Of a DNA stretch of 64,000 nt, positions 1 to 64,000 are shown one piece after another. Location: the NCBI GenBank assembly GCA_029242715.1, contig JAQWTL010000020.1, forward strand, positions 372,001 to 436,000, given 5' to 3'. The notes below the pieces were generated by a model, which had not been told where the DNA came from, did no database searches, and saw nothing but the letters and a program-made list of their open reading frames with translations. The stretch comes from Phycisphaerales bacterium. GTDB lineage: Bacteria; Planctomycetota; Phycisphaerae; Phycisphaerales; SM1A02. How positions within the stretch are numbered: position 1 is the stretch's first letter; each line of letters opens with the position of its first letter. Made by a program: the position numbers and the translations under genes.

Positions 1-739
1 TGCCATAGAAGAGGTAATCCCAGCCCAGCATGGCAACGACAACGACCGAAGCAAGCAACACGACACGGACGACCGTACTTGCACAGTTCTTGTCGAAGGA
101 ACGCCCGATCTCCTCAAACGCAAAGATCATGCCCGCGATAGGCGCGTTGAATGCTGCGGCAATACCCGCACCACCGCCACCCAGAATCAACCCTCGCTGC
201 ACAAGATGATCCGGGAACCGAGCAATCTTGGTCGTCAGGTACATGAAACATGCGCCTACATGTACTGACGGACCTTCCCGGCCAATGGTCATCCCCGAGA
301 AGAGACCCAGGCAAAGCAGGATGGTTTTTCCGATGAGAATCCGCCCAGAAAGCATGAAGGATCTGATTGGGCCATCCTTGACGTGCAGTGACGCGATGGC
401 TTGTGGAATGCCCGTTCCTTCCGTCCCCGGAAAGAACACATCGCGAATACGCATGATGGCAATCATGGACACCGTGATCAGGACCATGCCAAGAACGACA
501 CCGAGTGTGCCGTCCACTACAAATCCCATCCATTCCTTCTCGCCTGTCAACGCTCGGAAGAACTGCAGCCCCCAGATATCCATCTCACGGAAGAAGAGGG
601 CAAAGAGACCGGTGAGGCAGGCCGCCAGGATGACAAGACCATGTCGGCCCCAGGCAGACCAGGAGAAAACCGTAGTCCGCCACAAATGAGCGTCTTCCAT
701 GTCTGCCTGTGGCTGATTGTCCTTTTCAGAACTGTTCAT
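1..739 (-). CDS. ClC-family chloride channel or Cl-/H+ antiporter (partial, N-terminal half)
   Basis: The gene runs off the left edge, so only about 246 N-terminal residues are visible. ClC proteins are inner-membrane dimers that pass chloride, many exchanging it for protons. Three family signatures are present in order: GTGIPQ at residues 108-113 (the GSGIP anion-site loop, with Thr in place of Ser), GREGPSVHVG at 153-162 with gating Glu155, and AFNAPIAGMIFAFEE at 196-210, whose Glu pair matches the internal proton glutamate of exchangers. That pair makes an antiporter more likely than a passive channel (inference). Hydrophobic segments lie at about 34-50, 74-97 and 136-152. The start is the first ATG of the frame; its ribosome binding site is weak. 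The C-terminal half, including any CBS domains, lies outside the window. Confidence 0.93.
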   Translation of the reverse strand, partial: MNSSEKDNQPQADMEDAHLWRTTVFSWSAWGRHGLVILAACLTGLFALFFREMDIWGLQFFRALTGEKEWMGFVVDGTLGVVLGMVLITVSMIAIMRIRDVFFPGTEGTGIPQAIASLHVKDGPIRSFMLSGRILIGKTILLCLGLFSGMTIGREGPSVHVGACFMYLTTKIARFPDHLVQRGLILGGGGAGIAAAFNAPIAGMIFAFEEIGRSFDKNCASTVVRVVLLASVVVVAMLGWDYLFYG

Positions 740-967
740 GCTTGCCTGCTACCCACGGGGTCAACCTTCAGAAACTCAGCCCAGAGGGGGCTCATGCGGC
801 TTTTTATACCGCGCAGAAGGCTGTCGGGGGGCTGCTGGAAGATGCCAACGGGTTTTTCGTGATTCAACGAAAGGCCAGGATGCCCGTGGGATTATCCGTC
901 ATGGAACACAAGCATCACGTCACCAGAAATGGAAGGCGTGTTAAAAGACTCTCTCCTCTCTCCTCCT

Positions 968-1003
968 GGAGTTCCGTGTGGCAACGCGGCACTCCTTTTT
1001 TTT
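968..1003 (+). terminator. Intrinsic terminator on the plus strand with no obvious gene upstream
   Basis: GGAGT (968-972) pairs with ACTCC (991-995). After one mismatch, CCGTG (974-978) pairs with CGCGG (985-989) around a six-base loop. Eight T residues (996-1003) follow immediately. This is a textbook rho-independent layout, yet no plus-strand coding gene precedes it. Confidence 0.65.
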
Positions 1004-1036
1004 GCTCTCTACGTGTCAGAAAACAGTTCAACAGCA

Positions 1037-1066
1037 AAGGGTGCCCGGCCGAAGCCGGGCACCCTT
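1037..1066. terminator. 13-bp perfect hairpin with a four-base loop
   Basis: Bases 1037-1049 pair perfectly with 1054-1066. Read on the minus strand the loop is C(TTCG)G, a very stable tetraloop. The downstream minus-strand tract is only TTTGCTGTT, so it may act as a backup terminator for the heat-shock gene or as a boundary structure. Confidence 0.45.
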
Positions 1067-1091
1067 GTTGCTCGATAGAGCATTCATGATT

Positions 1092-1127
1092 AAAAAAGCC
1101 GGGGCCGCCCCACCGCGGCGACCCCGG
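1092..1127 (-). terminator. Intrinsic terminator after the first small heat-shock gene
   Basis: On the minus strand CCGGGG (1127-1122) pairs with CCCCGG (1104-1099) and GCGG/CCGC pair inside with a three-base bulge. The stem is followed by six T (1097-1092). It lies 20 bases beyond the stop of the heat-shock gene. Confidence 0.75.
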
Positions 1128-1146
1128 TGAGCCGAGGGTCACGCAC

Positions 1147-1566
1147 TCACTCGGCCCTGACCTCTATGGTCCTGGCCTGTACCGACTCCGTCTTAGGAAG
1201 TCGAACGGTCAGGATTCCGTCCTTGCAGGTCGCTGTGATCTGACTGGCATCGATGCCGTCGCCGATCCGGAACCGGCGATGGAAATCGCCAATGCCATAC
1301 TCCTGATGGAGAATGCGACCGAGGTCCTGGTATCTGTTGTACACCTTGCCCCTCACCTCAAGGGTGTTGTCTTCGACGGAGATCTCAATTCCTTCCGCCG
1401 TTGATCCGGGCATGTCCGCAACGATTGTGAACAGTTCATCGTTCTCGTGGACGTCAACAGGTGCTCTGTAGTACTGCGGGCGTTTCGTGGCATGGTCGTG
1501 ATTCATTGAAGCCACTTCCTGGCCTGCTCCGCAACAATCTGTGTAAGTCGTCATGTTGGTATTCAT
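1147..1566 (-). CDS. Small heat-shock protein (Hsp20/alpha-crystallin)
   Basis: A 139-residue ATP-independent chaperone that holds unfolding proteins in the cytoplasm for later refolding. The alpha-crystallin domain spans about residues 35-137. It has FTIVADMPGSTAEGIEISVE (beta strands with the A-x-x-PG turn), EVRGKVYN, FHRRFRIGDGIDASQITATC, and the closing GILTVRLPK motif that family members use for strand exchange. The N-terminal arm is short and contains a CC pair. The start has AGGAG eight bases upstream. It is the last of four consecutive Hsp20 genes on this strand, 43 bases after its neighbour, and is followed by a strong terminator at 1092-1127. Confidence 0.93.
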   Translation of the reverse strand: MNTNMTTYTDCCGAGQEVASMNHDHATKRPQYYRAPVDVHENDELFTIVADMPGSTAEGIEISVEDNTLEVRGKVYNRYQDLGRILHQEYGIGDFHRRFRIGDGIDASQITATCKDGILTVRLPKTESVQARTIEVRAE

Positions 1567-1609
1567 GGTAAATCTCCTACTTCAGTGCTTTCGTAAGGTT
1601 CGGTTCTTA

Positions 1610-2041
1610 TCAGCCTTCTGTCACAGGAACCTGTCGAGCCCTGGCATTCACTGACTTGGGAAGCTCCAGGGTGAGGATTCCATTCCGAAGCACTGCATTG
1701 GTGCCTTCCATTTCTACGTTGGTTGGCAATGCGATTGATCGCTCGAATTCAAGAACACCGCGTTCACGACGCAGAGTGCTTGCACCTTCTGGAGTTGCCA
1801 CATCGCGGCGGCCACTGAGGGTGAGCATTCCGTCCTGGACGGTCACGTCCAGATCATTCATGCTGACGCCTGGCAACTCTGCCTCGACGTAGATGGTGTT
1901 TTCACCCTCGATCATGTTGAGGGATGGGAAAGTACGCGTGCTGTTTCCATAGGAAAAGACGTTGTCAAACATACGCTCAACCTCGTTCCTGACGAGGGTC
2001 ATGGCATTTGTTGCCGGGGTGAAGAGTGCACGTGTGTTCAT
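1610..2041 (-). CDS. Small heat-shock protein (Hsp20/alpha-crystallin)
   Basis: A 143-residue Hsp20 chaperone. The alpha-crystallin domain covers about residues 40-142. It has IYVEAELPGVSMNDLDVTVQ with the conserved A-x-LPG, LSGRRDV, FERSIALPTNVEMEGTNAVL, and GILTLELPKS near the end. The frame stays open for a further 72 codons upstream, but that extension reads as non-coding, and the ATG at 2041 has a good GGAGG site, so this start is chosen. This is the most ordinary of the four adjacent Hsp20 proteins and the best candidate for the canonical class A form. Confidence 0.93.
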   Translation of the reverse strand: MNTRALFTPATNAMTLVRNEVERMFDNVFSYGNSTRTFPSLNMIEGENTIYVEAELPGVSMNDLDVTVQDGMLTLSGRRDVATPEGASTLRRERGVLEFERSIALPTNVEMEGTNAVLRNGILTLELPKSVNARARQVPVTEG

Positions 2042-2345
2042 GGCACACCTCCGTTTGCGTGTCCGGAATGCATTGTGCTTTCCGGTGTTGTTTTGTTTCG
2101 GCTTCGTTCGAGACCATCTCGATGTCAGCCGGATAAAGACATGCAAGCGCTGTGCCAGAACCAAATCAAGCAGCAATGCTTTTAAAACGGATGCGTTGTG
2201 CCGCTTAGGCAGTCTGGCTGCCGAAGCGGCATGCCCCGCAAATACCTGGCTCAGCATTCAAAAGGCATCCCCCGAGTTCTTGACCCGGGGGATGCCCATT
2301 CCGAAACAACAGTCATGTCGATGGTGTCATCGTGGTGATTCAGTC
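2042..2345. other. Intergenic region between two heat-shock genes
   Basis: A 304-base gap upstream of the 1610-2041 gene and downstream of the 2346-3353 gene. It contains the minus-strand hairpin at 2264-2296. No gene is supported. No CIRCE (TTAGCACTC-type) repeat or clear heat-shock promoter is visible. The gap probably holds the promoter of the downstream gene. Confidence 0.5.
2260..2296 (-). terminator. Hairpin terminator after the repeat-bearing heat-shock gene
   Basis: GGCATCCCCCG (2264-2274) and CGGGGGATGCC (2286-2296) form a perfect 11-bp stem with an 11-base loop. On the minus strand it is followed by TTTT (2263-2260). The U-tract is short, so efficiency is uncertain. Confidence 0.6.
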
Positions 2346-3353
2346 TCACGCACAGGCAGCCACCGTGTTGCGGATGCGGGAAGGAGTTCCCGTAACCATG
2401 TTCACCTTGGGCAGGCTGATTGTCAGAACGCCGTTGGTGATGCTTGCTGTAATGTTCTCGACGGTAACGTCGCGGCCGATGGCGAATGATCGCTGGTAAA
2501 CCTTGACCGGTGCCTTTTCCCGAGCGATGGTTGCGACGGGAGCTGTGACATCGATGCCGGGGATGAAGGTCGTGGACTGAGCCACTGCCTTGATAGCCAG
2601 CAGACCGTTCTCAACGGTGAGCTCGAGATCGTCGATCTTCACGCCGGGGAGGTCAGCGACCAGGAGGTACTGGGTGCCGTCATCCAGGACGTCGACTGGC
2701 AGATGAGCAACTGCAGTCTGGCTGTTGATGGTGCCGTTGACGCCATTGACAGTGTTGATGCCGAGGCCGTTGACGCCGAGGGTGTTCATCATCATTGGGC
2801 TCATGTTCTGCTGACCGGCGTAGGTGCCGAGCAGTGAGCTGTTGATGCCGTTCATGGCTGCCATTGTTGGCATTTGGCCGTTGAAGCTGTTGGCCCATGG
2901 AGTGGAGCCGAGGAAGGAAGCAGCGACTGGGCTCATGTTCTGCTGACCGGCGTAGGTGCCGAGCAGTGAGCTGTTGATGCCATTCATGGCTGCCATTGTT
3001 GGCATTTGACCGTTGAAGCTGCTGGCCCATGGAGTGGAGCCGAGGAAGGAAGCAGCGACTGGGCTCATGAATTCACCCTGCCACATGCCCGGAAGCTGAC
3101 CGAAGAAGGCGTTCTGCCGGGCGTAAGGCAGTGTCGTGGTCGAGAAGCTAGCTGGGGTGTTGGCGTTCATGCTTGCGACTGGCATGTTCCATGCGTTGTA
3201 TGTGGGGAGGTTCCAGGCGCCGAATGCGCCACCGATTGTGGGCTGCACACCGACGAAGTCGGATGCGTTCATTCCCATGGTTGCACCATTGTTGAAGAGG
3301 TTTGGTTGAACTTTGCTTGTGCCCGTTTCTTTAACTTGAACTTTGATAGCCAT
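2346..3353 (-). CDS. Hsp20-like protein with long repeat-bearing N-terminus
   Basis: A 335-residue protein, more than twice the usual Hsp20 length. Residues about 215-325 form the alpha-crystallin domain, with YLLVADLPGVKIDDLELTVE, YQRSFAIGRDVTVENITASI and GVLTISLPKV. The first 200 residues are rich in Met, Asn, Gly and Ala and carry two 44-residue direct repeats (96-139 and 140-183) that differ at one residue, plus the start of a third. Such a low-complexity arm probably drives oligomer assembly or substrate capture (inference). The start is set by AAGGAG seven bases upstream. The leader can fold so that start codon and ribosome binding site are occluded (see 3351-3377). It is second in the heat-shock row. 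Confidence 0.88.
   Translation of the reverse strand: MAIKVQVKETGTSKVQPNLFNNGATMGMNASDFVGVQPTIGGAFGAWNLPTYNAWNMPVASMNANTPASFSTTTLPYARQNAFFGQLPGMWQGEFMSPVAASFLGSTPWASSFNGQMPTMAAMNGINSSLLGTYAGQQNMSPVAASFLGSTPWANSFNGQMPTMAAMNGINSSLLGTYAGQQNMSPMMMNTLGVNGLGINTVNGVNGTINSQTAVAHLPVDVLDDGTQYLLVADLPGVKIDDLELTVENGLLAIKAVAQSTTFIPGIDVTAPVATIAREKAPVKVYQRSFAIGRDVTVENITASITNGVLTISLPKVNMVTGTPSRIRNTVAACA
2805..3068 (-). repeat. 132-bp tandem duplication inside the Hsp20-like gene
   Basis: Two head-to-tail copies (3068-2937 and 2936-2805) are each exactly 132 bases, or 44 codons. I find three base differences, of which one changes a residue (Ser to Asn). The bases just after the second copy (CAT at 2802-2804) begin a further partial copy. 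In-frame length and near identity indicate a recent duplication. Confidence 0.9.
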
Positions 3354-3377
3354 CTCGAAACTCCTTATGAAGAGATG
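3351..3377 (-). promoter_or_regulatory. Candidate RNA thermometer over the Hsp20-like start
   Basis: In the mRNA, CAUCUC (3377-3372) can pair with GAGAUG (3356-3351), which includes the AUG start, leaving AAGGAG in the loop. Alternatively CUCUU (3374-3370) pairs directly with AGGAG (3365-3361) across a four-base loop. Both short stems hide initiation signals and would melt easily. Function is inferred from position and gene type only. Confidence 0.3.
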
Positions 3378-3446
3378 CTTTTTCGTATCTGTTCCGGGGT
3401 GTTTTTCGCGTAACGCACGCGTTAGCCCCGGGTCACGAGAGTGTTG

Positions 3447-3974
3447 TCATGATTTCAATACATCACTTGTCTTGACGGCTTTCTCCCTTTGCACAGGGAG
3501 AACGAGCCTGAGTACCCCGTCCAGCATGTTGGCTCTGATGGCCTCACTTCGCTGAAGATCAATTGGCTGGGGCAATTCAATGATCCGTTCCATGGGTGGT
3601 TGCATCCTGTCCCGTGCAATCTGTACAGGTGAAGAAGGAGCATCAACCCGTGGCAGTGACTTGATTGTCACCATTCGTCCATCGACGATCACATCCAGGT
3701 CCCGGGCTACGACACCGGGCAATTCAAGATCGATGATCAACCAGCCAGCTGCCTCGACGACGGATGTGTGAGGAACCGCCTGGGGTTTGATCTGTCCGTT
3801 CCCCTTGCAGCGGGGGCAACTCATGCGGCCGACAAGGCCTTGTTCCAGGACGCTTTCATCGACCTGGCCGATTCCGCTGCACCATGGGCATGTGGTTGGC
3901 TGGGTGTTCCGCCCTGCCGTGAATGTCATGGACTCAGCAGAGTCAAGATTTGGAGAAGTCATCAGCGTTGTCAT
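3447..3974 (-). CDS. Hsp20-like protein with a DnaJ-type CxxCxGxG zinc-finger pair
   Basis: 175 residues. Residues 29-36 read CPWCSGIG and 53-60 read CPRCKGNG, two exact CxxCxGxG units like those of the DnaJ cysteine-rich domain. DnaJ has four units and this protein has two, enough for one zinc site. A degenerate alpha-crystallin domain follows (about 70-165) with IIDLELPGVVARDLDVIVDG and DGVLRLVLPV. No J domain is present. A combined zinc-finger and Hsp20 chaperone is inferred; the zinc finger could bind substrate or a DnaK partner. The frame is open 21 codons further upstream, but AAGGAG seven bases before the ATG at 3974 decides the start. It is first of the four-gene row. Confidence 0.85.
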   Translation of the reverse strand: MTTLMTSPNLDSAESMTFTAGRNTQPTTCPWCSGIGQVDESVLEQGLVGRMSCPRCKGNGQIKPQAVPHTSVVEAAGWLIIDLELPGVVARDLDVIVDGRMVTIKSLPRVDAPSSPVQIARDRMQPPMERIIELPQPIDLQRSEAIRANMLDGVLRLVLPVQREKAVKTSDVLKS

Positions 3975-4155
3975 GTTCAATCTCCTTTGCTTTTCCCGTT
4001 CCGACCTATGCCGGTGGGAGGCGATGACCGGAGACACAAGCAGCGTGCCGAAACACCCTGATCCGATCGCAAGAAGATCACAATTGCCCCTGAAAACCCT
4101 TTAAATGGGGTTTGGAAGCGATGAAAACGTATCTTCAAATCTCCAAGGGCAGAGT

Positions 4156-4181
4156 CACTTCGTTCCTGATTTCACGAAGTG
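4156..4181. repeat. Inverted repeat between apbE and the heat-shock row
   Basis: CACTTCGT (4156-4163) and ACGAAGTG (4174-4181) form a perfect 8-bp inverted repeat around ten bases. No T-tract follows on either strand. It could be a weak terminator of the apbE-like gene or an operator ahead of the heat-shock genes. Confidence 0.4.
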
Positions 4182-4212
4182 CCCCTGAACGATGCCACCT
4201 CGGCAGCCCTTT

Positions 4213-5202
4213 TCAGGGATTGGCAGTCGAGTCCTCGCGCTCTTCTATAAAGAGGATCTCCTGGGCCGGATCAACCATGCCCCTTGCCGCCTCCACGCCT
4301 ACGACCGCTGCCACGGATGCCCAGGCATCCGCCTGGGTAGCCGTTGGAGCCACAACGGTGAATGAGCCTCGATCGGGTACCGCCTGTCCTGTCTTGGGAT
4401 GCAGTAGATGTGACAACCTGTGCCCATCGACCAGCATGAACTGCTCTGTAGAACCAGAAGTGGCGACTCCACATTGAGAGACAACGAGGGTTCTCTCCTG
4501 ATTCAAGGCTTCGATTCGCCACCCCGACTTCCCAGGCGGTGGTGAGCCGATCGCCATGTCCCCCCCAAGATCGACAAGCGATCGATCCAGGCCTCGGTTC
4601 TGGAGAATGTCCAGGGCCTCATCCGCTGCCATTCCCTTTCCAATGCCGCCAAAATCAAGCCATGGGCTTCCCGACTGGCTTTGAAGCATTGGACCATCCT
4701 GGCCTGCAATTCTTTCCAGCTGTTGCCATCCCCCTCCAGCACGTGCCTCCTCTATGGAATCCCTGGACGGCAGCCTGCCAGCCTGCTTGGCACCCCTCCA
4801 TAGATGCGTCAAACGACCACATGTCACATCAAATGCCCCACCACTAGCCAGGGAGATCTCAAAGGATGAGGCCAAGGCCTTGTCCAGATCGTGACTGATA
4901 ACGATGCTGGAGCCAGCAGGCATGGCCCGCAGCCTGACAACCTCAGAATCCAGCTGCCAGTCACTGAGGACATCCTCTATAGCTGCCACACGCTCAAAAA
5001 CCGCCTCTGCAGCTTCTTCAGCAGCCTCTTGGTCGTGGGCATGGATGACCAGATTGGCCCGCGTACCCATTCTCAATCGAGAAAAACGGTACTTCTGCAG
5101 ATCTTGAATGCTGGAAGTACAGGACAGGCCGGTCATGGGGAGGACCAGCAGTATCATGAACGGGATGACTTTCCTTGGGACTTTCACCGGATTTAACACC
5201 AT
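4213..5202 (-). CDS. apbE: ApbE-like FAD:protein FMN transferase (lipoprotein)
   Basis: ApbE attaches FMN covalently to Thr or Ser of exported flavoproteins, using FAD and magnesium, on the outer face of the membrane. Seen from the chosen start: a basic n-region, a hydrophobic core and a lipobox ending TGLSC at about residue 27; then RMGTRANLVI, LDFGGIGKGMAADEA (flavin-binding loop), VDLGGDMAIGSPPPG, GVATSGSTEQF and HLLHPKTGQAV, all in family order. Length 329 fits. The frame is open to 5322, but that extension would run through the divergent neighbour; the ATG at 5202 gives a proper signal peptide. No NqrB/RnfG-type target is in the window, so its substrate is unknown. Confidence 0.9.
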   Translation of the reverse strand: MVLNPVKVPRKVIPFMILLVLPMTGLSCTSSIQDLQKYRFSRLRMGTRANLVIHAHDQEAAEEAAEAVFERVAAIEDVLSDWQLDSEVVRLRAMPAGSSIVISHDLDKALASSFEISLASGGAFDVTCGRLTHLWRGAKQAGRLPSRDSIEEARAGGGWQQLERIAGQDGPMLQSQSGSPWLDFGGIGKGMAADEALDILQNRGLDRSLVDLGGDMAIGSPPPGKSGWRIEALNQERTLVVSQCGVATSGSTEQFMLVDGHRLSHLLHPKTGQAVPDRGSFTVVAPTATQADAWASVAAVVGVEAARGMVDPAQEILFIEEREDSTANP

Positions 5203-6028
5203 GACAGCATATGCGGTCATGCTCATTGGCCTGATAGCCAGTTCCCCTGTCCTCAGCGAGGAGCCGGATGAGACGGTTTCGGCATCCAAGTCCGAAGCCG
5301 TGACCTGCAAGATCCCAGGCACCGCCCTGGACCTGAAGATGGTCCCCGTTCCCGGACCCGATGGAACAACTGCCTTCTGGATGTCAGATGCAGAGATCAG
5401 TTGGGATCACTATGACGTCTTCGTCTACGAACTGGACCAACCTGTCAATGAAGACGTCGACGCCGTTACACGTCCAACACGACCCTATATTTCCGCTGAT
5501 CGCGGATGGGGTCATGCCGGCTACCCTGCTCTGAGCGTTTCTCATAATGGAGCCGTGGCATTCTGCCAATGGCTCTCAGCAAGCACGGGCCAGCAATGGC
5601 GGCTTCCTACCGTCACAGAATGGCAGCACGCTTGCACCCTGAGCAAGGTCACATCTGAAACTGCCGATTCACATGCATGGCATGCTGGCAACAGCAAGCG
5701 GCGTGCACACAAACTGCGGTCCAAGAAAGCTGATTCGCTTGGACTGCATGACCTACATGGAAATGTCGCCGAATGGTGCATTACCGAAGACAACAAGCAT
5801 GTTCTTGTTGGCTGTTGTTTCTCGGATGCAGGTGAGACACTCGACTGCAGTGTTGCCAAGACTCCTGTTCCGGAATGGAATGACACTGACCCACAAATAC
5901 CCAAAAGCATCTGGTGGCTTGCTGATGCACCCTTCGCAGGATTCCGCGTCGTGTGCGAATCGCCTCTGCCAACCAACCAGAATCCAAGCAAGCCCGGCGA
6001 CACACTTCCGGGAGGAGAGACACCATGA
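5201..6028 (+). CDS. SUMF1/formylglycine-generating-enzyme-like domain protein
   Basis: 275 residues, exported (signal sequence MTAYAVMLIGLIASSPVLS). The C-type-lectin-like SUMF1 fold is shown by LPTVTEWQHAC, GLHDLHGNVAEWC and the closing FAGFRVVCE, matching the family's LPTEAEWE, GNVWEW and GFRVV signatures. True formylglycine generators use a copper-binding cysteine pair. Here cysteines are present, but I cannot assign them to that role, so catalytic activity is uncertain and a structural or binding role is possible. It opens a six-gene operon; its stop overlaps the next start (ATGA, 6025-6028). The start at 5201 almost coincides with the divergent apbE start, so one of the two starts may be misplaced (5219 is an alternative). 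Confidence 0.8.
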   Translation: MTAYAVMLIGLIASSPVLSEEPDETVSASKSEAVTCKIPGTALDLKMVPVPGPDGTTAFWMSDAEISWDHYDVFVYELDQPVNEDVDAVTRPTRPYISADRGWGHAGYPALSVSHNGAVAFCQWLSASTGQQWRLPTVTEWQHACTLSKVTSETADSHAWHAGNSKRRAHKLRSKKADSLGLHDLHGNVAEWCITEDNKHVLVGCCFSDAGETLDCSVAKTPVPEWNDTDPQIPKSIWWLADAPFAGFRVVCESPLPTNQNPSKPGDTLPGGETP

Positions 6029-7350
6029 CTGATCAGAACTCAAAGGACACCAACGGCATCGATGTCACACGGCGAGGATTCGTAAAAGCCTCCTCTGCCA
6101 CAGTTGGTATCGCGGCCCTGGCTTCACCCGCTTTGGGTTGGGTCGATGGAGATGACACCATCAAGGTCGGATTGATTGGATGCGGTGGACGTGGAACCGG
6201 TGCGGCAGGTCAAGCCATGCGAGCGGACAAGGGGGCCGTCCTCTGGGCCATGGGCGACGCCTTTGATGACCGCCTCACCGCCAGCCATGGTCATCTCAAG
6301 AATCTTCATGGTGACCAGATTCAGGTTGATCCCGAAAATCAGTTCGTCGGATTCGATGCGTACCAGAAGGTCATTGACTCTGGAGTGGACGTCGTCATCC
6401 TGACAACACCCCCACACTTCCGTCCCGAGCACTTCAAGTACGCCGTTGACAAGAAGAAACATGTCTTCATGGAAAAGCCCATGGCTGTTGACGGCTCTGG
6501 TGTCCGTTCCGTTATTGCAGACGCACAACGTGCAAAGGAACAGGGCACGAACGTGATGGGTGGTTTCTGCTGGCGATACAACCACCCGAACCGCGAGTGC
6601 TATGCCAGAATCCATGATGGCGCCATTGGTGATGTCAAATGTGTTCACTCAACCTATCTCTCCGGACCGCTTGGCAAGAAGCCACGTCAGGCAGGCTGGA
6701 GTGACATGGAATGGCAGATGCGCAACTGGCAGCATTTCAACTGGCTCTCTGGCGATCACATTGCCGAGCAGGCATGCCACGCCATCGACAAGATCAACTG
6801 GGCCAAGGACAACATGCAACCAGACCGCTGCATCACTGTCGGCGGCCGTCAGATGAGAAGCGGGCCTGAATCCGGCAACATCTATGACCACTTCTCCGTG
6901 GTCTACGAATACCCGGACGGCACACGGTCCTTCCATGATTGCCGCCAGATGCCCAATTGCTGGAGTGATAACACCGAGAAGATCTTCGGCACCAAGGGAG
7001 ATTGCTATGTCAATTCCTGGGGGCCAACTCAGATCATCACAGGTGAAAATCCATGGGAATACGAAGGCCCCAATCCCAACATGTATCAAGTCGAACACAA
7101 TGAGTTGTTCAAGGCCATTCGGAATGGCGGCCTGATCAATGATGGGCCTGAGATGACCCGAAGCACACTGATGTCCATCATGGGTCGCATGTCCGCATAC
7201 AACGGCCAACCCGTGACCTACGAAGAGGCCCTGACAAGCGAAGATCGGCTCGGCCCTACTGTCTATGAATGGGGTGACGTGCCAGTGATTGATGTCTCGG
7301 TTCCAGGTTCACCCGCTCGCTGGGCTGATATTCAGGTTGCATCTAGGTGA
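6025..7350 (+). CDS. Gfo/Idh/MocA-family oxidoreductase, Tat-exported
   Basis: 441-residue NAD(P)-dependent sugar or polyol dehydrogenase. A twin-arginine leader (TRRGFVKASSATVGIAALA) precedes a Rossmann domain beginning KVGLIGCGGRGTGAA and the catalytic-loop motif EKPMAVD. The C-terminal alpha/beta domain has WSDMEWQMRNWQHFNWLSGD and DHIAEQACHAIDKINWA. Family members with Tat signals usually carry their cofactor out folded, as in glucose-fructose oxidoreductase; exact substrate unknown. GGGAGGAG before the ATG at 6025 fixes the start and rejects an upstream in-frame extension. It is coupled on both sides: ATGA overlap with the SUMF1 gene and GTGA overlap with the TIM-barrel gene. Confidence 0.92.
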   Translation: MTDQNSKDTNGIDVTRRGFVKASSATVGIAALASPALGWVDGDDTIKVGLIGCGGRGTGAAGQAMRADKGAVLWAMGDAFDDRLTASHGHLKNLHGDQIQVDPENQFVGFDAYQKVIDSGVDVVILTTPPHFRPEHFKYAVDKKKHVFMEKPMAVDGSGVRSVIADAQRAKEQGTNVMGGFCWRYNHPNRECYARIHDGAIGDVKCVHSTYLSGPLGKKPRQAGWSDMEWQMRNWQHFNWLSGDHIAEQACHAIDKINWAKDNMQPDRCITVGGRQMRSGPESGNIYDHFSVVYEYPDGTRSFHDCRQMPNCWSDNTEKIFGTKGDCYVNSWGPTQIITGENPWEYEGPNPNMYQVEHNELFKAIRNGGLINDGPEMTRSTLMSIMGRMSAYNGQPVTYEEALTSEDRLGPTVYEWGDVPVIDVSVPGSPARWADIQVASR

Positions 7351-8264
7351 GCACCCCGTCACGACGGGATTTCATTCGACGTTCTGCTGCAACTGCAGCA
7401 GCAGGTTCACTTGCAGCAACAGCTGGTGCAGCACAGGAAGAGATTGACAAGGCGGCACCTCGCCGCGATATCCGCTACTCGCTGAAGATCGGAATGATCC
7501 AGGAAGGCGACACGCTTCTGGAGAAGTTCCGAATCGCGAGAGATGCCGGTTTCCATGGTGTCGAACTCGATAGCCCGGGGCTCCCTCCTGTTCAGGATAT
7601 TCGCGATGCATGCTCGGATACCGGGCTCGTCGTGCCTGGCGTCGTTGGCAGCTTTCACTGGCATGACCAATTGGCACATCCGGATCCAGAAACACGCAGC
7701 CGTGGTGAAAAATCATTGGCAACAGCACTTCGGGACTGCAGAGCTGTCGGAGGAACAACCGTCCTGCTTGTCCCGGCAGTTGTCGGACCTGATGTGTCCT
7801 ATGACGAGGCCTGGGAACGTTCAACGGCCGCCATTCAGCGTGCGTTGCCACTGGCTGAAGAGCTCGGGATCTCCATAGCCATTGAGAATGTCTGGAACAA
7901 TTTCCTGTTGAGCCCGATGGAAGCGGCACGGTACATCGACCAGTTCCAGAGCAAGTACATCGGTTGGTATTTCGATGTTGGCAATATTGTCGCCTATGGA
8001 TGGCCGCCACAGTGGGTTCGCATCCTTGGTCCACGAATCCTCAAGGTGGATGTCAAGGAATACAGCCGCAGCAAGCTGGATAAGGAAGGTCGCTGGGCTG
8101 GCTTTGCTGTACCGATTGGAGAAGGTGATTGCCAATGGAAAGAAACTATGGCGGCACTGGATGAGGTCGGGTATACCGGATGGGCAAGCGCTGAGGTTGG
8201 TGGCGGTGATGCCGCCAGGCTCAAGGAGATTTCCACGCGGATGGACCGTGTCGTGCAGTCCTGA
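7347..8264 (+). CDS. TIM-barrel sugar isomerase/epimerase-like protein, Tat-exported
   Basis: 305 residues starting at GTG, whose last two bases form the stop of the preceding gene. The leader SRRDFIRRSAATAAAGSL is a Tat signal. The AP-endonuclease-2/xylose-isomerase-like barrel follows, with metal-site strands AIENVWNN (Glu), YFDVGNIV (Asp), ILKVDVKEY and WASAEVGGG (Glu). Family members isomerise or epimerise ketoses or open keto-sugars. Next to two Gfo/Idh/MocA oxidoreductases, a role on their oxidised sugar product outside the cytoplasm is likely (inference). It is followed after 48 bases by the second oxidoreductase. Confidence 0.9.
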   Translation: MSTPSRRDFIRRSAATAAAGSLAATAGAAQEEIDKAAPRRDIRYSLKIGMIQEGDTLLEKFRIARDAGFHGVELDSPGLPPVQDIRDACSDTGLVVPGVVGSFHWHDQLAHPDPETRSRGEKSLATALRDCRAVGGTTVLLVPAVVGPDVSYDEAWERSTAAIQRALPLAEELGISIAIENVWNNFLLSPMEAARYIDQFQSKYIGWYFDVGNIVAYGWPPQWVRILGPRILKVDVKEYSRSKLDKEGRWAGFAVPIGEGDCQWKETMAALDEVGYTGWASAEVGGGDAARLKEISTRMDRVVQS

Positions 8265-8312
8265 GGCAATAAGTGGATGACAATGCCAGGCGATACATGG
8301 GAAAGAGATGAC

Positions 8313-9611
8313 ATGACTGAACAAATGAATCACACGGACCGGCGCACCATGGTCAAGGCGACTGCTGCCGCTGCCGGACTTGCCGTCATTCCGGCGGCTC
8401 TGGGACGCGCTGCAGATGTTGCGGGAACCGAGACCATCAAGGTTGGCCTGGTGGGATGCGGAGGCCGCGGCACCGGAGCCGCCTTCAATGCCCTGGACGC
8501 TTCTCCCAATGCACAACTTGTTGCCATGGCTGATGTGTTCCCTGACAGATTGAAGGGATCCCGCAACAACCTGGTCAAGCGAGGCAACCAGTGTCTCGTC
8601 ACTGATGAGGACTGCTATGTTGGTTTCGATGCCTACAAGCAACTCATGGCCCGGGATGATGTTGATGTCGTGATCCTGGCAACACCCCCCCATTTTCGTC
8701 CGCCGCATTTCGCAGAAGCCATCCGTCAAGGCAAACATGTCTTCATGGAAAAACCCGTCGCGGTCGATCCTGCCGGCATCCGGCTGGTCATGTCGGCTGC
8801 AGATGAAGCTGACAGCAAATCCCTCTCCGTCGTGGCCGGCACTCAGAGACGACATGAGAAGTGCTATCTGGACGTGATGGAACGGATCCGCAACGGCGAG
8901 ATCGGTGAACCCGTCGCCGCAAGGTGTTACTGGAACATGGGCGGCCTCTGGAACAGAGAGCCCCAGAACGACTGGTCGGACATGGAGTGGCAACTCCGCA
9001 ACTGGCTGTACTTCACATGGCTCAGTGGCGATCACATTGTTGAACAACATGTCCATAACCTCGATGCCACCAACTGGGCGATGGGAAACCATCCCATCAA
9101 GTGCACCGGCATGGGTGGTCGACAGGCTCGCATCGATCCGAATTACGGTCATATCTATGACCATTTCGCCATCGATTACGAGTACCCGGGCGGACTGCAT
9201 GCCATGAGCATGTGTCGCCAGGGTGATGGTTGTTCAAGCCGTGTCGAAGAGGTCATACAGGGAACCAAGGGGCGAGCCGTCACCAGTTCCGGCCGGGCAA
9301 GATTTGAAGGTGGTCCGGAATGGACATTCAGCGGTGACAATCCCAACCCGTACGTGGTTGAGCACAAGGATCTGCACGCCAGCATCCTCGGACAAACGAA
9401 CCGACTCAACGAAGGGCACCGTATTGCCGAATCCACACTCACCGCGATCATGGGACGAATGGCCGCCTATTCAGGCAAGGACATCACCTGGGAACAGGCC
9501 TTGAATGCGGAGTTGGACATGACACCTCCTCAATACGCCTTTGTAGAAATTGATATCCCGCAAATTCCAAGACCTGGCCGCACGGCACATGATGAAGAAC
9601 TCTGGACTTGA
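8313..9611 (+). CDS. Gfo/Idh/MocA-family oxidoreductase, Tat-exported (second copy)
   Basis: 432 residues. It resembles the 6025-7350 protein throughout: KVGLVGCGGRGTGAAFN in the Rossmann domain, HVFMEKPVAVDP in the catalytic loop, and WSDMEWQLRNWLYFTWLSGD. The leader has a twin arginine (TDRRTMVKATAAAAGLAV). The shared, unusual WSDMEWQ block suggests that the two came from one duplication, or belong to one subfamily. The ATG at 8313 is preferred over one 12 codons upstream because GGAAAGAG precedes it and the Tat motif then sits at a normal distance from the start. It probably works with the same sugar pathway on a related substrate. Confidence 0.91.
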   Translation: MTEQMNHTDRRTMVKATAAAAGLAVIPAALGRAADVAGTETIKVGLVGCGGRGTGAAFNALDASPNAQLVAMADVFPDRLKGSRNNLVKRGNQCLVTDEDCYVGFDAYKQLMARDDVDVVILATPPHFRPPHFAEAIRQGKHVFMEKPVAVDPAGIRLVMSAADEADSKSLSVVAGTQRRHEKCYLDVMERIRNGEIGEPVAARCYWNMGGLWNREPQNDWSDMEWQLRNWLYFTWLSGDHIVEQHVHNLDATNWAMGNHPIKCTGMGGRQARIDPNYGHIYDHFAIDYEYPGGLHAMSMCRQGDGCSSRVEEVIQGTKGRAVTSSGRARFEGGPEWTFSGDNPNPYVVEHKDLHASILGQTNRLNEGHRIAESTLTAIMGRMAAYSGKDITWEQALNAELDMTPPQYAFVEIDIPQIPRPGRTAHDEELWT

Positions 9612-9633
9612 TATTCGGAAGGAAAGACACAGC

Positions 9634-10563
9634 ATGAATCGACGTAAATTCATCAAAGGAACAGGGGCCGGAGCCGCCATCGCAGCAGTCACGCCATTGG
9701 CACTTGCCAAGGCACCTGCCAAGCCCAAGGCAAGTTCGTCCTCTTCCAATACGTTTACGCTTGACTACGCCCCTCACTTCGGCATGTTCAAGAACCATGC
9801 GGGCGATGGTCACATGGCTGAAATCGAATTCATGTCGGATGCCGGCTTCCGTTCACTCGAAGACAACGGCATGCGTGGCCGATCCATCGAAGATCAACTG
9901 CGAATCGCCAAGGCGCTTGAGAAGAACGACATGCGCATGGGTGTGTTTGTAATGAACATGGATGGCGCCTGGTATCCCAGCATCACCACCGGTAAGCCTG
10001 AAGAAATCGAGAAGTTCGTGCAGAATGCCCGGGACTCGGTTGAAGTGGCGAAAAGGACGAATGCCAAGTGGATGACCGTCGTACCGGGCAACGTCGCCGA
10101 AGGTATTCCGATGGATCAGCAGACCGCCCATGTCATCGAAGCACTCAAGCAGGCTTCCGGTGTGCTGGAGCCGCACGGCATTGTCATGGTCTGCGAACCA
10201 CTCAACTGGCGTGATCATCGCGGACAGTTCCTGCAGTTCACCCCGCAATCCATCGAAATCATGAAAGCAGTCGACAGCCCCTCCTGCATGATCCTCCAGG
10301 ATCTCTATCACCAGCAGGCAAGTGAGGGCAATCTGATTGATCACATGAACGCAGCATGGCAATACATCCCCTACTTCCAGGTAGGCGACAACCCAGGCCG
10401 GCGCGAACCGGGTACCGGAGAAATCAATTACGCCAACGTGTTCAAGCACATGCACGAACGTGGCTATGACGGCATCGTGGGCATGGAACACGGCAAGAGC
10501 CAGGGCGGCAAGGAAGGCGAGGTCGTATTGATCGATGCCTATCGAGCGGTAGACCCAAGTTGA
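9634..10563 (+). CDS. Hydroxypyruvate isomerase-like TIM-barrel protein, Tat-exported
   Basis: 309 residues. The leader NRRKFIKGTGAGAAIAAV is a Tat signal. The barrel carries the hydroxypyruvate isomerase signatures MVCEPLNWRDH, MILQDLYHQQ, GDNPGRREPGTGEINY and GMEHGKS, which place the metal-binding Glu, Asp, His and Glu. In cytoplasmic relatives this enzyme interconverts hydroxypyruvate and tartronate semialdehyde; exported planctomycete forms probably act on other ketoses (inference). The start has AAGGAAAG upstream and lies 22 bases after the previous stop. Its stop overlaps the TTG start of the next gene. Confidence 0.9.
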   Translation: MNRRKFIKGTGAGAAIAAVTPLALAKAPAKPKASSSSSNTFTLDYAPHFGMFKNHAGDGHMAEIEFMSDAGFRSLEDNGMRGRSIEDQLRIAKALEKNDMRMGVFVMNMDGAWYPSITTGKPEEIEKFVQNARDSVEVAKRTNAKWMTVVPGNVAEGIPMDQQTAHVIEALKQASGVLEPHGIVMVCEPLNWRDHRGQFLQFTPQSIEIMKAVDSPSCMILQDLYHQQASEGNLIDHMNAAWQYIPYFQVGDNPGRREPGTGEINYANVFKHMHERGYDGIVGMEHGKSQGGKEGEVVLIDAYRAVDPS

Positions 10564-11600
10564 TTCTGGCAACACTGGCCTGCATGCTGGCCACCGGTGA
10601 GCATGTTGCACATGATCTCACTCTCAACGGCCCCAAGGGCTGGACATTTGATGCGCGCCTTGTCGAACCAGACGGTGATCGCAGCGGGTTGACGGTGCTC
10701 CTGATCGGAGGAGGCATCAGCAACGATCTCGACTGGACCGTGCCTGGAACCATCGAGGTAAATGAAACCGTGATGGAGTTGACTCTTGATGGAACAACGC
10801 ATCGAGATGCCCCACTGATTGCGAGGGCCCTGGCGGACAAAGGGCACGCAGTCATGCATTACTCCACAATTGCGAAAGAGGATCCCAAGCGAGAGCTCTG
10901 GCCTCTTGAAATCACACCACACCAGCCAACTGATCTCCTTCTGCTCCAGAAAGCCGCTACTGACGCGATTCAAGCTCATCCCCTGACGTGTGATGATCAG
11001 ATCGTGCTGCTGGGTCACAGCATGGGCGCCCAACGGGCCTGCGCCCAGGCCGCTGAGGATCCCGCCATCACTGCTCTCGTATTGATGGGGCCTGCTCAGA
11101 TGAGCCGAACCGGACCAGATGATCCTGGTAGAAACCTCAACCGAGTCGAGGCCAGTGAAAAACTCGCCGGGCTTGATACGGATCGCAATGGTTCGGTAAC
11201 TGGTGAGGAGATACCGGCCTCGATGGATTTCGATCAGGACGGCACCCTTCAAGCCTGGGAAGTTTCAGCCACGCTCGCAAGAAAAGCTCGCCGTGAAATG
11301 AAACCGGGCAAGGGGACCGACAAGCATGGCATTCCCTTTGGAGAAGACACACTCAAGGCTCGTCCGATTCCCACACTGATCCTGTATGGAAATCTTGATG
11401 ATGCCCAGGGACATCACGCACCGATTCTGCAGGACCTGACCAAGGATGGTTCGTTAACAATGGTGGAGGTCCGCGTGCTTCCAGGCATCGGTCACCAACT
11501 GAGCGCCGAACGAGAGAACCGTGTTGGTCCGATTAGTGACATGGCAATCCATCAGATTGTCGATTGGATTCAGTCACAAAAAACTTCAACTCAGCCCTGA
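10560..11600 (+). CDS. Alpha/beta hydrolase with inserted EF-hand pair
   Basis: 346 residues starting at TTG, overlapping the previous stop as TTGA. The hydrolase fold shows VLLGHSMGAQRA with nucleophile Ser154, an acid-bearing LILYGNLDDA strand and the histidine motif LPGIGHQLS near the end. Between the core halves, where lids usually sit, are two canonical 12-residue calcium loops: 206-217 (D206, D208, N210, E217) and 223-234 (D223, D225, D227, E234). Calcium control of the lid is an inference. A weak hydrophobic N-terminus may be a short signal peptide. Last gene of the operon; it ends 3 bases from the convergent MFS gene. Confidence 0.85.
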   Translation: MILATLACMLATGEHVAHDLTLNGPKGWTFDARLVEPDGDRSGLTVLLIGGGISNDLDWTVPGTIEVNETVMELTLDGTTHRDAPLIARALADKGHAVMHYSTIAKEDPKRELWPLEITPHQPTDLLLLQKAATDAIQAHPLTCDDQIVLLGHSMGAQRACAQAAEDPAITALVLMGPAQMSRTGPDDPGRNLNRVEASEKLAGLDTDRNGSVTGEEIPASMDFDQDGTLQAWEVSATLARKARREMKPGKGTDKHGIPFGEDTLKARPIPTLILYGNLDDAQGHHAPILQDLTKDGSLTMVEVRVLPGIGHQLSAERENRVGPISDMAIHQIVDWIQSQKTSTQP

Positions 11601-11603
11601 TCA

Positions 11604-13025
11604 TCAACCAACCGTTGCAGAAGAACTCCGCCCAAGCCCATCTTTCCTGCCCGGATAGAACGCCAGCATCATCAGAAGGCACCCGATGGCCATGTACATT
11701 GGAACGGAGAAGAGGCGAGTGTAGTCCGTGACTGCCTCGGTGGCACCAGTCGAGTCTGTAACCATGCTGGTTGCCCAATCGCCGACCAGGATCGTCGTGA
11801 ACAGGCTGCCGACGACAATCCCGATGCCCACGATGACCAGGTTGAAGAAATTCTGGGCCGTCGCCTTCACGTCGCTGGAGCACTCTTCATCCACGATCAT
11901 GAAGGCCACGAAGATGAAGCAACCAAAGCAGAGGCCGTGCAGACTGACACCCGCGATGAGTGTCACCATGTCCGGAATTCCAATAGCGGAACTCAACCAG
12001 TCGACCTGGGCGAACAGGAACATCCTTGCTGCATAGGCAGCCAGCCCGATCACCAGCAGGGTCTTGCGTGACCACTTCGCGGCGATGAACGGAATCAGGA
12101 ACAGGACGAGAAGTTCCATGCCCTGGCCGATGGTCATGAGCCCGCCACCACCGACCCCAAAGACGCTGTTGATGGCATCCGTCCAGCCACCATCCCTGTT
12201 CTGATACCCCCGGAGGAAAGATCCGGTGTAGATGAAGTAGAACTGGTGGATCATGCTGATCGGAACCGCAATGAGAAACAAGGTCACAAGCGGCGCTGAT
12301 CGCACTTCCTTGAGCGTCTCGGCAAGGGCGAACTTCTGCTTGCCCCTTTGTGGAGGCGTCCTGGGAAGCGTGAAGCAGTAGAGCCCCATCACAAGGCCCA
12401 GACCGGCACTGATCCGGAACGCGTTGACCATGCCCGCGGCCTGGGCCATGTTCTTCTCGTGCTCCGTAGCATCTCCTCCTGGTGTGAAGTAGATGTACAG
12501 CAACTGCCCCACGCCGATGCCCACGACGATCCATCCCAGGGTTCCCCAGAGCCGGACACGACCGAAGTCGCGATCGCGATCCGGCATGTGGTGAAAGGCC
12601 AGGGAGTTGGTCAACGCAATCGTCGGTGAGTAGATCAACGAGTACAGGATGGACAGCGAGAGGAACAACCAGAATCCAGTTCCGACTTCGCCTTCCACGG
12701 AGGAAGGGGTGTTCTGCACTGTCGACATGATCCAGACAACCACGGCCCCAGCAAGGTGGCTCAGCCCGAGATACTTTTCGGTGTTGAACCACCGGTCGGC
12801 AATCTGCCCCGCCAGGAAGGGGCCCAGGATCGCTCCAACACCACCGGCGGTAAACATCCAGCCGATCTCAAACTCCTGGAAGTTGCGGTAGTTCTTCAGG
12901 AAGTCGTAGAGGAAAGGAAGCCACGCTCCCCAGATCGCGAATTGCAGGAACATCATGAATGACAGGCGACTGCCCAGGCCAAAGCCCATTCGGGGTGCAG
13001 GTGCGGGCGTATCGAGGGTCGTCAT
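11604..13025 (-). CDS. MFS transporter, nucleoside/H+ symporter-like
   Basis: 473 residues, about 12 hydrophobic spans. The N-terminus reads GSRLSFMMFLQFAIWGAWLP, then a GPFLAGQIADRWF loop of the MFS type, and HHMPDRDRDFGRVRLWGTLG, which resembles the nucleoside:H+ symporter (NUP) branch. In planctomycetes such proteins lie beside Gfo/Idh/MocA and TIM-barrel genes and probably import sugars or nucleosides (inference). A GTG six bases upstream is in frame, but AGGAG lies seven bases before the ATG at 13025, so that start is used. It is convergent with the sugar operon and divergent from the APC permease. Confidence 0.88.
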   Translation of the reverse strand: MTTLDTPAPAPRMGFGLGSRLSFMMFLQFAIWGAWLPFLYDFLKNYRNFQEFEIGWMFTAGGVGAILGPFLAGQIADRWFNTEKYLGLSHLAGAVVVWIMSTVQNTPSSVEGEVGTGFWLFLSLSILYSLIYSPTIALTNSLAFHHMPDRDRDFGRVRLWGTLGWIVVGIGVGQLLYIYFTPGGDATEHEKNMAQAAGMVNAFRISAGLGLVMGLYCFTLPRTPPQRGKQKFALAETLKEVRSAPLVTLFLIAVPISMIHQFYFIYTGSFLRGYQNRDGGWTDAINSVFGVGGGGLMTIGQGMELLVLFLIPFIAAKWSRKTLLVIGLAAYAARMFLFAQVDWLSSAIGIPDMVTLIAGVSLHGLCFGCFIFVAFMIVDEECSSDVKATAQNFFNLVIVGIGIVVGSLFTTILVGDWATSMVTDSTGATEAVTDYTRLFSVPMYMAIGCLLMMLAFYPGRKDGLGRSSSATVG

Positions 13026-13107
13026 GATCACTCTCCTGATTGAAACCGACTGGCCGTGACTGTAACAGGCGAATCATCGCGAGGTCCGCTGATACACTCC
13101 CGGGCCT

Positions 13108-14721
13108 ATGGCCCATCACCATCGCCACCTCGGGCTGATCGGAATGCTGTTTGCCTCTATTGGTGGCATTCTTGGTTCTGGATGGCTATTTGGACCCCTC
13201 TACGCCGTGCAGTTGGCTGGACCGGCTGCATTGATCGCGTGGTTGATCGGCGGCTTTGCCATCCTCATCATTGCGTTGACGTTTGCCGAGTTGAGCGCTT
13301 CATTGCCTCTCAACGGAGGGATTACTCGTCACACTCTGGTCGCCTATGGTCGTACCTCGGGCTTCCTGGTCTCGCTGGCTGGATGGCTGACGTTCACCGT
13401 CATCGTGGCCGCCGAAGTTCAGGCGGTCATGCAGTACGCCTCGATCCACTGGACGTGGCTGACTGTGCCGGCTGACGATGGTTCACACCCCTTGACCAAG
13501 TGGGGCTTCCTGGTTGCTGCGGTGCTGTGGTTGCTCTTCAGCTTCATCACCTGGATCGGTGTCCGGCTGTTTGCTCGTGTCAATGGCGTACTGACCTGGA
13601 TCAAGGTCGGACTGATTCTTGTTGTAACAGTGAGCCTCTATGTCCTGGCCTTCGAGTGGACACTGTTCGATGATCTGAAGGAAGGCGGCTTCGCCCCCGA
13701 AGGATGGGATGGGATCTTTCGAGCATTGGCCTACGGTGGCGTGATCTACGCCTTCACTGGTTTTCAACATGCCGCTGTCGCTGCTGGCGAATCTCGCAAT
13801 CCACATCGTGACGTTCCTATTGCAGTCATTGGTTCAATACTCGTCTGCACAGTGCTCTATCTCGCGATTCAGATCGCCTTCATCGGTGCCATGCGTGAGT
13901 CGGCCATGCCCCACGGATGGGCCCAACTATCCTTCAAGGGACAGGTTGGACCACTTGCCGGCCTGGCCATGACACTGGGTGTCACCTGGCTCTTCATCTT
14001 GATCTTTGCAGGGGCCATTGCTTCGCCACTTGGAGCCGGACTGATCAATCTGGGCTCCAGCGCCCGGATTGCACAAGGCATGAGCCACGACAGTTATCTG
14101 CCGCGACGCCTTGGCAAGGTTGGTCGTTTTCACACGCCTGGCCTGATCCTGGTGCTGTCATTCCCAGTGGGCCTGTTTCTGTTTCTTCCCTTCCCAGGCT
14201 GGCAGGATCTGGTTGCGTTCCTGGCATCAGTCGTTGTCGTGTCCTATGCCGCTGGCCCGATTTCCCTGCTTGCCTTGCGGCGGCAATTGCCTGATCAGGC
14301 CCGGCCGTTCCGACTGCCATTTGCTCATGTCATCTGCCCGTTGGCCTTCATCATCTGTGGCCTGCTGATCTACTGGGCTGGATGGCCAATCGTCTGGAAA
14401 CTGGGCGTCACCTTCGGGGTCTGCGGTGTGCTGTTTGTTCTGGTGAAGCTCCCGCGAAAAGAGCCCATCGATTTCATGGCCTCACTCTGGATCTGGCCCT
14501 TCCTGGCTGGATTGGTCGTACTGGCATGGCTCGGAGGCCATGGTGGCGCTGAATTGATTCCCTTTGGTTGGGACATCGTTGCGGTGGCCGGGTGGTCCCT
14601 GGCGTGTTACTTGCTGGCCCTGCCTCTGGCGATCCGACCGGAAAATGCCCAGGCTTACCTGGATGGCATTCATGCCGCCAGAGATGAAGCCCACCAGGAA
14701 ATCGCTGATTTCGGAGGCTGA
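13108..14721 (+). CDS. APC-family amino acid permease
   Basis: 537 residues and about 12-14 membrane spans. The first span has the consensus GLIGMLFASIGGILGSGWLF, the unwound G-S/I-G substrate loop of APC transporters, and later GFQHAAVAAGESRNPHRDVP, the conserved E-x-x-NP-x-R-x-P motif after span 6. Such permeases import amino acids or polyamines with protons, or exchange them. Substrate cannot be read from sequence. The start has only a weak ribosome binding site. A strong terminator at 14886-14927 follows the gene; the 228-base gap up to the aldolase otherwise holds nothing recognisable. Confidence 0.92.
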   Translation: MAHHHRHLGLIGMLFASIGGILGSGWLFGPLYAVQLAGPAALIAWLIGGFAILIIALTFAELSASLPLNGGITRHTLVAYGRTSGFLVSLAGWLTFTVIVAAEVQAVMQYASIHWTWLTVPADDGSHPLTKWGFLVAAVLWLLFSFITWIGVRLFARVNGVLTWIKVGLILVVTVSLYVLAFEWTLFDDLKEGGFAPEGWDGIFRALAYGGVIYAFTGFQHAAVAAGESRNPHRDVPIAVIGSILVCTVLYLAIQIAFIGAMRESAMPHGWAQLSFKGQVGPLAGLAMTLGVTWLFILIFAGAIASPLGAGLINLGSSARIAQGMSHDSYLPRRLGKVGRFHTPGLILVLSFPVGLFLFLPFPGWQDLVAFLASVVVVSYAAGPISLLALRRQLPDQARPFRLPFAHVICPLAFIICGLLIYWAGWPIVWKLGVTFGVCGVLFVLVKLPRKEPIDFMASLWIWPFLAGLVVLAWLGGHGGAELIPFGWDIVAVAGWSLACYLLALPLAIRPENAQAYLDGIHAARDEAHQEIADFGG

Positions 14722-14885
14722 ACAAGTCTTTGCCCCCCCTGAAGCCCTTATCAGAGCTGTTTGTTGTTCTTTTTTGCCTGGATGCTGTGAGATCTGTGGC
14801 TGGTGGTCGCAGTTCAGGTGAGGGCACTTCAAGTGCCTTCAAACTCCTTCTCTCTCTACACACATGACTCATCCCCCTTGCGCGA

Positions 14886-14927
14886 GGTTGACCCCCCGGG
14901 ACGTTCCCGAGGGGTCAGCCTTTTTTT
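14886..14927 (+). terminator. Intrinsic terminator after the APC permease gene
   Basis: GGTTGACCCC (14886-14895) pairs with GGGGTCAGCC (14911-14920) with one G-U pair, and CGGGA/TCCCG continue the stem inside. Seven T (14921-14927) follow. It ends 22 bases before the threonine aldolase start. Confidence 0.88.
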
Positions 14928-14949
14928 GCAGTCCATCTATCATGGTCAC

Positions 14950-16002
14950 ATGCCAGATAGAACAGTCGATCTCCGAAGCGACACCGTGACACAGCCAACG
15001 GAAGCAATGCGGGAAGCCATGATGAACGCCCCCCTGGGCGATGATGTCCTGGGAGATGATCCGACAGTGATCGAATTGCAGTCACGCTGCGCCGACCTCT
15101 TCGGCAAGGAAGCAGCCTGCTTCGTCCCGTCAGGATCAATGGCCAACCAGGCAGCAATTCGCGCACATACCGCCCCAGGCGACGAGATTCTGGCCCATGA
15201 GTTCAGTCATATCTACCAGTATGAATCCGGCGCACCGGCCGCGATCTCTGGATGCACCTTCGCCTTCTTTCACGGCGAGCATGGCATGTTTACCGCAGAT
15301 GATGTGCATTCGGCCATTCGACCACATGATCATCATTTCCCTCGATCACGATTGCTCGTTGTAGAGAACACACAGAACCGAGGCGGTGGAGCCGTCTGGC
15401 CACTGGATCAAGTTGCCGATGTGACCGCCGCCGCCCGTGAACATGGCCTCCGCTGCCACCTGGATGGCGCACGGCTCTGGAATGCCTGCGCTGCAACCGG
15501 TGTTGAGCCTGCAGATTGGGCGGCTCATTTCGATACGGTGTCTTCCTGCTTCTCCAAGGGGCTCGGTGCACCTGTCGGTTCAATCGTGGTGGGCGATCAA
15601 GATACGATCCACCATATTGCTCGAATCAGAAAAATGCTGGGTGGTGCCATGCGTCAATCAGGATTACTGGCTGCTGCTGCATTACATGCACTTGATCATC
15701 ATCGTGAACGACTCTCAGAAGATCATCACCGGGCAAAACGACTTGCTGAAGCAATTTCAAACTGTCCAGGTGTTGTTCTAGACACCAATACCGTTCAGAC
15801 CAACATCATCATCTTTGATGTTCCTGGGCAAGATGAAAACCAACTGCAGGAAGAGTTCGATTCCCATGGAATCCGGGTCTTCTCCATCGGCCCATCTCGC
15901 ATCCGTGCTGTCGTCAGTCTTGCCGTAGACGATTCAGACATTGACTACGCAATCGATGTGATGACATCCCGCCTGACAACCCTGACATCATCAACCGCGT
16001 GA
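14950..16002 (+). CDS. ltaE: Low-specificity L-threonine aldolase
   Basis: 350-residue PLP enzyme that splits L-threonine and L-allo-threonine to glycine and acetaldehyde. It starts [18 protein letters not shown] with the family motif LRSDTVT-P-T-MR-AM, continues [12 protein letters not shown]-like [27 protein letters not shown], and carries the PLP lysine in [24 protein letters not shown] holds the cofactor Asp and the Arg typical of the family. An upstream in-frame extension of 49 codons crosses the terminator and is rejected. The start lies just downstream of the terminator and lacks a clear ribosome binding site, so a leaderless transcript is possible. Confidence 0.94.
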
Positions 16003-16025
16003 TGTGCTGAATAGGATCTGACCTC

Positions 16026-16556
16026 ATGGCCTTCAATTTCCTCGAGCTTCCCGTGGGCCCCGAACCGCCCACCATCGTCAATGCGATCATCGAGATCCCC
16101 AGTGGGAGTTCGAACAAGTACGAGTACGACAAGCAGATGAACGTCTTCAAACTGGACAGGACCCTGTTCAGCCCGGTCCATTACCCAGGGGCCTATGGCT
16201 TCATCCCTCGTACCCACGCTGAAGATGATGACCCTCTTGACATCCTGGTGCTGCTTGATGGACCCACCTTCCCGGGAACGCTCATCGAAGTCCGACCAGT
16301 AGGCGTGCTTGAAATGAGGGATGAAAAGGGCCTTGACCACAAGATTCTCGGTGTTCCCGTCAGTGATCCACGCAAGGCAGAGATCCAGGGACTCCAGGAT
16401 GTGCCGCGGCACACCCTGAAGGAAATCGACTACTTCTTTCACATCTACAAGGATCTGGAAGGCAAGTTCGCAGATACCTATGGCTGGCTTGATCGAATGG
16501 AGTCCTATCGCATCATCGAGGAATGCATGAAACGCTACGACGAGCTTGTCAGCTGA
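16026..16556 (+). CDS. ppa: Inorganic pyrophosphatase (family I)
   Basis: 176 residues, the normal size for bacterial family I enzymes. They hydrolyse pyrophosphate to phosphate in the cytoplasm and pull biosynthetic reactions forward. The active-site landmarks are present: EIPSGSSNKYEYD (substrate Lys and Glu), YPGAYGFIPRT, DDDPLDILVL (the D-x-D-P-x-D signature for metal binding), GVLEMRDEKGLDHKILGVP and the late FFHIYKDLEGKF with its Lys. It follows the aldolase by 23 bases and may share its transcript. Confidence 0.95.
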   Translation: MAFNFLELPVGPEPPTIVNAIIEIPSGSSNKYEYDKQMNVFKLDRTLFSPVHYPGAYGFIPRTHAEDDDPLDILVLLDGPTFPGTLIEVRPVGVLEMRDEKGLDHKILGVPVSDPRKAEIQGLQDVPRHTLKEIDYFFHIYKDLEGKFADTYGWLDRMESYRIIEECMKRYDELVS

Positions 16557-16568
16557 TCCACAGCGTGA

Positions 16569-17006
16569 TCAGTCTCCCTTCCAGTCACTCCCACGCCCCT
16601 TCTTTACATCACCACGCCGCCGCTTCTCATCCAGCCGACGTCGTTTGCTTGCGCGAGTAGCCTTGGTGGGAACTCGTTTCTTCTTCGTTGCCAAAGTTGC
16701 ACGAAGCAGATCACGAAATCGCTCTCTTGCAAGTTCGCGATTTGTCACCTGTGAACGGCTCTCTTCACAGGACACGCGAAGCAGGCCTTCCTTGTTGATG
16801 CGAGAAGCAAGGCCTTGCTGAAGCCTCTCCTGCTGCTCAGGTGTCAACGCCCTGGATTGAGCAATATTGAAACACAGCGTCACTCGGGTCTCGACCTTGT
16901 TGACGTGCTGACCACCGGGACCAGTCGCCCTGGAAAATTCCAGATGAACCTCATCACCCGGAATACTGAGAGACGAGGTCACCTGGATATCGTCCTGTGA
17001 TGACAT
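16569..17006 (-). CDS. arfB: Peptidyl-tRNA hydrolase ArfB (ribosome rescue)
   Basis: 145 residues. ArfB (YaeJ) enters the A site of ribosomes stalled without a stop codon and hydrolyses the peptidyl-tRNA. The release-factor GGQ motif is present as FSRATGPGGQHVNKVETRV, followed by SRSQVTNRELARERF, and the very basic C-terminal tail (KKKRVPTKATRASKRRRLD) is the element that threads into the empty mRNA channel. The frame is open much further upstream, but that part would overlap the divergent sigma gene leader and is not protein-like. The ATG at 17006 gives normal length. Confidence 0.93.
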   Translation of the reverse strand: MSSQDDIQVTSSLSIPGDEVHLEFSRATGPGGQHVNKVETRVTLCFNIAQSRALTPEQQERLQQGLASRINKEGLLRVSCEESRSQVTNRELARERFRDLLRATLATKKKRVPTKATRASKRRRLDEKRRRGDVKKGRGSDWKGD

Positions 17007-17090
17007 GGATGGGCTCCGACGGGCCAACTGGGACAAGTTTGCTTGTCGAGCAGGCCCCCAGAGCCTAACGTGGAGATCCGGAGCAAGGCC

Positions 17091-17780
17091 ATGGCCAAGC
17101 AGAGACAAAGCAAAGAGGCTTTTCCAGCAACCCAGATGACCTGGATCAACGCCCGGCTTGATGAAGGCGTAAAAGGGCGTCGAGATGTAGCCCAGCACCT
17201 CATGGAGGTCTACGCCGAACCACTCCGAATCTACCTCCTTGGCTCCAGCTTCAGATCAGCAGGCGAGCCTGAAGAGCTCATCAATGGCTTTTTTGCCAAT
17301 CGCCTGGCCCGTGAGGACTATCTGGAGGGCTGGAGAGCCAGCGAGAAGAGACTGCGGCGATGGCTGATCAATGGCCTGATTTTTTACATCAAAGAAGAAT
17401 TCCGGCGCCAGAAGCGTGGAGGCTCGCCTCTCTCTGAAGAAGCTGAGGCCAACCTTGAGGATCCGGAAGACCAGTACCGGGCATTCGACCAAGCCTGGGC
17501 AGCTTCCATCGTGAGACGAGCCATGTCAGAAGCGGCTGCTCGCTGCAAGGAAGAAGACCTTGAAGCCCATTGGGACATCTTCGTGAGACACCACGTACAA
17601 CAGCAACCCTACGCAGTCTGCTGCCAGGACCACGGCGTGGATGCCGCGCGTGCAGCCGTCATGGCTCGTACTGCTGCGACACGTTTCCGGGAAGCTGTTC
17701 GAGATCAGGTTTCACTGGATGGTGCAGATGAAACCAAGATTGATGATGAACTTGCCGGCCTGAGGAGTTTGCTGCAATGA
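17091..17780 (+). CDS. ECF-like sigma factor of the planctomycete FPxT type
   Basis: 229 residues. It opens with FPATQMTWINARLDEG, equivalent to the FPxTxWS opening of a sigma group common in Planctomycetes. Then come EPEELINGFFANRLAREDYL (region 2.2-like), EGWRASEKRLRRWLINGLIF and IKEEFRRQKRGG (region 2.3/2.4-like). The C-terminal part (PYAVCCQDHGVDAARAAVMA) corresponds to the region 4 helix-turn-helix but is diverged. GGAG seven bases before the ATG at 17091 sets the start, rejecting an upstream TTG. The stop overlaps the next start (ATGA). Usual partners of this group, such as a protein kinase, are replaced here by an unknown protein and an SGNH-like protein. Confidence 0.75.
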   Translation: MAKQRQSKEAFPATQMTWINARLDEGVKGRRDVAQHLMEVYAEPLRIYLLGSSFRSAGEPEELINGFFANRLAREDYLEGWRASEKRLRRWLINGLIFYIKEEFRRQKRGGSPLSEEAEANLEDPEDQYRAFDQAWAASIVRRAMSEAAARCKEEDLEAHWDIFVRHHVQQQPYAVCCQDHGVDAARAAVMARTAATRFREAVRDQVSLDGADETKIDDELAGLRSLLQ

Positions 17781-18244
17781 TGACCCCAGCACCTACTACT
17801 TCCTATAAGCCAGATCCTGATTCCAACCTGGATCATTCAACAGTTTCACATTTGCTCGGCATGGCCGCTGGCCCTCCAGTCCGACCAGCTGATGCACTTG
17901 CCGTTCGCATGCAGGGCGACGATGGACAGGCCTGGGCAATCAAGACACTTGCCAAGCCGCCTATTGAAGATCTGGACAACAAATCATTACTCAAGCCGCC
18001 AGTCGACCTGGAGACTCTCCGACTTCTGCATCGCATGGGCAAACGCCACTTTCACGATGCCAAAGATGGAGACGAGCAGCATGCAGGTCTGCTTTGGTAT
18101 CTGACCGCCATTGCCATAGCCATGGTGGATCACGATGAACTACTCTCCAGCCAGCCACGGCAGGAAGTCGTGGATGCCATTCTGGTCGTTGCGGATGCCT
18201 TGCCCAACCCATGGCGTGCTCGCCTTGAAGCAGTAGATACTTGA
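17777..18244 (+). CDS. Unknown protein between sigma factor and SGNH-like gene
   Basis: 155 residues and no family recognised. It has no signal peptide or membrane span. The N-terminal 30 residues are Pro/Ser/Thr-rich and probably disordered, and the rest is predicted helical, with RLLHRMGKRHFHDAKDGDEQ and LLWYLTAIAIAMVDHDELL. It overlaps both neighbours by four bases (ATGA at 17777, TTGA at 18241), so the three proteins are probably made in fixed ratio. Size and position would suit a cytoplasmic sigma regulator, but nothing in the sequence shows this. Confidence 0.75.
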   Translation: MMTPAPTTSYKPDPDSNLDHSTVSHLLGMAAGPPVRPADALAVRMQGDDGQAWAIKTLAKPPIEDLDNKSLLKPPVDLETLRLLHRMGKRHFHDAKDGDEQHAGLLWYLTAIAIAMVDHDELLSSQPRQEVVDAILVVADALPNPWRARLEAVDT

Positions 18245-19194
18245 ATCGAATGTTAAGAAGAGAACATGCAACCTGGCCTGCAACCCTGTGCCTTCTGGCC
18301 TGTTTTCTGCTTGTTGCCGCCACCAATCGTTTCTTTCCAGAAGACCAGACAACCCCATCTGACTCGAACCATCCCCTGGATCGAGTAGCGATCATTGGCG
18401 CCAGTGCCTCCTCGGGATGGGGAGTGCTGCTTCGGTACATGAATGACAAGAACATGCTCTCTACACAAACCATCTCGATGAGTGACATCATCGAAGAGGT
18501 GATCCTTGATGATGATGCCCAGGTGACTGGAGAAGGAAATGGCATGTTCTTCATGTCACCCCTTCGAACTGGCACATATCAGATCGAGACAACCAAGAAA
18601 GCACAGCCAACACTGGTGTTCGCACTCGACTATCTCTTCTGGTACGGATACGGAAACAGAGATGTCAAGGGAGAGCTCATTCCAATGGGCGATCTGGGCA
18701 AATCCACTCGACTGGCTTTACTTGAAGAAGGCCTGAAGAACCTTGACACTTTCTCATGCCCGTTGGTCGTCGGCGACTTCCCGGATGTTTCCGATGCCGT
18801 CGGCTACATGCTCTCCGCAAGCCAGGTTCCGTCACCCGCTACATTGAAGGCATTGAACGCTCGGGTCCAGGAATGGGCCTCAAAGCGACCGAATGTGATC
18901 GTTGTCGAGATGTCCAAACTGGTGAAGGACATGCGATCAGATCAGGTCTTCAAGATTGGTCGCCAGCAATGGCCTCGTGGTTCGAAATCACAGTTCATGC
19001 AACAGGACAATCTCCATCCAACACTGGACGGGCTCATCGTGCTGATCCAGGAGGCTGGCGATCAACTCGCCGCTCATCATGACGACATTGAGATCGTTGA
19101 ATTTGATTTCAACCTGAAAGCTGTACGGGACCGTCTCTATGAAGCACGACGCCCGGAGGGAATGACGTCGAAGCCCTATACCGGCAGAAACTGA
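18241..19194 (+). CDS. SGNH/GDSL-like protein with N-terminal membrane anchor
   Basis: 317 residues from a TTG overlapping the previous stop (an ATG three codons later is the alternative). A basic start and one hydrophobic segment (PATLCLLACFLLVAATNRFF) indicate a signal anchor. Block I of SGNH hydrolases may be DRVAIIGASASSGWG (Ser in the G-x-S context), and block V is DNLHPTLDGLIVL with the Asp/His dyad. The Gly and Asn blocks are harder to place (LVFALDYLFWYGYG), so activity as an esterase is a tentative call. In this operon it could be the envelope-facing part of a sigma-controlled response. Confidence 0.7.
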   Translation: MNRMLRREHATWPATLCLLACFLLVAATNRFFPEDQTTPSDSNHPLDRVAIIGASASSGWGVLLRYMNDKNMLSTQTISMSDIIEEVILDDDAQVTGEGNGMFFMSPLRTGTYQIETTKKAQPTLVFALDYLFWYGYGNRDVKGELIPMGDLGKSTRLALLEEGLKNLDTFSCPLVVGDFPDVSDAVGYMLSASQVPSPATLKALNARVQEWASKRPNVIVVEMSKLVKDMRSDQVFKIGRQQWPRGSKSQFMQQDNLHPTLDGLIVLIQEAGDQLAAHHDDIEIVEFDFNLKAVRDRLYEARRPEGMTSKPYTGRN

Positions 19195-19225
19195 CCTCGA
19201 CCACGCATTGGTCTATGATTCGTTG

Positions 19226-20017
19226 ATGGGCGAATCATCACCGAATCCCATGAGATCATCCTCGAAGAATGCGCTGGCAAAGGCAGCAGAAGCTTTTCGC
19301 GCATCGGGGCCTGCAGGCATGCTGGCCATTGCGTGGACAGCCATGCCCGCCATCCTTGGCTTCGTCCTCCTGGCAAAACTGGGCCCCGTCTCAGAGTGGC
19401 TCACCGCTCAGGGATACCTCGGCATTCTGATCTACATGGCCGTGTTCGCAGTAACGGCAGGCTTTGGCCTGCTGCCAACATATGCACAGGCCATCCTTGG
19501 CGGATGGGTTTTCGGAACAGCCATCGGGATCCCGGCTGCTCTGGTTGGATTCACGGTTGCTGCGGCGATCGGCTGGAGTCTGGCCCGCATGATCTCCGGA
19601 AGCCGAGTCGAACATCTTCTGAGAAAACATCGCAAGGCAGATGCGATTCGCAAGGCACTCATCGGCCGCAGCACTCTGCGTACCTTCGGCATCATTACGC
19701 TGATTCGAATCCCACCCAACTCCCCCTTCGCATTGACCAATCTGCTCATTGCCGCCTGTGGCGTACGACTGGGCATGTGCATCCTGGCAACGGCAATCGG
19801 CATGCTTCCCAGGACCGCCATAGCAGTCGTATTTGCTGCCGCCGCTCAATCAACTGGAGCCAAGGACATTCAGACCTTTGTGAAAGATGGCCTGGGTATC
19901 TGGGTACTCATCTGTGGCGTTGTGGTGATGCTGATCGTACTCATGATCATCACCTCCATCGGCCAGAAGGCCCTGGATCGGATCACCGCAGAAGATAGTG
20001 CCCACGACCCAGCATGA
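19226..20017 (+). CDS. VTT/DedA-type (TVP38/TMEM64) membrane protein
   Basis: 263 residues with about six hydrophobic segments. The SNARE-associated (VTT) domain is indicated by FGLLPTYAQAILGGWVFG, WSLARMISGSRVEHLL and the re-entrant-type LIRIPPNSPFALTNLL with its Arg and Pro residues. DedA/VTT proteins act in lipid scrambling or undecaprenyl-phosphate recycling in other organisms. No ribosome binding site decides among TTG 19208, ATG 19226 and ATG 19250; the middle one is used. It ends four bases from the convergent small lipoprotein gene. Confidence 0.85.
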   Translation: MGESSPNPMRSSSKNALAKAAEAFRASGPAGMLAIAWTAMPAILGFVLLAKLGPVSEWLTAQGYLGILIYMAVFAVTAGFGLLPTYAQAILGGWVFGTAIGIPAALVGFTVAAAIGWSLARMISGSRVEHLLRKHRKADAIRKALIGRSTLRTFGIITLIRIPPNSPFALTNLLIAACGVRLGMCILATAIGMLPRTAIAVVFAAAAQSTGAKDIQTFVKDGLGIWVLICGVVVMLIVLMIITSIGQKALDRITAEDSAHDPA

Positions 20018-20020
20018 TGC

Positions 20021-20221
20021 TCAGCGATGACCTGGCTTCCAGTATTCCAATTGACTGCTCTTGATGTTGAGCGATTCCGCCAATCGGTCATTGGCCTCCC
20101 ACGGATTGTAGGGGGCACTGTGATTTTGACAGCCGTTCAAGCATGCAGCCACGGCAACCAGAACCACGGTGGGCTTAAGACGACTCCGTGAAACACAACC
20201 CGATCGTGACCGACTCTTCAT
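20021..20221 (-). CDS. Small lipoprotein
   Basis: 66 residues. A strongly basic start (KSRSRSG...RSRLK), a short hydrophobic stretch (PTVVLVAVAACL) and NGC at residues 29-31 form a lipoprotein signal, leaving a mature peptide of about 36 residues with no recognised family. It starts 27 bases after the DoxX gene and ends next to the convergent VTT gene, which supports a real gene of defined length. The ribosome binding site is weak (GAG). Confidence 0.6.
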   Translation of the reverse strand: MKSRSRSGCVSRSRLKPTVVLVAVAACLNGCQNHSAPYNPWEANDRLAESLNIKSSQLEYWKPGHR

Positions 20222-20248
20222 GATCTCAGTATATGGGAACCGATTTTT

Positions 20249-20641
20249 CTATTTCTTCATGGCCGGAGCTGGACCGTCAAAGCTGACAGGCCCGACACCA
20301 TTGGCAACCACCATGCAGAGTCCTCCGATCAAGGCGAGGTTCTTCATGAAGTGGATGAATTGGACCTCGTCACCATTCGGCGAATGAAAAATCACGGTCG
20401 TCGGAATGAGGAACAGGATCAGCAGCACGGCCCCCCATCGAGCCTTGATTCCAAGGATGATCGCAATGCTGCCCAGGAGCAGGAACACGATCGCCCCCAG
20501 CAGGAAGATGCTGGGAATCGGAATACCTTTCTCGCCCATCATTTTGGCTGTTGCTTCAAAGCCCCGGATGTCCTTGATCGCGGACCATAGAAAGATGGCG
20601 GCGAGGAGGATGCGTCCAACAAGTGGGAGAAGTGCCTGCAT
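20249..20641 (-). CDS. DoxX-family membrane protein
   Basis: 130 residues with four membrane spans, the DoxX layout. GRILLAAIFLWSAIKDIRGF at the start and PIPSIFLLGAIVFLLLGSIA are typical, and the loop NGDEVQFIHFMKNLALIGGL matches the conserved F-x-K-N-x-x-x-x-G-G of the family. DoxX-like proteins take part in redox stress responses or form thiosulfate:quinone oxidoreductase subunits; no partner is visible here. The small lipoprotein lies directly downstream on the same strand. Confidence 0.88.
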   Translation of the reverse strand: MQALLPLVGRILLAAIFLWSAIKDIRGFEATAKMMGEKGIPIPSIFLLGAIVFLLLGSIAIILGIKARWGAVLLILFLIPTTVIFHSPNGDEVQFIHFMKNLALIGGLCMVVANGVGPVSFDGPAPAMKK

Positions 20642-21063
20642 GGTTGAAGGCTCCGGGAGGTTCGAGCGAGGTACTGGCTGCTATCGGCACAACCGGTATC
20701 CTCGCTCAAGCACTCCCGCCATCACTGCTGAGTATGGCCCTGGTCTGGATTGCTCCTCTAAGGCGATTCCTCAGCAGGAATGCCATTCACAAGGACATTC
20801 GTGGGCGACAGAAGGCCGCCATCGGCCTGGAAACCGCTCTCGAGAATTCCACCATCTGGCACGTCCTGGTTCCATGACTCCGAATTCAAGGATCCAGCCT
20901 TCGATATCTTGGCCGATGCTGTTGTCCACTTGAAGGCTGGCATTGAAGGCGACATTCCAACAAATGGCTGCCGCCCATTTCAAGACAGTCCTTCAGAATG
21001 AGGGGCGAGTCCAAGAACGCCGCTTTTCAGGCATCCTGCTTCCGTCATGTGACCATTGTCGTT
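20642..21063. other. Intergenic region without a supported gene
   Basis: 422 bases between the DoxX start and the stop of the RND exporter, both on the minus strand. Several short frames (for example 20758-20955 and 20771-20983 minus, 20780-21001 plus) cross it. The two minus frames overlap in different phases and could be remnants of one decayed gene, but no family is recognisable. No hairpin with a T-tract was seen. Confidence 0.5.
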
Positions 21064-23601
21064 CTAGTGAAACTTTATCCGTTCACGTAACGCCAACAAG
21101 GATGGCAGAAGCACCACGACAGCAAGCATGCAGGCTGCGGAACCGAGCGCCATGACAATGCCCAGACTTCGAAGCCCCTTGTGCTCTGCAATTACAAGAC
21201 AACCGAAACCAATCATGGTCGTCATTGACGTCAGCACGACTGCCCGGCGTGTTCCACCGAATTTGAGTCGGTCAGGCCCACCTTCTTTCCAGCGATGAAC
21301 CATGTGGATACTTCCGTCGATGCCCAGGCCTACAAGAATCGGGGCTGCAAAGAAATTGGCCATGTTGAAGGAGACCCCCAGAAACGCCATCGCCCCGACC
21401 GTCCACCATAAACCGATGCAAAGGGTCACAAGGCACACAACCACATCCATCAGGTTCCAGAAGGTAAGCGTCGTGATCACTGCAATCAAGACAAGTGCCA
21501 GAACCATCATTGTGATAAATGCATCACGCATCGCATCCAGCGACTCATAGTGTGTAATCGGAACACCCGTGACATCCGGCGCTATTTCTCGAACTTCCTT
21601 GACGAATCGCCCCATCGCGTCGTAATCCCAGATGTTTTCTGTCGGATGAAGCATTACAAGAAACCGACCACGCTCTGACAACAACTGACCACGCATTTCA
21701 CCGGGCAGCGATTCCCGCAATGCAAGCGCATCACCTTTACGAATGGAACTCAGGAAAATGTCGAGTTCCCTGGCATTGTTCAGAACCACCTCGGAACTGC
21801 CATCGCCCCTGCTTATCAATGAGCGAACACTCGCAGCAAGAGCCTTCATCATTCCTGTTGAATCTCCGGCCATGGGAGCCAGAACATCCAATGACGAGAG
21901 GATCATGTCCAAGCTCTCATTCACTGCCGGCATGTCCACCGTGGTCTCAATGACCTCGCAGGATTGAAGGTCTGCTCTCAACACATGGCGATCAGGATCG
22001 ATCTGACCCAACAACGTACTGACACTCTGTATCCGGCCAATCGTGGGACGATTTGCTGCCTGTCGTTCCAGTGATTCGACATCCTCCCTGGTATCTACGA
22101 CTGCTGCCGCAAACCAGCTGGCAGAATCTGCATCTTCCGTGATTCGGCGTTCCCATCGTGCCGATTCGATGCCGGTTGCCTGAAGTTCAAGCAAGTTCCG
22201 TTCGAAGCCGATGGCCAGCGATAATGGAATCAGGGCGACGGAAACCAACAAGGCAATGGAGACGATCAGCACGGGACGGTGGGAAAGCCGATCAGCCCAA
22301 TCGACATCTGTTCCAGCCAGGCGTTCGAGCCTTGGACGAGGTGTCCGATCCGTCACTGACAGCAGTGCCGGAAGCACGCTTGACATTGAAAGGAAACAGA
22401 GAAGCAAACCTACACCGGCAATAACCCCCAGTTCTCGGAGTCCCTGGAAATCAGTGAACCAGGCAACGAAAAAAGTAGCGCTCGATGTCAAGACAGCTGC
22501 TGAATTCCCTCGGATGACCGTGGCATAGAGACCTCTGATTGAACCCGCAGGTCCACGCTGACGCCGAAATTCCGCGTATCGACTGATCACGTGAACACCG
22601 AAATCCATGCCCACGCCAATGAGAACCAGCATGAATACGATGCTTAACAGATTCAATTGCCCGACCATGAGACCCACTGCGCCATAGGTCCATCCTGCTG
22701 CACAGGCAAAGGCCACCATGGCAAGCATGGGCCGCCGTGCTGTTCGAAGAACAAGCATGATCACAAGGCCTACAAGCACGACAGCCAGAAGCGCTGCACG
22801 AAACATGTCGCGATCAGATGTCGCCATTTCATCTGCTTGCAGCACAGGCTTTCCTGTCAAACCAAGATCCACTCCAGGAAATCTGAGCCTGGCTGATTCC
22901 AGGATTTCACGGACTTCCCTGAGAGGCGTGTTGATTACACCAAGCGTTCCATAATCCTTTGGAGGCATGACCCCGATGAAGAGAAATCTGCCACTCTCCG
23001 ATATCAGCGGCTGAACCGTCATCACAGGCGGACCCTGGACCAGCCAGGTTACTACTGTCAGGACTGATGCCATTCTCTCGCGGAGGTCACTGGGTTCCGG
23101 CATGGCAACTGAAAGTACTGAAGATAACTCAATGGCAAGCATTGACAGGATGTCGCCATCCTGAATCGGAGCCGCCAGTAATGAACAGGCTGAAACGATT
23201 ATCTTCAATTCATCCGTCACCATCGAACGGGATGCCATTGCAAGTTGCTCTTGCGGAGAAATCCCACCATGTATCCGGCCGAGATTTTCCTGTGATCCAA
23301 GCGTGTCCTGAACCCAGGCAGCACATCCCGTGGCATCACCGGTTGATTCCTCGATATCGATCACGACCCACATGCGTTCCATGTCACCAAACTCATCGAT
23401 GAGTTGGTGATATGCCTGCATGTAAGGCACATCCGGAGCAATCAGATCATCGGTATTCGCATTGAGCGAGATCGTGAAAGAACCAACAATGAACCCAGCA
23501 ATTGCCAAGACCATTCCACAGGCAATCACAAGCCACGGGTGAGAAAGCACCGTTCTGGCCAGGAACCCATAGGCTCGATCCTCAATCGCCCGCATGTTCA
23601 T
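21064..23601 (-). CDS. RND/MMPL-superfamily exporter, HpnN-like
   Basis: 845 residues with the two-fold RND layout: one span near the N-terminus, a large periplasmic loop, five spans, a second large loop, and the final five spans. The paired signatures are VLIGVGMDFGVHVISRY in the first half and LVGLGIDGSIHMVHRW in the second, with the membrane Asp of the proton relay; LTSMTTMIGFGCL closes the second bundle. Relatives move hopanoids and other lipids to the outer membrane. No hopanoid synthesis genes are nearby, so the cargo is open. TTG 23604, ATG 23601 and ATG 23595 are possible starts with no deciding ribosome binding site. Confidence 0.88.
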   Translation of the reverse strand: MNMRAIEDRAYGFLARTVLSHPWLVIACGMVLAIAGFIVGSFTISLNANTDDLIAPDVPYMQAYHQLIDEFGDMERMWVVIDIEESTGDATGCAAWVQDTLGSQENLGRIHGGISPQEQLAMASRSMVTDELKIIVSACSLLAAPIQDGDILSMLAIELSSVLSVAMPEPSDLRERMASVLTVVTWLVQGPPVMTVQPLISESGRFLFIGVMPPKDYGTLGVINTPLREVREILESARLRFPGVDLGLTGKPVLQADEMATSDRDMFRAALLAVVLVGLVIMLVLRTARRPMLAMVAFACAAGWTYGAVGLMVGQLNLLSIVFMLVLIGVGMDFGVHVISRYAEFRRQRGPAGSIRGLYATVIRGNSAAVLTSSATFFVAWFTDFQGLRELGVIAGVGLLLCFLSMSSVLPALLSVTDRTPRPRLERLAGTDVDWADRLSHRPVLIVSIALLVSVALIPLSLAIGFERNLLELQATGIESARWERRITEDADSASWFAAAVVDTREDVESLERQAANRPTIGRIQSVSTLLGQIDPDRHVLRADLQSCEVIETTVDMPAVNESLDMILSSLDVLAPMAGDSTGMMKALAASVRSLISRGDGSSEVVLNNARELDIFLSSIRKGDALALRESLPGEMRGQLLSERGRFLVMLHPTENIWDYDAMGRFVKEVREIAPDVTGVPITHYESLDAMRDAFITMMVLALVLIAVITTLTFWNLMDVVVCLVTLCIGLWWTVGAMAFLGVSFNMANFFAAPILVGLGIDGSIHMVHRWKEGGPDRLKFGGTRRAVVLTSMTTMIGFGCLVIAEHKGLRSLGIVMALGSAACMLAVVVLLPSLLALRERIKFH

Positions 23602-23704
23602 CAATTCGGTTGCTACACAGGGCGTGTGCCGAGCGAAGCCTCCTGCTTACATCGTGTTACCAATCTTGAGCTGATGCTGAGTCTGGCAAACAAGCCAACA
23701 TGCA

Positions 23705-24244
23705 TCAGTCGGAACCAACGGCCTCTGCTTCGAAGGTTCGCTTTGCCTGTTCATACGCTTCCAGATCGCCGGGATCGGTCTCAACCAGGCCACTTCGCAG
23801 TTGATTGTAGGCCTCCGCCAAAGAGGCATCTTCCGAGAGTCGGCCACGGAAGGCAATTGCAGATTCCCAGAGCGGAGACCCCACCCTGTAAAGATGCACA
23901 TGCACGAGAAAACGGTTTTCACGAGCAAGCGTAAACAGTCGCCTGCCAGGCACACCCTGCTCTCCGTGGCAGCGATATCCAATGGCCTTCAGAGGCTGGA
24001 TCGTCTCACCGGAGTGCATCATTTCCTGCACGCCGATCAGAAGGTCGAGAACAGGTCGAGCCATCAGTCCTTCGACTGAAGTCGAACCAATATGAGCACA
24101 TTCAATGATGCGTTCAGGGCACGTCTCCCTGATGCGTTCCAATTCAGCCGAAGCCAATTCCGACCAGCATGGGTCATGGGCGACCAGCGCCACCTGACCT
24201 GGTTCCAGTCCTGTCATCGTCTCGACCAGATTTGAATCACCCAC
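23705..24244 (-). CDS. GrpB/UPF0157-family protein
   Basis: 179 residues. The family's nucleotidyltransferase-like signatures are visible: IECAHIGSTSVEGLMARPVLDLLIGV (IEHIGSTSVPGLxAKPIIDI in relatives), GRRLFTLARENRFLVHVHLYR and LWESAIAFRGRLSED. Members are often found fused to CoaE or standing alone, and function is not settled. The start is GTG with GGAG eight bases upstream. It lies 38 bases after the acetolactate synthase gene on the same strand and may be co-transcribed. Confidence 0.9.
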   Translation of the reverse strand: MGDSNLVETMTGLEPGQVALVAHDPCWSELASAELERIRETCPERIIECAHIGSTSVEGLMARPVLDLLIGVQEMMHSGETIQPLKAIGYRCHGEQGVPGRRLFTLARENRFLVHVHLYRVGSPLWESAIAFRGRLSEDASLAEAYNQLRSGLVETDPGDLEAYEQAKRTFEAEAVGSD

Positions 24245-24282
24245 GAGGATTGCTCCAGTTCAACAAGAACCAATTCATGAGC

Positions 24283-25956
24283 CTAGTGCTGCCGCTCTGC
24301 TCGGATAGTCTCGCACAATTCCATGTTATGCGAATAATCCACAACCATATCAACGAGAACCGGGCCTGGTGTCTCGAGAGCCTCACGCAAAGCGGAGGCA
24401 ATATCGCCAGATCGAGTGATACGCATGCCTGAAGCCCCGAATGCCTCGGCAAATTTGACGATATCTGGCTCGCCGAATTGGTCCCCGAATCGACGGCCAT
24501 ACTTCAATTGCTGCTGTATTCCAACCATGTCATAGGTCCCATCTCGCCAGACCACGTGTACAAAATCAGTCTTGAGCCGGACAGCAGTCTCCAGTTCCAT
24601 GGCAGAAAAGAGAAAACCCCCATCCCCGGACATCGAGATGACCTTCTCTCCAGGCCTGACCAAGGCCGCTGCGATTGCCCAGGGCAGAGCCACTCCGAGC
24701 GTCTGCTGGCCATTGCTGAAAAGCAGTCGATTGGGCTCATAGGAGAGGAAATATCGAGCCATCCAGATATAGACCGAGCCCACATCGCATGTGACCGTGG
24801 TCTTGTCATCGACTATCTGATGAAGCGCGTGGATGAACTGGAGTGGATGAATGGGCCCCTCTTCAGATGCCTTGCAGGAACAATCGATGAATTGGCCATA
24901 ACCCTTCACAAGCTCGCTCACGATCGGGGCGTCCATCACCGCATGCCTTGAATCAATCTGCTCAGTCAGACGCTCAATCGTTGCACCAATATCTCCGATG
25001 AGCTCGAGCTCGGGGTGGTATCTCTCACGGATCTGGGCCGGCAATGGGTTGATGTGAATGATGTCAGCTGTTGCATCAGTACACCAGATTTCAGGGTCGT
25101 ATTCGATCTCATCAAAGCCAATCACGATGATGAGATCAGATTTGGCAAGAAGATCGTCACCAGTCTGGTTACGAAAGAGTCCAACCCGACCCAGAAAACA
25201 GCCGACAAGATCCCTTGCAATCACACCTGCAGCTTCAAAGGTCCCAACGACAGGCAATGGATACCTTCGAAGGAGAGATCGGACTGCCTCCGTTGTACGT
25301 GGATTTGAAACAGCACGCCCGAGCAGAAGCATCGGCAGTTTGGCCTTGGAAATTCTCTCCGCAACTTCACGGATTGCTTCTTCGTCTGCAGGTCCTGACA
25401 TCGGCAATGACTGTGATGCCAGTGGAGTACCACTGGCTTCTTGCAACATGAGGTCATATGGCAAGCTGACAAACGAGGCGCCTGGCCTGGGTGCCACCGT
25501 AGCGCGGAATGCATTGGACATGGTGGATGCCACGCTGTCTGCAGAGCGAATACTGACCGCATGCTTCGTAACTGGCCGCATCAGACCCACGTTGTCCAAC
25601 GTCTGATGAGTTTCGAGGTTCTCCATTGATGAAGCCACGGAACCAGACAGCGCAACCATCGGATGCCCTTCCGCAGTAGCCGTAACCAGTCCGGTCGCAA
25701 GATTTGATACACCTGGGCCAGATGTGGTCAGGCAGACTCCTGGCCGGCCGGTCAGTCGGCCGATTCCACCGGCAATGAATGCAGCATTCTGTTCATGACG
25801 ACAGACAACGAATTCCGGAGTTCCTTCAGCCAGTGCCTCCATGAGCGGATCAATCTTGGCCCCTGGAATTCCAAAGACATGAGAAACGCCCTCCGCCTCC
25901 AGACAACGGACAACCAGTTCCGCTGCATTGATTCCGGCAAAGTCCTTCTTGAACAT
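24283..25956 (-). CDS. alsS: Catabolic acetolactate synthase (TPP enzyme)
   Basis: 557 residues. It condenses two pyruvates to acetolactate using thiamine diphosphate. The N-terminal PYR domain has FGIPGAKIDPLM and CRHEQNAAFIAGG with the catalytic Glu; the central domain has GLFRNQTGDDLL and IGFDEIEYDP, which are characteristic of AlsS rather than anabolic IlvB; and the PP domain has SGDGGFLFSAMELETAVRL with WRDGTYDM, where Asp takes the metal-ligand place as in AlsS. No FAD-type IlvB features or small subunit are present. GGGAG lies six bases before the start. No acetolactate decarboxylase gene is in the window. Confidence 0.9.
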   Translation of the reverse strand: MFKKDFAGINAAELVVRCLEAEGVSHVFGIPGAKIDPLMEALAEGTPEFVVCRHEQNAAFIAGGIGRLTGRPGVCLTTSGPGVSNLATGLVTATAEGHPMVALSGSVASSMENLETHQTLDNVGLMRPVTKHAVSIRSADSVASTMSNAFRATVAPRPGASFVSLPYDLMLQEASGTPLASQSLPMSGPADEEAIREVAERISKAKLPMLLLGRAVSNPRTTEAVRSLLRRYPLPVVGTFEAAGVIARDLVGCFLGRVGLFRNQTGDDLLAKSDLIIVIGFDEIEYDPEIWCTDATADIIHINPLPAQIRERYHPELELIGDIGATIERLTEQIDSRHAVMDAPIVSELVKGYGQFIDCSCKASEEGPIHPLQFIHALHQIVDDKTTVTCDVGSVYIWMARYFLSYEPNRLLFSNGQQTLGVALPWAIAAALVRPGEKVISMSGDGGFLFSAMELETAVRLKTDFVHVVWRDGTYDMVGIQQQLKYGRRFGDQFGEPDIVKFAEAFGASGMRITRSGDIASALREALETPGPVLVDMVVDYSHNMELCETIRAERQH

Positions 25957-26024
25957 GCGATACTCCCAGTTAGTCCAAGAGGTATCTTACCTGTCAACCA
26001 TATCAATCACATGGGACTCCATTC

Positions 26025-26522
26025 ATGGATGAAAACACATTAGCCACACTTAATGATGTTGGAACACTGGTCCTTCGAATCATGTTCGCATGGATCTTCC
26101 TCTGGCCGCTTCCAGGGCTCCTTCGAGATTGGCCGACAACCGTCCAGACGACAGGCCTTCTGTTTTCACGAGGAAAAGGATTCTTCACCCTTGTATCCGT
26201 CAGCGGCATGGCGATCTGTAGTCTCATGGTTGCCATCGGGATCTATGGCAGACCAGCAGCGATCTTCCTCTTTTTCTTCTGCATCGGTGGAGCCATTGTC
26301 CACAACAAACTGGCTGGCATCCCCGAAGCAGCCGCTCGCAAACTTCCTGAAAATCCAAGTGATCAGAAGATGGCCGCCGTTCTACAGAATGCCCTGGTAC
26401 TCAACCGAGTGGGCAACGTGACAAGCGCGCAGAAGAACCTCGTGATTGCCGGCATTGCCGCCTATTTTGTATTGGCTGGTACGGGATCACTCAGCCTATT
26501 GAGTTTCTGGCCCGCCAACTGA
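26025..26522 (+). CDS. DoxX-like membrane protein
   Basis: 165 residues, about four hydrophobic segments. VGTLVLRIMFAWIFLWPLPG and FFTLVSVSGMAICSLMVAIGIYGRPAAIFL fit a DoxX-like bundle, and AGIAAYFVLAGTGSLSL closes it. A hydrophilic loop (about 100-130) with KLPENPSDQK separates spans three and four. Divergent from acetolactate synthase by 68 bases and 41 bases upstream of a CMD-family gene on the same strand. CMD and DoxX proteins are often paired in redox functions, so a shared role is possible. Confidence 0.7.
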   Translation: MDENTLATLNDVGTLVLRIMFAWIFLWPLPGLLRDWPTTVQTTGLLFSRGKGFFTLVSVSGMAICSLMVAIGIYGRPAAIFLFFFCIGGAIVHNKLAGIPEAAARKLPENPSDQKMAAVLQNALVLNRVGNVTSAQKNLVIAGIAAYFVLAGTGSLSLLSFWPAN

Positions 26523-26563
26523 TACCGCTGCATGGAACCAAATCTCAGCATCGGAGCGTCTAC

Positions 26564-26941
26564 ATGAGTACTGATCGATACAAGCAAGGCCTCGAGAACA
26601 TGCGGCGGCATTTCGGGCCACATGCCGATCAATATCTGAAACCTCTTCGGGACATTTCCCCGGAATTCGAGAAGATCAATGTCGAATGGGGTTTCTGTGA
26701 TATCTACGGCAACAACATACTGGACGACAAGACGCGTGAGCTGATTGCACTGGCAGCCTTGTCATGCATGGGGTATCCCACCGGACAGATCAAGGTCCAC
26801 GTTCGTGGAGCACTGAATTGCGGTGCCTCTCAAGAAGAAATCCTTGAGGTGATCCGAATGATGGTTGCCTATGCAGGCTTTCCTCCGACAACCAATGCTC
26901 TGATTGCAGCAGGTGAAGTCCTCAAGGAACAAGAGGACTGA
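26564..26941 (+). CDS. Carboxymuconolactone decarboxylase (CMD/AhpD-like) family protein
   Basis: 125 residues, the size of a single-domain gamma-CMD. LDDKTRELIALAALSCMGYPTGQ, HVRGALNCGASQEEILEVIR and YAGFPPTTNALIAAGEVL are the three helices of the family. It lacks the CxxC of AhpD peroxidase partners (only single Cys residues are present), so it is closer to lactone decarboxylase-like members. Substrate unknown. No adjacent muconate pathway genes are visible. Confidence 0.9.
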   Translation: MSTDRYKQGLENMRRHFGPHADQYLKPLRDISPEFEKINVEWGFCDIYGNNILDDKTRELIALAALSCMGYPTGQIKVHVRGALNCGASQEEILEVIRMMVAYAGFPPTTNALIAAGEVLKEQED

Positions 26942-26976
26942 ACCAGCATCGCTCAACGCAGCAAGAAGCCTGCTTC

Positions 26977-27026
26977 AAAAAAAAGGCCGGGGCGAAGGGA
27001 TCCGAAGATCTTCTCCGCCCCGTGCC
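26977..27026 (-). terminator. Terminator of the subtilisin gene
   Basis: On the minus strand GGGGCGGAGAAGATC pairs imperfectly with GATCCCTTCGCCCC, then GGCC leads into eight T (26984-26977). It lies between the convergent CMD and subtilisin genes and serves the minus strand. Confidence 0.75.
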
Positions 27027-27062
27027 AATCGGGGTCATATCAGGTCAGGGAGTATAGCGACT

Positions 27063-29429
27063 TCAACCGCCGCAGGGTCCCCAGCTGGCAATAATGACCA
27101 GAAGGTCATCAGTGTTAACTGTGCCGTCATCATTCACATCACCTTCTCCCGTGCCACCAAACTGGGCAATCGCGATAAGGATGTCCTCGACGTTGACAGT
27201 ACTGTCACCATTGACATCACCATCGCAGGGTGTCTCTGGCTCACATTCAATGTATTCAACACTGAATCCGTCGACACCTGATTCCACGACGGACTGGGTA
27301 TCTGCTCCAACATCAGAAACGATGAATCGCAGCCGCATTTGAGCGGTACCCTGAATGTAATCGGCAACACGGAAAGTCATGTATGCCCAGCCACCGTTGG
27401 TGCCCTCACCGGTGGGACCGACGGTTTCAAGATCCGACCAGGTCAATCCTGCATCGTTGGAGATCTCGACCACCATGGGATCGGTTCCAGGGGCAGCACC
27501 ATAGTCATTGCTGTGCCAGCGAGCATAGGACACCAGAGTGTCATCCGAACCACTCGCATCAAATGTGGGCGATGTCAGAATGGTTGTTCCGTCATCTACG
27601 TCACTGTTGCAACCATCTGCTGATGAGTTGTCAGTCAAGTAGCAGAGTCCGGATCCATCAAAGTCTGTTCCTGGATCGCCACGCCCGCAATTGATCGGAT
27701 TGCCACGCTCCCATTGCCCATCTGCTGCATCATTTGTGACAGTCCAACCCTTGTCGGTGTTGAAATCGTCAGAGAAGGATATGACTGCCTCCCCGATGAA
27801 GAAGCCATAGGGAGCAGAAGAACCAGCGCTTGGATTGGTGGTCAGGCCAGAAGTCTGACCCTCTACCTGGAAGTAGAACTCAGGAGATTCGTCACAATTG
27901 GCTCCGGGCAGATTAGCCTTCCAGGCATTCAGGCCGTCCTGGCTCATTGCCACAGTCTGGAAGCTGTCGCTTTCACTCATCCGGTAGCTCATCTTCACCG
28001 AGCCAAGAAGCAACGTGTCCTGACGTGGATCAACGCTGATTCGGTAGGTCGTCTCGAGATACGGATCCTGGGATTCAGGAACTTCTGTCAGCAATTCAAT
28101 CTTGGGACCAAGGAAGGTATTGGCCATTGAAGCTGCAACATCAAGAACGCCGCCTGTCAGGCAGTCACCATTGAGTCCTGAGACCGGGCGGACATGGTCC
28201 AGGATGAGTGCCTTGATTTCCGCGGGGGTTGCATCGCCGAGAACCGAGTACACAAGCCCGACAGCGCCTGCGACATGAGGCGTCGCCATGGATGTACCGC
28301 TGTAATAAGAATAATTGTTGCCAGGAGTCGAGCTGAGAATCTCTACACCAGGTGCAGCAAGATCAACCTCCGTGGGGTGATACTGGCTGAAGCTTGCAAG
28401 GTTGTCGTTGCACTCGGTTGCTGCAACCGAAATGATGTTCGGAAGATCATAAGCCGCTGGATATGAAGCGCCGCTGCTGCCACTGTTTCCTGCTGCAGCA
28501 CAGAAGATGTGATCCGCCTGAGTGCCTGCATTTGCAATGGCGTCATAGAGCGACTGGGTATAACCACCACCACCCCATGAGTTGTTTGAGACCTTGAAAC
28601 CCATGACTATGCAGTACTGGACGGCTGCTACGGCATCGGCTGTTGCACCACTACCACCAGAGGAAAGGAACTGGACTCCCGCAAGTGAGCAGCTCCAGTT
28701 GACGCCCGCAACACCAATATTATTGTTGCCGACGCCACCAACGGTTCCGCCACAGTGTGTGCCGTGACCGTTACCGTCCATTGGATCGCCTTCATTGCTA
28801 CTGAAGTCGTAACCGTAGTAATCATCGACGTAGCCATTGCCATCATCATCCTGGCCATTGCCGGCGATTTCACCGGAATTCGTCCACATGTTCGCGGACA
28901 GATCCTGGTGGTTGTAATCAATACCTGTGTCGATGATGGCGATCACGAAGTTCTGGTCACCAGTGTGATCGTCCCAGGCCTCCGGTGCATTGATCGCTTC
29001 CATTCCGCACAATGCTGCGTAGCTGGGATCATTCGGAATCGCCGAGGCACGGAAAATGAAGTTGGGTTCGACATAGTGAAGCACGTCAGAACGGCTGCCA
29101 ACCTTACCTAGGGCTTCCCCAACACTCATGTCGATATCGACTTCAACCAGCCCAGGGACGAGTTGATAGGACTGCTTGATCGTGCCAACGATCTCTGTCA
29201 GTAAATCCGCACGGTCCTGCACTGAAGCAGATTCCTTGAAGCGAAGCATGAGCGAGCGAGGCTTGTGCTCATGATCAAGTGGGTTCTTTTCAGGAACAAT
29301 CCACTCAAGAGTTTCACTGGTAGTAGATGAAGCAACTGGCGAATCCTGCTTGGCACCAAGGGCAACAACAGGAATAGCCAAGGCCACGGACATCAGTCCG
29401 ATGACGCCTGGCGTCTTAATGGTGGTCAT
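27063..29429 (-). CDS. Secreted subtilisin-like serine protease (S8) with dockerin-like tail
   Basis: 788 residues. A signal peptide (cleaved near ALG-A, residue 25) and an I9-type propeptide lead to the S8 catalytic domain: Asp167 in FVIAIIDTGIDYNH, His222 in GHGTHCGG, oxyanion Asn315 in AAAGNSG, and Ser380 in GTSMATPHVAG. A beta-rich module follows (about 545-730, DDFNTDKGWTVTNDAADGQW onward) resembling MAM/jelly-roll domains. The last 55 residues hold two calcium loops, DVNGDSTVNVEDIL and DVNDDGTVNTDDLL, ending WGPCGG. Extracellular protein degradation is the likely role. GAGGAG before the ATG supports the start. Confidence 0.93.
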   Translation of the reverse strand: MTTIKTPGVIGLMSVALAIPVVALGAKQDSPVASSTTSETLEWIVPEKNPLDHEHKPRSLMLRFKESASVQDRADLLTEIVGTIKQSYQLVPGLVEVDIDMSVGEALGKVGSRSDVLHYVEPNFIFRASAIPNDPSYAALCGMEAINAPEAWDDHTGDQNFVIAIIDTGIDYNHQDLSANMWTNSGEIAGNGQDDDGNGYVDDYYGYDFSSNEGDPMDGNGHGTHCGGTVGGVGNNNIGVAGVNWSCSLAGVQFLSSGGSGATADAVAAVQYCIVMGFKVSNNSWGGGGYTQSLYDAIANAGTQADHIFCAAAGNSGSSGASYPAAYDLPNIISVAATECNDNLASFSQYHPTEVDLAAPGVEILSSTPGNNYSYYSGTSMATPHVAGAVGLVYSVLGDATPAEIKALILDHVRPVSGLNGDCLTGGVLDVAASMANTFLGPKIELLTEVPESQDPYLETTYRISVDPRQDTLLLGSVKMSYRMSESDSFQTVAMSQDGLNAWKANLPGANCDESPEFYFQVEGQTSGLTTNPSAGSSAPYGFFIGEAVISFSDDFNTDKGWTVTNDAADGQWERGNPINCGRGDPGTDFDGSGLCYLTDNSSADGCNSDVDDGTTILTSPTFDASGSDDTLVSYARWHSNDYGAAPGTDPMVVEISNDAGLTWSDLETVGPTGEGTNGGWAYMTFRVADYIQGTAQMRLRFIVSDVGADTQSVVESGVDGFSVEYIECEPETPCDGDVNGDSTVNVEDILIAIAQFGGTGEGDVNDDGTVNTDDLLVIIASWGPCGG

Positions 29430-29586
29430 GAGACTCTCTCCTCACGGGGTCATTTGGGGTATATGGGCACGAACCAATGTACAAGGGAGAATTCGCACGA
29501 TCCAAGTGACCTGTTTCTATTTGATATGACTATAGGTCAACAATGCGGAACTTCGCAGCCCTTTTTGCTGGTCTTATGCCCCCAAA

Positions 29587-31542
29587 TCAGAGTTCCCGTG
29601 GCCCAGGAGCCCCTCCGCGGCCCCCCTGGCCCCCCCGAAAACGCTCCCTCATGGCATCACGAGCAGCCCTTCGCTCATCCTCATCGAGCTGCCCGTCTCC
29701 ATTTTTGTCGAACTCCCCGATGAATTGTTCACGGGAAAAGCCCTCTTGGCCGCGATCTCCTCCCCCACCACGACCACGTCGGCGACCGGCGATGGTCTCA
29801 TACAGTTCTGGTCCCAGGATCGATTCCAAGGAACTCATGTACCGCTGATCGATTTCATTGCGTTTTTCCATGGCCTCACGGACCGGATCAAAGCTGCCTT
29901 CATCCCTTTCGGAACGTTCCCCGCGGAACCGGCTCATCCGCTCCTCTGCCCTTCGAAGCTCGCGAGCGGACTCCTCGCTCCGGAGAATCAGAAGCATGTC
30001 CTCGTTGAAAGAAGCAATTTCATCGCCATGGCTCTGCATCAAATCAGCAACAGCAACCAGTACGTCTGGATCAAGCTCCTCGATCTCCATGGCTGCCACC
30101 ATGGCGCGTTCTCCACGCGTTGGCCTGTAGATGTTGGAATAACCACGACGCAATGACTGGAGCCTGAACTCGTCTGACTGAGGCGAAACAAGAACAAGGC
30201 TGATCGCCTCGATGTACTGATCATTCACATCACGCGTGGCTTCCTGCAAGACAAGCCGCTTGCGCAACACCGACAAGCCACCATCGAAGTCCCGGTCGCG
30301 AAGATGCTCCATCAAGTCGAGCCCTTCTGCATAGTTGAAGTTGTCACGGGACTGCAGAGCCCGGTCAAGCTCAATTGCGTAGTTGCTCTTGAGCATGGCA
30401 AGATCCTCTGAATGACTGGCCTCTTCAAGTTCCATTTCACCCAGGATCTGGAGGACATCCGTAGATTCTCCAGACAATCGACCACGAGACATCAGCCTCT
30501 TTCGTCGCAGTTTTCTGGAAACATCTTCCCAGAGTTCAGCCTGATTCTCGTTGACAAGAAGGGCAAGGATTCCACTAGCTGTTGAATCTCGAAGCTGCCT
30601 CTTGTCACGTGCAAATTCACGGATCAGGGCAACACGCGCGTCCAGAATGGCCTGCATTTCTGTGCTGGCATATCGCTTCTCGCGTACGGATTGCATCTGT
30701 CCTCGGAGATCCTCAAACCGCATGCGGAACTCATCTCGAAGGGCATCGCCCCGAGCGCGTCTTTCCTCTTGAGTTTCCTGCTCAACCTGATTCTCGCCCT
30801 TTGATTCACCAGCACCAGCATCACCTTCGGCATCACGCTGTTGATCACGATCACGACCTGGTCGACCGTTTTCGCCTCGATTGGATGGGCCAAACTCACG
30901 CCTTGCAGCGCGAGCCTCATCTCGCATGGATCGCATGGACTCACGGATCTCATCCATGCTCTCTTCGAGATCTGGATCTGGAACAAACGCCTCATTGAGC
31001 GAGTCAGTTTCGCTTTTCAAGGCGTCGACCATTTCCCTGAAGTTCGTGTCGTAGTCCTCAAACAGTTGCGCAACGATTGCACGCTGGGTGTCATCTAGTT
31101 GAAGATCCTCAACAACCAATGGGACATCTCGAGTCATGTAGTCAGGAGAAAACAGGCCCTCTGGTGTCCCCATCAGACCAAGGCCTCGATCAGGCCCGCC
31201 TGGACCACGATCAGAACCGCCACGTCCCCCTTCAGGACCACCGAATCCTGGTCCGCCCCGGCCCATTCGATCACCACGATCTCCGCGAGTGCCACGGTCT
31301 CCACGACCTTCGCGATTTCCACGGTCCCCACGTTGTCCTCGATCACCACGATCCGGACGGTCACCACGAGGCTGATCGCCATCATCCTGGGCTGATTGCC
31401 CTGAGCCGGAGCCCTTTTGCTCCTGGGCCAGTGTTGGTGAATCCAAGGTCACCAGGGCCAGCATGGCCAAGATGGACAGCACGGTCGCTGTTGATGTTGT
31501 CATCAGGGATCTAGTCAACTTCATCTCGTAGAACCGAATCAT
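29587..31542 (-). CDS. Exported GDR-repeat protein with coiled-coil body and C-terminal EF-hand
   Basis: 651 residues; family not recognised. A signal peptide (MKLTRSLMTTSTATVLSILA region) is followed by a low-complexity segment at about 45-125 made of GDRGDRG, GRGDRGTRGD and GGPGFGGPEGG units, collagen-like in flavour but without a strict three-residue period. The long middle (about 140-590) is highly charged and helical, with many ER/ED runs and probable coiled coil. Near the C-terminus EFDKNGDGQLDEDE is one canonical EF-hand. AGGAGG eight bases before the ATG at 31542 fixes the start over one eight codons upstream. It is divergent from a sigma/anti-sigma/EF-hand sensor unit and is a likely target of it (inference). 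Confidence 0.8.
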   Translation of the reverse strand: MIRFYEMKLTRSLMTTSTATVLSILAMLALVTLDSPTLAQEQKGSGSGQSAQDDGDQPRGDRPDRGDRGQRGDRGNREGRGDRGTRGDRGDRMGRGGPGFGGPEGGRGGSDRGPGGPDRGLGLMGTPEGLFSPDYMTRDVPLVVEDLQLDDTQRAIVAQLFEDYDTNFREMVDALKSETDSLNEAFVPDPDLEESMDEIRESMRSMRDEARAARREFGPSNRGENGRPGRDRDQQRDAEGDAGAGESKGENQVEQETQEERRARGDALRDEFRMRFEDLRGQMQSVREKRYASTEMQAILDARVALIREFARDKRQLRDSTASGILALLVNENQAELWEDVSRKLRRKRLMSRGRLSGESTDVLQILGEMELEEASHSEDLAMLKSNYAIELDRALQSRDNFNYAEGLDLMEHLRDRDFDGGLSVLRKRLVLQEATRDVNDQYIEAISLVLVSPQSDEFRLQSLRRGYSNIYRPTRGERAMVAAMEIEELDPDVLVAVADLMQSHGDEIASFNEDMLLILRSEESARELRRAEERMSRFRGERSERDEGSFDPVREAMEKRNEIDQRYMSSLESILGPELYETIAGRRRGRGGGGDRGQEGFSREQFIGEFDKNGDGQLDEDERRAARDAMRERFRGGQGGRGGAPGPREL

Positions 31543-31602
31543 TTCACAAGCCTCCTGTGTCAGCATTTCCCTCTAACCCAACATGGCATCCGGGATGCTG
31601 TT

Positions 31603-31623
31603 GGTACTGTACGTCGGAGTACC
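31603..31623. promoter_or_regulatory. Inverted repeat in the divergent promoter region
   Basis: GGTACT (31603-31608) and AGTACC (31618-31623) flank nine bases in the 120-base space between the exported EF-hand protein and the sigma factor gene. Position and symmetry suit an operator for both genes. No matching second copy was noticed. Confidence 0.3.
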
Positions 31624-31662
31624 CCCGACCATCCCCCAGCCAATCCATGAGAGGATGTTTCT

Positions 31663-32262
31663 CTGAATATCGACCTGGAAGCCTGTTTTCAGGGTGATCC
31701 GATGGCCTGGGATGCCTTCATGGCCCAGACAATGGGACTGGTCGTGGCCGCCGTTCGCCGGACCATCGGGGGCGGAAATCGCCCCGCAGAGCTGGAACTG
31801 GATGACATTGTCCAAGCCGTGTACCTGAAACTCGTACGCAATGATTGCCGCTTGCTGAGAACCTTTGATCCCCAGCGAGCTTCGATGTCCACCTGGCTGA
31901 CCTTGGTCGCTCGGAGCACGGCCATTGACACTCTCAGGAGGCAGAAGCCCACCATGGCAATGGTGGATGAAGAGACACCCGCCAGGGAGCATATTGAGCC
32001 CGAAGCACCTGAAATAGATATTCCGCTCCATATCCTCACCGCCCGACAGCGGCTGGTCTTGACCCTCCTCTATGACGATGAGAAATCCGTTGCTGAGGTG
32101 GCTTCCATCCTTGATGTGAATGAGCAAACCGTACGAAGTACCAAGCACAAGGCCCTGGAGAGGCTCCGAAGCCATTTTCAGTCCCGAAAACAGGGGTCAG
32201 CAGGCACAGAACCAGGCCAATCCGATGGGGATGATCTGGCCCCGATCAACGTAGAGAACTAA
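31663..32262 (+). CDS. ECF sigma factor, probable CTG start
   Basis: About 199 residues. Region 2 reads LEACFQGDPMAWDAFMAQTM, ELDDIVQAVYLKLVR and MSTWLTLVARSTAIDTLRRQ; region 4 reads LTARQRLVLTLLYDDEKSVA and ILDVNEQTVRSTKHKALERL, a clear helix-turn-helix. The first ATG of the frame (31702) would remove the front of region 2.1, whereas the frame upstream encodes LNIDLEACFQGDP, which matches family N-termini. An AGAGGA site (31650-31655) lies seven bases before CTG 31663, and the only other upstream codons are non-starts after a TGA at 31648. A CTG start is therefore proposed; 31702 is the conservative alternative. Next gene begins 17 bases after the stop. Confidence 0.88.
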   Translation: MNIDLEACFQGDPMAWDAFMAQTMGLVVAAVRRTIGGGNRPAELELDDIVQAVYLKLVRNDCRLLRTFDPQRASMSTWLTLVARSTAIDTLRRQKPTMAMVDEETPAREHIEPEAPEIDIPLHILTARQRLVLTLLYDDEKSVAEVASILDVNEQTVRSTKHKALERLRSHFQSRKQGSAGTEPGQSDGDDLAPINVEN

Positions 32263-32279
32263 GTGTGGGAGTGAATTGA

Positions 32280-32807
32280 ATGACATTTCCTGATGACGAC
32301 AGACTGAAGTCCGCCTGGCAGAACCGCCAGAAAGGAACATCCTCGGTAACCGGGGATGTGACCGAGGTCGCTGCATGGCTGGACCAGGGGTGCCCTGAGA
32401 GTGATTCCATTGATCTCATGCTTGCTGAGAACCGCTCCCTGCGAGAAGCCGTAGGGGCCATTCGACTTGAGCAGCCAGATGCCAGCACCCAGTTCGTTTC
32501 CAAGGACACCCATGACCGATTGCTGGCCGCCGTGCTTGAAACCTTGCCTTCACATGCTGCTGCCCGAGCCAGGCCTCCAGTCATTGGATCGATAGGCCTG
32601 CGAATCACTGCCGCTGCAGCAGCCATCGTTGTTGCGGCACTCGGCTTCAATTTCGGACGTGTTGCCGCTCCAGCAACCAACCAGGCAACCAGCGACTTTG
32701 TAACGGTTGTCACCTTCGACATGCTGTCTGATGATGACAACCTCAATTCAATCCTGATGACAAGCTCGGTTGCCATTGATGTAGTCAGTGAAGGAGATGA
32801 GCAATGA
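32280..32807 (+). CDS. Probable anti-sigma factor with one membrane span
   Basis: 175 residues. A cytoplasmic part of about 100 residues with acidic and helical stretches is followed by one span (IGLRITAAAAAIVVAALGFN) and a short periplasmic tail of about 50 residues. There is no zinc-binding HxxxCxxC motif. The assignment rests on topology and position directly after an ECF sigma gene and before a sensor-like gene, as in sigma/anti-sigma operons. GGGAG eight bases upstream supports the start; the stop overlaps the next ATG (ATGA, 32804). Confidence 0.7.
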   Translation: MTFPDDDRLKSAWQNRQKGTSSVTGDVTEVAAWLDQGCPESDSIDLMLAENRSLREAVGAIRLEQPDASTQFVSKDTHDRLLAAVLETLPSHAAARARPPVIGSIGLRITAAAAAIVVAALGFNFGRVAAPATNQATSDFVTVVTFDMLSDDDNLNSILMTSSVAIDVVSEGDEQ

Positions 32808-33577
32808 ATCGTTCCGTGACGGTCTTCCTGCTGGGCCTTTCCCTCCTGTTCAATGTTTTCTTCATCGTTGGCGCCATGACATGGCGAGCCAATGTGGCAA
32901 CTACGGAAGATGGCAACATCCAGGAAGTGACCGAAACGCTGGATCTTGACAACAGGCAGACAAATGTCTTCAAGAGCATGCGGCGCGAATTCCGTACAGA
33001 ATCCGCCGTACTCGGCCAGCAAGTTCGCCGTCTCAGAGCGATGATCGCAGAGGAACTGGCGAGCGAAAATCCGGACACGAACAAGCTTCGAATGCTGGTG
33101 GAAGAGGAAAGCGGCCTGCAGGCTGAACGTCATCAACTCGGCACCAACCAGTTCACAGACTTCATTGGCCTGCTCTCGCCCGATCAGAGAAAACGACTGG
33201 GACACCGACTCATGGGGCCTCCTGGACACGGCCATCCACCCGAAGAACTCGAGCGACGAGCGTTGGAACGCTTCGATCTGGACGGTGACGGCCTGCTGAA
33301 CGAACAGGAACGCTTTGCTGCAAGAGAATTCGCCAGAAAAATGCAGCAAGAACGCAAAGCACAACGCCGAGAAATGGAACGCCTCTTCGACTTCGATGGA
33401 GATGGGAAGCTTTCTCCGGAAGAGCAGGAAGCACTTCGTGAACACATGCTGGAGAACCGCCCCCAACGTGGCGGTGATCGAAGAGGTCGTGGCAACAGGC
33501 CACACCCACCGGATAGATCAGACCCTCATGCCCCTCTTCATGGCCACCCTCCACATGGACCGCCGCCAGGCTTCTGA
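32804..33577 (+). CDS. CnrX/CpxP-like membrane-anchored sensor with two EF-hands
   Basis: 257 residues. An N-terminal anchor (VTVFLLGLSLLFNVFFIVGA) leads to a helical periplasmic domain with LDLDNRQTNVFKSMRREFRT, VRRLRAMIAEELASENPDT and FIGLLSPDQRKRLGHRL, the two-hairpin pattern of the CnrX/ZraP/CpxP group (LSPDQR is the LTxxQ element). Two canonical calcium loops follow, DLDGDGLLNEQE and DFDGDGKLSPEE, and then a His/Pro/Gly tail (HPPDRSDPHAPLHGHPPHG) that could bind transition metals. In Cnr-type systems such a protein signals metal binding to the anti-sigma factor. Fusion to EF-hands is unusual. AGGAG precedes the start. Confidence 0.78.
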   Translation: MNRSVTVFLLGLSLLFNVFFIVGAMTWRANVATTEDGNIQEVTETLDLDNRQTNVFKSMRREFRTESAVLGQQVRRLRAMIAEELASENPDTNKLRMLVEEESGLQAERHQLGTNQFTDFIGLLSPDQRKRLGHRLMGPPGHGHPPEELERRALERFDLDGDGLLNEQERFAAREFARKMQQERKAQRREMERLFDFDGDGKLSPEEQEALREHMLENRPQRGGDRRGRGNRPHPPDRSDPHAPLHGHPPHGPPPGF

Positions 33578-33673
33578 TTGGTCCTGACTCAGGCAAGACG
33601 CCATGGCTCCAGTCGAATAGACTTCCATATCAAGACAGATCCCATGGGGATCGTCCGGAAGGAAAGCACGACT

Positions 33674-34093
33674 ATGGGCTGGGTTTACTTAGGTATCGCG
33701 ATCTTTTTCGAAGTCAGCGCTGCGCTATGCCTGAAGCACACCGTCCCTGTGCCACCCGACGAAAAATACAAGATCGGCCCCGGGATCTTGATGATTGTCT
33801 TCTACATTCTGTGCTTCCTGGCCATGATTCAGGCAGTCAGAACCTTGCCCCTGGGACTGATGTATGCCATCTGGGGCGGTGTTGGGACAGCGGCCATTGC
33901 ACTACTGAGTTGGCAGATTTGGGGCGAGCACATGCCGATGATGAAAGTCGCCGGAATTGCGCTGATCGTCATGGGAGTCATGTTGGCAAACCTTGCAAAG
34001 GAAGACCCCAAAAAAGGCCCCTCTTTGGAGCATGGAAAACAGATGCAGACTGAGCCCGCCCCTCCCTCCGAGACAGATATTTCACCCTCCTAG
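33674..34093 (+). CDS. Small multidrug resistance (SMR) family transporter
   Basis: 139 residues with four spans. MGWVYLGIAIFFEVSAALCLKH holds the membrane glutamate equivalent to Glu14 of EmrE, and LPLGLMYAIWGGVGTAAIAL is the family's third-span signature. SMR proteins export quaternary cations, or guanidinium in the Gdx branch, against protons. The C-terminal tail of about 30 hydrophilic residues is longer than usual. The start at 33674 is preferred over upstream in-frame ATGs because AAGGAAAG precedes it and it begins the first span. Confidence 0.9.
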   Translation: MGWVYLGIAIFFEVSAALCLKHTVPVPPDEKYKIGPGILMIVFYILCFLAMIQAVRTLPLGLMYAIWGGVGTAAIALLSWQIWGEHMPMMKVAGIALIVMGVMLANLAKEDPKKGPSLEHGKQMQTEPAPPSETDISPS

Positions 34094-34359
34094 AAAGCCC
34101 TTCAGTGGGGTTCCCTCGGTAATTTGGCTCGAAAATGCCGGTCATTCCTGCTGCTCTGAATCTTATCGGCGGCAATCACCGAACCCGGCTGGGGCCTGGC
34201 TGCGTATAGAACGATAGATGAACTAGAACACGCTGATGCCACTCAATTGTTGCGTCTGCAAATCCTTGTTTACCCGGAGAAGATTAGTCCCGGCGTGATC
34301 GCTGTTGTCACGTGCCTCACTCTGGTCTTCTCGGCGCGCGATTATCCGGAGGTCACACC

Positions 34360-34752
34360 ATGCCAGAACCCAAACGCACAACCAGTGAAATTCGCAACGG
34401 AACTCAACGCGAAGTGTTTCAACTGGAAGGATTCACCGACACGCAATGGGAAATGGTGTCCGTATTCTGGATCGATGCCGAATCAGATGGCGGTTCGGGA
34501 TGGCAGGATCCTGAGGACATGATTGAGTATGCGCGCCGCCCTCTACCCATCATGCATACGGTCGGGCTTCTGGTGTACGAAGACGCCGAGCAGATTGCCG
34601 TCACCGACACGAAAGGCCCCGAGGAAATGGGATCCATCACCAAGATCCCACGTGTCTGGCTCAAACGATTTGATCGACTTGGGCCTGTGGCATCAAAGCT
34701 CGATGACCGGCCCGCCATTCCTGGCAAACTGACGGATATTCGCGCCAGTTGA
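34360..34752 (+). CDS. Unknown 130-residue protein
   Basis: No family recognised. Soluble and acidic, with notable segments MVSVFWIDAESDGGSGWQDP, EYARRPLPIMHTVGLLVYED and ITKIPRVWLKRFDRL. The IMHTVGLLVYEDAEQIAVT stretch looks like a beta hairpin core. GGAGG sits seven bases before the ATG at 34360. It stands alone: 266 bases with nothing recognisable lie upstream and a convergent dehydrogenase gene begins 5 bases downstream. A stand-alone transcription unit is likely. Confidence 0.6.
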   Translation: MPEPKRTTSEIRNGTQREVFQLEGFTDTQWEMVSVFWIDAESDGGSGWQDPEDMIEYARRPLPIMHTVGLLVYEDAEQIAVTDTKGPEEMGSITKIPRVWLKRFDRLGPVASKLDDRPAIPGKLTDIRAS

Positions 34753-34757
34753 TGTGC

Positions 34758-37691
34758 TCATTGTTTTTTCCGCATGGCCTTGTGTGCCCAGAGAACTGGA
34801 TGCACCGCCTGCCTTGAAAACACATCATGCACTTGGTGTCGACAACTGGTTCCTGGCGCAACCAGCACGGCATCAGGGTCCGCATCATTGACCGTCTCAA
34901 GGGATTGTCGGGCGATGCGTACCGAAAGTTCGTAGTTGGAACGCTTGTAACCAAATGACCCGGCCATCCCACAGCATCCGCTGTCGAGGACGCGGGCTGT
35001 TGGCGCACCGCAACGTTGCAAAAAGACTTCCAACGCATCAGCCTCATGCTTCTGATGACAGTGCTGGTGCCCCAGTACGGTACCTGTACAAGGTTCGAAT
35101 TCAGGGCGACAAGGATGGTCATCCCAGTTCAGGGCAATGAATCGTTCCACGGTGTCGGCAATGGATGCCATGGACTGAATTTGATCTCGATCTCCAACTT
35201 CAAGAAGCTCGCACCACTCCTGCTGAATAGCCGTGACACAACTGGGCTCAAGACCAAGGATCGCAACAGCTCCGGATTGGTCGACAAGATCGGAGAGTCG
35301 ATCCGCTGATGCGGCAATCGTACGTTGAGCCTCTTCCAACATTCCCATGCTCACCAATGTTCTGCCACAACATCCTGTGTCCTGCAAGACAACGCGATAG
35401 CCAAACGCTTCCAGCAGATCCACACCCGCTCGCCCCAGGTCCGTCTCACCAAAGGTTGTGAAACAATCTCCGAGAAGCACAACGGTCGGTGCTCCATGCG
35501 AATGACTGGTTTGTTTTCGTGACTGGAACCACTTGTGCAGTGATCGGTTGAATCGTGGCAAGGATCGCCTTGTCGATAAACCAAGCAGACCCTGAATCAC
35601 CTGGCGTATTCCAGGCATCTGCAATATCCAGTTCGACAAAGGGAACAACCTGGATCCCAGAGACTGCAGCTGTCGTGTTCTGCCCAGCTTTTGAATTCGC
35701 CATGGAACATGCCCAGTGGCCTTGAATCGTTGTGCCTCGTACTCCGCCTTCAGCTTGGCCATGTCAACTGAACTAGGACATTCATATCGACATGCCTTGC
35801 AGCCAAGACAGAGTTCAAGAGTTTCCAATGTCTCAGAATCATTCCACTCGGGGCCTGGCAACTCGAATTGCCCGGTGATCGCAAGCCTCAAGGCATTTCC
35901 ACGCCCTCGAGTCGAGTGCCGCTCATCCAGAGTAGCTCGATAAGACGGGCACATTGCCCCGCCCTTCATTCGACGGCACAGGCCATTGCCATTGCATTGC
36001 TCGACCGCCCCGGGAAAATCACCATCCCAATCGAAGTAGGTATTGATTTCAGGAAATTCAAGTGGCCTTCCATCCGGTGCCATACGCAGATTTTCAAGCA
36101 TATCTGGCTGGCCGGTAACGAGCCCGGGATTGAACATGTCTCCAGGATCAAAGATCGACTTGATTCGACGAAACGCTTCTATCAGTCGTGGCCCATAGAA
36201 ATCGTGGACCATTTCTGAACGCAGACGTCCATCGCCGTGCTCACCACTGACAGTTCCACCATATTTCTGCACAAGTTGCGTCGCCTTCTGTGCAATCTGG
36301 CGCATCCATTCCCTGTCGACATCTTCAGCGAGATCAAGACAGGGTCGCATATGCAGAAGTCCGACGCTTGCATGAGCGTAATAGGTCACATCAAGACCAT
36401 AGCCTGTCAACATGGAAGAGAACTCTTGCTGGAATGCACCTAGCTGTTCCGGTGGAACAGCAAGGTCCTCCACAAAGGCAGTTGGGCGCTTCCCACCTTT
36501 GCCACTGGAGATCAGTCCAAGCCCCACTTTTCGAAGCGCCCACAATGAAGACTGCTCTTCAGCTGTATCAAAGGTCGCCATGGAACAAGCACGGACTGCC
36601 TGTTTGAGTCGTGAAAAAGATTCCTGGATCGCTGTGCCGTCAGCTCCGAAGTAATCCACGTACAACACGGCACCAGGACAAGCTCCATCAACTCGAGGAA
36701 GACAATCCACATACCGGCTGTAATGAACGTGCGATGCCGCCGCATTGATCACGCTGCGATCAAGGAGTTCCACTGCTGAGGGACCTGTCCCAAGGATCGG
36801 CACGAGCGATTCCAGTGCAGTACTGACATCCCGAAAACCCAGGATCGCCAAGCCTGTCTGCGCTGGCGACTGAATCAGATTTACAGTTGCCTCAGTCACG
36901 AAACCCAGACTGCCTTCTGAACCACAGATCAACCTGGACAGGTTCATGGCATCAGTTGTCCCAGGAGTTGATGCCCTCCACTGAGACAACAAATCATCAA
37001 GCTTGTAACCACCAACGTTACGACGGACCTTGGGAAATCCTGACTCGATATCCTTCTCGAATTCACGAAGAACTTCAACGACTGCGCTGGTAAGTTCCGC
37101 AACCTCGGAATTCTGCTCTGAAGCACCTGCTTCAAATTGCATGAACCGCCCATCAGGAAGAACAATGTCTACCGATTTGAGATGCTCATCTGTCATTCCA
37201 TAGATCAGAGAATGCAGGCCTGCGGAGCAATTGGCAATCATTCCTCCCAATGTCGCGTGAGTTGATGTTGAAACCTCTGGGCCAAATGTGAGTCCGTGTG
37301 GCGACACCCCTTCACGAAGCGCATCAAGAACCAGACCGGGCTGGACGCGTGCTGTCCTGGATGCCGTGTCCACAGACAACAACTGATTCATCTTTGGAGA
37401 GCAATCGATTACAACTGCTCGGTTCACAGTCTGACCAGACAATGATGTACCTGCACCACGAGGCAGAACCGGCAGGCCATGCGATTTGCAAATGTCTATG
37501 GTGGCCCGGACATCATCAGCATGTGATGGAACGACCACTCCAAGAGGCGCCATCTGGTAAACACTGGCATCCGTGGCGTACAGGAGTCGGTCATGTCGGC
37601 CGAAGCGAACCTCGCCCTCGATACGCGAGGTTAACTGGGCCTCGACTGCCCCGGACATGTCATCGTGTCCGTCAAGAAGCGGCAGGTGCAT
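34758..37691 (-). CDS. FAD-linked oxidase fused to Fe-S/CCG subunit (GlcD/GlcF-type)
   Basis: 977 residues in one chain, similar in layout to YdiJ-type D-2-hydroxyacid dehydrogenases. Residues about 40-270 form the FAD-binding PCMH domain (PLGVVVPSHADDVRATIDIC, LPRGAGTSLSGQ); 270-530 the FAD-oxidase C domain with YGGTVSGEHGDGRLR; about 600-680 the 4Fe-4S region with NGLCRRMKGGAMCPSYRAT and CLGCKACRYECPSSVDMAKL; and the last 250 residues the CCG domain with GCCGRTLVSMG, and HQHCHQKHE, DSGCCGMAGSFGY. It oxidises a 2-hydroxyacid such as lactate or 2-hydroxyglutarate and passes electrons to quinone; substrate is inferred only at class level. Confidence 0.93.
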   Translation of the reverse strand: MHLPLLDGHDDMSGAVEAQLTSRIEGEVRFGRHDRLLYATDASVYQMAPLGVVVPSHADDVRATIDICKSHGLPVLPRGAGTSLSGQTVNRAVVIDCSPKMNQLLSVDTASRTARVQPGLVLDALREGVSPHGLTFGPEVSTSTHATLGGMIANCSAGLHSLIYGMTDEHLKSVDIVLPDGRFMQFEAGASEQNSEVAELTSAVVEVLREFEKDIESGFPKVRRNVGGYKLDDLLSQWRASTPGTTDAMNLSRLICGSEGSLGFVTEATVNLIQSPAQTGLAILGFRDVSTALESLVPILGTGPSAVELLDRSVINAAASHVHYSRYVDCLPRVDGACPGAVLYVDYFGADGTAIQESFSRLKQAVRACSMATFDTAEEQSSLWALRKVGLGLISSGKGGKRPTAFVEDLAVPPEQLGAFQQEFSSMLTGYGLDVTYYAHASVGLLHMRPCLDLAEDVDREWMRQIAQKATQLVQKYGGTVSGEHGDGRLRSEMVHDFYGPRLIEAFRRIKSIFDPGDMFNPGLVTGQPDMLENLRMAPDGRPLEFPEINTYFDWDGDFPGAVEQCNGNGLCRRMKGGAMCPSYRATLDERHSTRGRGNALRLAITGQFELPGPEWNDSETLETLELCLGCKACRYECPSSVDMAKLKAEYEAQRFKATGHVPWRIQKLGRTRQLQSLGSRLFPLSNWILQMPGIRQVIQGLLGLSTRRSLPRFNRSLHKWFQSRKQTSHSHGAPTVVLLGDCFTTFGETDLGRAGVDLLEAFGYRVVLQDTGCCGRTLVSMGMLEEAQRTIAASADRLSDLVDQSGAVAILGLEPSCVTAIQQEWCELLEVGDRDQIQSMASIADTVERFIALNWDDHPCRPEFEPCTGTVLGHQHCHQKHEADALEVFLQRCGAPTARVLDSGCCGMAGSFGYKRSNYELSVRIARQSLETVNDADPDAVLVAPGTSCRHQVHDVFSRQAVHPVLWAHKAMRKKQ

Positions 37692-37739
37692 GGCTGCACT
37701 GTAACAGTGCTGAGTCCCGAGCGGCAGTGCTTGCCTAAC

Positions 37740-38999
37740 TCAGGCGGCCGCCTCATCGTGACGAGTGATCTGCCGCTTGTCGTGCTTGGCGATGGTTGGG
37801 ACCGTGAATCCCTGCACGAACAAGGAGAAAATAACTACTACGAACGTCATGACGATGAATTCATCACGAAAATCAGCCTTGCTCGAAATTGTGAGCGCCA
37901 AAGCAATGGAAACACCGCCCCTCAATCCGATCCAGGTCATGAGCAGAAGGGTGGAATGAGGCAGCCATTTTTGCCGTTTGATCGACAGCCAGGGAATCAA
38001 CAGGCTGAAGTAACGGGACAAGATCACGATGGGTATCGCAATGAGTCCCCCAAGAAAGGCTGGCCAGTTGAAGTTGATCAGCAGAAGCTCCAGGCCGATC
38101 AGGACAAAGAGGACTGCGTTGAGACCGACGTCCACGACACTCCAGAAGTTGATTACAGGATGCGACCGGTCCTGCTCCGTCAACCCTCTCTTTGCAGCAA
38201 CAATGAGACCGGCCACGACCATCGCTGTTGGACCCGACACTCGAATGAATTCCGCAAGTGACGATCCGCCGAATACCAGACCGACCGTGATCAGTACGCC
38301 CACGCTGTGTCCTGAGGATGTCGATAAAAGATACTGGCCCAACCAACCAAGCATGACCCCAAGCGCAACGCCTCCAATGAGCTGCCACAGGAACATGATC
38401 GTTACCGAACTGGCAGAAAAATCGCCGGTCGAAACCGAAAGATGAGCCAGGAGGTAGAACAGCACGATCGAAGCGGCATCATTGAACATCGCCTCCCCGA
38501 TGATTGGAGACTTGACCTGCTGGCGTATCAAGGACTTCCGGAGAATGCTCGTGATCGCAACAGGATCCGTAGGGGCGATCAAGGCACCGAATACCATTGC
38601 GCCAATCCAGGGAAGTGATGCTCCCAGTGAGTTCACCACGAACCACAGAAGCGTGCCACAGATCAATGCTGAAAGTATTACCCCCACCGTCGAGAGATAC
38701 AGAATGGACCATCTCGATTTGGCGAGCAGATCTGAATCGGTCTGCATGGTTGCCGCAAACAGCAGGAAACACAGCAGGCCCTTGAAGACCACTTCCTTGA
38801 AATCGATGCCCTCGATCAAGTGGATGGCCCAGCGGTCGTCCATTGCTCCGATGGCATCAAGCAGAAGCAGGAACAGGGAAAAAGATGCCGCTGCCAACAT
38901 GACACCGATGGCGCTTGGCATCTTCAGAAAACGGTCGTTGATATAGGCCGCCGCAGCAGCCAATACCAGGACGATCGAGATGACCGTGAATAGATCCAC
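37740..38999 (-). CDS. CPA1-family Na+/H+ antiporter
   Basis: 419 residues and about 12 spans. The ion-site elements are present: GALIAPTDPVAITSILR (the TDP of CPA1) and IIGEAMFNDAASIVLF (the ND pair that binds cation), then VLFVLIGLELL and TWIGLRGGVSIALALTI with the conserved R-G-G. These proteins exchange sodium for protons across the inner membrane. The start is GTG at 38999, which gives a complete first span; no strong ribosome binding site is seen. It lies 48 bases before the dehydrogenase gene on the same strand. Confidence 0.93.
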   Translation of the reverse strand: MDLFTVISIVLVLAAAAAYINDRFLKMPSAIGVMLAAASFSLFLLLLDAIGAMDDRWAIHLIEGIDFKEVVFKGLLCFLLFAATMQTDSDLLAKSRWSILYLSTVGVILSALICGTLLWFVVNSLGASLPWIGAMVFGALIAPTDPVAITSILRKSLIRQQVKSPIIGEAMFNDAASIVLFYLLAHLSVSTGDFSASSVTIMFLWQLIGGVALGVMLGWLGQYLLSTSSGHSVGVLITVGLVFGGSSLAEFIRVSGPTAMVVAGLIVAAKRGLTEQDRSHPVINFWSVVDVGLNAVLFVLIGLELLLINFNWPAFLGGLIAIPIVILSRYFSLLIPWLSIKRQKWLPHSTLLLMTWIGLRGGVSIALALTISSKADFRDEFIVMTFVVVIFSLFVQGFTVPTIAKHDKRQITRHDEAAA

Positions 39000-39047
39000 G
39001 GCACGAAGTCTATCAGGCTGCCAGAAAAAGGCTCTTGTAAGACGGCT

Positions 39048-40784
39048 CTATTCGCAGGGGCCAAAGGCTTCGAGAAGAATCAGTATGTCATTGACACCAA
39101 CAACACCGTCCTCATCAAAGTCGGTGGAACAAGAAGCACAAGGGCCATAGTCAGAAATGACATTGAGAACATCAGTGACATCGACAACAGCATCGGCATT
39201 GGTATCGCCGAGGCAAGGAGTCTCGACATCGACGGCCTCGCAGGCAGCCTGAGCATTGACGAAGCCCCAGCCGTAATCCGTGTCATAACCACTGGTCCCT
39301 CGATCCATGCAGGTAGATGAGAGAACATCTTCCACCTCGGATGGAGAAAGGGATGGATCCATTGAAAGCACCAGAGCAGCAACGCCGGCAACATAAGGAG
39401 CCGCAAAGGAGGTCCCGTCGATCTGAACAGTATCTCCAGTACCGAACCCCGCACCGCCAACCGCATCGGCACACCAGATGCCCTCACCAGGGGCCGAGCA
39501 GAACAAGCCGATTCCATAGGTGCTGAATGAAGCGCGGTTGCCACTGGACGACAACGCTGCAACAGCAATCAGACTGCCGTGGCTTGCTGGCCAGCTGATT
39601 GTTGATGTGCCATCATTTCCTGCCGCACCAACGTGCAGAAGACCCGCATTTCGAGATGAGTCAAACGCGGCGTTGATTCCGGAACTGGATCCACCACCAC
39701 CCCAACTGGAATTGGTTACACGTGCTCCACTGTTTACAGCCTGATTGATACCGTTGATCGTCCAGGAATCCTGGGACTCCAGGAAGCCGAGGCAGAAACC
39801 GAAGAAATTGACTGCATTGAAGATCTTCATGCCGATGGTCCGGCTTGTTGGTGCAATGCCAACACTTCCAACACCGTTATTCAGAGTCGCTGAAACGCAA
39901 CTGGCTACACAGGTGCCGTGGCCATCACATTCCGTGACATGATCGCCACTTGATCCGTTACCGGTAAAATTGAAACCAGGAATCTGATTCATGTCTGGAT
40001 GATCCTGGTCAAGACCATCATCAAAAATCGCCACCAGAATGTCCGGGTCGCCCGTTGTCAGATCCCAGGCGCCAAGCGCATCCATATCCATGTCATTGGA
40101 CTGCTCCAATCCCCACAACTGCGGCCAGAGTGGATCATTTGGAACACCGCCCAACGGAAGAGTCCACCAGATTGCATCTGTTTGAGCGAATCGAACCTCA
40201 GGACGCTGCTCAAGAGCTTGGACCAGATCCAGAACCTCAAATGCATTGTCCAGATCAGTTTCAATCAACATCACGCCTTCCATGCCGCCCAGATCATGCT
40301 GGATGACACCACCTGGAATAGCCTTCAACAGCGATTCCATTGCCTGTGGCCCCGTTCCATGCTCGATTGAAACGATGATGTCACGGGTCACTACCCATGG
40401 CAGGGATCGAGTTCCTGCAAGGAAAATCGGAGAGACAAAGTCAATCTTCTCTGAAGCAGAGAGATCCTTGACGGACAACACCACATCCTTGACGGACCGG
40501 CTGGAATCCAGAGCATCCACGTACATCCAACCTTCTGAACTACTTGGCACCAGGGTGTCCAGGTCCAGGCCATGTCCTTCAAGTGCAATCGATGCGACAG
40601 CAGGAGAAACGACACCATCCTGGAAGCAGGCCATCCTGGAAGTATCCATTGCCAGCGGCACCTCAACACCATCAACAATACGAGTGAATGATGTTGGTGT
40701 AACGGTCCAATCTGTTTCAGCCTGAGCATGAACTGTCGCTGAAAAGGCAATCGGAAGAACTAAAGCGAGACGGTGGAAAGGCAT
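39048..40784 (-). CDS. Secreted subtilisin-like serine protease (S8) with dockerin-like tail
   Basis: 578 residues. Signal peptide to about residue 20 (ATVHA-Q), a propeptide of roughly 180 residues, then the S8 domain: Asp255 in VAIFDDGLDQDHPD, His289 in CDGHGTCVASC, Asn390 in VGAAGNDG, and Ser459 in GTSFAAPYVAG. The His motif has Cys where most have His or Tyr (GHGTC), and nearby Cys pairs suggest disulfides. The tail holds two calcium loops, DTNADAVVDVTDVL and DFDEDGVVGVNDIL, ending in GPCE. GAGGAG precedes the start and a candidate promoter lies at 40833-40861. It differs from the 27063-29429 protease in lacking the extra beta-rich module. Confidence 0.93.
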   Translation of the reverse strand: MPFHRLALVLPIAFSATVHAQAETDWTVTPTSFTRIVDGVEVPLAMDTSRMACFQDGVVSPAVASIALEGHGLDLDTLVPSSSEGWMYVDALDSSRSVKDVVLSVKDLSASEKIDFVSPIFLAGTRSLPWVVTRDIIVSIEHGTGPQAMESLLKAIPGGVIQHDLGGMEGVMLIETDLDNAFEVLDLVQALEQRPEVRFAQTDAIWWTLPLGGVPNDPLWPQLWGLEQSNDMDMDALGAWDLTTGDPDILVAIFDDGLDQDHPDMNQIPGFNFTGNGSSGDHVTECDGHGTCVASCVSATLNNGVGSVGIAPTSRTIGMKIFNAVNFFGFCLGFLESQDSWTINGINQAVNSGARVTNSSWGGGGSSSGINAAFDSSRNAGLLHVGAAGNDGTSTISWPASHGSLIAVAALSSSGNRASFSTYGIGLFCSAPGEGIWCADAVGGAGFGTGDTVQIDGTSFAAPYVAGVAALVLSMDPSLSPSEVEDVLSSTCMDRGTSGYDTDYGWGFVNAQAACEAVDVETPCLGDTNADAVVDVTDVLNVISDYGPCASCSTDFDEDGVVGVNDILILLEAFGPCE

Positions 40785-40832
40785 GGGTTCTGCTCCTCTG
40801 GGGCCATGTCTTGAAAGATCAGTAATCCACTC

Positions 40833-40861
40833 AATATAGAGGCAACATGGCCCTGATCCAA
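40833..40861 (-). promoter_or_regulatory. Candidate sigma-70-type promoter of the second subtilisin gene
   Basis: On the minus strand TTGGAT (40861-40856), 17 bases and TATATT (40838-40833) lie about 50 bases upstream of the start codon. The -10 box matches five of six consensus positions; the -35 box is weak beyond TTG. Confidence 0.35.
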
Positions 40862-40906
40862 TGATCCAGTTCCAGTCTGCTTATCAAAGGCAGGCGGAGG
40901 ACTGAT

Positions 40907-41839
40907 TCAGTGGGCCTGCCAGGCCCAATTTTCGGGTTCTAGCACTGGTGCGGCAACTACAAGACCGTCAAGCGGGGATTGATTGTGGGTCTGCCAGAAC
41001 AAATCCGGACCCCCACTGGCAGCCAGGGCCGCTGCTAGAGCCTTGGCCGTATAGCAGGTCTCGAGGTGCAGGCCATGCTCAGCTGCCTGGACCACAGCGT
41101 CCTCTGCATCAGGTGTCGATGCTGCATAGCCTGGCCCCAACCATTGATCTTCAAGAACCCATGGCCCTGGTGATACGCCCAGCAGCTCACCCGTCTGATC
41201 ACACAGTGCTTGAATGTACTGGACACTCATCCATTGTTCTGGAACCACTCGAACCCCGACAATCACCGTGTCGAGCCCGGCCAGTCGCATACCGACCGCC
41301 AAGCCAGCAAGAGTTCCTGCAGATCCTGCTGCAACATAGATTCTTCGTGGCGCTGGCAGGATGCCTGCAGCAACCTGTTCGCCCAGTTCAATGCCAGCAC
41401 GTGCAAATCCCAATGCACCAATGGGCGTCGAGCCGCCTGCAGGAATGATCGTGGCGCCCTCGCCCAGAGTTCTGAGCCCGATCAAAGCTTTCTCATGCGA
41501 GTCGAATCGATGCACATCAGCAAGTTTCATCGTAGCCCGGAGAACCGCCTCGGCATGTGGCGTGTGATGTCTTGGATGCACCGCAACAACAACCTGTCGC
41601 CCATGAGCCGTACCATGAACTGCCGTTGCCAAGGCATGATGTGAACCCATCGCCCCAAAGGTCACGATCTTTTCATCCGCCTCGGCCAGCAGGTACTCGA
41701 GCTTTCGCACTTTATTTCCGGCATAGACATCGTGACATCGACCATCATCCTTCACCCAGAGTCCGTCACGAAGCTTGGACAGATTCTGCACAGGAGAAGG
41801 CCATGTGCCCAGTGATACACGTTTCTCAAGTATGTCCAC
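40907..41839 (-). CDS. D-cysteine desulfhydrase / ACC deaminase-like PLP enzyme
   Basis: 310 residues of fold-type II PLP enzymes. DVYAGNKVRKLEYLLAEA carries the cofactor lysine in the family's GGNKxRKLE context; FGAMGSHHALATAVHG is the Ser/Asn-type substrate loop; and VAAGSAGTLAGLAVGMR binds the phosphate. Relatives break D-cysteine to pyruvate, sulfide and ammonia, or open 1-aminocyclopropane-1-carboxylate; which one applies cannot be told. The frame remains open into the xylose isomerase gene, but GGAG five bases before GTG 41839 defines a start 19 bases after the isomerase stop. Confidence 0.85.
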   Translation of the reverse strand: MDILEKRVSLGTWPSPVQNLSKLRDGLWVKDDGRCHDVYAGNKVRKLEYLLAEADEKIVTFGAMGSHHALATAVHGTAHGRQVVVAVHPRHHTPHAEAVLRATMKLADVHRFDSHEKALIGLRTLGEGATIIPAGGSTPIGALGFARAGIELGEQVAAGILPAPRRIYVAAGSAGTLAGLAVGMRLAGLDTVIVGVRVVPEQWMSVQYIQALCDQTGELLGVSPGPWVLEDQWLGPGYAASTPDAEDAVVQAAEHGLHLETCYTAKALAAALAASGGPDLFWQTHNQSPLDGLVVAAPVLEPENWAWQAH

Positions 41840-41858
41840 AGCAACTCCAGACGAGATT

Positions 41859-43172
41859 TCAACGCAGAAAGTCGTTGAAGATCGACTCCAGCATTTCCTC
41901 TCGACCAGAAGCAAGCTTCGGCTCACCGATGGACTTGGCATGTGACTCGAGATCCTCGAGCGTGCATTCTCCATTCATGATCCGTTTGCCGATCTCCTGT
42001 TCCCAGCTGGCGTAGCGTGCCTGCAAGGCATCATCCAGTCTGCGGTCGGCTCTGATTGCCGCTGCAATCTTCAGACCTCGAGCGAAGGCGTCCATGCCAG
42101 CGATGTGGGCATGAAACAAATCCTCTGGTTCGAACGATCCGCGACGACGCTTGGCGTCGAAGTTGAGGCCACCTTCTCCAAGGCCTCCTACAGCCAGAAC
42201 AATTCGCATGATTCGTGTCGTGAGATAGATGTCCGTTGGAAAGTGATCTGTATCCCAGCCAAGATGCTCATGACCCATGTTTGCATCGATGGAACCGAGC
42301 GCACCTGCTGCTGCAGCAGCGGACAATTCGTGCTCCATCGAGTGTGAAGCAAGGGTGGCATGATTAGTCTCGACATTCAGCATGAATTCATCCAGCAGAT
42401 CGAATTCCCGCAGAAAATCAAGACAGGCCGCTACGTCAAAGTCGTACTGATGAGTTGTTGGCTCCATCGGCTTGGGCTCGATGTAGAACCGCCCTGGAAA
42501 ACCAGTTCTGTTCTTGTAATCAACCGCCAGCTCGAGGAAACGAGCCAACTGGGCACGCTCTTGCGCCATGTCCGTATTGATCAATGAACTGTAGCCTTCA
42601 CGGCCTCCCCAGAAAACGTACCCCGCGCCGCCAAGCTTGTGAGTCGCATCGATGGCCCGGCGGACCTGCGATGCAGCATGTGCGAAGACATCCACTGAAC
42701 AGGACGTTGCTGCTCCATGCACATAACGAGGATGGGCAAACAAGCATGCTGTTCCCCATAAAAGCTTTTTGCCACTCGAGTCCTGATGCATTTGGAGCAC
42801 GTCAACAATGTGATCAAGATTACGGTTCGTTTCATCGATGTCATTGCCTTGTGGGGCAACGTCACGATCATGAAAGCAATAGAAATCGATTCCGATCTTG
42901 TTTAGAAACTCGAAGAATGCGGCAATGCGCCGCTCTGCGTTTTCAAGGGATTCGGAGCCGTCGTCCCAAGGCATGATCGCCGTACCCGTGCCAAAGGGAT
43001 CTGACAGATCATTTCGCATGGTGTGCCAGAAAGCAGATGCAAAGCGGAGATGCGATCGCATCGTCCGCCCTTCAATGACTGCATCAGGATCGTAATGACG
43101 AAATGTCATTGGATCCCGGGAATCCGGTCCCGCATAACAAATGGCAGAGATGCCTGGGAAGAAATCGCTCAT
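41859..43172 (-). CDS. xylA: Xylose isomerase
   Basis: 437 residues, the class II length. It converts D-xylose to D-xylulose with two divalent metals. Signatures: FYCFHDRDVAPQG with catalytic His and Asp, YVFWGGREGYSSL, FYIEPKPMEPTTHQYDFD with the Glu and Lys ligands, MLNVETNHATLA, GSIDANMGHEHLGWDTDHFP with the metal Asp and His, and NFDAKRRRGSFE. The TTG three codons upstream is possible, but ATG 43172 with GGGGA ten bases upstream is preferred. No xylulokinase is nearby, so its pathway partners lie elsewhere. The lipoprotein gene upstream (43188) is on the same strand with a 15-base gap. Confidence 0.96.
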   Translation of the reverse strand: MSDFFPGISAICYAGPDSRDPMTFRHYDPDAVIEGRTMRSHLRFASAFWHTMRNDLSDPFGTGTAIMPWDDGSESLENAERRIAAFFEFLNKIGIDFYCFHDRDVAPQGNDIDETNRNLDHIVDVLQMHQDSSGKKLLWGTACLFAHPRYVHGAATSCSVDVFAHAASQVRRAIDATHKLGGAGYVFWGGREGYSSLINTDMAQERAQLARFLELAVDYKNRTGFPGRFYIEPKPMEPTTHQYDFDVAACLDFLREFDLLDEFMLNVETNHATLASHSMEHELSAAAAAGALGSIDANMGHEHLGWDTDHFPTDIYLTTRIMRIVLAVGGLGEGGLNFDAKRRRGSFEPEDLFHAHIAGMDAFARGLKIAAAIRADRRLDDALQARYASWEQEIGKRIMNGECTLEDLESHAKSIGEPKLASGREEMLESIFNDFLR

Positions 43173-43187
43173 GCCATTCAATCCCCG

Positions 43188-43922
43188 TCAGTGCAGACTT
43201 CCACCAAAGGCCAGGCCATCAACTGGTCGCAACATGCGAGTCATTCCACTCAGTTTGGCCACATCGGTTGTACCTGGCTCCAGAACATAGACCCCACGTT
43301 GCCAGTCAACCTGTTCATGCTGTCCATCAGACCATGAAAGATCCGCGACAGAGCCTGACATCGCCCATGTTCCAACAAGGATCTCGGAGGCAGCCTCGGG
43401 CATTCCATCCGTGTTGAACTGAGAACGGTAGGCAAGTCCACTGGAGAGAAGGGACACGAAGTCACCCTCCTGGCCAATCTGGAATACACCACAGAACCGT
43501 GATTCATCACCTTCAACTCGAACAGCTGCGCCAACACTGGTCGGCGGGCCATCCGGGCTTGTGCCTGGTCGATAGGACTGACGCGCAACACCGTCCACTC
43601 CATACCTGGAGGGCATCAACACATCCGTCCAGCCATCACCATATTTGATGACCATCCGTGAACCTGAACGCTTCCATGTTCCACGTTCTCCCCATGCACC
43701 ACGATTTCCCTTGGACCAGTTACTCACCACCGTTCGATCAGGGCGAATGATGATGTTGAAGAGCTGATTGTCGGTGTCATTGATGGCCCATGTACCCATG
43801 TAGTTGATGCCATCAGCAACCGGGGCCAATGGCGCCGGAATGGGCTTGCGACTTGGCTGACAGCCTGTTGCGCAGAAAACCATTGGCAAGAAGAGAATGA
43901 GCAAGGCACATTTTTGACGCAT
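43188..43922 (-). CDS. Lipoprotein of unknown function
   Basis: 244 residues. The signal ends in the lipobox FCATGC at residues 17-22. The mature part is beta-rich and has two similar halves: GTWAINDTDNQLFNIIIRPD then GAWGERGTWKRSGSRMVIKY, and later FCGVFQIGQEGDFVSLL then ILVGTWAMSGSVADLSWSDG. The repeated GTW/W-R pattern suggests a small beta-barrel fold such as a lipocalin-like or META-like domain, which is inference. AGGGAG lies five bases before the start. Directly upstream of xylA on the same strand. Confidence 0.8.
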   Translation of the reverse strand: MRQKCALLILFLPMVFCATGCQPSRKPIPAPLAPVADGINYMGTWAINDTDNQLFNIIIRPDRTVVSNWSKGNRGAWGERGTWKRSGSRMVIKYGDGWTDVLMPSRYGVDGVARQSYRPGTSPDGPPTSVGAAVRVEGDESRFCGVFQIGQEGDFVSLLSSGLAYRSQFNTDGMPEAASEILVGTWAMSGSVADLSWSDGQHEQVDWQRGVYVLEPGTTDVAKLSGMTRMLRPVDGLAFGGSLH

Positions 43923-44002
43923 TTTGGCTCCCTGACTGAAGGCAACGGGCGAGTGTAACGGATCACAGAGAGGACCCCCCTCACGCAGCTATACTTCCTC
44001 CA

Positions 44003-44449
44003 ATGTGCAGAACCCCACTCATAATCCTGATCTTGGCCCTGACAGCCTGGACCACTGCAGGCTGCCGCACTTCATCGAAGGCGACCAAGCGAGCTCCTGC
44101 CGTTCAAATGCCCGGAACTGAACTGGTCAGGCTCCCTGGGCCCAGTTCCATTCGACAGGATGGCTCGGTACGCAACCGGCTCATCGACAAGCCCAATGGC
44201 CATCTCCTGCTGACAGCCTCTGCCAACGCAGTCTCCCAGGAACAAGTCGACGAATGGGCCCGAAATCAGGTGCTTCAGGCCGCCGCTGCCAACGGCCTTG
44301 AAGTCAATGCCGTAGAAGGATGGATCCAGATCTCCGAGCCACGTGTAATCGCGGTGGATGACGACACCACTCAGAACATCTATGACGTCAACTTGGAAAT
44401 CTGGAAACTTGCCGTAACGCCTCTGAGACGTCAGCGAGAGGTCGATTGA
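44003..44449 (+). CDS. Lipoprotein of unknown function
   Basis: 148 residues with a lipoprotein signal ending WTTAGC at residues 16-21. The mature protein is small and soluble, with a conserved-looking core LLLTASANAVSQEQVDEWAR and IYDVNLEIWKLAVTPLRRQ. No family recognised. It is divergent from the 43188-43922 lipoprotein with 80 bases between starts, and lies 26 bases upstream of the EEP-domain gene on the same strand. No ribosome binding site was seen. Confidence 0.75.
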   Translation: MCRTPLIILILALTAWTTAGCRTSSKATKRAPAVQMPGTELVRLPGPSSIRQDGSVRNRLIDKPNGHLLLTASANAVSQEQVDEWARNQVLQAAAANGLEVNAVEGWIQISEPRVIAVDDDTTQNIYDVNLEIWKLAVTPLRRQREVD

Positions 44450-44475
44450 AGCCCCAATAATCAGGAGCTAATGAA

Positions 44476-45888
44476 GTGTTCATCCATCCTGTAATGAATG
44501 ACTTGTGCTGCTTGTGCGTGGGGCTGTTCTCAACCCCAGTCATCATTGATGGCCAATTCGAAGACTGGTCAGGAAGTGAAGCTCCCGACACCTGGCTGGT
44601 GGAAGGGGCTTCCAATAAAGACTACGTCTTCCTGCACCTCCAACATCCAGGACCACCACGAGTCATTCAACATCTGGATGAGACACTCCAACTGGCGATT
44701 GATCTCGATGGCCGGACGAGTACCGGCTGCACAGATGGAAGTTTTCAGGGATGCGAACTGATCTTGGAGATGAGCCCTTCCAAGAAAGGAAAGGCAGGCG
44801 GTGGTGTCACTGCTCGGTCCTGGAAAGACGGTGGCAAATGGGTGAATGGCTCACCCTATGATTTTGGATTCGTGATGGCGCCGACCTTCGCCTCACGTGA
44901 GCACGAAATCCGCCTGGACAAATCCAGTCTTCCAAATAACGGCAAGCGCATGAGGGTCGTGCTCCAATCAGGAGATGACAACCCTGTCATCACTGATTTC
45001 AAGCAGCGATCCAGCGGCAAAGTCACCGCAAAACGTCAGAGCATTCCAACTACTGATGCGGATGATATTCGAGTCGCTTCCTGGAACATCGAATTCGGAG
45101 GCCTGCTGAAACGAGCGGACACCGTCAAGGCGTTGCTTGAAAGTCTTGCCCCTGACATTCTGCTTATCCAGGAACTCGAAGATGACCAGGATGAAGAAGC
45201 CGTGAGCAATTTCCTGGACAGCCTGACAACCAATGATGACTGGACTGTTTCCATGAGCCCGGCAGGCAGTGGACTTCGAAGTGCCGTCGCAACTCGACTG
45301 AAAGCGGAACCCGTCGACACCTTCAATCGAGTAACCCGATCAGATGCACCAGGAAGAACCATCCGAGTGGCTGGCCTTCTGATTGATGATGGAAATGGTT
45401 TGCCGATACTTGCCGTCTCCCTCCATCTCAAATGCTGCGGCGGACTCAATGAACGTGAAGACCTCACACGAATCAGTGAAGTGCTCTCAATCCGTGAGGC
45501 GATTTCCGAAGCCGTCGCAGAACATCAGCCATCAGGTCTTGTCATCGGAGGCGACTTCAACCTGGTTGCCAGTCCCGTCCCTCTTGACATTCTCAGGATC
45601 GACGGGCAATCCATGCTTGGACAGTCGCATCAGGGAAACCTGGACCTCTCCACGCCCTATCACCTTGATGGCCGCGACACCTACACCTGGTACAACGCTG
45701 GTTCGCCCTACACACCTGGCAGGCTTGACTTCATTCTGACAGGCGGCGAATTGGAACAATCAGACGCCTTCATTCTCGACACGTCCGACCTTTCCACAAA
45801 CGAAAAGCGGAGCTTGCCCGCCAATGCCACTCGGGTGGCCTCCGATCACCTGCCTGTTGTCGTTGATATCAAGACTGTCCGTCCCTGA
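44476..45888 (+). CDS. Exported endonuclease/exonuclease/phosphatase-family protein
   Basis: 470 residues. The first 180 form a beta-sandwich-like region (VIIDGQFEDWSGSEAPDTW, LQLAIDLDGRTSTGC) resembling CBM9-type or DOMON-like domains. The second part is the EEP fold: RVASWNIEFGG with Asn, LLIQELEDDQDE with the metal Glu, SLHLKCCGG with His, GGDFNLVASP with Asp/Asn, and ASDHLPVVVDI with the terminal Asp-His. It should cleave phosphoesters, nucleic acid or lipid headgroup, outside the cytoplasm. The GTG start is supported by AGGAG eight bases upstream. A later ATG would shorten the signal region. Confidence 0.88.
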   Translation: MFIHPVMNDLCCLCVGLFSTPVIIDGQFEDWSGSEAPDTWLVEGASNKDYVFLHLQHPGPPRVIQHLDETLQLAIDLDGRTSTGCTDGSFQGCELILEMSPSKKGKAGGGVTARSWKDGGKWVNGSPYDFGFVMAPTFASREHEIRLDKSSLPNNGKRMRVVLQSGDDNPVITDFKQRSSGKVTAKRQSIPTTDADDIRVASWNIEFGGLLKRADTVKALLESLAPDILLIQELEDDQDEEAVSNFLDSLTTNDDWTVSMSPAGSGLRSAVATRLKAEPVDTFNRVTRSDAPGRTIRVAGLLIDDGNGLPILAVSLHLKCCGGLNEREDLTRISEVLSIREAISEAVAEHQPSGLVIGGDFNLVASPVPLDILRIDGQSMLGQSHQGNLDLSTPYHLDGRDTYTWYNAGSPYTPGRLDFILTGGELEQSDAFILDTSDLSTNEKRSLPANATRVASDHLPVVVDIKTVRP

Positions 45889-45896
45889 ACAGGGAC
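45881..45896. terminator. Small hairpin between convergent genes
   Basis: GTCCCTG and CAGGGAC form a 7-bp inverted repeat across two bases, overlapping the stop of the EEP gene and one base from the stop of the convergent TauE gene. The tight loop would open to a shorter stem, and no T-tract follows, so termination is doubtful. Confidence 0.25.
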
Positions 45897-45897
45897 C

Positions 45898-46746
45898 TCA
45901 CCACAGCATCTTCAAAGCAGCAGCAGCAACAACTACAAGGAAGATGATCCTGACGGCCTTCAAGGGCAGTGAATGCGTCAGCTTGGCGCCGAACCAACTG
46001 CCAAACACACACGTCGGGATCAGCCAGATCGAGTATTTGAATGGTTCGTACCAGGGGACACTGGTTTCGGTGCCATCAATCATGATTGGAACCATGGGCA
46101 AGGTCGCATCCTTGGTGATGGCTCCAATGATCGAGGTAAAGCACATGATCGCGGAAGAAGTTGCAATCGCTACAGGAAGCGGGATCCGACAGATCTTCTG
46201 AGAAAGTGGAACGTTCAACAGGCCCCCGCCGATTCCAAGCAATCCGGCACCACCACCGCCAATGCTGCCCAGAAGAATGCCTCTGCCACGCGTGATTCGG
46301 GCCTCGCCCACACCATAATCCACGCGACCTGGCAGGAGTTTGATGATATTGACGATGATCACGTAGATCAGGAAGGCGCCGAAGATCCTCTGCATCCACA
46401 GATCTGAAATGGCTCCGGACAGGAAGACGCCTCCGATGATCGCCAACAGGGCGGCTGGCACCACGAGTTTCAACAAACGGGCATTGAGTTGCCCCTCCTT
46501 GTAGTGCCGAATAGCTGCAGGCAATGCCACAAAGAAGGTCACGTTCATTGCTGCCGCCTGAGCAAGATGGATGTCTCGACCAATCAGCAGTGAAATTGCA
46601 GGGATATTGACGACGGCGCCACCGATACCAAGCAAGCCCCCAGCAAGCCCGGCAATGATGCCGATACCCAGCAGGACGCCAATCTCCCAGAGTTCCAGTG
46701 TCCAGATTTCATATGACCAGATCTGTGGGTCCAGGTTCGCTAGCAT
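45898..46746 (-). CDS. TauE/SafE-family sulfite/organosulfur anion exporter
   Basis: 282 residues with about eight spans in two repeats. Each repeat has the glycine-rich signature: AGLAGGLLGIGGAVVNIPAI in the first and GGGAGLLGIGGGLLNVPL in the second. SASCRE-like context (AAAMNVTFFVALPAAIRHYK) and ATSSAIMCFTSIIGA follow the two motifs, as in the family. Members export sulfite, sulfoacetate or related anions. The frame is open to 46830, but the ATG at 46746 avoids overlap with the divergent EamA gene and gives a complete first span. Its substrate is not shown by neighbours. Confidence 0.9.
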   Translation of the reverse strand: MLANLDPQIWSYEIWTLELWEIGVLLGIGIIAGLAGGLLGIGGAVVNIPAISLLIGRDIHLAQAAAMNVTFFVALPAAIRHYKEGQLNARLLKLVVPAALLAIIGGVFLSGAISDLWMQRIFGAFLIYVIIVNIIKLLPGRVDYGVGEARITRGRGILLGSIGGGGAGLLGIGGGLLNVPLSQKICRIPLPVAIATSSAIMCFTSIIGAITKDATLPMVPIMIDGTETSVPWYEPFKYSIWLIPTCVFGSWFGAKLTHSLPLKAVRIIFLVVVAAAALKMLW

Positions 46747-46823
46747 TCCAACAGAGTAGCAGGGCAGTGAGCTCTGGATGACTCCAGCAGATCTGAAGGT
46801 TTGGCAAACGAGGTTGCTCTTCC

Positions 46824-47726
46824 ATGACAAGATCCAGGGTGCTACGAGCCGATGCCCTGCTGCTTCTCTTGGCCATCATCTGGGGATCTGGTTTCATTGC
46901 GCAAAAATCGGCCATGATCCATATTGGCCCAATGACCTTCATCACGATTCGCCTGATGTTGGGCACTGCATTCATAGCCCCCTGGCTCTTTCTTCGAAAA
47001 CGTTCTGCACCACTGGTTCCCACCAGGTTTCGCACCCTGCTGCCAATACTGCTGGGAGTGATCGTTGCCGTATTTCTTGGCAACTGGTTGCAGCAGACTG
47101 GCCTTGTAACCACAGAAGCCGGGACCACGGGTTTCATTACCAGCCTGTATGTGGTCTTCACTCCATTGCTCGGATTGCTGATCGGTTACCGCGTCCGGCT
47201 GATGACCTGGCTGGCCATCTTGATTGCCGTTGTTGGCTTGTTTCTGGTGACGGTTGCCGGACGTCCCGTGCTCAACAGCGGTGATCTACTCATCCTGCTG
47301 TGCGCCATCGCCTGGGGTGCCCAGATCCTGTTCGTCGGGTGGCTGGTACCTCGAATGGACCCCATCCAATTGACGTTCATCCAACTCTGTGGCGCAGCAT
47401 TGGTCAGCTTGCTGATCACACCCTTCTTTGAAACCATTTCACTCGAGAGCATCCTCGCAGCCAAGTGGGACCTGCTCTACAGCGGACTGGTCGCATCGGG
47501 ACTGGCACTCATGATCCAGGTATTCGCTCAGCGTAATGCACCTCCTGCTCACGCAGCAATTCTGCTGAGTCTCGAGGCGGTCTTTGCCGTCTTGTTTGGC
47601 TGGTGGTTGCTGGACGAAGTTCTCACCACAATTCAGTTCATCGGATGCGGCGTGATGTTCATCGCGATTGTCATCGCTGAAATCAAACCGCCACGGCAAC
47701 TGGTTCCCCGATCAGAAGGCGACTGA
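46824..47726 (+). CDS. EamA/DMT-family transporter
   Basis: 300 residues, ten spans in two EamA repeats. The first begins LLLLLAIIWGSGFIAQKSAM, the second ILLCAIAWGAQILFVGW, and it ends with AAILLSLEAVFAVLFGWWLL with the conserved Glu of the ninth span. Drug/metabolite transporters export amino acids, nucleosides or drugs. Substrate unknown. It is convergent with the FHA-sigma gene (1 base apart). Confidence 0.92.
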   Translation: MTRSRVLRADALLLLLAIIWGSGFIAQKSAMIHIGPMTFITIRLMLGTAFIAPWLFLRKRSAPLVPTRFRTLLPILLGVIVAVFLGNWLQQTGLVTTEAGTTGFITSLYVVFTPLLGLLIGYRVRLMTWLAILIAVVGLFLVTVAGRPVLNSGDLLILLCAIAWGAQILFVGWLVPRMDPIQLTFIQLCGAALVSLLITPFFETISLESILAAKWDLLYSGLVASGLALMIQVFAQRNAPPAHAAILLSLEAVFAVLFGWWLLDEVLTTIQFIGCGVMFIAIVIAEIKPPRQLVPRSEGD

Positions 47727-47727
47727 G

Positions 47728-48798
47728 TCAGCCTTCCTCGACACGAAGGCGATCCACGATCTCGCGAACCTGCTTGACCAAACGCATCTTCGCGTGTCGG
47801 ATCGCAGCTGGGGTCATCTCCAGCTCCGTTGCAACCTGCTCAACAGGCACGCCACGGACTCCGTAAAGCTCGAACGCTTTCCACGTTCGCTCTTCAACGC
47901 CACCACGGGCCTCTGTCATCGCACGCTGCAGGAGCTGCTCGGTCCACTGCCTGTCCCAGGCAGCGTCCACATCCGGCATTTCTCCTGGTGGATCGTAATC
48001 TTCCTTCAGGAAGGTGCTGGGACGTTTTCGACGGTGCCTGGCTCGAATCGCATTGAGCGTGACACGCTTGAGATACCCACGGAAACGTCCACGATCGGGG
48101 TCGTATTCGAATTGATCGGACACTCTGAAGAATCCGAGCAGGACATCCTGCAGAACATCATCAGCGTCCTGAGCCCTGAGGCCGGCATTGCGTGCGAAAC
48201 CCGCGATGACACGCGCGTACTTCTCCGTGAATTCCTGCCAACCCAGCTCTCGATCCAGAGAACCATCAGCACGCAATCGAATGAAGATACTTGCGCGAGT
48301 TGCGTACAAGGAATCTGCACGGGTACCACTCTTGCCGGGTTCATCTGCCTTCGATGCTTCATCAGAAGGTGCTTCCGATTCGGCTTCCGCAGACGTCGCT
48401 GCATCCATGGATCCATCTGGAACATCCACGGTTTCTGCATCTGTTTTTTCTGAGCTCTCGTGGCCCAGGCGAACAAGAATCTTCCAGGGTCCCACTGTCA
48501 ACAAATCTCGGTCATAGATTTGCTGTAGGTCACCCTTTTCAAGAAACATCATGTTGACGGCGATACCTGCCCGGGACTCCATGTCCCGAATGAAGTACTT
48601 GCCCTCTTGTCGGTAGATTGAGGCATGCTCCCTGGAGACGCTGCTCTCATTGAGAATGATGGCACATTCCTTTGATCGACCGATGGAAGCGGGTGTTTCA
48701 ATAGACACCCTTGCCTTCTGGAAACCGTCCGGTCCAGAAACAGCAATCAGATCTATCTCGTCCGTGGTACGAGTCGACTTGGCAGTGTCCTCAGCCAT
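47728..48798 (-). CDS. ECF sigma factor with N-terminal FHA domain
   Basis: 356 residues joining two modules. Residues about 15-110 are an FHA domain: SIGRSKECAIILNESSVSRE with the phosphothreonine-binding Gly-Arg and Ser-x-x-His (SREHASI), then a Gly-Asn-type turn. An acidic Ser/Ala linker (115-165) follows. Residues 170-350 are the sigma part: DADDVLQDVLLGFFRV (region 2.2), GRFRGYLKRVTLNAIRARHR (2.3-2.4) and VPVEQVATELEMTPAAIRHA (region 4). FHA domains read phosphothreonine, so Ser/Thr-kinase control of sigma activity is likely (inference). It starts four bases after the SSS symporter stop and is probably co-translated with it. Confidence 0.88.
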   Translation of the reverse strand: MAEDTAKSTRTTDEIDLIAVSGPDGFQKARVSIETPASIGRSKECAIILNESSVSREHASIYRQEGKYFIRDMESRAGIAVNMMFLEKGDLQQIYDRDLLTVGPWKILVRLGHESSEKTDAETVDVPDGSMDAATSAEAESEAPSDEASKADEPGKSGTRADSLYATRASIFIRLRADGSLDRELGWQEFTEKYARVIAGFARNAGLRAQDADDVLQDVLLGFFRVSDQFEYDPDRGRFRGYLKRVTLNAIRARHRRKRPSTFLKEDYDPPGEMPDVDAAWDRQWTEQLLQRAMTEARGGVEERTWKAFELYGVRGVPVEQVATELEMTPAAIRHAKMRLVKQVREIVDRLRVEEG

Positions 48799-48802
48799 GA
48801 CT

Positions 48803-50329
48803 TCATGATACCCCTTGAATCGATGAATTTGTTTTTCCGTACCCCGTTGGCACCCTGGTCATGAGGCTCACAAGCACGTTCATCACGATAGCGACCACGA
48901 ATGCCAGGGGTAGATTATATATCGGAATCTCCCCGTCATAGAAATGCTTCCAGAGCAGGACGGTAAGGAAACCGGAAGCCATGCCGGCAATACAGCCTGC
49001 AGCCGTTGCTCGCTTCCAGAAAGCTGCCAGGATGACCTGTGGTCCGAAGGATGCCCCAAGAATCGCCCAGCCATATTCCAGGACGTACTTGTAGATATTG
49101 ACCTCCTGGTCGATGACAAGCAGCACCGCCACGATTCCAAGCAGAAAAATCGTCACCCTGTTCACGATGGCGTGACTGAAACGCCTGCGCCGATCGATCA
49201 ACCGGGCATAGACATCATTGGCCGCCGCAGACGAAGCCACCACCAGTTGACTGTCAGCTGTGGAACAGATCGCCGACAGGACCGCAGCCAGAATGAGACC
49301 GCCGAGCATCGGTGGAACCAGTGCGCGTGCAGCAGCAACCAGTGCGTATTCACCTGCTGCGGAACCCTGCACAGGAACGCCCGCAAGCATTTCCTGCGCC
49401 CACGGTGCGCCATCCTCTGCCAACGCTCTGGCGATGAGTCCGATGGTGACCGCACCCGTGAGAACCAGAAGCGCCCACACGAAGGCAATCACCCCGCCGA
49501 GATAGGCTTCGCGACGATCCCGCAATGCCATGAATCTCACGAGAACATGTGGCTGCCCTGGGTAACCGAAGTTCACACCCAGCGCGCCAGATCCAATAAG
49601 GAATCCAAACAAAGCAGGGCCCGTCAAGTTGGGCCAGAATTCAAGAAGATGGTCACCGCCCTTGGCCAGGCCATCATGAATGACCTGGATACCGTTGCCG
49701 GACATCAGCAGCCAGAGCGGGAAGATGACCAGAACACCAACCATCAGAAGTCCCTGGAGCAAATCCGTCCAGCATGCTGCCCGGAAACCCCCCAGCGTGA
49801 CGTAGATCAGAACGATCGCCGCACCCAACACCACACCCCATTGGTAGCTCATGCCATCGAAACTTGCATGAAAGGCTTTACCCGCCGCAGCAAACTGCGC
49901 AGCGCAATAGAGCATCATCGCAATCAAAATGACCACAACCGACATCAAGCGAATGATCGGTAGGCGTTCTCGAAATCTGAGCGCGAGATAATCCGGAATC
50001 GTGACGGCTCCAAGCGAGCCGGAAGTTTCGCGAAGCTTGCCAGCCAGAATGAACCAATTGAACAGGAATCCGAGCAGTCCACCTGGAAGAATCCAGTAAG
50101 CCTGTACACCATCGGCGAACGCGAAGCCAACCAGTCCAAGCGTAACCCAGCCAGATTCACTTGATGCAGAGGCTGAAAGTGCAGCGACCCAGGGCCCGAG
50201 TGAACGACCCGCGAGAAAATACTCTTCGTCACTGCGACTTGCCTTCCGTGAAGACCAGACACCAACCCCGATGACAAGCACTGTGTAGGAAATGAAGGCT
50301 ATGTAGAAGAGAGTCATTCCAATAATCAT
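48803..50329 (-). CDS. putP: Sodium:solute symporter (SSS family), PutP-like
   Basis: 508 residues and about 13 spans. EEYFLAGRSLGPWVAALSAS with SSESGWVTLGLVGFAF is the SSS first-helix region, close to PutP sodium/proline symporters; GVNFGYPGQPHVLVRFMA and AICSTADSQLVVASSAAAND are the later signatures, the latter with the Ser/Thr of the sodium site. Proline is the likeliest substrate. ATG 50329 and ATG 50317 are both possible starts. It stands directly upstream of the FHA-sigma gene with a four-base gap. A small inverted repeat, AACCG-GAAT-CGGTT, lies at 50333-50346 just before the start and may be an operator. Confidence 0.88.
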   Translation of the reverse strand: MIIGMTLFYIAFISYTVLVIGVGVWSSRKASRSDEEYFLAGRSLGPWVAALSASASSESGWVTLGLVGFAFADGVQAYWILPGGLLGFLFNWFILAGKLRETSGSLGAVTIPDYLALRFRERLPIIRLMSVVVILIAMMLYCAAQFAAAGKAFHASFDGMSYQWGVVLGAAIVLIYVTLGGFRAACWTDLLQGLLMVGVLVIFPLWLLMSGNGIQVIHDGLAKGGDHLLEFWPNLTGPALFGFLIGSGALGVNFGYPGQPHVLVRFMALRDRREAYLGGVIAFVWALLVLTGAVTIGLIARALAEDGAPWAQEMLAGVPVQGSAAGEYALVAAARALVPPMLGGLILAAVLSAICSTADSQLVVASSAAANDVYARLIDRRRRFSHAIVNRVTIFLLGIVAVLLVIDQEVNIYKYVLEYGWAILGASFGPQVILAAFWKRATAAGCIAGMASGFLTVLLWKHFYDGEIPIYNLPLAFVVAIVMNVLVSLMTRVPTGYGKTNSSIQGVS

Positions 50330-50504
50330 GTTAACCGGAATCGGTTTAAGCTATGAACAAGCAACGTTCAATGGTCCTTGAATAATCTAAATCACTGTTT
50401 TTATGGTTTGATTTATTCCGGCGCCGCAAGACGGAACGTACCTCTGTCTTAAGTGGAGATATAGCGGTCCACAGTTTTTACTTGTGATTGCACTGGAGTA
50501 ACTC

Positions 50505-51680
50505 ATGCCTGCATGGATGCGAATCTTTTCAATTGCCCTGTTCCTGCCTGCGCCGGTCGTGATGGCTCATGGATCAATGGGATATCCCGTCTCAAGAACC
50601 TATAACGGTTTTCAGGAAGGCCCTGAAAACCCTCTCTCTGACGCCGTCCGTGACGCCGTGGAATGCGGCGGTTCACAACCCCTCTATGACTGGCATGAAG
50701 TCGTCAACTTCTTTCCAGGAACAGCTGATTACCAGCGGAACATCGCCTACGAACAGCACATTCCTGATGGAAGGCTCGCAAGCGCCAACAACGACAAGTA
50801 TGCATGCTTTGATGCTGTACGAGATGACTGGCCAGCTACAGAGATGGACTCCGGACCAACCCAACTTGTCTGGGCTGCTTCAGTCGTTCATAACCCGAGC
50901 GTCTTCCGCGTCTGGCTGACAACTGACGACTGGACACCAGACACGGAGTTGAACTGGGGGCAAATGGTCGAACTGGAAGTAAAGAACGTCACGCTGCTGG
51001 AACATGAATACCTCATGGATGTCGATCTGCCCGAGCGGACCGGTCGGCATGTTCTGTACTGCATCTGGCAAAGGCTTGATCCTGTCGGCGAAGGTTTCTA
51101 CTCGGCGTCAGATGTCATCTTTGTAGAAGACGATGGGAATGATGACGACAATGACATCCCCGATCAGGGGCCGGACAGCGCTTCGATCAGCATGGTCAAT
51201 GACTGGGGCGGCTCATGGCAGGGTGAAATCACCGTCAACAATTCCTACGGTGATATCGCCATGCTCAACTGGACACTCGAATGGGATGGCGGCCCTGAGA
51301 TTCTCAACCTCTGGGATGGCACCTGGTCTACTGAGAACGGGCATACGATCATCAATTCAGAGGCATGGAATAGCTACGTTCCTGTCGGTGAAAATGTAAC
51401 TCTGGGTTTCATTGCCGAAGGAACATGGCCGCCGACCTTCAGTAATGTAAAACTCAATGGATTCGACATCGACATGGAAGGCGCGCCGAATGATGACGAA
51501 GCGCCGAACTGTGATGGTGACGTGAACCTTGATGCAGTTGTCGACGTAACAGACATGCTGCTCTTACTTGATGGCTGGGACAGCACCGACCCGGGTAATC
51601 CCGCGGATGTGGACGGCGACGGTGTGGTGGCCGTCGGGGACGTCCTGGTGATATTGGAAGCCTGGGGCACCTGCCCTTAG
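50505..51680 (+). CDS. AA10 lytic polysaccharide monooxygenase with CBM2 and dockerin-like tail
   Basis: 391 residues. Cleavage after ALA-type VVMA leaves His22 as the N-terminus, the first ligand of the copper histidine brace, within HGSMGYPVSRTYNG. The second ligand is His129 in LVWAASVVHNPSVFRVWLT. The AA10 domain ends near 205, then an acidic linker, then a CBM2-type cellulose or chitin binding module (about 225-325, with WGGSWQGEITVNN and LNLWDGTWST), then two calcium loops (DVNLDAVVDVTDML and DVDGDGVVAVGDVL) ending WGTCP. It cleaves crystalline chitin or cellulose oxidatively outside the cell. GGAG six bases before the ATG supports the start; the 175-base leader is AT-rich. Confidence 0.93.
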   Translation: MPAWMRIFSIALFLPAPVVMAHGSMGYPVSRTYNGFQEGPENPLSDAVRDAVECGGSQPLYDWHEVVNFFPGTADYQRNIAYEQHIPDGRLASANNDKYACFDAVRDDWPATEMDSGPTQLVWAASVVHNPSVFRVWLTTDDWTPDTELNWGQMVELEVKNVTLLEHEYLMDVDLPERTGRHVLYCIWQRLDPVGEGFYSASDVIFVEDDGNDDDNDIPDQGPDSASISMVNDWGGSWQGEITVNNSYGDIAMLNWTLEWDGGPEILNLWDGTWSTENGHTIINSEAWNSYVPVGENVTLGFIAEGTWPPTFSNVKLNGFDIDMEGAPNDDEAPNCDGDVNLDAVVDVTDMLLLLDGWDSTDPGNPADVDGDGVVAVGDVLVILEAWGTCP

Positions 51681-51723
51681 TGCATTCGCAACTGTCACGC
51701 CCGAACCGCGAGGAAGAGACGGT

Positions 51724-53295
51724 TCAGGGCAAGCTGCGGAGCGATGGCAAGACATAGGCTTGATCATCCAACATGGAACGGATCGCCCTCTTGTCAATCT
51801 TCCCAGTTCCAGTCATCGGCAATGCCTCGACGAATAAGAAGTCGTCGGGGCGTTGCCATTTTTCAAGCTTGCTCAATGACTTCAGTATCTTCTGTGCATC
51901 AACATCGGCTCCGCTGTCCCGCACAACCAATGCAACAGGCCGCTCGTCCCACTTCGGATGCGGACGTCCCACGACTGCCGAACAAGCGACGCCTGGGACA
52001 TCATCGATCCTCAGTTCCAGTTCGAGCGAAGAGATCCATTCTCCACCACTCTTGATCACATCCTTGTCGCGATCACGGATCGTGATCTCGCCATGAGACC
52101 CGATTGTCGCGATATCACCAGTCTGCAGCCAGCCATCCTTGAAATGACCATCATTACGGTCATGCAGGTACCCGCGAACGACTGTAGGCCCCTGTACAAG
52201 CAGATGGCCTGATGTCACTCCATCCCGGGGGACCAGATTGCCATCATCATCTTCCAGCTTCACCTGAAGCGTTGGAATTGGTACGCCCGAATCATCTCCA
52301 TCCTCATCCACTGAGAGTGTTCCGACTGGATTGAGTTCCGTCATGCCCCATGTCCGGCGCATTCGAAGACCCAGGTTGTCGTGAAACCATTGACGAACTT
52401 CACGCGAGGCACTGCTTCCGCCACAGGCAATCCTCTCTAATGAACTGCAATCCCAACGATTTGGTTCCGCTTTCAAATCCTCCATCAGCATGCCCCACAC
52501 GGTGGCCACCGCAGCGACACAACTGACCTTCTCTGAATGAATCATGTCCAGGAGATCACATGGCCGAGGTCTTACCCCTGGAAGAACCTGATCCGCACCA
52601 AGCATGCAGGCGGCATATGGGAGTCCCCAGCCAAGGGCATGAAACATGGGAACAATTCCCAGCAATCGATCATGACATGACAACCCGAGGAAATCGGTCA
52701 TCGATATCAACAAGGTGTGCAAGTAGGTGGAACGGTGCGTGTAGACCACTCCCCTGGGACGACCAGTCGTACCGCTGGTATGACAGATGCCCATTGGGGC
52801 GTCTTCATCCAGAGCAATCCAGGGCGTAGGTCCTGGAGTTGCCGCCAACTCTTCCCAGTCGTAGGCATCATGTTCACCACCAGGTGCAATGACTCGACAG
52901 TTGCATCGTTCCGCAAGCGTCATCGCCATTTCAAGATTGGCAGTATCCGTGAGGATGATGGTGTCCTCGGCATCCTGGATGACCCAGGCCAGATCCTCCT
53001 CGGATAACCGGAGATTGAGTGCATGCAGGACCGCCCCCATGCAGGGAACCGCCAGGTAGGCCTCGATGTGGCGATGCTCGTTCCACATGAGCGTTGCGAT
53101 GCGATCACCTGGCCGGATGCCCAGGCCTGCGAGTCCCCGGGCCAGACCCTCAGCTCGTTCAACCGTGCGTGCCAGGGTCTGGACATGGCGTTCTCCACCC
53201 TGCCATGTGATGACTTGAGCGTCTGCACGCTGCTGAGCACCTCGAAAAACGATGTCTCTCAGGATCAGGGGTGATGCCCCGGATTGTGACGACAT
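51724..53295 (-). CDS. AMP-dependent acyl-CoA synthetase/ligase
   Basis: 523 residues of the ANL superfamily; activates a fatty or other carboxylic acid to acyl-AMP then acyl-CoA. Motifs: P-loop-like ICHTSGTTGRPRGVVYTHRS, RRTWGMTELNP (adenine loop), GWLQTGDIATIGSHGEITIR, RDRDKDVIKSGGEWIS (hinge) and GTGKIDKRAI with the catalytic lysine. The frame continues 83 codons upstream without protein-like content. The ATG at 53295 has GAGGG upstream and starts 80 bases from the divergent dehydrogenase gene. Medium- or long-chain substrate is likely. Confidence 0.92.
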   Translation of the reverse strand: MSSQSGASPLILRDIVFRGAQQRADAQVITWQGGERHVQTLARTVERAEGLARGLAGLGIRPGDRIATLMWNEHRHIEAYLAVPCMGAVLHALNLRLSEEDLAWVIQDAEDTIILTDTANLEMAMTLAERCNCRVIAPGGEHDAYDWEELAATPGPTPWIALDEDAPMGICHTSGTTGRPRGVVYTHRSTYLHTLLISMTDFLGLSCHDRLLGIVPMFHALGWGLPYAACMLGADQVLPGVRPRPCDLLDMIHSEKVSCVAAVATVWGMLMEDLKAEPNRWDCSSLERIACGGSSASREVRQWFHDNLGLRMRRTWGMTELNPVGTLSVDEDGDDSGVPIPTLQVKLEDDDGNLVPRDGVTSGHLLVQGPTVVRGYLHDRNDGHFKDGWLQTGDIATIGSHGEITIRDRDKDVIKSGGEWISSLELELRIDDVPGVACSAVVGRPHPKWDERPVALVVRDSGADVDAQKILKSLSKLEKWQRPDDFLFVEALPMTGTGKIDKRAIRSMLDDQAYVLPSLRSLP

Positions 53296-53375
53296 TGGCT
53301 CGTCCCTCGTACAATTAACGCAACCGCACACGTTGATGCGTGTGCCAGGCAGCGTGCTTGGGATGAGGATACTGC

Positions 53376-54575
53376 ATGGCCGTGGAACACAGCCCTCTGG
53401 ACTTTCTTGACCTGGATGCGAGCCTTTCAAAGGAAGCCATCTCAGCCAGAGACGCCACTCGGGATTGGGTTGCAAAGACCTTCCTGCCCAACGTGACGGA
53501 TCACTGGCGAAACTGTGACTTTCCCCGAGAGTATTTCGCGGCACTGGGTGAACTGAAGGCCTTTGGCACTTCGATTGAAGGCTGGGGCTGCCCCGGCCTG
53601 GATGCCTTTGCCAGCGGCGTGATCATGCGTGAACTGGAACGGGGCGACACCGGCCTGCGAACGTGTGCATCCGTGCAGGGCTCACTGGCGATGACCGCAA
53701 TTGCCTCCTTTGGATCCGAGCAACAGAAGAACAACTTGCTCCCTGGTATGGCTGCAGGAACACATATCTCCTGCTTCGGGCTGACTGAACCCGAACACGG
53801 CTCCAATCCCGGTGGGATGACAACCACAGCACGCCTGGATGGCGATCACTATGTGCTGTCTGGTGAGAAGAAATGGATTGGCAATGCAACGGTCGCGGAC
53901 ACCGCGGTCATCTGGGCCAAGGCCGATGATGTACCAGGCACTGAACCGACGTCCAGCAAGGCCATCCGTGGCTTTCTTGTTGACACTTCTCTTCCTGGCT
54001 ATGTGGCCTCCCTGATCGAAGGCCGCATGTCACTTCGAGTAGGACTGACTGCACAGATCAAGTTGGCAGATGTCCGTGTTCCACTTGATGCCATGCTTCC
54101 GGATGCCCTCGGACTGCGAGGACCACTCAGCTGCCTTGATCACGCTCGCTATGGCATTACGTGGGGCGCAATTGGTGCCGCGATGGCCTGCCTTGAAGAA
54201 TCACTGCACTACTCCAGAGATCGGAAAATCTTTGATCGGCCTCTGGCGAGCTTCCAACTCACCCACGACAAATTGGCTCGGATGCTCACTGACCTGGTCC
54301 AAGCTCAACTCGTGGCCTCTCGGCTGGCCACATTGAAGAACGCCGGCACGCTTCAGCCAGCCCAGATCTCCCTGGGCAAGGTCGGCAATGTCGATGCCGC
54401 AATGCGCATTGCACGGCTCAGCCGTGAATTGCTTGGCGCAATCGGTATCTGCGATGATCGAGCGAGCTTCAGACATCTCTGCAATCTTGAATCCGTAGCG
54501 ACCTATGAAGGTACACGGGACATTCACCACCTTGTTCTTGGGCAGGCCATGACCGGCCACTCTGCCTTTCGTTGA
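53376..54575 (+). CDS. Acyl-CoA dehydrogenase, glutaryl-CoA dehydrogenase-like
   Basis: 399 residues. FAD-dependent oxidation of an acyl-CoA. ISCFGLTEPEHGSNPGGMTT is the FAD/substrate loop typical of glutaryl-CoA dehydrogenase; GEKKWIGNATVADTAVIWAK follows; LSCLDHARYGITWGAIGAAM spans the Arg of that subfamily; and NLESVATYEGTRDIHHLVLG contains the catalytic Glu in the YEGT-DIH-L-LG context. Glutaryl-CoA dehydrogenase makes crotonyl-CoA in lysine or tryptophan breakdown. Divergent from the acyl-CoA ligase gene, with which it shares an 80-base promoter region, suggesting a joint role. Confidence 0.9.
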   Translation: MAVEHSPLDFLDLDASLSKEAISARDATRDWVAKTFLPNVTDHWRNCDFPREYFAALGELKAFGTSIEGWGCPGLDAFASGVIMRELERGDTGLRTCASVQGSLAMTAIASFGSEQQKNNLLPGMAAGTHISCFGLTEPEHGSNPGGMTTTARLDGDHYVLSGEKKWIGNATVADTAVIWAKADDVPGTEPTSSKAIRGFLVDTSLPGYVASLIEGRMSLRVGLTAQIKLADVRVPLDAMLPDALGLRGPLSCLDHARYGITWGAIGAAMACLEESLHYSRDRKIFDRPLASFQLTHDKLARMLTDLVQAQLVASRLATLKNAGTLQPAQISLGKVGNVDAAMRIARLSRELLGAIGICDDRASFRHLCNLESVATYEGTRDIHHLVLGQAMTGHSAFR

Positions 54576-54597
54576 TACCGGGATGGAATATCACACC

Positions 54598-55035
54598 ATG
54601 AGTGACAAGTGGGATCATCGATTTCTCGAACTGGCCGACTGCATCGCGACCTGGAGCAAGGATCCTGATCGCGGAGTGGGCTGTGTCATTGCTGCAGCGG
54701 ATCGCAGAGTGTGCGCCACGGGCTTCAATGGACTGCCCGCAGGAGTCGAGGACCATCCCGACCGTCTGCAACGCCCTGCCAAGTATGACCTGATGTGCCA
54801 TGCCGAGGCCAATGCCATCGTCCAATGTGCTCGCCATGGGACTTCGCCGATCGGAGCCACGCTGTACTCCACCTTCTTTCCCTGCATCCAGTGCGCCCTC
54901 ATGATTGTCCAGGCCGGCTTGGCCCGTGTCGTATCACGGGAACTGGCTGAAGGTGATGAGCACTGGGCGGAGAGCATTGCCAAGTCCCAAGCGATCTTTA
55001 CCGAGGCCGGGATCGAATGGGACATGCTGCCATGA
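54598..55035 (+). CDS. Deoxycytidylate (dCMP) deaminase-like protein
   Basis: 145 residues of the zinc cytidine-deaminase superfamily. CHAEANAIVQCARHG has the zinc His and catalytic Glu, and STFFPCIQCALMIVQAGLAR has the two zinc cysteines (P-C-x-x-C). CVIAAADRRVCATGFNGLPAG matches dCMP deaminases and ComEB, in which deamination of dCMP yields dUMP for thymidylate synthesis. ATG 54583 is an in-frame alternative with no better ribosome binding site. The stop overlaps the acyltransferase start (ATGA, 55032). Confidence 0.92.
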   Translation: MSDKWDHRFLELADCIATWSKDPDRGVGCVIAAADRRVCATGFNGLPAGVEDHPDRLQRPAKYDLMCHAEANAIVQCARHGTSPIGATLYSTFFPCIQCALMIVQAGLARVVSRELAEGDEHWAESIAKSQAIFTEAGIEWDMLP

Positions 55036-56189
55036 GCGAACCGGCACTCGTGAAGAAAACCACTTCACTTCGAGTGAACAACTTCGACCTGATTCGCCTG
55101 CTCGCAGCAACGCAGGTACTCATATCCCATCTCTTCATGACCTTCTTCGATGCCCCCAGCGCAACGGATGGCGGCTTTGGCTACTTCATCTTCTTCGTCT
55201 GCATCAACCTTCCAGGCGTGCCGATCTTCTTCGCCATCAGTGGATATCTGATTTCACTTTCATGGGAACGAAGTGGATCACTGGGCACCTACGCCCACAA
55301 TCGTTTTCTCAGACTGTTCCCGGCACTCTGGCTGTGCCTGATTGTGACGATTCTCGTGATGCTGGCTTCAGGTTATCTGGCGAGTGTCGAGTTCGATGTC
55401 CAGGATTTCCTGCGATGGATCTTCTGGCAATCAACCATCGGCCAGACCTACACCATCGGCATGCTCCATGGCTTTGGACATGGGGGTGCCCCCAACGGCG
55501 CACTATGGTCGATCCCCGTCGAGATGCAGTTCTATGTCGCCCTGCCTCTGATCTATCTGGTTCTGCCCAAGAAATCCCCCAGGCTGTTTATCGTCGGCAT
55601 TGCCCTGCTGGTGCTCGTCATGGCCGTCGTGAGCGAATGGCTGGTCGGACAGGACATCACCACCAAATGGGGGTTCCGTTTACGAGTCGTCACCTGCCTG
55701 CCTTACATCTACATGTTCCTGCTGGGAGTACTCATCCAACGGCTCCGGCATCAACTGATGCCTCTCCTGCGAAACATGTTCATCCCCTGGCTGGCTTTCT
55801 ACATCGGCGTGGCCTCACTGCTTCACTTTGAATACGGATGGCCACTGCATGTCCGGCTGGGAAGCAATAACCCGCCGATCTTCCTTGCCATGATTCTTGC
55901 GATGACAACGATCTCCGCCGCTTACACCCTGCCGACTCTGAGCAAGAGGATCCTTCGGGGCAATGACATCTCCTATGGCGTCTACATCTACCACATGGTG
56001 TTCATCAATCTCGTCCTCTACCTCGAGATCGCTGGAGCCGCCCTGCAGGCAATCATTGTGGTACTGGCCACCTATACCGCTGCGACTCTTTCATGGCTGT
56101 TCCTGGAACGCCCCAGCCTTTCGCTGAAACGTCACACTCTGCGAACCGACGGCCCGACAACAGCTGCCAAAGGCACAGTAGGATCCTGA
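55032..56189 (+). CDS. Acyltransferase family 3 (OafA-type) membrane protein
   Basis: 385 residues and ten or so spans. VNNFDLIRLLAATQVLISHL contains the catalytic-type His after the R-x-x-A segment, and VPIFFAISGYLISLSWER and RFLRLFPALWLCLIVTIL are family blocks. GALWSIPVEMQFYVALPLIY carries the W-S-x-x-x-E motif of OafA/Nod-type acyltransferases. They transfer acetyl or acyl groups to surface sugars. Coupled to the dCMP deaminase gene by an ATGA overlap, although the functions seem unrelated. The next gene starts one base after the stop. Confidence 0.92.
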   Translation: MSEPALVKKTTSLRVNNFDLIRLLAATQVLISHLFMTFFDAPSATDGGFGYFIFFVCINLPGVPIFFAISGYLISLSWERSGSLGTYAHNRFLRLFPALWLCLIVTILVMLASGYLASVEFDVQDFLRWIFWQSTIGQTYTIGMLHGFGHGGAPNGALWSIPVEMQFYVALPLIYLVLPKKSPRLFIVGIALLVLVMAVVSEWLVGQDITTKWGFRLRVVTCLPYIYMFLLGVLIQRLRHQLMPLLRNMFIPWLAFYIGVASLLHFEYGWPLHVRLGSNNPPIFLAMILAMTTISAAYTLPTLSKRILRGNDISYGVYIYHMVFINLVLYLEIAGAALQAIIVVLATYTAATLSWLFLERPSLSLKRHTLRTDGPTTAAKGTVGS

Positions 56190-56190
56190 A

Positions 56191-57501
56191 ATGCCCATGC
56201 GGGAAATGAATTTCGATGGCCTGGTCGGCCCCACCCACAACTATGCGGGCCTGTCCTTTGGCAATGTTGCCTCAAAGGATCACGGTGGCCAGGTGAGCCA
56301 TCCGCGTGCAGCCGCACTACAAGGCCTTGCCAAGATGCGAGCTGTTGCAGAGATGGGATTTGACCAGGGTTTTCTACCGCCCTTGACGCGACCGGCCCCA
56401 AGCGTACTTCGCGCCCTGGGATTCGAGGGGGATGACCTCAGTGTCCTGGCTGCCGCTGCCGAAGAAGACCCCGTGCTGCTGGCACAGGCTTCTTCCGCTT
56501 CCAGCATGTGGACGGCCAATGCCGCAACGATTAGTCCATCCTGTGACACGGTTGACGGTCGACTTCATCTCACTCCAGCCAATCTCCGGGCGCAATTCCA
56601 CCGCTCCATCGAACCTTGGGAAACCAGTCACATACTGGAACTTGTGTTTCCGGACGAGAATCTCTTCACACATCATGATCCCCTCCCATCCGCCGACCAA
56701 TATGGTGACGAGGGTGCCGCAAATCACACGCGACTGCAGACCGATACCGGGACCGTGCATCTCTTCGTCTACGGCGTGGAGTATCGCCGCTCAGGCGGCC
56801 CGGCTCCTCGGCGTTTTCCGGCTCGCCAGACTCGTGAAGCCTCGGAAGCGATCGCTCGCATGCATGGTGTCAAGAACACCATGTTCGTGCAGCAGAATCC
56901 CGATGCCATCGATCAGGGCGTTTTTCACAACGATGTGATCAGCGTAGGAACCGGACGGGCTCTGCTGTATCACGAGCATGCCTTCCTGGATGGTTCACGT
57001 GTCCTTGATGAGCTCAAGGAAAGGCTTGGCCCGAACTTCATTCCCCTGGAGGTCTCCCAGGACGCCTTACCGGTGGAGGCCTGTGTCTCAACGTACCTCT
57101 TCAATAGCCAATTGCTTGAACAACCGGATGGATCAATGATCCTGGTTGCCCCATCGGAATGCGAAGCCGATGAGCGGGTCCGAGAAATCTGTGACAAGTG
57201 GTGCCAGGGAGACTCCCCTGTCCAGCAAGTGGTCTGGATGGATGTCAAGGAATCCATGCGAAACGGTGGTGGGCCTGCCTGCCTCAGGCTGCGGGTTCCA
57301 CTGGAAGATCATGAGCGGGCGGCTGTGCACCCCGGTTTCATTCTCACCCCGGAACGTGCAGGCCAATTGGAAGCTTGGATCACTCGCTGGTATCCAGAAA
57401 CACTTCACCCCGATGACCTTGCCGCCCCCTGGCTACTTGATACGACCCGACAGGCCATGGCCGATCTGGCCGAGTTGATCGGGTTGGACGGCGGCTCCTG
57501 A
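56191..57501 (+). CDS. astB: N-succinylarginine dihydrolase
   Basis: 436 residues, matching the AstB length. It converts N2-succinylarginine to N2-succinylornithine, CO2 and ammonia in the AST arginine catabolic pathway. The N-terminus MREMNFDGLVGPTHNYAGLS and SFGNVASKDHGGQVSHPRAA are diagnostic, with ASSMWTANAATISPS, the GANHTRL-type region AANHTRLQTD, QQNPDAIDQGVFHNDVI with catalytic His, and RNGGGPACLRLRVPL. Other ast genes are not seen, unless the aldehyde dehydrogenase at 62841 serves the pathway; that protein looks more like a succinate-semialdehyde enzyme. Confidence 0.95.
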   Translation: MPMREMNFDGLVGPTHNYAGLSFGNVASKDHGGQVSHPRAAALQGLAKMRAVAEMGFDQGFLPPLTRPAPSVLRALGFEGDDLSVLAAAAEEDPVLLAQASSASSMWTANAATISPSCDTVDGRLHLTPANLRAQFHRSIEPWETSHILELVFPDENLFTHHDPLPSADQYGDEGAANHTRLQTDTGTVHLFVYGVEYRRSGGPAPRRFPARQTREASEAIARMHGVKNTMFVQQNPDAIDQGVFHNDVISVGTGRALLYHEHAFLDGSRVLDELKERLGPNFIPLEVSQDALPVEACVSTYLFNSQLLEQPDGSMILVAPSECEADERVREICDKWCQGDSPVQQVVWMDVKESMRNGGGPACLRLRVPLEDHERAAVHPGFILTPERAGQLEAWITRWYPETLHPDDLAAPWLLDTTRQAMADLAELIGLDGGS

Positions 57502-57610
57502 CCATTCAAACTCACTGAATTTTCCAGTGACCAGCACACATCAGGGCTCCAGTCCCGTAGTTGGAAGTGCAGGCATCCCGCCATTTGCACCCCGAACTCA
57601 GGAAGCCCTC

Positions 57611-57808
57611 ATGACCATCTACCTCCTCCGTAATGGATCACTCGCCCTGGACCTGGAAAGGCGATCAGAAGGCTGCCTGTACGTGCATAGGATCGATCTT
57701 GGCTGCGGATGCTGGATCCCAAAGGGATTGATTCGCTTGAAATTGAAACCACACCAGATTGATGGACTGGCCCGCCAGGGGCAAATTCCCATCTTCATGA
57801 ACAGCTGA
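57611..57808 (+). CDS. Small unknown protein (65 residues)
   Basis: No family recognised. It reads MTIYLLRNGSLALDLERRSE, then CLYVHRIDLGCGCWIPKGLI with three Cys, and a basic RLKLKPHQIDGLARQGQIPI end. AGGA is seven bases upstream of the ATG, favouring this start over an earlier in-frame one at 57527. The Cys-x-Cys arrangement might bind a metal. The 109 bases before it and 174 after hold nothing recognisable. Confidence 0.55.
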   Translation: MTIYLLRNGSLALDLERRSEGCLYVHRIDLGCGCWIPKGLIRLKLKPHQIDGLARQGQIPIFMNS

Positions 57809-57982
57809 ATGGCTCAGCTCGACACAGAAAATGCCATGATTGCACTGTGGGGAGGCCCTTAGCCCACCAACTATCCCGCCGCCTCGAAGCGGTAGATAAC
57901 TCGCCGGCGATACCACAGTAGACTCTTCGGTCCGGATGCCATGCCCCATGGGCCCATCCAATCTCGAACTGGAGAGCTCCCA

Positions 57983-60900
57983 ATGCCCCCACTGCCCGTA
58001 TCAATTGGCCTGATCAGCGCACTGACCCCAATTCTTGGACTTGCACCAGCAACTCTGGAGGCTCCCAATGGGGTCTACAACCGGTCCCTGAATTGCCAGG
58101 CCATCGTTGGAGCTGATCTGGTCACCGAGCCAGGTACCCGTATAGAGGATGGCACCATCGTCATCCGCAACGGGGTCATCGAGGCCATTGGTACTGAAGT
58201 AACGATCCCACCGGAGGCCAGAGTCTGGCATGCCGAGGACATGGTCATCTATGCCGGACTGGTTGAACCGGCATTGATGGTGAACAGTGGCGATGCCCCT
58301 TCAGGAGTCGGTGCACATTGGAACCAGAAGGTACGTGCACAGACGGATCTGCAATCACCCAACGGCCTGGGAACACTGCCTGCAGCAACTCGAGCTTCGA
58401 TGCGTGATGCAGGCTACACCGTTGCTGCGGTTCATCCTTCCCAGGGCATCTTCCGAGGACAGGGCACGGTCATTCCAATGGCCGAAGAAACCCTGGATGT
58501 ACGACCGTATTCCGCACACATCCCGATGTCAGTTGGATTTGATCGGGGCAGTTGGGGATCCGGCTACCCCAGCTCACTGATGGGCACCATTGCCCTGATG
58601 CGACAGACCATGATGGATGCTCGATGGCATGCTGACTGGTACCAGACGTGGAGCGACTCCCCCAACCAGATGCAGCCACCTCCCCGTCGCGATGCACTCA
58701 TTGCCCTCCGCGGTGCCATTGATGGCCAACAGCCGATCCTCTTTGATACGGGGTCACTGGCCAACGCTTCGCGAGCCAGTGCACTTGCTGATGAATTCGA
58801 ACTGGACATGTGGATCCTGGGAACCGGAGATGAGTACCAGAACCTCCAGGCCATCGAACAACTGGATTGCCCGATCATCGTTCCGGTGGATTTTCCGGTT
58901 CGTCCTGATCTGAATTCCCTGGCAGCAGCTGATCGAGTCACCTTGCGAGACATGCAACAGTGGGAACAGGCTCCAACGAACCTTCGTCGGCTTCTTGAAT
59001 CAGGTGCTGATGTCCATGTCACCAGTACTGAACTCACCAGACCGGGTGATATCCGCAAGGCACTCCGCAAGGCGATTCAAACCGGTGGCCTCGATGAAAC
59101 CGAAGCACTGGCCTGTGTCACGACACGGCCTGCGAGGCTCCTGGGCATCGATGACCAGATCGGCAGACTTGCTCCAGGCATGGCCGCACACATGGTCGTG
59201 TGTGACGGCGAGTTGTTTGACAAGAAGACCAAGATCCACGAGGTGTGGGTTTCCGGCAATCGCCACGACTACGAGAAGGAATCCATGGCGGAGCTCTCGG
59301 GCAAAGGCACTTTCACCTCAGGTGATCTTGAGCTGACTGGCTCCATTGATACTGAGAAGAAGTCCTTCTCGATCGAAGTTCCCGGTGAAGAAGACAAGAC
59401 CGAAACCTTCAAGGCCAAATCCATCGGGCGTTCCGGTTATCGCTACTGGGGCGTGATCGACTCACGACCATGGAACCAGGAAGGATGGGCCCGATTTGGT
59501 GGCCGTATCGAGGACAACATGTTCGCTGGTCGAGGTCGCCTGGCCGATGGCACTCCCTTCACCTTCCGCTTCGAACAGACCGATCTTCTCGAAGAAGAGG
59601 ATGAGACAGACGAAGTTGCGGACGCTGGCGATAAGAATGAGGAAGACGAAAATGCCCCGCCTGCTGATCCCGTAGCTGGAACATGGATCATCTCGATGGA
59701 AATTCCCGGTGCTGATTTCACGCCTGAAATCGAAGTCGTCGTCGAACGGGAAGACAAAAACCTCTCCGCAATCGTCAACATGATGCAGAACGAACGTGTC
59801 ATGGACAGTGTCGAGTTTGATGAGGCCTCCGGTGTTCTGACTGCAAGCAGCAACGAAGGCGGTCGCACTTTCGAGATCACGGCCAACATCCGTGGAAACA
59901 GCGCGACTGGTACAGCCCGCAGCCCCTTTGGCGAATTCCCGATCTCCGGATCACGAGAAGGCGCTTCCGGGTCGGCAGACGATGATGACGATGACGACTC
60001 CAACGAGACGGACATGCCCATTCCAGATGAGATCGCGTTCCCGATGGGCGCGTTTGGTCGAATGTCGCCTCCTGAAGCAGAAGATGTCCGTATCGAACAT
60101 GCAACTATCTGGACCTGTGGCTCCAAGGGCATCATCGAAGATGGTTGCCTGGTCGTACGTGATGGTCGAATCGAATGGGTCGGCCCACTTGCCGCCGCAC
60201 CAGTTGATGAAAACATGCGAGTCATCGATGCAACCGGGCTGCATCTCACCCCCGGGCTGATCGACTGCCATAGTCATACGGGAATCAATGGCGGCGTCAA
60301 TGAGGGCAGTGAAGCCTGCACAGCGGAAGTTCGAATCGGCGATGTCATTGATCCTGAAAACATCGGGTGGTACCGGCAACTTGCCGGAGGACTGACTGCC
60401 TGTAATCAATTGCACGGTTCAGCCAATCCCATCGGTGGACAGAACAGCGTGGTCAAGCTCAAGTGGGGTCGGCAGGTTGACGATTTTCGCGTCAACGATG
60501 CCATTCCTGGCATCAAGTTCGCTCTGGGTGAAAACGTCAAGCGAAGTACCACCCGCTATCCCAATACGCGGATGGGCGTTGATTCCTTCATACGGGATCG
60601 TTTCACCGCTGCCATGGCCTATCGAGATGAATGGTCGCGATGGGAGCAACTTGATGACGAAACACAAGCGGTAAATGCTCCGCCACGACGGGACATTGAA
60701 ATGGATACGCTCGTCGAGATCCTTGAAGGCAATCGACTGGTCCATTGCCACTCGTACAGACAGGATGAAATCCTGGCCTTGCTTCGGACCGCCGAGGAGA
60801 TGGGTTTCACCATCGGAACCCTTCAACACATTCTTGAAGGCTACAAGGTTGCCGATGCGATCGCGGATCATGGCGCAGGCGCCAGTTCCTTCAGCGACTG

Positions 60901-61495
60901 GTGGGCCTACAAGGTCGAAGTCATGGATGCGATTCCCTACAACGGCTCCATCATGCGTGATGTTGGTGTAAATGTGTCCTTCAACTCCGATGACAACGAA
61001 CTGGCAACCCGTATGAATGATGAAGCAGCCAAGGCCGTTCGATATGGACGCGTTCCTCGCGAGGAAGCCCTGTACTTCGTCACCATCAACCCTGCCAAGC
61101 AACTTCGAATCGATCATCGAACTGGCTCTCTTGAAGCCGGCAAGGACGCAGACTTCGTCATCTGGTCGGAAGATCCATTGAGTTCATACTCACGCTGCCG
61201 ACAGACCTGGATCGAAGGGGCCCGCTACTGGGATGAAGACGAGGATCAGTCGATGCGAGAAGCCGTCGCAGTTGAACGCCGTCGATTGACCGCCAAGATC
61301 CTCGCTGATGCCATCGGCGCACCCTCAGCTCCCAAATCCGCTGATGCAGAAGAGGCCGCACCGCCTCCTGAACGACGAGGCCCTCCGGGCGGGCGAAGAC
61401 CCGGCCGAGGCGGACGACCAACGACAATCCATGAATTCCCCTATGACGATCACGATCATCGTGGTGTCTGTGGCTGCAACGAGGTGTCCCAATGA
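57983..61495 (+). CDS. Large exported protein with two amidohydrolase domains
   Basis: 1170 residues. Signal peptide, then an amidohydrolase-like domain at about 40-430 whose metal HxH is absent (AGLVEPALMVNSG where others have PGLIDxHxH), yet whose end LLGIDDQIGRLAPGMAAHMV is typical. Next come two beta-rich segments (about 440-530 and 560-660) joined by acidic linkers (EEEDETDE, DDDDDDSNETD). A second amidohydrolase domain, about 690-1130, keeps GLIDCHSHTG (HxH near residue 763), LVHCHSYRQDE, TLQHILEGYK and VSFNSDDNELATR (the Asp). It should hydrolyse an imide or amide bond of a peptide-like or cyclic compound. GGAGAG precedes the ATG at 57983; coupled to the next gene by ATGA. Confidence 0.9.
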   Translation: MPPLPVSIGLISALTPILGLAPATLEAPNGVYNRSLNCQAIVGADLVTEPGTRIEDGTIVIRNGVIEAIGTEVTIPPEARVWHAEDMVIYAGLVEPALMVNSGDAPSGVGAHWNQKVRAQTDLQSPNGLGTLPAATRASMRDAGYTVAAVHPSQGIFRGQGTVIPMAEETLDVRPYSAHIPMSVGFDRGSWGSGYPSSLMGTIALMRQTMMDARWHADWYQTWSDSPNQMQPPPRRDALIALRGAIDGQQPILFDTGSLANASRASALADEFELDMWILGTGDEYQNLQAIEQLDCPIIVPVDFPVRPDLNSLAAADRVTLRDMQQWEQAPTNLRRLLESGADVHVTSTELTRPGDIRKALRKAIQTGGLDETEALACVTTRPARLLGIDDQIGRLAPGMAAHMVVCDGELFDKKTKIHEVWVSGNRHDYEKESMAELSGKGTFTSGDLELTGSIDTEKKSFSIEVPGEEDKTETFKAKSIGRSGYRYWGVIDSRPWNQEGWARFGGRIEDNMFAGRGRLADGTPFTFRFEQTDLLEEEDETDEVADAGDKNEEDENAPPADPVAGTWIISMEIPGADFTPEIEVVVEREDKNLSAIVNMMQNERVMDSVEFDEASGVLTASSNEGGRTFEITANIRGNSATGTARSPFGEFPISGSREGASGSADDDDDDDSNETDMPIPDEIAFPMGAFGRMSPPEAEDVRIEHATIWTCGSKGIIEDGCLVVRDGRIEWVGPLAAAPVDENMRVIDATGLHLTPGLIDCHSHTGINGGVNEGSEACTAEVRIGDVIDPENIGWYRQLAGGLTACNQLHGSANPIGGQNSVVKLKWGRQVDDFRVNDAIPGIKFALGENVKRSTTRYPNTRMGVDSFIRDRFTAAMAYRDEWSRWEQLDDETQAVNAPPRRDIEMDTLVEILEGNRLVHCHSYRQDEILALLRTAEEMGFTIGTLQHILEGYKVADAIADHGAGASSFSDWWAYKVEVMDAIPYNGSIMRDVGVNVSFNSDDNELATRMNDEAAKAVRYGRVPREEALYFVTINPAKQLRIDHRTGSLEAGKDADFVIWSEDPLSSYSRCRQTWIEGARYWDEDEDQSMREAVAVERRRLTAKILADAIGAPSAPKSADAEEAAPPPERRGPPGGRRPGRGGRPTTIHEFPYDDHDHRGVCGCNEVSQ

Positions 61496-62811
61496 ACAAG
61501 CTCTTCATTGCATTAATTGTTTCGCTGGCCGGAGCACATGAAGCATTCGCCCAGTCTCGTCAGATACCAGCGCCTACCCAGTCAGGCCCCATCCTGCTGC
61601 TTGGTGGCGCCATCCATCCTGTCTCCGGACCCACGATTCCCGATGGCTGGGTCCTTCTTGAAGAAGGCAGAATCTCAGCGGTCGGTTCCGGAGTCGTTCC
61701 TGAAACCGCAACTGAGACACGTGTTGTCCAACTCGCTGGCCGCCATGTCTACCCTGGCCTGATTGCTGCAGATAGCCAACTGGGCCTTGTTGAGACGGGC
61801 ATGGTCGATGTCACCCATGATCATGATGAGTATGGTTCATGGACACCTGAAACGCGTGCGTATATCGCACTCAATCCTGACAGCGATCTTCTTCCCGTTA
61901 CTCGTGCAGCAGGCATCATGACTGCAATGGTCACACCGGATGGTGGACGAATGCCCGGGCGCAGCACGGTGATTCGACTGGATGGCTGGACCCCGGAAGA
62001 TCTTGCCATTGATCGTGAGGCAGCCCTCGTGATTGAATGGCCTCGCAGTGGCAGAAGCGGACGCCGGGGCCCTGGTGGTGGCAGCGGTGGTGGTGGCGCA
62101 GATCGCTCAGGCGAGCAGATTCGCGAGATCGATGAATTCTTTGAAGCAGCCAGCCTCTATCACACGGCACGTGTCCACGATGCCAGCATGAAACCTGATC
62201 TTCGCTACGAAGCGATGAAGCCTGCTTTGGATGGCGATGTGCCACTTCTGATCAAGGCTTCCACTGCTGCCCAGATCGAATCAGCCGTTTCCTGGGCGCA
62301 TACAAGGGACCTCGATGTTGTCATTCTTGGGGGAGAGGAATCCGACCGTGTAATCGATGTCCTGGTCGAGCATGAGGTTCCTGTGATTCTTCGCGGCGTT
62401 CACCGAACACCTGTCTCACGGCATGTCGCACCACATGCGCCTCATGAGTTGCCCGGTGTTCTGCATGAAGCGGGCATCAAGTTCTGCATCGCACCTCGAG
62501 ATCGCCCGGCTCATATCCGAAACCTTCCCCACCATGCCGCGACAGCTGCAGCCCATGGACTTCCACGTGAAGCCGCCCTGCGATGTGTCACACTTGATGC
62601 TGCAGAAATCATCGGCCAGGGCGACCGGCTCGGATCCATCGAGCCAGGCAAGTCGGGGACACTCATCATCACCTCGGGCGATCCACTTGAAATCACAACG
62701 GATGTCGAGATGGCCTTCATTGATGGTCGTGAGATCGACCTGGCAAGCCGTCACACTCAGCTTCGTGACAAGTATCGAGAGAAGTATCGTCAGCAAGGCC
62801 GCATCAACTGA
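61492..62811 (+). CDS. Exported amidohydrolase-like protein lacking the HxH metal motif
   Basis: 439 residues. Signal peptide (FIALIVSLAGAHEAFA-Q). The amidohydrolase composite fold is seen in ILLLGGAIHPVSGPTIPDGW, GRHVYPGLIAADSQLGLVET (where family members have PGxIDxHxH) and the closing IIGQGDRLGSIEPGKSGTLI. The metal-binding HxH is missing, although VTHDHDEYGSW lies nearby. A Gly-rich insert (RRGPGGGSGGGGADRSG) sits near residue 190. It resembles the first, also degenerate, domain of the preceding protein and may form a complex with its active domain. The start overlaps the previous stop by four bases. Confidence 0.88.
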   Translation: MNKLFIALIVSLAGAHEAFAQSRQIPAPTQSGPILLLGGAIHPVSGPTIPDGWVLLEEGRISAVGSGVVPETATETRVVQLAGRHVYPGLIAADSQLGLVETGMVDVTHDHDEYGSWTPETRAYIALNPDSDLLPVTRAAGIMTAMVTPDGGRMPGRSTVIRLDGWTPEDLAIDREAALVIEWPRSGRSGRRGPGGGSGGGGADRSGEQIREIDEFFEAASLYHTARVHDASMKPDLRYEAMKPALDGDVPLLIKASTAAQIESAVSWAHTRDLDVVILGGEESDRVIDVLVEHEVPVILRGVHRTPVSRHVAPHAPHELPGVLHEAGIKFCIAPRDRPAHIRNLPHHAATAAAHGLPREAALRCVTLDAAEIIGQGDRLGSIEPGKSGTLIITSGDPLEITTDVEMAFIDGREIDLASRHTQLRDKYREKYRQQGRIN

Positions 62812-62840
62812 TCCATTGAACTCTGGAGAAGACGGCGACC

Positions 62841-64000
62841 ATGCCGAACTTGAAGTCGCTTAATCCTGCTGATGGCTCGACCATTCGATCCTGGCAGACG
62901 ATGGATGCCTCTACCGTTGATGCCATCCTCGATTCGACATCGAAGGCATGGGCAGACTGGCGTGAACTCGGTCATGAAAAGAGAGCCCCGCATTTTCATC
63001 GCCTTGCTCAACTGCTACGAGAACGGAAAGACACGCTTGGACTCCTGATCACACAGGAGATGGGCAAACCCGTCTCCCAATCAATCGCAGAATGTGAAAA
63101 ATGCGGCTTGGTCTGTGATTACTTCGCCGAGCATGCAGCAGATCTCCTGGCGGATGAACAATCGGACCTGGATGGTCGCCAGGCTCTGACGTCATACCGC
63201 CCTCTCGGATTGATCTACGCAATCATGCCATGGAACCTTCCTCTCTGGCAGGTCTTCAGAGCAGCAGCCCCGACCATGATGGCCGGCAATGCCATGATTC
63301 TGAAACACGCCCCCAATGTGCTGGGCTGTGCAGAAGCCATCGAGACTCTCTTTCGCGATGCCGGCTTCCCACAGAACCTCTTCCGATCACTCGTGATTGA
63401 CATCGACTTGTCACCCAGAGTCATCGAACATGATGCCATTCGCGGAATCACCCTCACCGGCAGTGGTCGGGCAGGACAAGCTGTAGCTTCCCAGGCAGGT
63501 GCCGCTCTCAAGAAAACAGTGATGGAACTTGGCGGGAGTGATCCCTACATCGTGCTCGAGGATGCCGACCTCGACCTGGCTGCAGATGCCTGTGTCGCAT
63601 CGAGGATGCTGGGTAACGGTCAGATTTGCATTGCTGCCAAACGGCTTATTGTCGTAAAACCCATCCTGGATGCATTTACGGATCGCATCATCGAACGCAT
63701 GAAGACATGGGAGATGTCAGAACCAACACTGCCTGACTGCAAGCTTGGCCCTCTGGCACGCGAAGACCTGCGAGATCATCATCATGACCAGGTCGCCCGC
63801 AGCATTCAGCAAGGCGCCGACTGTCCGCTCGGCGGAAAGGTGCCGGACCGCAAGGGTTGGTGGTACCCGGCAACAGTTCTGACAAGTGTCAGGCCTGGCA
63901 TGATCGCCTTTGAGGAAGAACTCTTCGGACCAACCGCGGCCATCATTGAAGCAGCCGATGAAGAGGATGCCATCACGCTGGCCAACACCTCTCGCTTCGG
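62841..64000 (+). CDS. Aldehyde dehydrogenase, succinate-semialdehyde dehydrogenase-like (partial)
   Basis: The gene runs off the right edge with 386 residues visible, so perhaps 65-75 are missing. It oxidises an aldehyde to an acid with NAD(P). Visible: MPWNLPLWQVFRAAAPTMMA (cofactor site), ITLTGSGRAGQAVASQAG (nucleotide loop), the catalytic Glu in MELGGSDPYIVLEDADLD, the catalytic Cys in MLGNGQICIAAKRLIVV, and EEELFGPTAAIIEAADEEDA. The GNGQ-C-AAKR context resembles Sad/YneI-type succinate-semialdehyde dehydrogenases. A GGAG lies 12 bases before the start. Confidence 0.92.
   Translation, partial: MPNLKSLNPADGSTIRSWQTMDASTVDAILDSTSKAWADWRELGHEKRAPHFHRLAQLLRERKDTLGLLITQEMGKPVSQSIAECEKCGLVCDYFAEHAADLLADEQSDLDGRQALTSYRPLGLIYAIMPWNLPLWQVFRAAAPTMMAGNAMILKHAPNVLGCAEAIETLFRDAGFPQNLFRSLVIDIDLSPRVIEHDAIRGITLTGSGRAGQAVASQAGAALKKTVMELGGSDPYIVLEDADLDLAADACVASRMLGNGQICIAAKRLIVVKPILDAFTDRIIERMKTWEMSEPTLPDCKLGPLAREDLRDHHHDQVARSIQQGADCPLGGKVPDRKGWWYPATVLTSVRPGMIAFEEELFGPTAAIIEAADEEDAITLANTSRF

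Follow-up and report, generated by a model that had tools for sequence, protein, structure and literature searches.

The locus described here raises the question of whether an ECF sigma factor gene, a one-span protein gene and a gene for a membrane-anchored EF-hand protein form a signalling unit and, if so, which signal this unit reads and which gene it controls. To our knowledge, few bacterial receptors of extracellular calcium are known to feed directly into a sigma factor. The locus lies within the 64,000-nucleotide stretch of planctomycete DNA that was analysed (the window), and its four genes were confirmed where a sequence-only reading had placed them:

29587-31542, minus strand: gene for an exported 651-aa helical protein (the predicted target, below simply the target), with a Gly-X-Arg-rich N-terminal stretch, a weakly LTXXQ-like hairpin and a C-terminal EF-hand
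29674-29709, minus strand: target EF-hand loop, DKNGDGQLDEDE, canonical in sequence
31605-31636, minus strand: predicted promoter P1 of the divergent target, GGGGATG-N16-CGTACAGTA
31663-32262, plus strand: ECF sigma factor gene (TIGR02937, Sigma70_r2, Sigma70_r4), with a probable CTG start codon at 31663-31665
32227-32258, plus strand: predicted promoter P2 of the anti-sigma-sensor pair, GGGGATG-N16-CGTAGAGAA, inside the 3' end of the sigma gene
32280-32807, plus strand: one-span anti-sigma gene, of zf-HC2 (ZAS) descent, with a weak NCBIfam 'antisigma' match
32804-33577, plus strand: candidate periplasmic sensor gene (membrane helix, PF13801/LTXXQ hairpin, two EF-hands)
33275-33310, plus strand: sensor EF-hand loop 1, DLDGDGLLNEQE, canonical at ligand positions 1, 3, 5 and 12
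33389-33424, plus strand: sensor EF-hand loop 2, DFDGDGKLSPEE, with the canonical loop pattern

An ECF-sigma envelope-response circuit with an EF-hand protein as its proposed input is in our judgement the best explanation of this locus, and a reasonably probable one. The predicted circuit, its predicted target and its predicted built-in negative feedback are well supported by the sequence comparisons below.

Sigma factor, anti-sigma and anchored third protein

The product of the sigma gene scores 75.7 bits against TIGR02937 (cut-off 42.9) in a profile search, and both PF04542 (Sigma70_r2) and PF04545 (Sigma70_r4) exceed their cut-offs; regions 2 and 4 and the TIGR02937 match place it among the ECF sigma factors, as had been claimed. 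The start previously read at 31663 also looks right: the codon is CTG, which 5 of the 6 species of the genus have at the aligned position. In the other 10 loci this position is ATG in six and GTG in one.

The one-span protein has no Pfam match in the profile search, and its match to NCBIfam 'antisigma' is weak (E 6.4e-5, 23 bits, cut-off 100). Among 16 aligned anti-sigma members, zf-HC2 is matched by eight (E up to 0.01) and the HxxxCxxC motif is present in six (L042, L043, L044, L046, L047 and L048); the window protein aligns through the zf-HC2 region of these members, with the HxxxCxxC ligands gone. It thus lacks the ligands that define zf-HC2 (ZAS) proteins, and the alignment marks it as a descendant of zf-HC2 (ZAS) anti-sigmas that has lost its zinc ligands, not a ligand-bearing member. 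Its short periplasmic tail holds a nearly invariant Phe146. That the ECF sigma factor and the one-span protein are a sigma/anti-sigma pair is, judging by sequence, close to certain.

The start of the third gene overlaps the anti-sigma stop (ATGA). From N to C terminus its product comprises a membrane helix, a PF13801/LTXXQ helical hairpin, two EF-hands and a Pro/Arg/His-rich tail. The profiles PF13801 Metal_resist (40.7 bits, cut-off 29.2), PF07813 LTXXQ (31.5 bits, cut-off 24.3) and EF-hand_1 (29.4 bits, cut-off 25.4) all assign it to their families, which bears out the helical domain and two canonical EF-hands previously described; both loops fit the pattern D-x-[DN]-x-[DN]-G-x-[IL]-x-x-x-E. 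Across the 16 sensor members, PF13801 passes the E 0.001 limit in 14 and LTXXQ in 12. EF-hands are absent from two sensors (G014 and G020), and the 14 members possessing loop 1 are all canonical at ligand positions 1, 3, 5 and 12. The sensor is the sole PF13801 match in its own genome. A genome-wide PF13202 search gave two matches in one 410-aa frame but missed the sensor's own loops, and is hence uninformative as a count.

The structural model of the sensor has a pLDDT of 80, with ZraP, Spy, CpxP and CnrX among its best folds, although the good matches rank level with unrelated helical bundles. When the whole sensor is searched against PDB sequences, calmodulins dominate the best 60 of 480 matches. 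With the hairpin alone (19 matches up to E 1), a VirG-like protein comes first (E 2e-6), followed weakly by Spy, ZraP and CpxP; CnrX is not among these 19 matches.

Promoters and the divergent gene across genomes

The sigma gene and the hairpin sensor gene share their distribution (16 of 37 family genomes), and these are also the genomes in which the three-gene order was found when sought in relatives: sigma, anti-sigma, sensor in all 16 cassettes. For this count scoring covered every sensor candidate, whereas sigma candidates were capped at 54 in some genomes that have more; the cassette-less family genomes concerned are G016, G028, G031, G032 and G033. All 16 family sensors with a hairpin adjoin a sigma gene. 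The proposed Cnr-like layout of ECF sigma, anti-sigma and anchored sensor was thereby upheld, as was the expectation that homologues of the sensor would neighbour an ECF gene.

Versions of the three-gene set that lack EF-hands also exist elsewhere in the phylum. There, sigma and hairpin matches lie together in 9 of 18 loci examined (e.g. L065, L066 and L074, where they are side by side), and a pattern search found no EF-hand loop in the matched frames of those 18 loci. The promoter element described below is absent in 7 of 8 EF-less phylum loci scanned; L065, also EF-less, carries a pair of GGGATG-N16-CGTA sites where the sigma gene begins. Resolution is poor in a tree built from 18 sigma proteins (stars mark 3 of the 15 inner branches), and it is possible that one single change separates EF-less from EF-bearing sensors on it.

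A conserved ECF-type promoter element, GGGATG-N16-CGTA, occurs in two places in the locus. The clue that revealed it was a word count of upstream regions, in which CATCCCCG occurs in 12/16 (controls 8 to 9). The P1 element is also present in L034-L038, and GGGATG-N15..17-CGTANNGTA has one match across the whole genome (control 0). P2 is found in 14 of 16 loci, against a mean of 0.003 in dinucleotide shuffles and 0 in antisense; L040 lacks it, and in L048 it cannot be recognised. A scan of the window allowing up to 2 mismatches returned three matches, namely P1, P2 and one at 16177; shuffles averaged 0.59 matches, and 3 of 100 reached three. Further motif matches in the genus (5/15, controls 0 in all six genomes) and in G000 (3/5, control 1) may be due to chance. 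For housekeeping-type promoters, 1 was found against a shuffle mean of 2.4. The element was not found before the sigma gene within the window's genus. G012 and G027 have an additional site upstream of the sigma gene, so positive autoregulation is likely there; L046 has a divergent site before sigma with no recognisable gene behind it. From these sequence patterns, the sigma factor very probably reads both P1 and P2.

The divergent gene had been named as the likely target, and this view is strengthened by a promoter that tracks the cassette. With the relaxed pattern GGGAT[GA]-N15..17-CGTA applied to both groups alike, the best target gene has an upstream motif in 14 of 16 cassette genomes versus 0 of 16 cassette-less ones (Fisher p 5e-7); counted by genus, this is 9/11 versus 0/16 (p 1e-5). 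The motif-bearing targets include four genomes in which target and cassette are unlinked; a target orthologue adjoins the cassette in 11 of 16 genomes. The cassette-less side comprises 16 of 21 genomes, since no target locus was available for G015, G029, G033, G034 and G035, and becomes 0/13 without the three lowest-scoring targets (G008, G028 and G036). The 14 include the G025 site (L043, 6025-6051, spacer 17, target start 6111). G017 was scored as a miss although its target lies after the sensor, behind P2; in G014, three target-like frames out of 12 matched stretches were scanned, and none has a site before it. In G020 the sensor is without an EF-hand and the target promoter is still present. 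As the sensors of G014 and G020 are both EF-less and G020 keeps this promoter, EF-hands are not needed for retention of the rest of the circuit.

The target probably starts at ATG 31542, which agrees with the 651 residues previously given. The EF-hand ascribed to it stands as a canonical sequence, yet falls under the Pfam cut-off in the window copy. This EF-hand is retained by 13 of the 16 best target genes in cassette-less genomes and is therefore not tied to the cassette signal. The target model has a mean pLDDT of 71 and settles the fold only as 'helical': Foldseek against the PDB gave 24 matches up to E 10 and none at E up to 0.001, so this search found no solved fold match for the exported helical protein family. 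An SMR transporter gene lies downstream.

The signal

We consider it probable that the third protein is the input of the circuit. The sequence-only reading had likened it to CnrX, with a His-rich tail reading metal, and a CnrX/ZraP-type sensor of nickel, cobalt or zinc would fit the PF13801 'heavy-metal resistance' match, the presence of CnrX and ZraP among the well-ranked folds and the six His that the window protein has among its last 45 residues. However, the invariant and 90% columns of 15 aligned hairpins (L048 excluded) hold no His, Cys or Met except the start Met, whereas Met123 is essential for signalling by CnrX of the cobalt- and nickel-sensing CnrYXH system, as described in PMC7689651. 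The tail has 0 to 6 His in its last 45 residues across the 16 members, with none in six, and the gene behind P1 encodes an exported helical EF-hand protein, not a metal efflux pump as with CnrYXH. The CnrX-like site was rejected because of the hairpin columns, and the His tail was rejected as a family trait; a transition-metal sensor is very improbable.

The same circuit could instead carry EF-hands that are structural or serve envelope attachment, with the Spy/CpxP-like hairpin catching unfolded or excess envelope protein, perhaps the target itself. This is consistent with the two EF-less cassette sensors, with other exported EF-hand proteins that adjoin the cassette (redoxins in L041 and L044), with the reach of the hairpin profile to the VirG-like protein and the chaperone folds, and with a weak likeness between sensor and target hairpins (hhalign E 3e-4, probability 40). 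A chaperone role of the sensor hairpin is putative, however, and 14 of 16 sensors retain both loops with a full set of Ca2+ ligands even as the sequence of the tail that follows diverges; we regard this reading as plausible but tentative. It is unlikely that the third protein is an effector chaperone co-expressed with an anti-sigma that senses alone, for example through proteolysis of its periplasmic tail. Its gene does sit behind P2 in a target-like position, and a nearly invariant Phe is present in the anti-sigma tail itself, but the conserved, uncleaved-looking membrane anchor of the sensor consensus (FLLGLSLLFNVFF) and the start-stop overlap in the window fit a membrane partner. Because 2 of 16 sensors are without EF-hands, we only infer calcium as the signal, and Ca2+ acting via the EF-hands is proposed with reserve.

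Predicted circuit and related systems

In the ECF-sigma circuit with an EF-hand input that we favour, the one-span anti-sigma would, as in its family, keep the sigma factor at the inner membrane in the resting state, and the LTXXQ hairpin of the anchored third protein would touch the short periplasmic tail of the anti-sigma. Ca2+ occupancy of the two EF-hands would set the state of this contact. Since sea water would fill canonical EF-hands, sigma release would most likely follow Ca2+ loss or envelope disturbance. Freed sigma would read the two GGGATG-N16-CGTA promoters, P1 giving the exported EF-hand helical protein and P2, within the end of the sigma gene, giving more anti-sigma and sensor. 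Because the sigma gene lies upstream of P2, shows no such element before it in this genus and has a CTG start that is expected to be weak, activation would raise inhibitor over sigma and produce a self-limiting pulse; negative feedback of this kind is likely.

The sensor shares its hairpin fold and LTXXQ motif with Spy, CpxP and ZraP. These three act in the periplasm as chaperones or adaptors, and the partners of CpxP and ZraP are two-component systems; the sensor, by contrast, has a membrane anchor and is linked to an ECF sigma factor. CnrYXH of Cupriavidus metallidurans likewise combines an ECF sigma factor, a transmembrane anti-sigma and an anchored periplasmic sensor in one cluster; structural alignment of the sensor model with CnrX gives Z 9.2 across 102 residues. 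The window family differs from CnrYXH in having no conserved metal-ligand column and a sensor that ends in two EF-hands; its anti-sigma is zf-HC2-derived, and its gene order is sigma, anti-sigma, sensor, in contrast to cnrYXH. In Azospirillum brasilense, the AMK58_24940-24950 operon (RpoE8, hypothetical, 'periplasmic heavy metal sensor') has the same three-gene order and is listed as raised upon RpoE6 overproduction; 'EF-hand' is absent from the main text of that paper (PMC12826043). A periplasmic EF-hand protein tied to an ECF sigma gene is common to the window unit and CaBP-SigV of Caulobacter vibrioides, as described in PMC13171946. There, CaBP (133 residues, three EF-hands, signal peptide) and SigV regulate each other and respond to calcium limitation. 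That description mentions neither a hairpin nor an anchor for CaBP, and it presents the loop as positive, whereas negative feedback is predicted here.

The boldest form of our proposal makes this the first ECF sigma system to read calcium through EF-hands that belong to the anchored partner of the anti-sigma. In one planctomycete family an old LTXXQ stress hairpin would have acquired a Ca2+ switch, and the circuit would answer by export of a large EF-hand scaffold protein and shut itself off via a promoter in the sigma gene end; we think this somewhat doubtful as a whole. In this marine planctomycete the cassette follows a known plan and makes a candidate, open to experimental test, for an envelope signal linked to calcium. 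It supplies all members of a candidate chain, from EF-hand sensor through anti-sigma and sigma to two promoters and a target, that could be rebuilt in E. coli, and a feedback design in which a promoter sits between the sigma and anti-sigma genes. The membrane link of CaBP-SigV is marked as unknown in PMC13171946, and the window unit is a candidate chain that includes a membrane partner. In the Phycisphaerales, an expanded family of exported helical proteins gains a predicted regulator.

The sigma cassette with its putative anti-sigma and sensor

Contig C30 of a 3.2 Mb genome contains the window, whose + strand encodes, in order, an ECF sigma factor, a one-span protein and a third protein that is anchored in the membrane and combines an LTXXQ/PF13801 hairpin with two EF-hands. 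With the divergent EF-hand protein, all of the components named in the sequence-only reading are present:

29587-31542 (-), exported protein of 651 residues, the putative target
31663-32262 (+), ECF sigma factor
32280-32807 (+), one-span protein, the putative anti-sigma
32804-33577 (+), membrane-anchored EF-hand protein, the putative sensor

The anti-sigma and sensor genes share four bases (ATGA), and the sensor is single-copy in this genome.

Sixty-one genomes were surveyed: the window genome, 5 from its genus, 31 from the family and 24 from the order. Used as a query, the single sensor protein matches 22 of them (E up to 0.001), six through EF-hand stretches only (G031, G033, G040, G041, G048 and G060). 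With a sigma profile (E up to 1e-30), 17/61 match. Sixteen belong to the 37 family genomes (E no higher than 2e-68 in every case), and the remaining one, G041, comes from a different family. The set of 16 coincides exactly with the family genomes in which a hairpin sensor adjoins sigma (L034-L048 plus the window), and all 16 loci share the order sigma, anti-sigma, sensor. The outcome named in the sequence-only reading as its refutation, sensor homologues that never lie next to an ECF sigma gene, is therefore not what is seen, and the comparison shows the cassette to be a unit.

The trio is present in G041 too, where the sensor lacks EF-hands. Among 196 genomes sampled across the phylum, a hairpin profile matches 17 (own genome included); 9 of the 18 loci examined also have a sigma match (strongest in L065 and L066), and the EF-hand loop pattern was not found in the matched frames of these 18. 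Because EF-less trios occur elsewhere and 14/16 family sensors have EF-hands (none in G014 and G020), the trio extends beyond the family, within which the sensor seems to have gained its EF-hands. In the MAG G002 the whole cassette is found on two contigs with equal matches (C10:3896-7886 and C27:17978-21959), either a true duplication or an assembly artefact.

Conserved N-terminal residues of sigma are encoded upstream of its first ATG (31702). An in-frame stop lies five codons ahead of CTG 31663-31665, with no ATG, GTG or TTG in the interval. The corresponding stop in L035 lies two codons away. This codon, the third before a conserved Asp, is CTG in 5/6 species of the genus (CCA in L037), and the aligned codon in the other 10 loci is ATG in 6 and GTG in 1. 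We take CTG 31663 as the probable start codon; such a start is expected to be weak.

The putative sensor and anti-sigma proteins

The AlphaFold model of the sensor (mean pLDDT 80) has a long membrane-crossing first helix, a high-confidence helical hairpin, two EF loops with a single long helix linking them, and a tail predicted to be disordered. Solved folds ranking well against it include ZraP (Z 11.3, 79 residues), Spy (9.7, 96), CnrX (9.2, 102) and CpxP (9.2, 108). Since unrelated helical bundles score as high, these matches indicate only the same kind of hairpin. By sequence, the hairpin profile matches a VirG-like protein (E 2e-6), Spy and ZraP (about 0.01) and CpxP (0.2). The best-kept hairpin residues are L48, Q52, R60, D91, L124, P126 and Q128. 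Apart from the start Met, the aligned hairpins share no conserved His, Cys or Met, which speaks against a CnrX-like metal site. The EF-hand loops are complete by comparison: in loop 1, Asp1, Asp/Asn3, Asp/Asn5, Gly6 and Glu12 are kept in 14/14.

The window copy of the one-span protein has no Pfam match and a weak NCBIfam 'antisigma' match far below cut-off. Eight of the 16 members of its family match zf-HC2, with HxxxCxxC plain in L042, L043, L044, L046, L047 and L048, and the window copy aligns across this region without the ligands; it therefore descends from a zinc anti-sigma and has lost the zinc. Its periplasmic tail of ~50 residues has a nearly invariant Phe (F146), followed in the window by acidic residues.

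A shared promoter-like element and the likely target gene

The element GGGATG-N16-CGTAnnGTA is found on the target strand of the divergent intergenic region in the window and L034-L038. In the window genome, the strict form (spacers 15 to 17) matches just once (control 0). The same element emerged unasked on the opposite strand at the sigma-gene 3' end, with CGTA 26 bases before the anti-sigma start. GGGAT[GA]-N15..17-CGTA occurs within 110 bases upstream of the anti-sigma in 14/16 loci (missing in L040 and L048; L041 start taken at the next Met), compared with a mean of 0.003 and a largest count of 1 in 1000 dinucleotide shuffles; no antisense sites were found. The stricter GGATG-N16-CGTA is present in 10/16 (L041 start not shifted). 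The first base of the site in L038 is the final one of the sigma stop codon, and in the window the entire site precedes the stop, so the element seems to be kept for its own sake. Only L039 and L045 have a sense site in the 230 bases ahead of sigma.

If sigma reads this element, target genes should carry it only where sigma exists. The site is upstream of the best target gene in 14/16 cassette genomes (G025 tallied from a separate scan of cassette loci) and in 0/16 genomes without the cassette, drawn from 21 such family genomes (Fisher p 5e-7; one per genus: 9/11 vs 0/16, p 1e-5). The 14 comprise ten linked and four unlinked genes (G019, G020, G026 and G027); the misses are G014 and G017. The unlinked sites are independent of motif discovery, since the motif was defined on six genus members. 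The comparison shows that the element at its two places tracks the sigma gene, in keeping with the early suggestion that the divergent protein is a target.

The target orthologue is divergent to sigma in 10/16 genomes and behind the sensor in G017; in that genome the site is instead found with a divergent redoxin that is exported and has EF-hands. In two loci, exported redoxins with EF-hands at the C-terminus are encoded divergently in the usual target position: L044:10242-11207, with a GGGATG-N16-CGTA site, and L041:664-1728, where no such site was seen. The window target has a signal-peptide-like start, a low-complexity stretch rich in Gly-X-Arg and a single EF-hand at the C-terminus; its model is helical (pLDDT 71). 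The first hairpin of the target weakly resembles that of the sensor (hhalign E 3e-4, probability 40, 58 columns). An Arg-rich Gly-X-Y stretch in the N-terminal part (31180-31380; GDRGDRGQRGDRG...) resembles a short, charged collagen repeat, and a weak collagen-like NCBIfam match is far below cut-off. Related sequences form an expanded group of exported helical proteins barely covered by Pfam, with matches in 50/61 genomes, up to 15 stretches in one and 8 in the window genome (for example G000:C11:81727-82701 and C17:64439-65740).

Several further sites and neighbours were observed. L065:2803-2858, outside the class, has two back-to-back GGGATG-N16-CGTA sites at the homologous sigma start, so promoter recognition may be old; 7 other trio-like phylum loci had no such site. 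A divergent promoter-like site before sigma at L046:3262-3286 has no recognisable gene behind it. Five further genus matches to GGGATG-N16-CGTAnnGnA (G001:C23:16006, G005:C43:12211, G000:C11:72641, G004:C23:8693 and G001:C25:68775) may be additional regulon members or chance occurrences. Behind the sensor, all 6 species of the genus have a gene for a small multidrug resistance (SMR) transporter (33674-34093), which the available flanks of the other 10 loci did not show. The sensor-SMR gap in the window contains no + strand terminator-like site, so the transporter gene might share a transcript with the sensor, starting at the putative sigma-end promoter. A subtilase (27063-29429) with a weak dockerin-like (Ca2+-binding) C-terminus adjoins the target in 4/6 species of the genus.

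The proposed circuit and calcium

In the proposed circuit, sigma would read both sites, the anti-sigma would bind sigma and the sensor would control the anti-sigma, with Ca2+ possibly involved. Negative feedback is predicted from the layout: active sigma would yield more anti-sigma and sensor but, in this genus, no more sigma. Positive autoregulation may be added in G012 and G027, where a site lies before sigma.

Calcium is an attractive signal because both sensor and target carry EF-hands. Against this, EF-hands may be a habitual feature of exported proteins in this lineage rather than the input: two cassettes have EF-less sensors, the target promoter is kept in one of them (G020), and 13/16 best target genes in cassette-less genomes keep an EF-hand. 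A calcium role in the circuit is a plausible, testable hypothesis.

CnrYXH has the same kinds of parts as the window cassette, but with a metal site that the window sensor does not have (PMC7689651). An Azospirillum three-gene operon (RpoE8, a hypothetical protein and a 'periplasmic heavy metal sensor') is mentioned in PMC12826043. A 2026 Caulobacter study connects the ECF gene sigV with a periplasmic EF-hand protein and gives the membrane link as unknown (PMC13171946). Among the open-licence titles and abstract openings listed on ECF with EF-hand, calcium, Planctomycetes or Phycisphaerae, none concerned a comparable fusion. The gene unit is real, coherent and better supported than the first reading could know: the cassette is a new version of the Cnr-like plan, for which a regulon and feedback are predicted.
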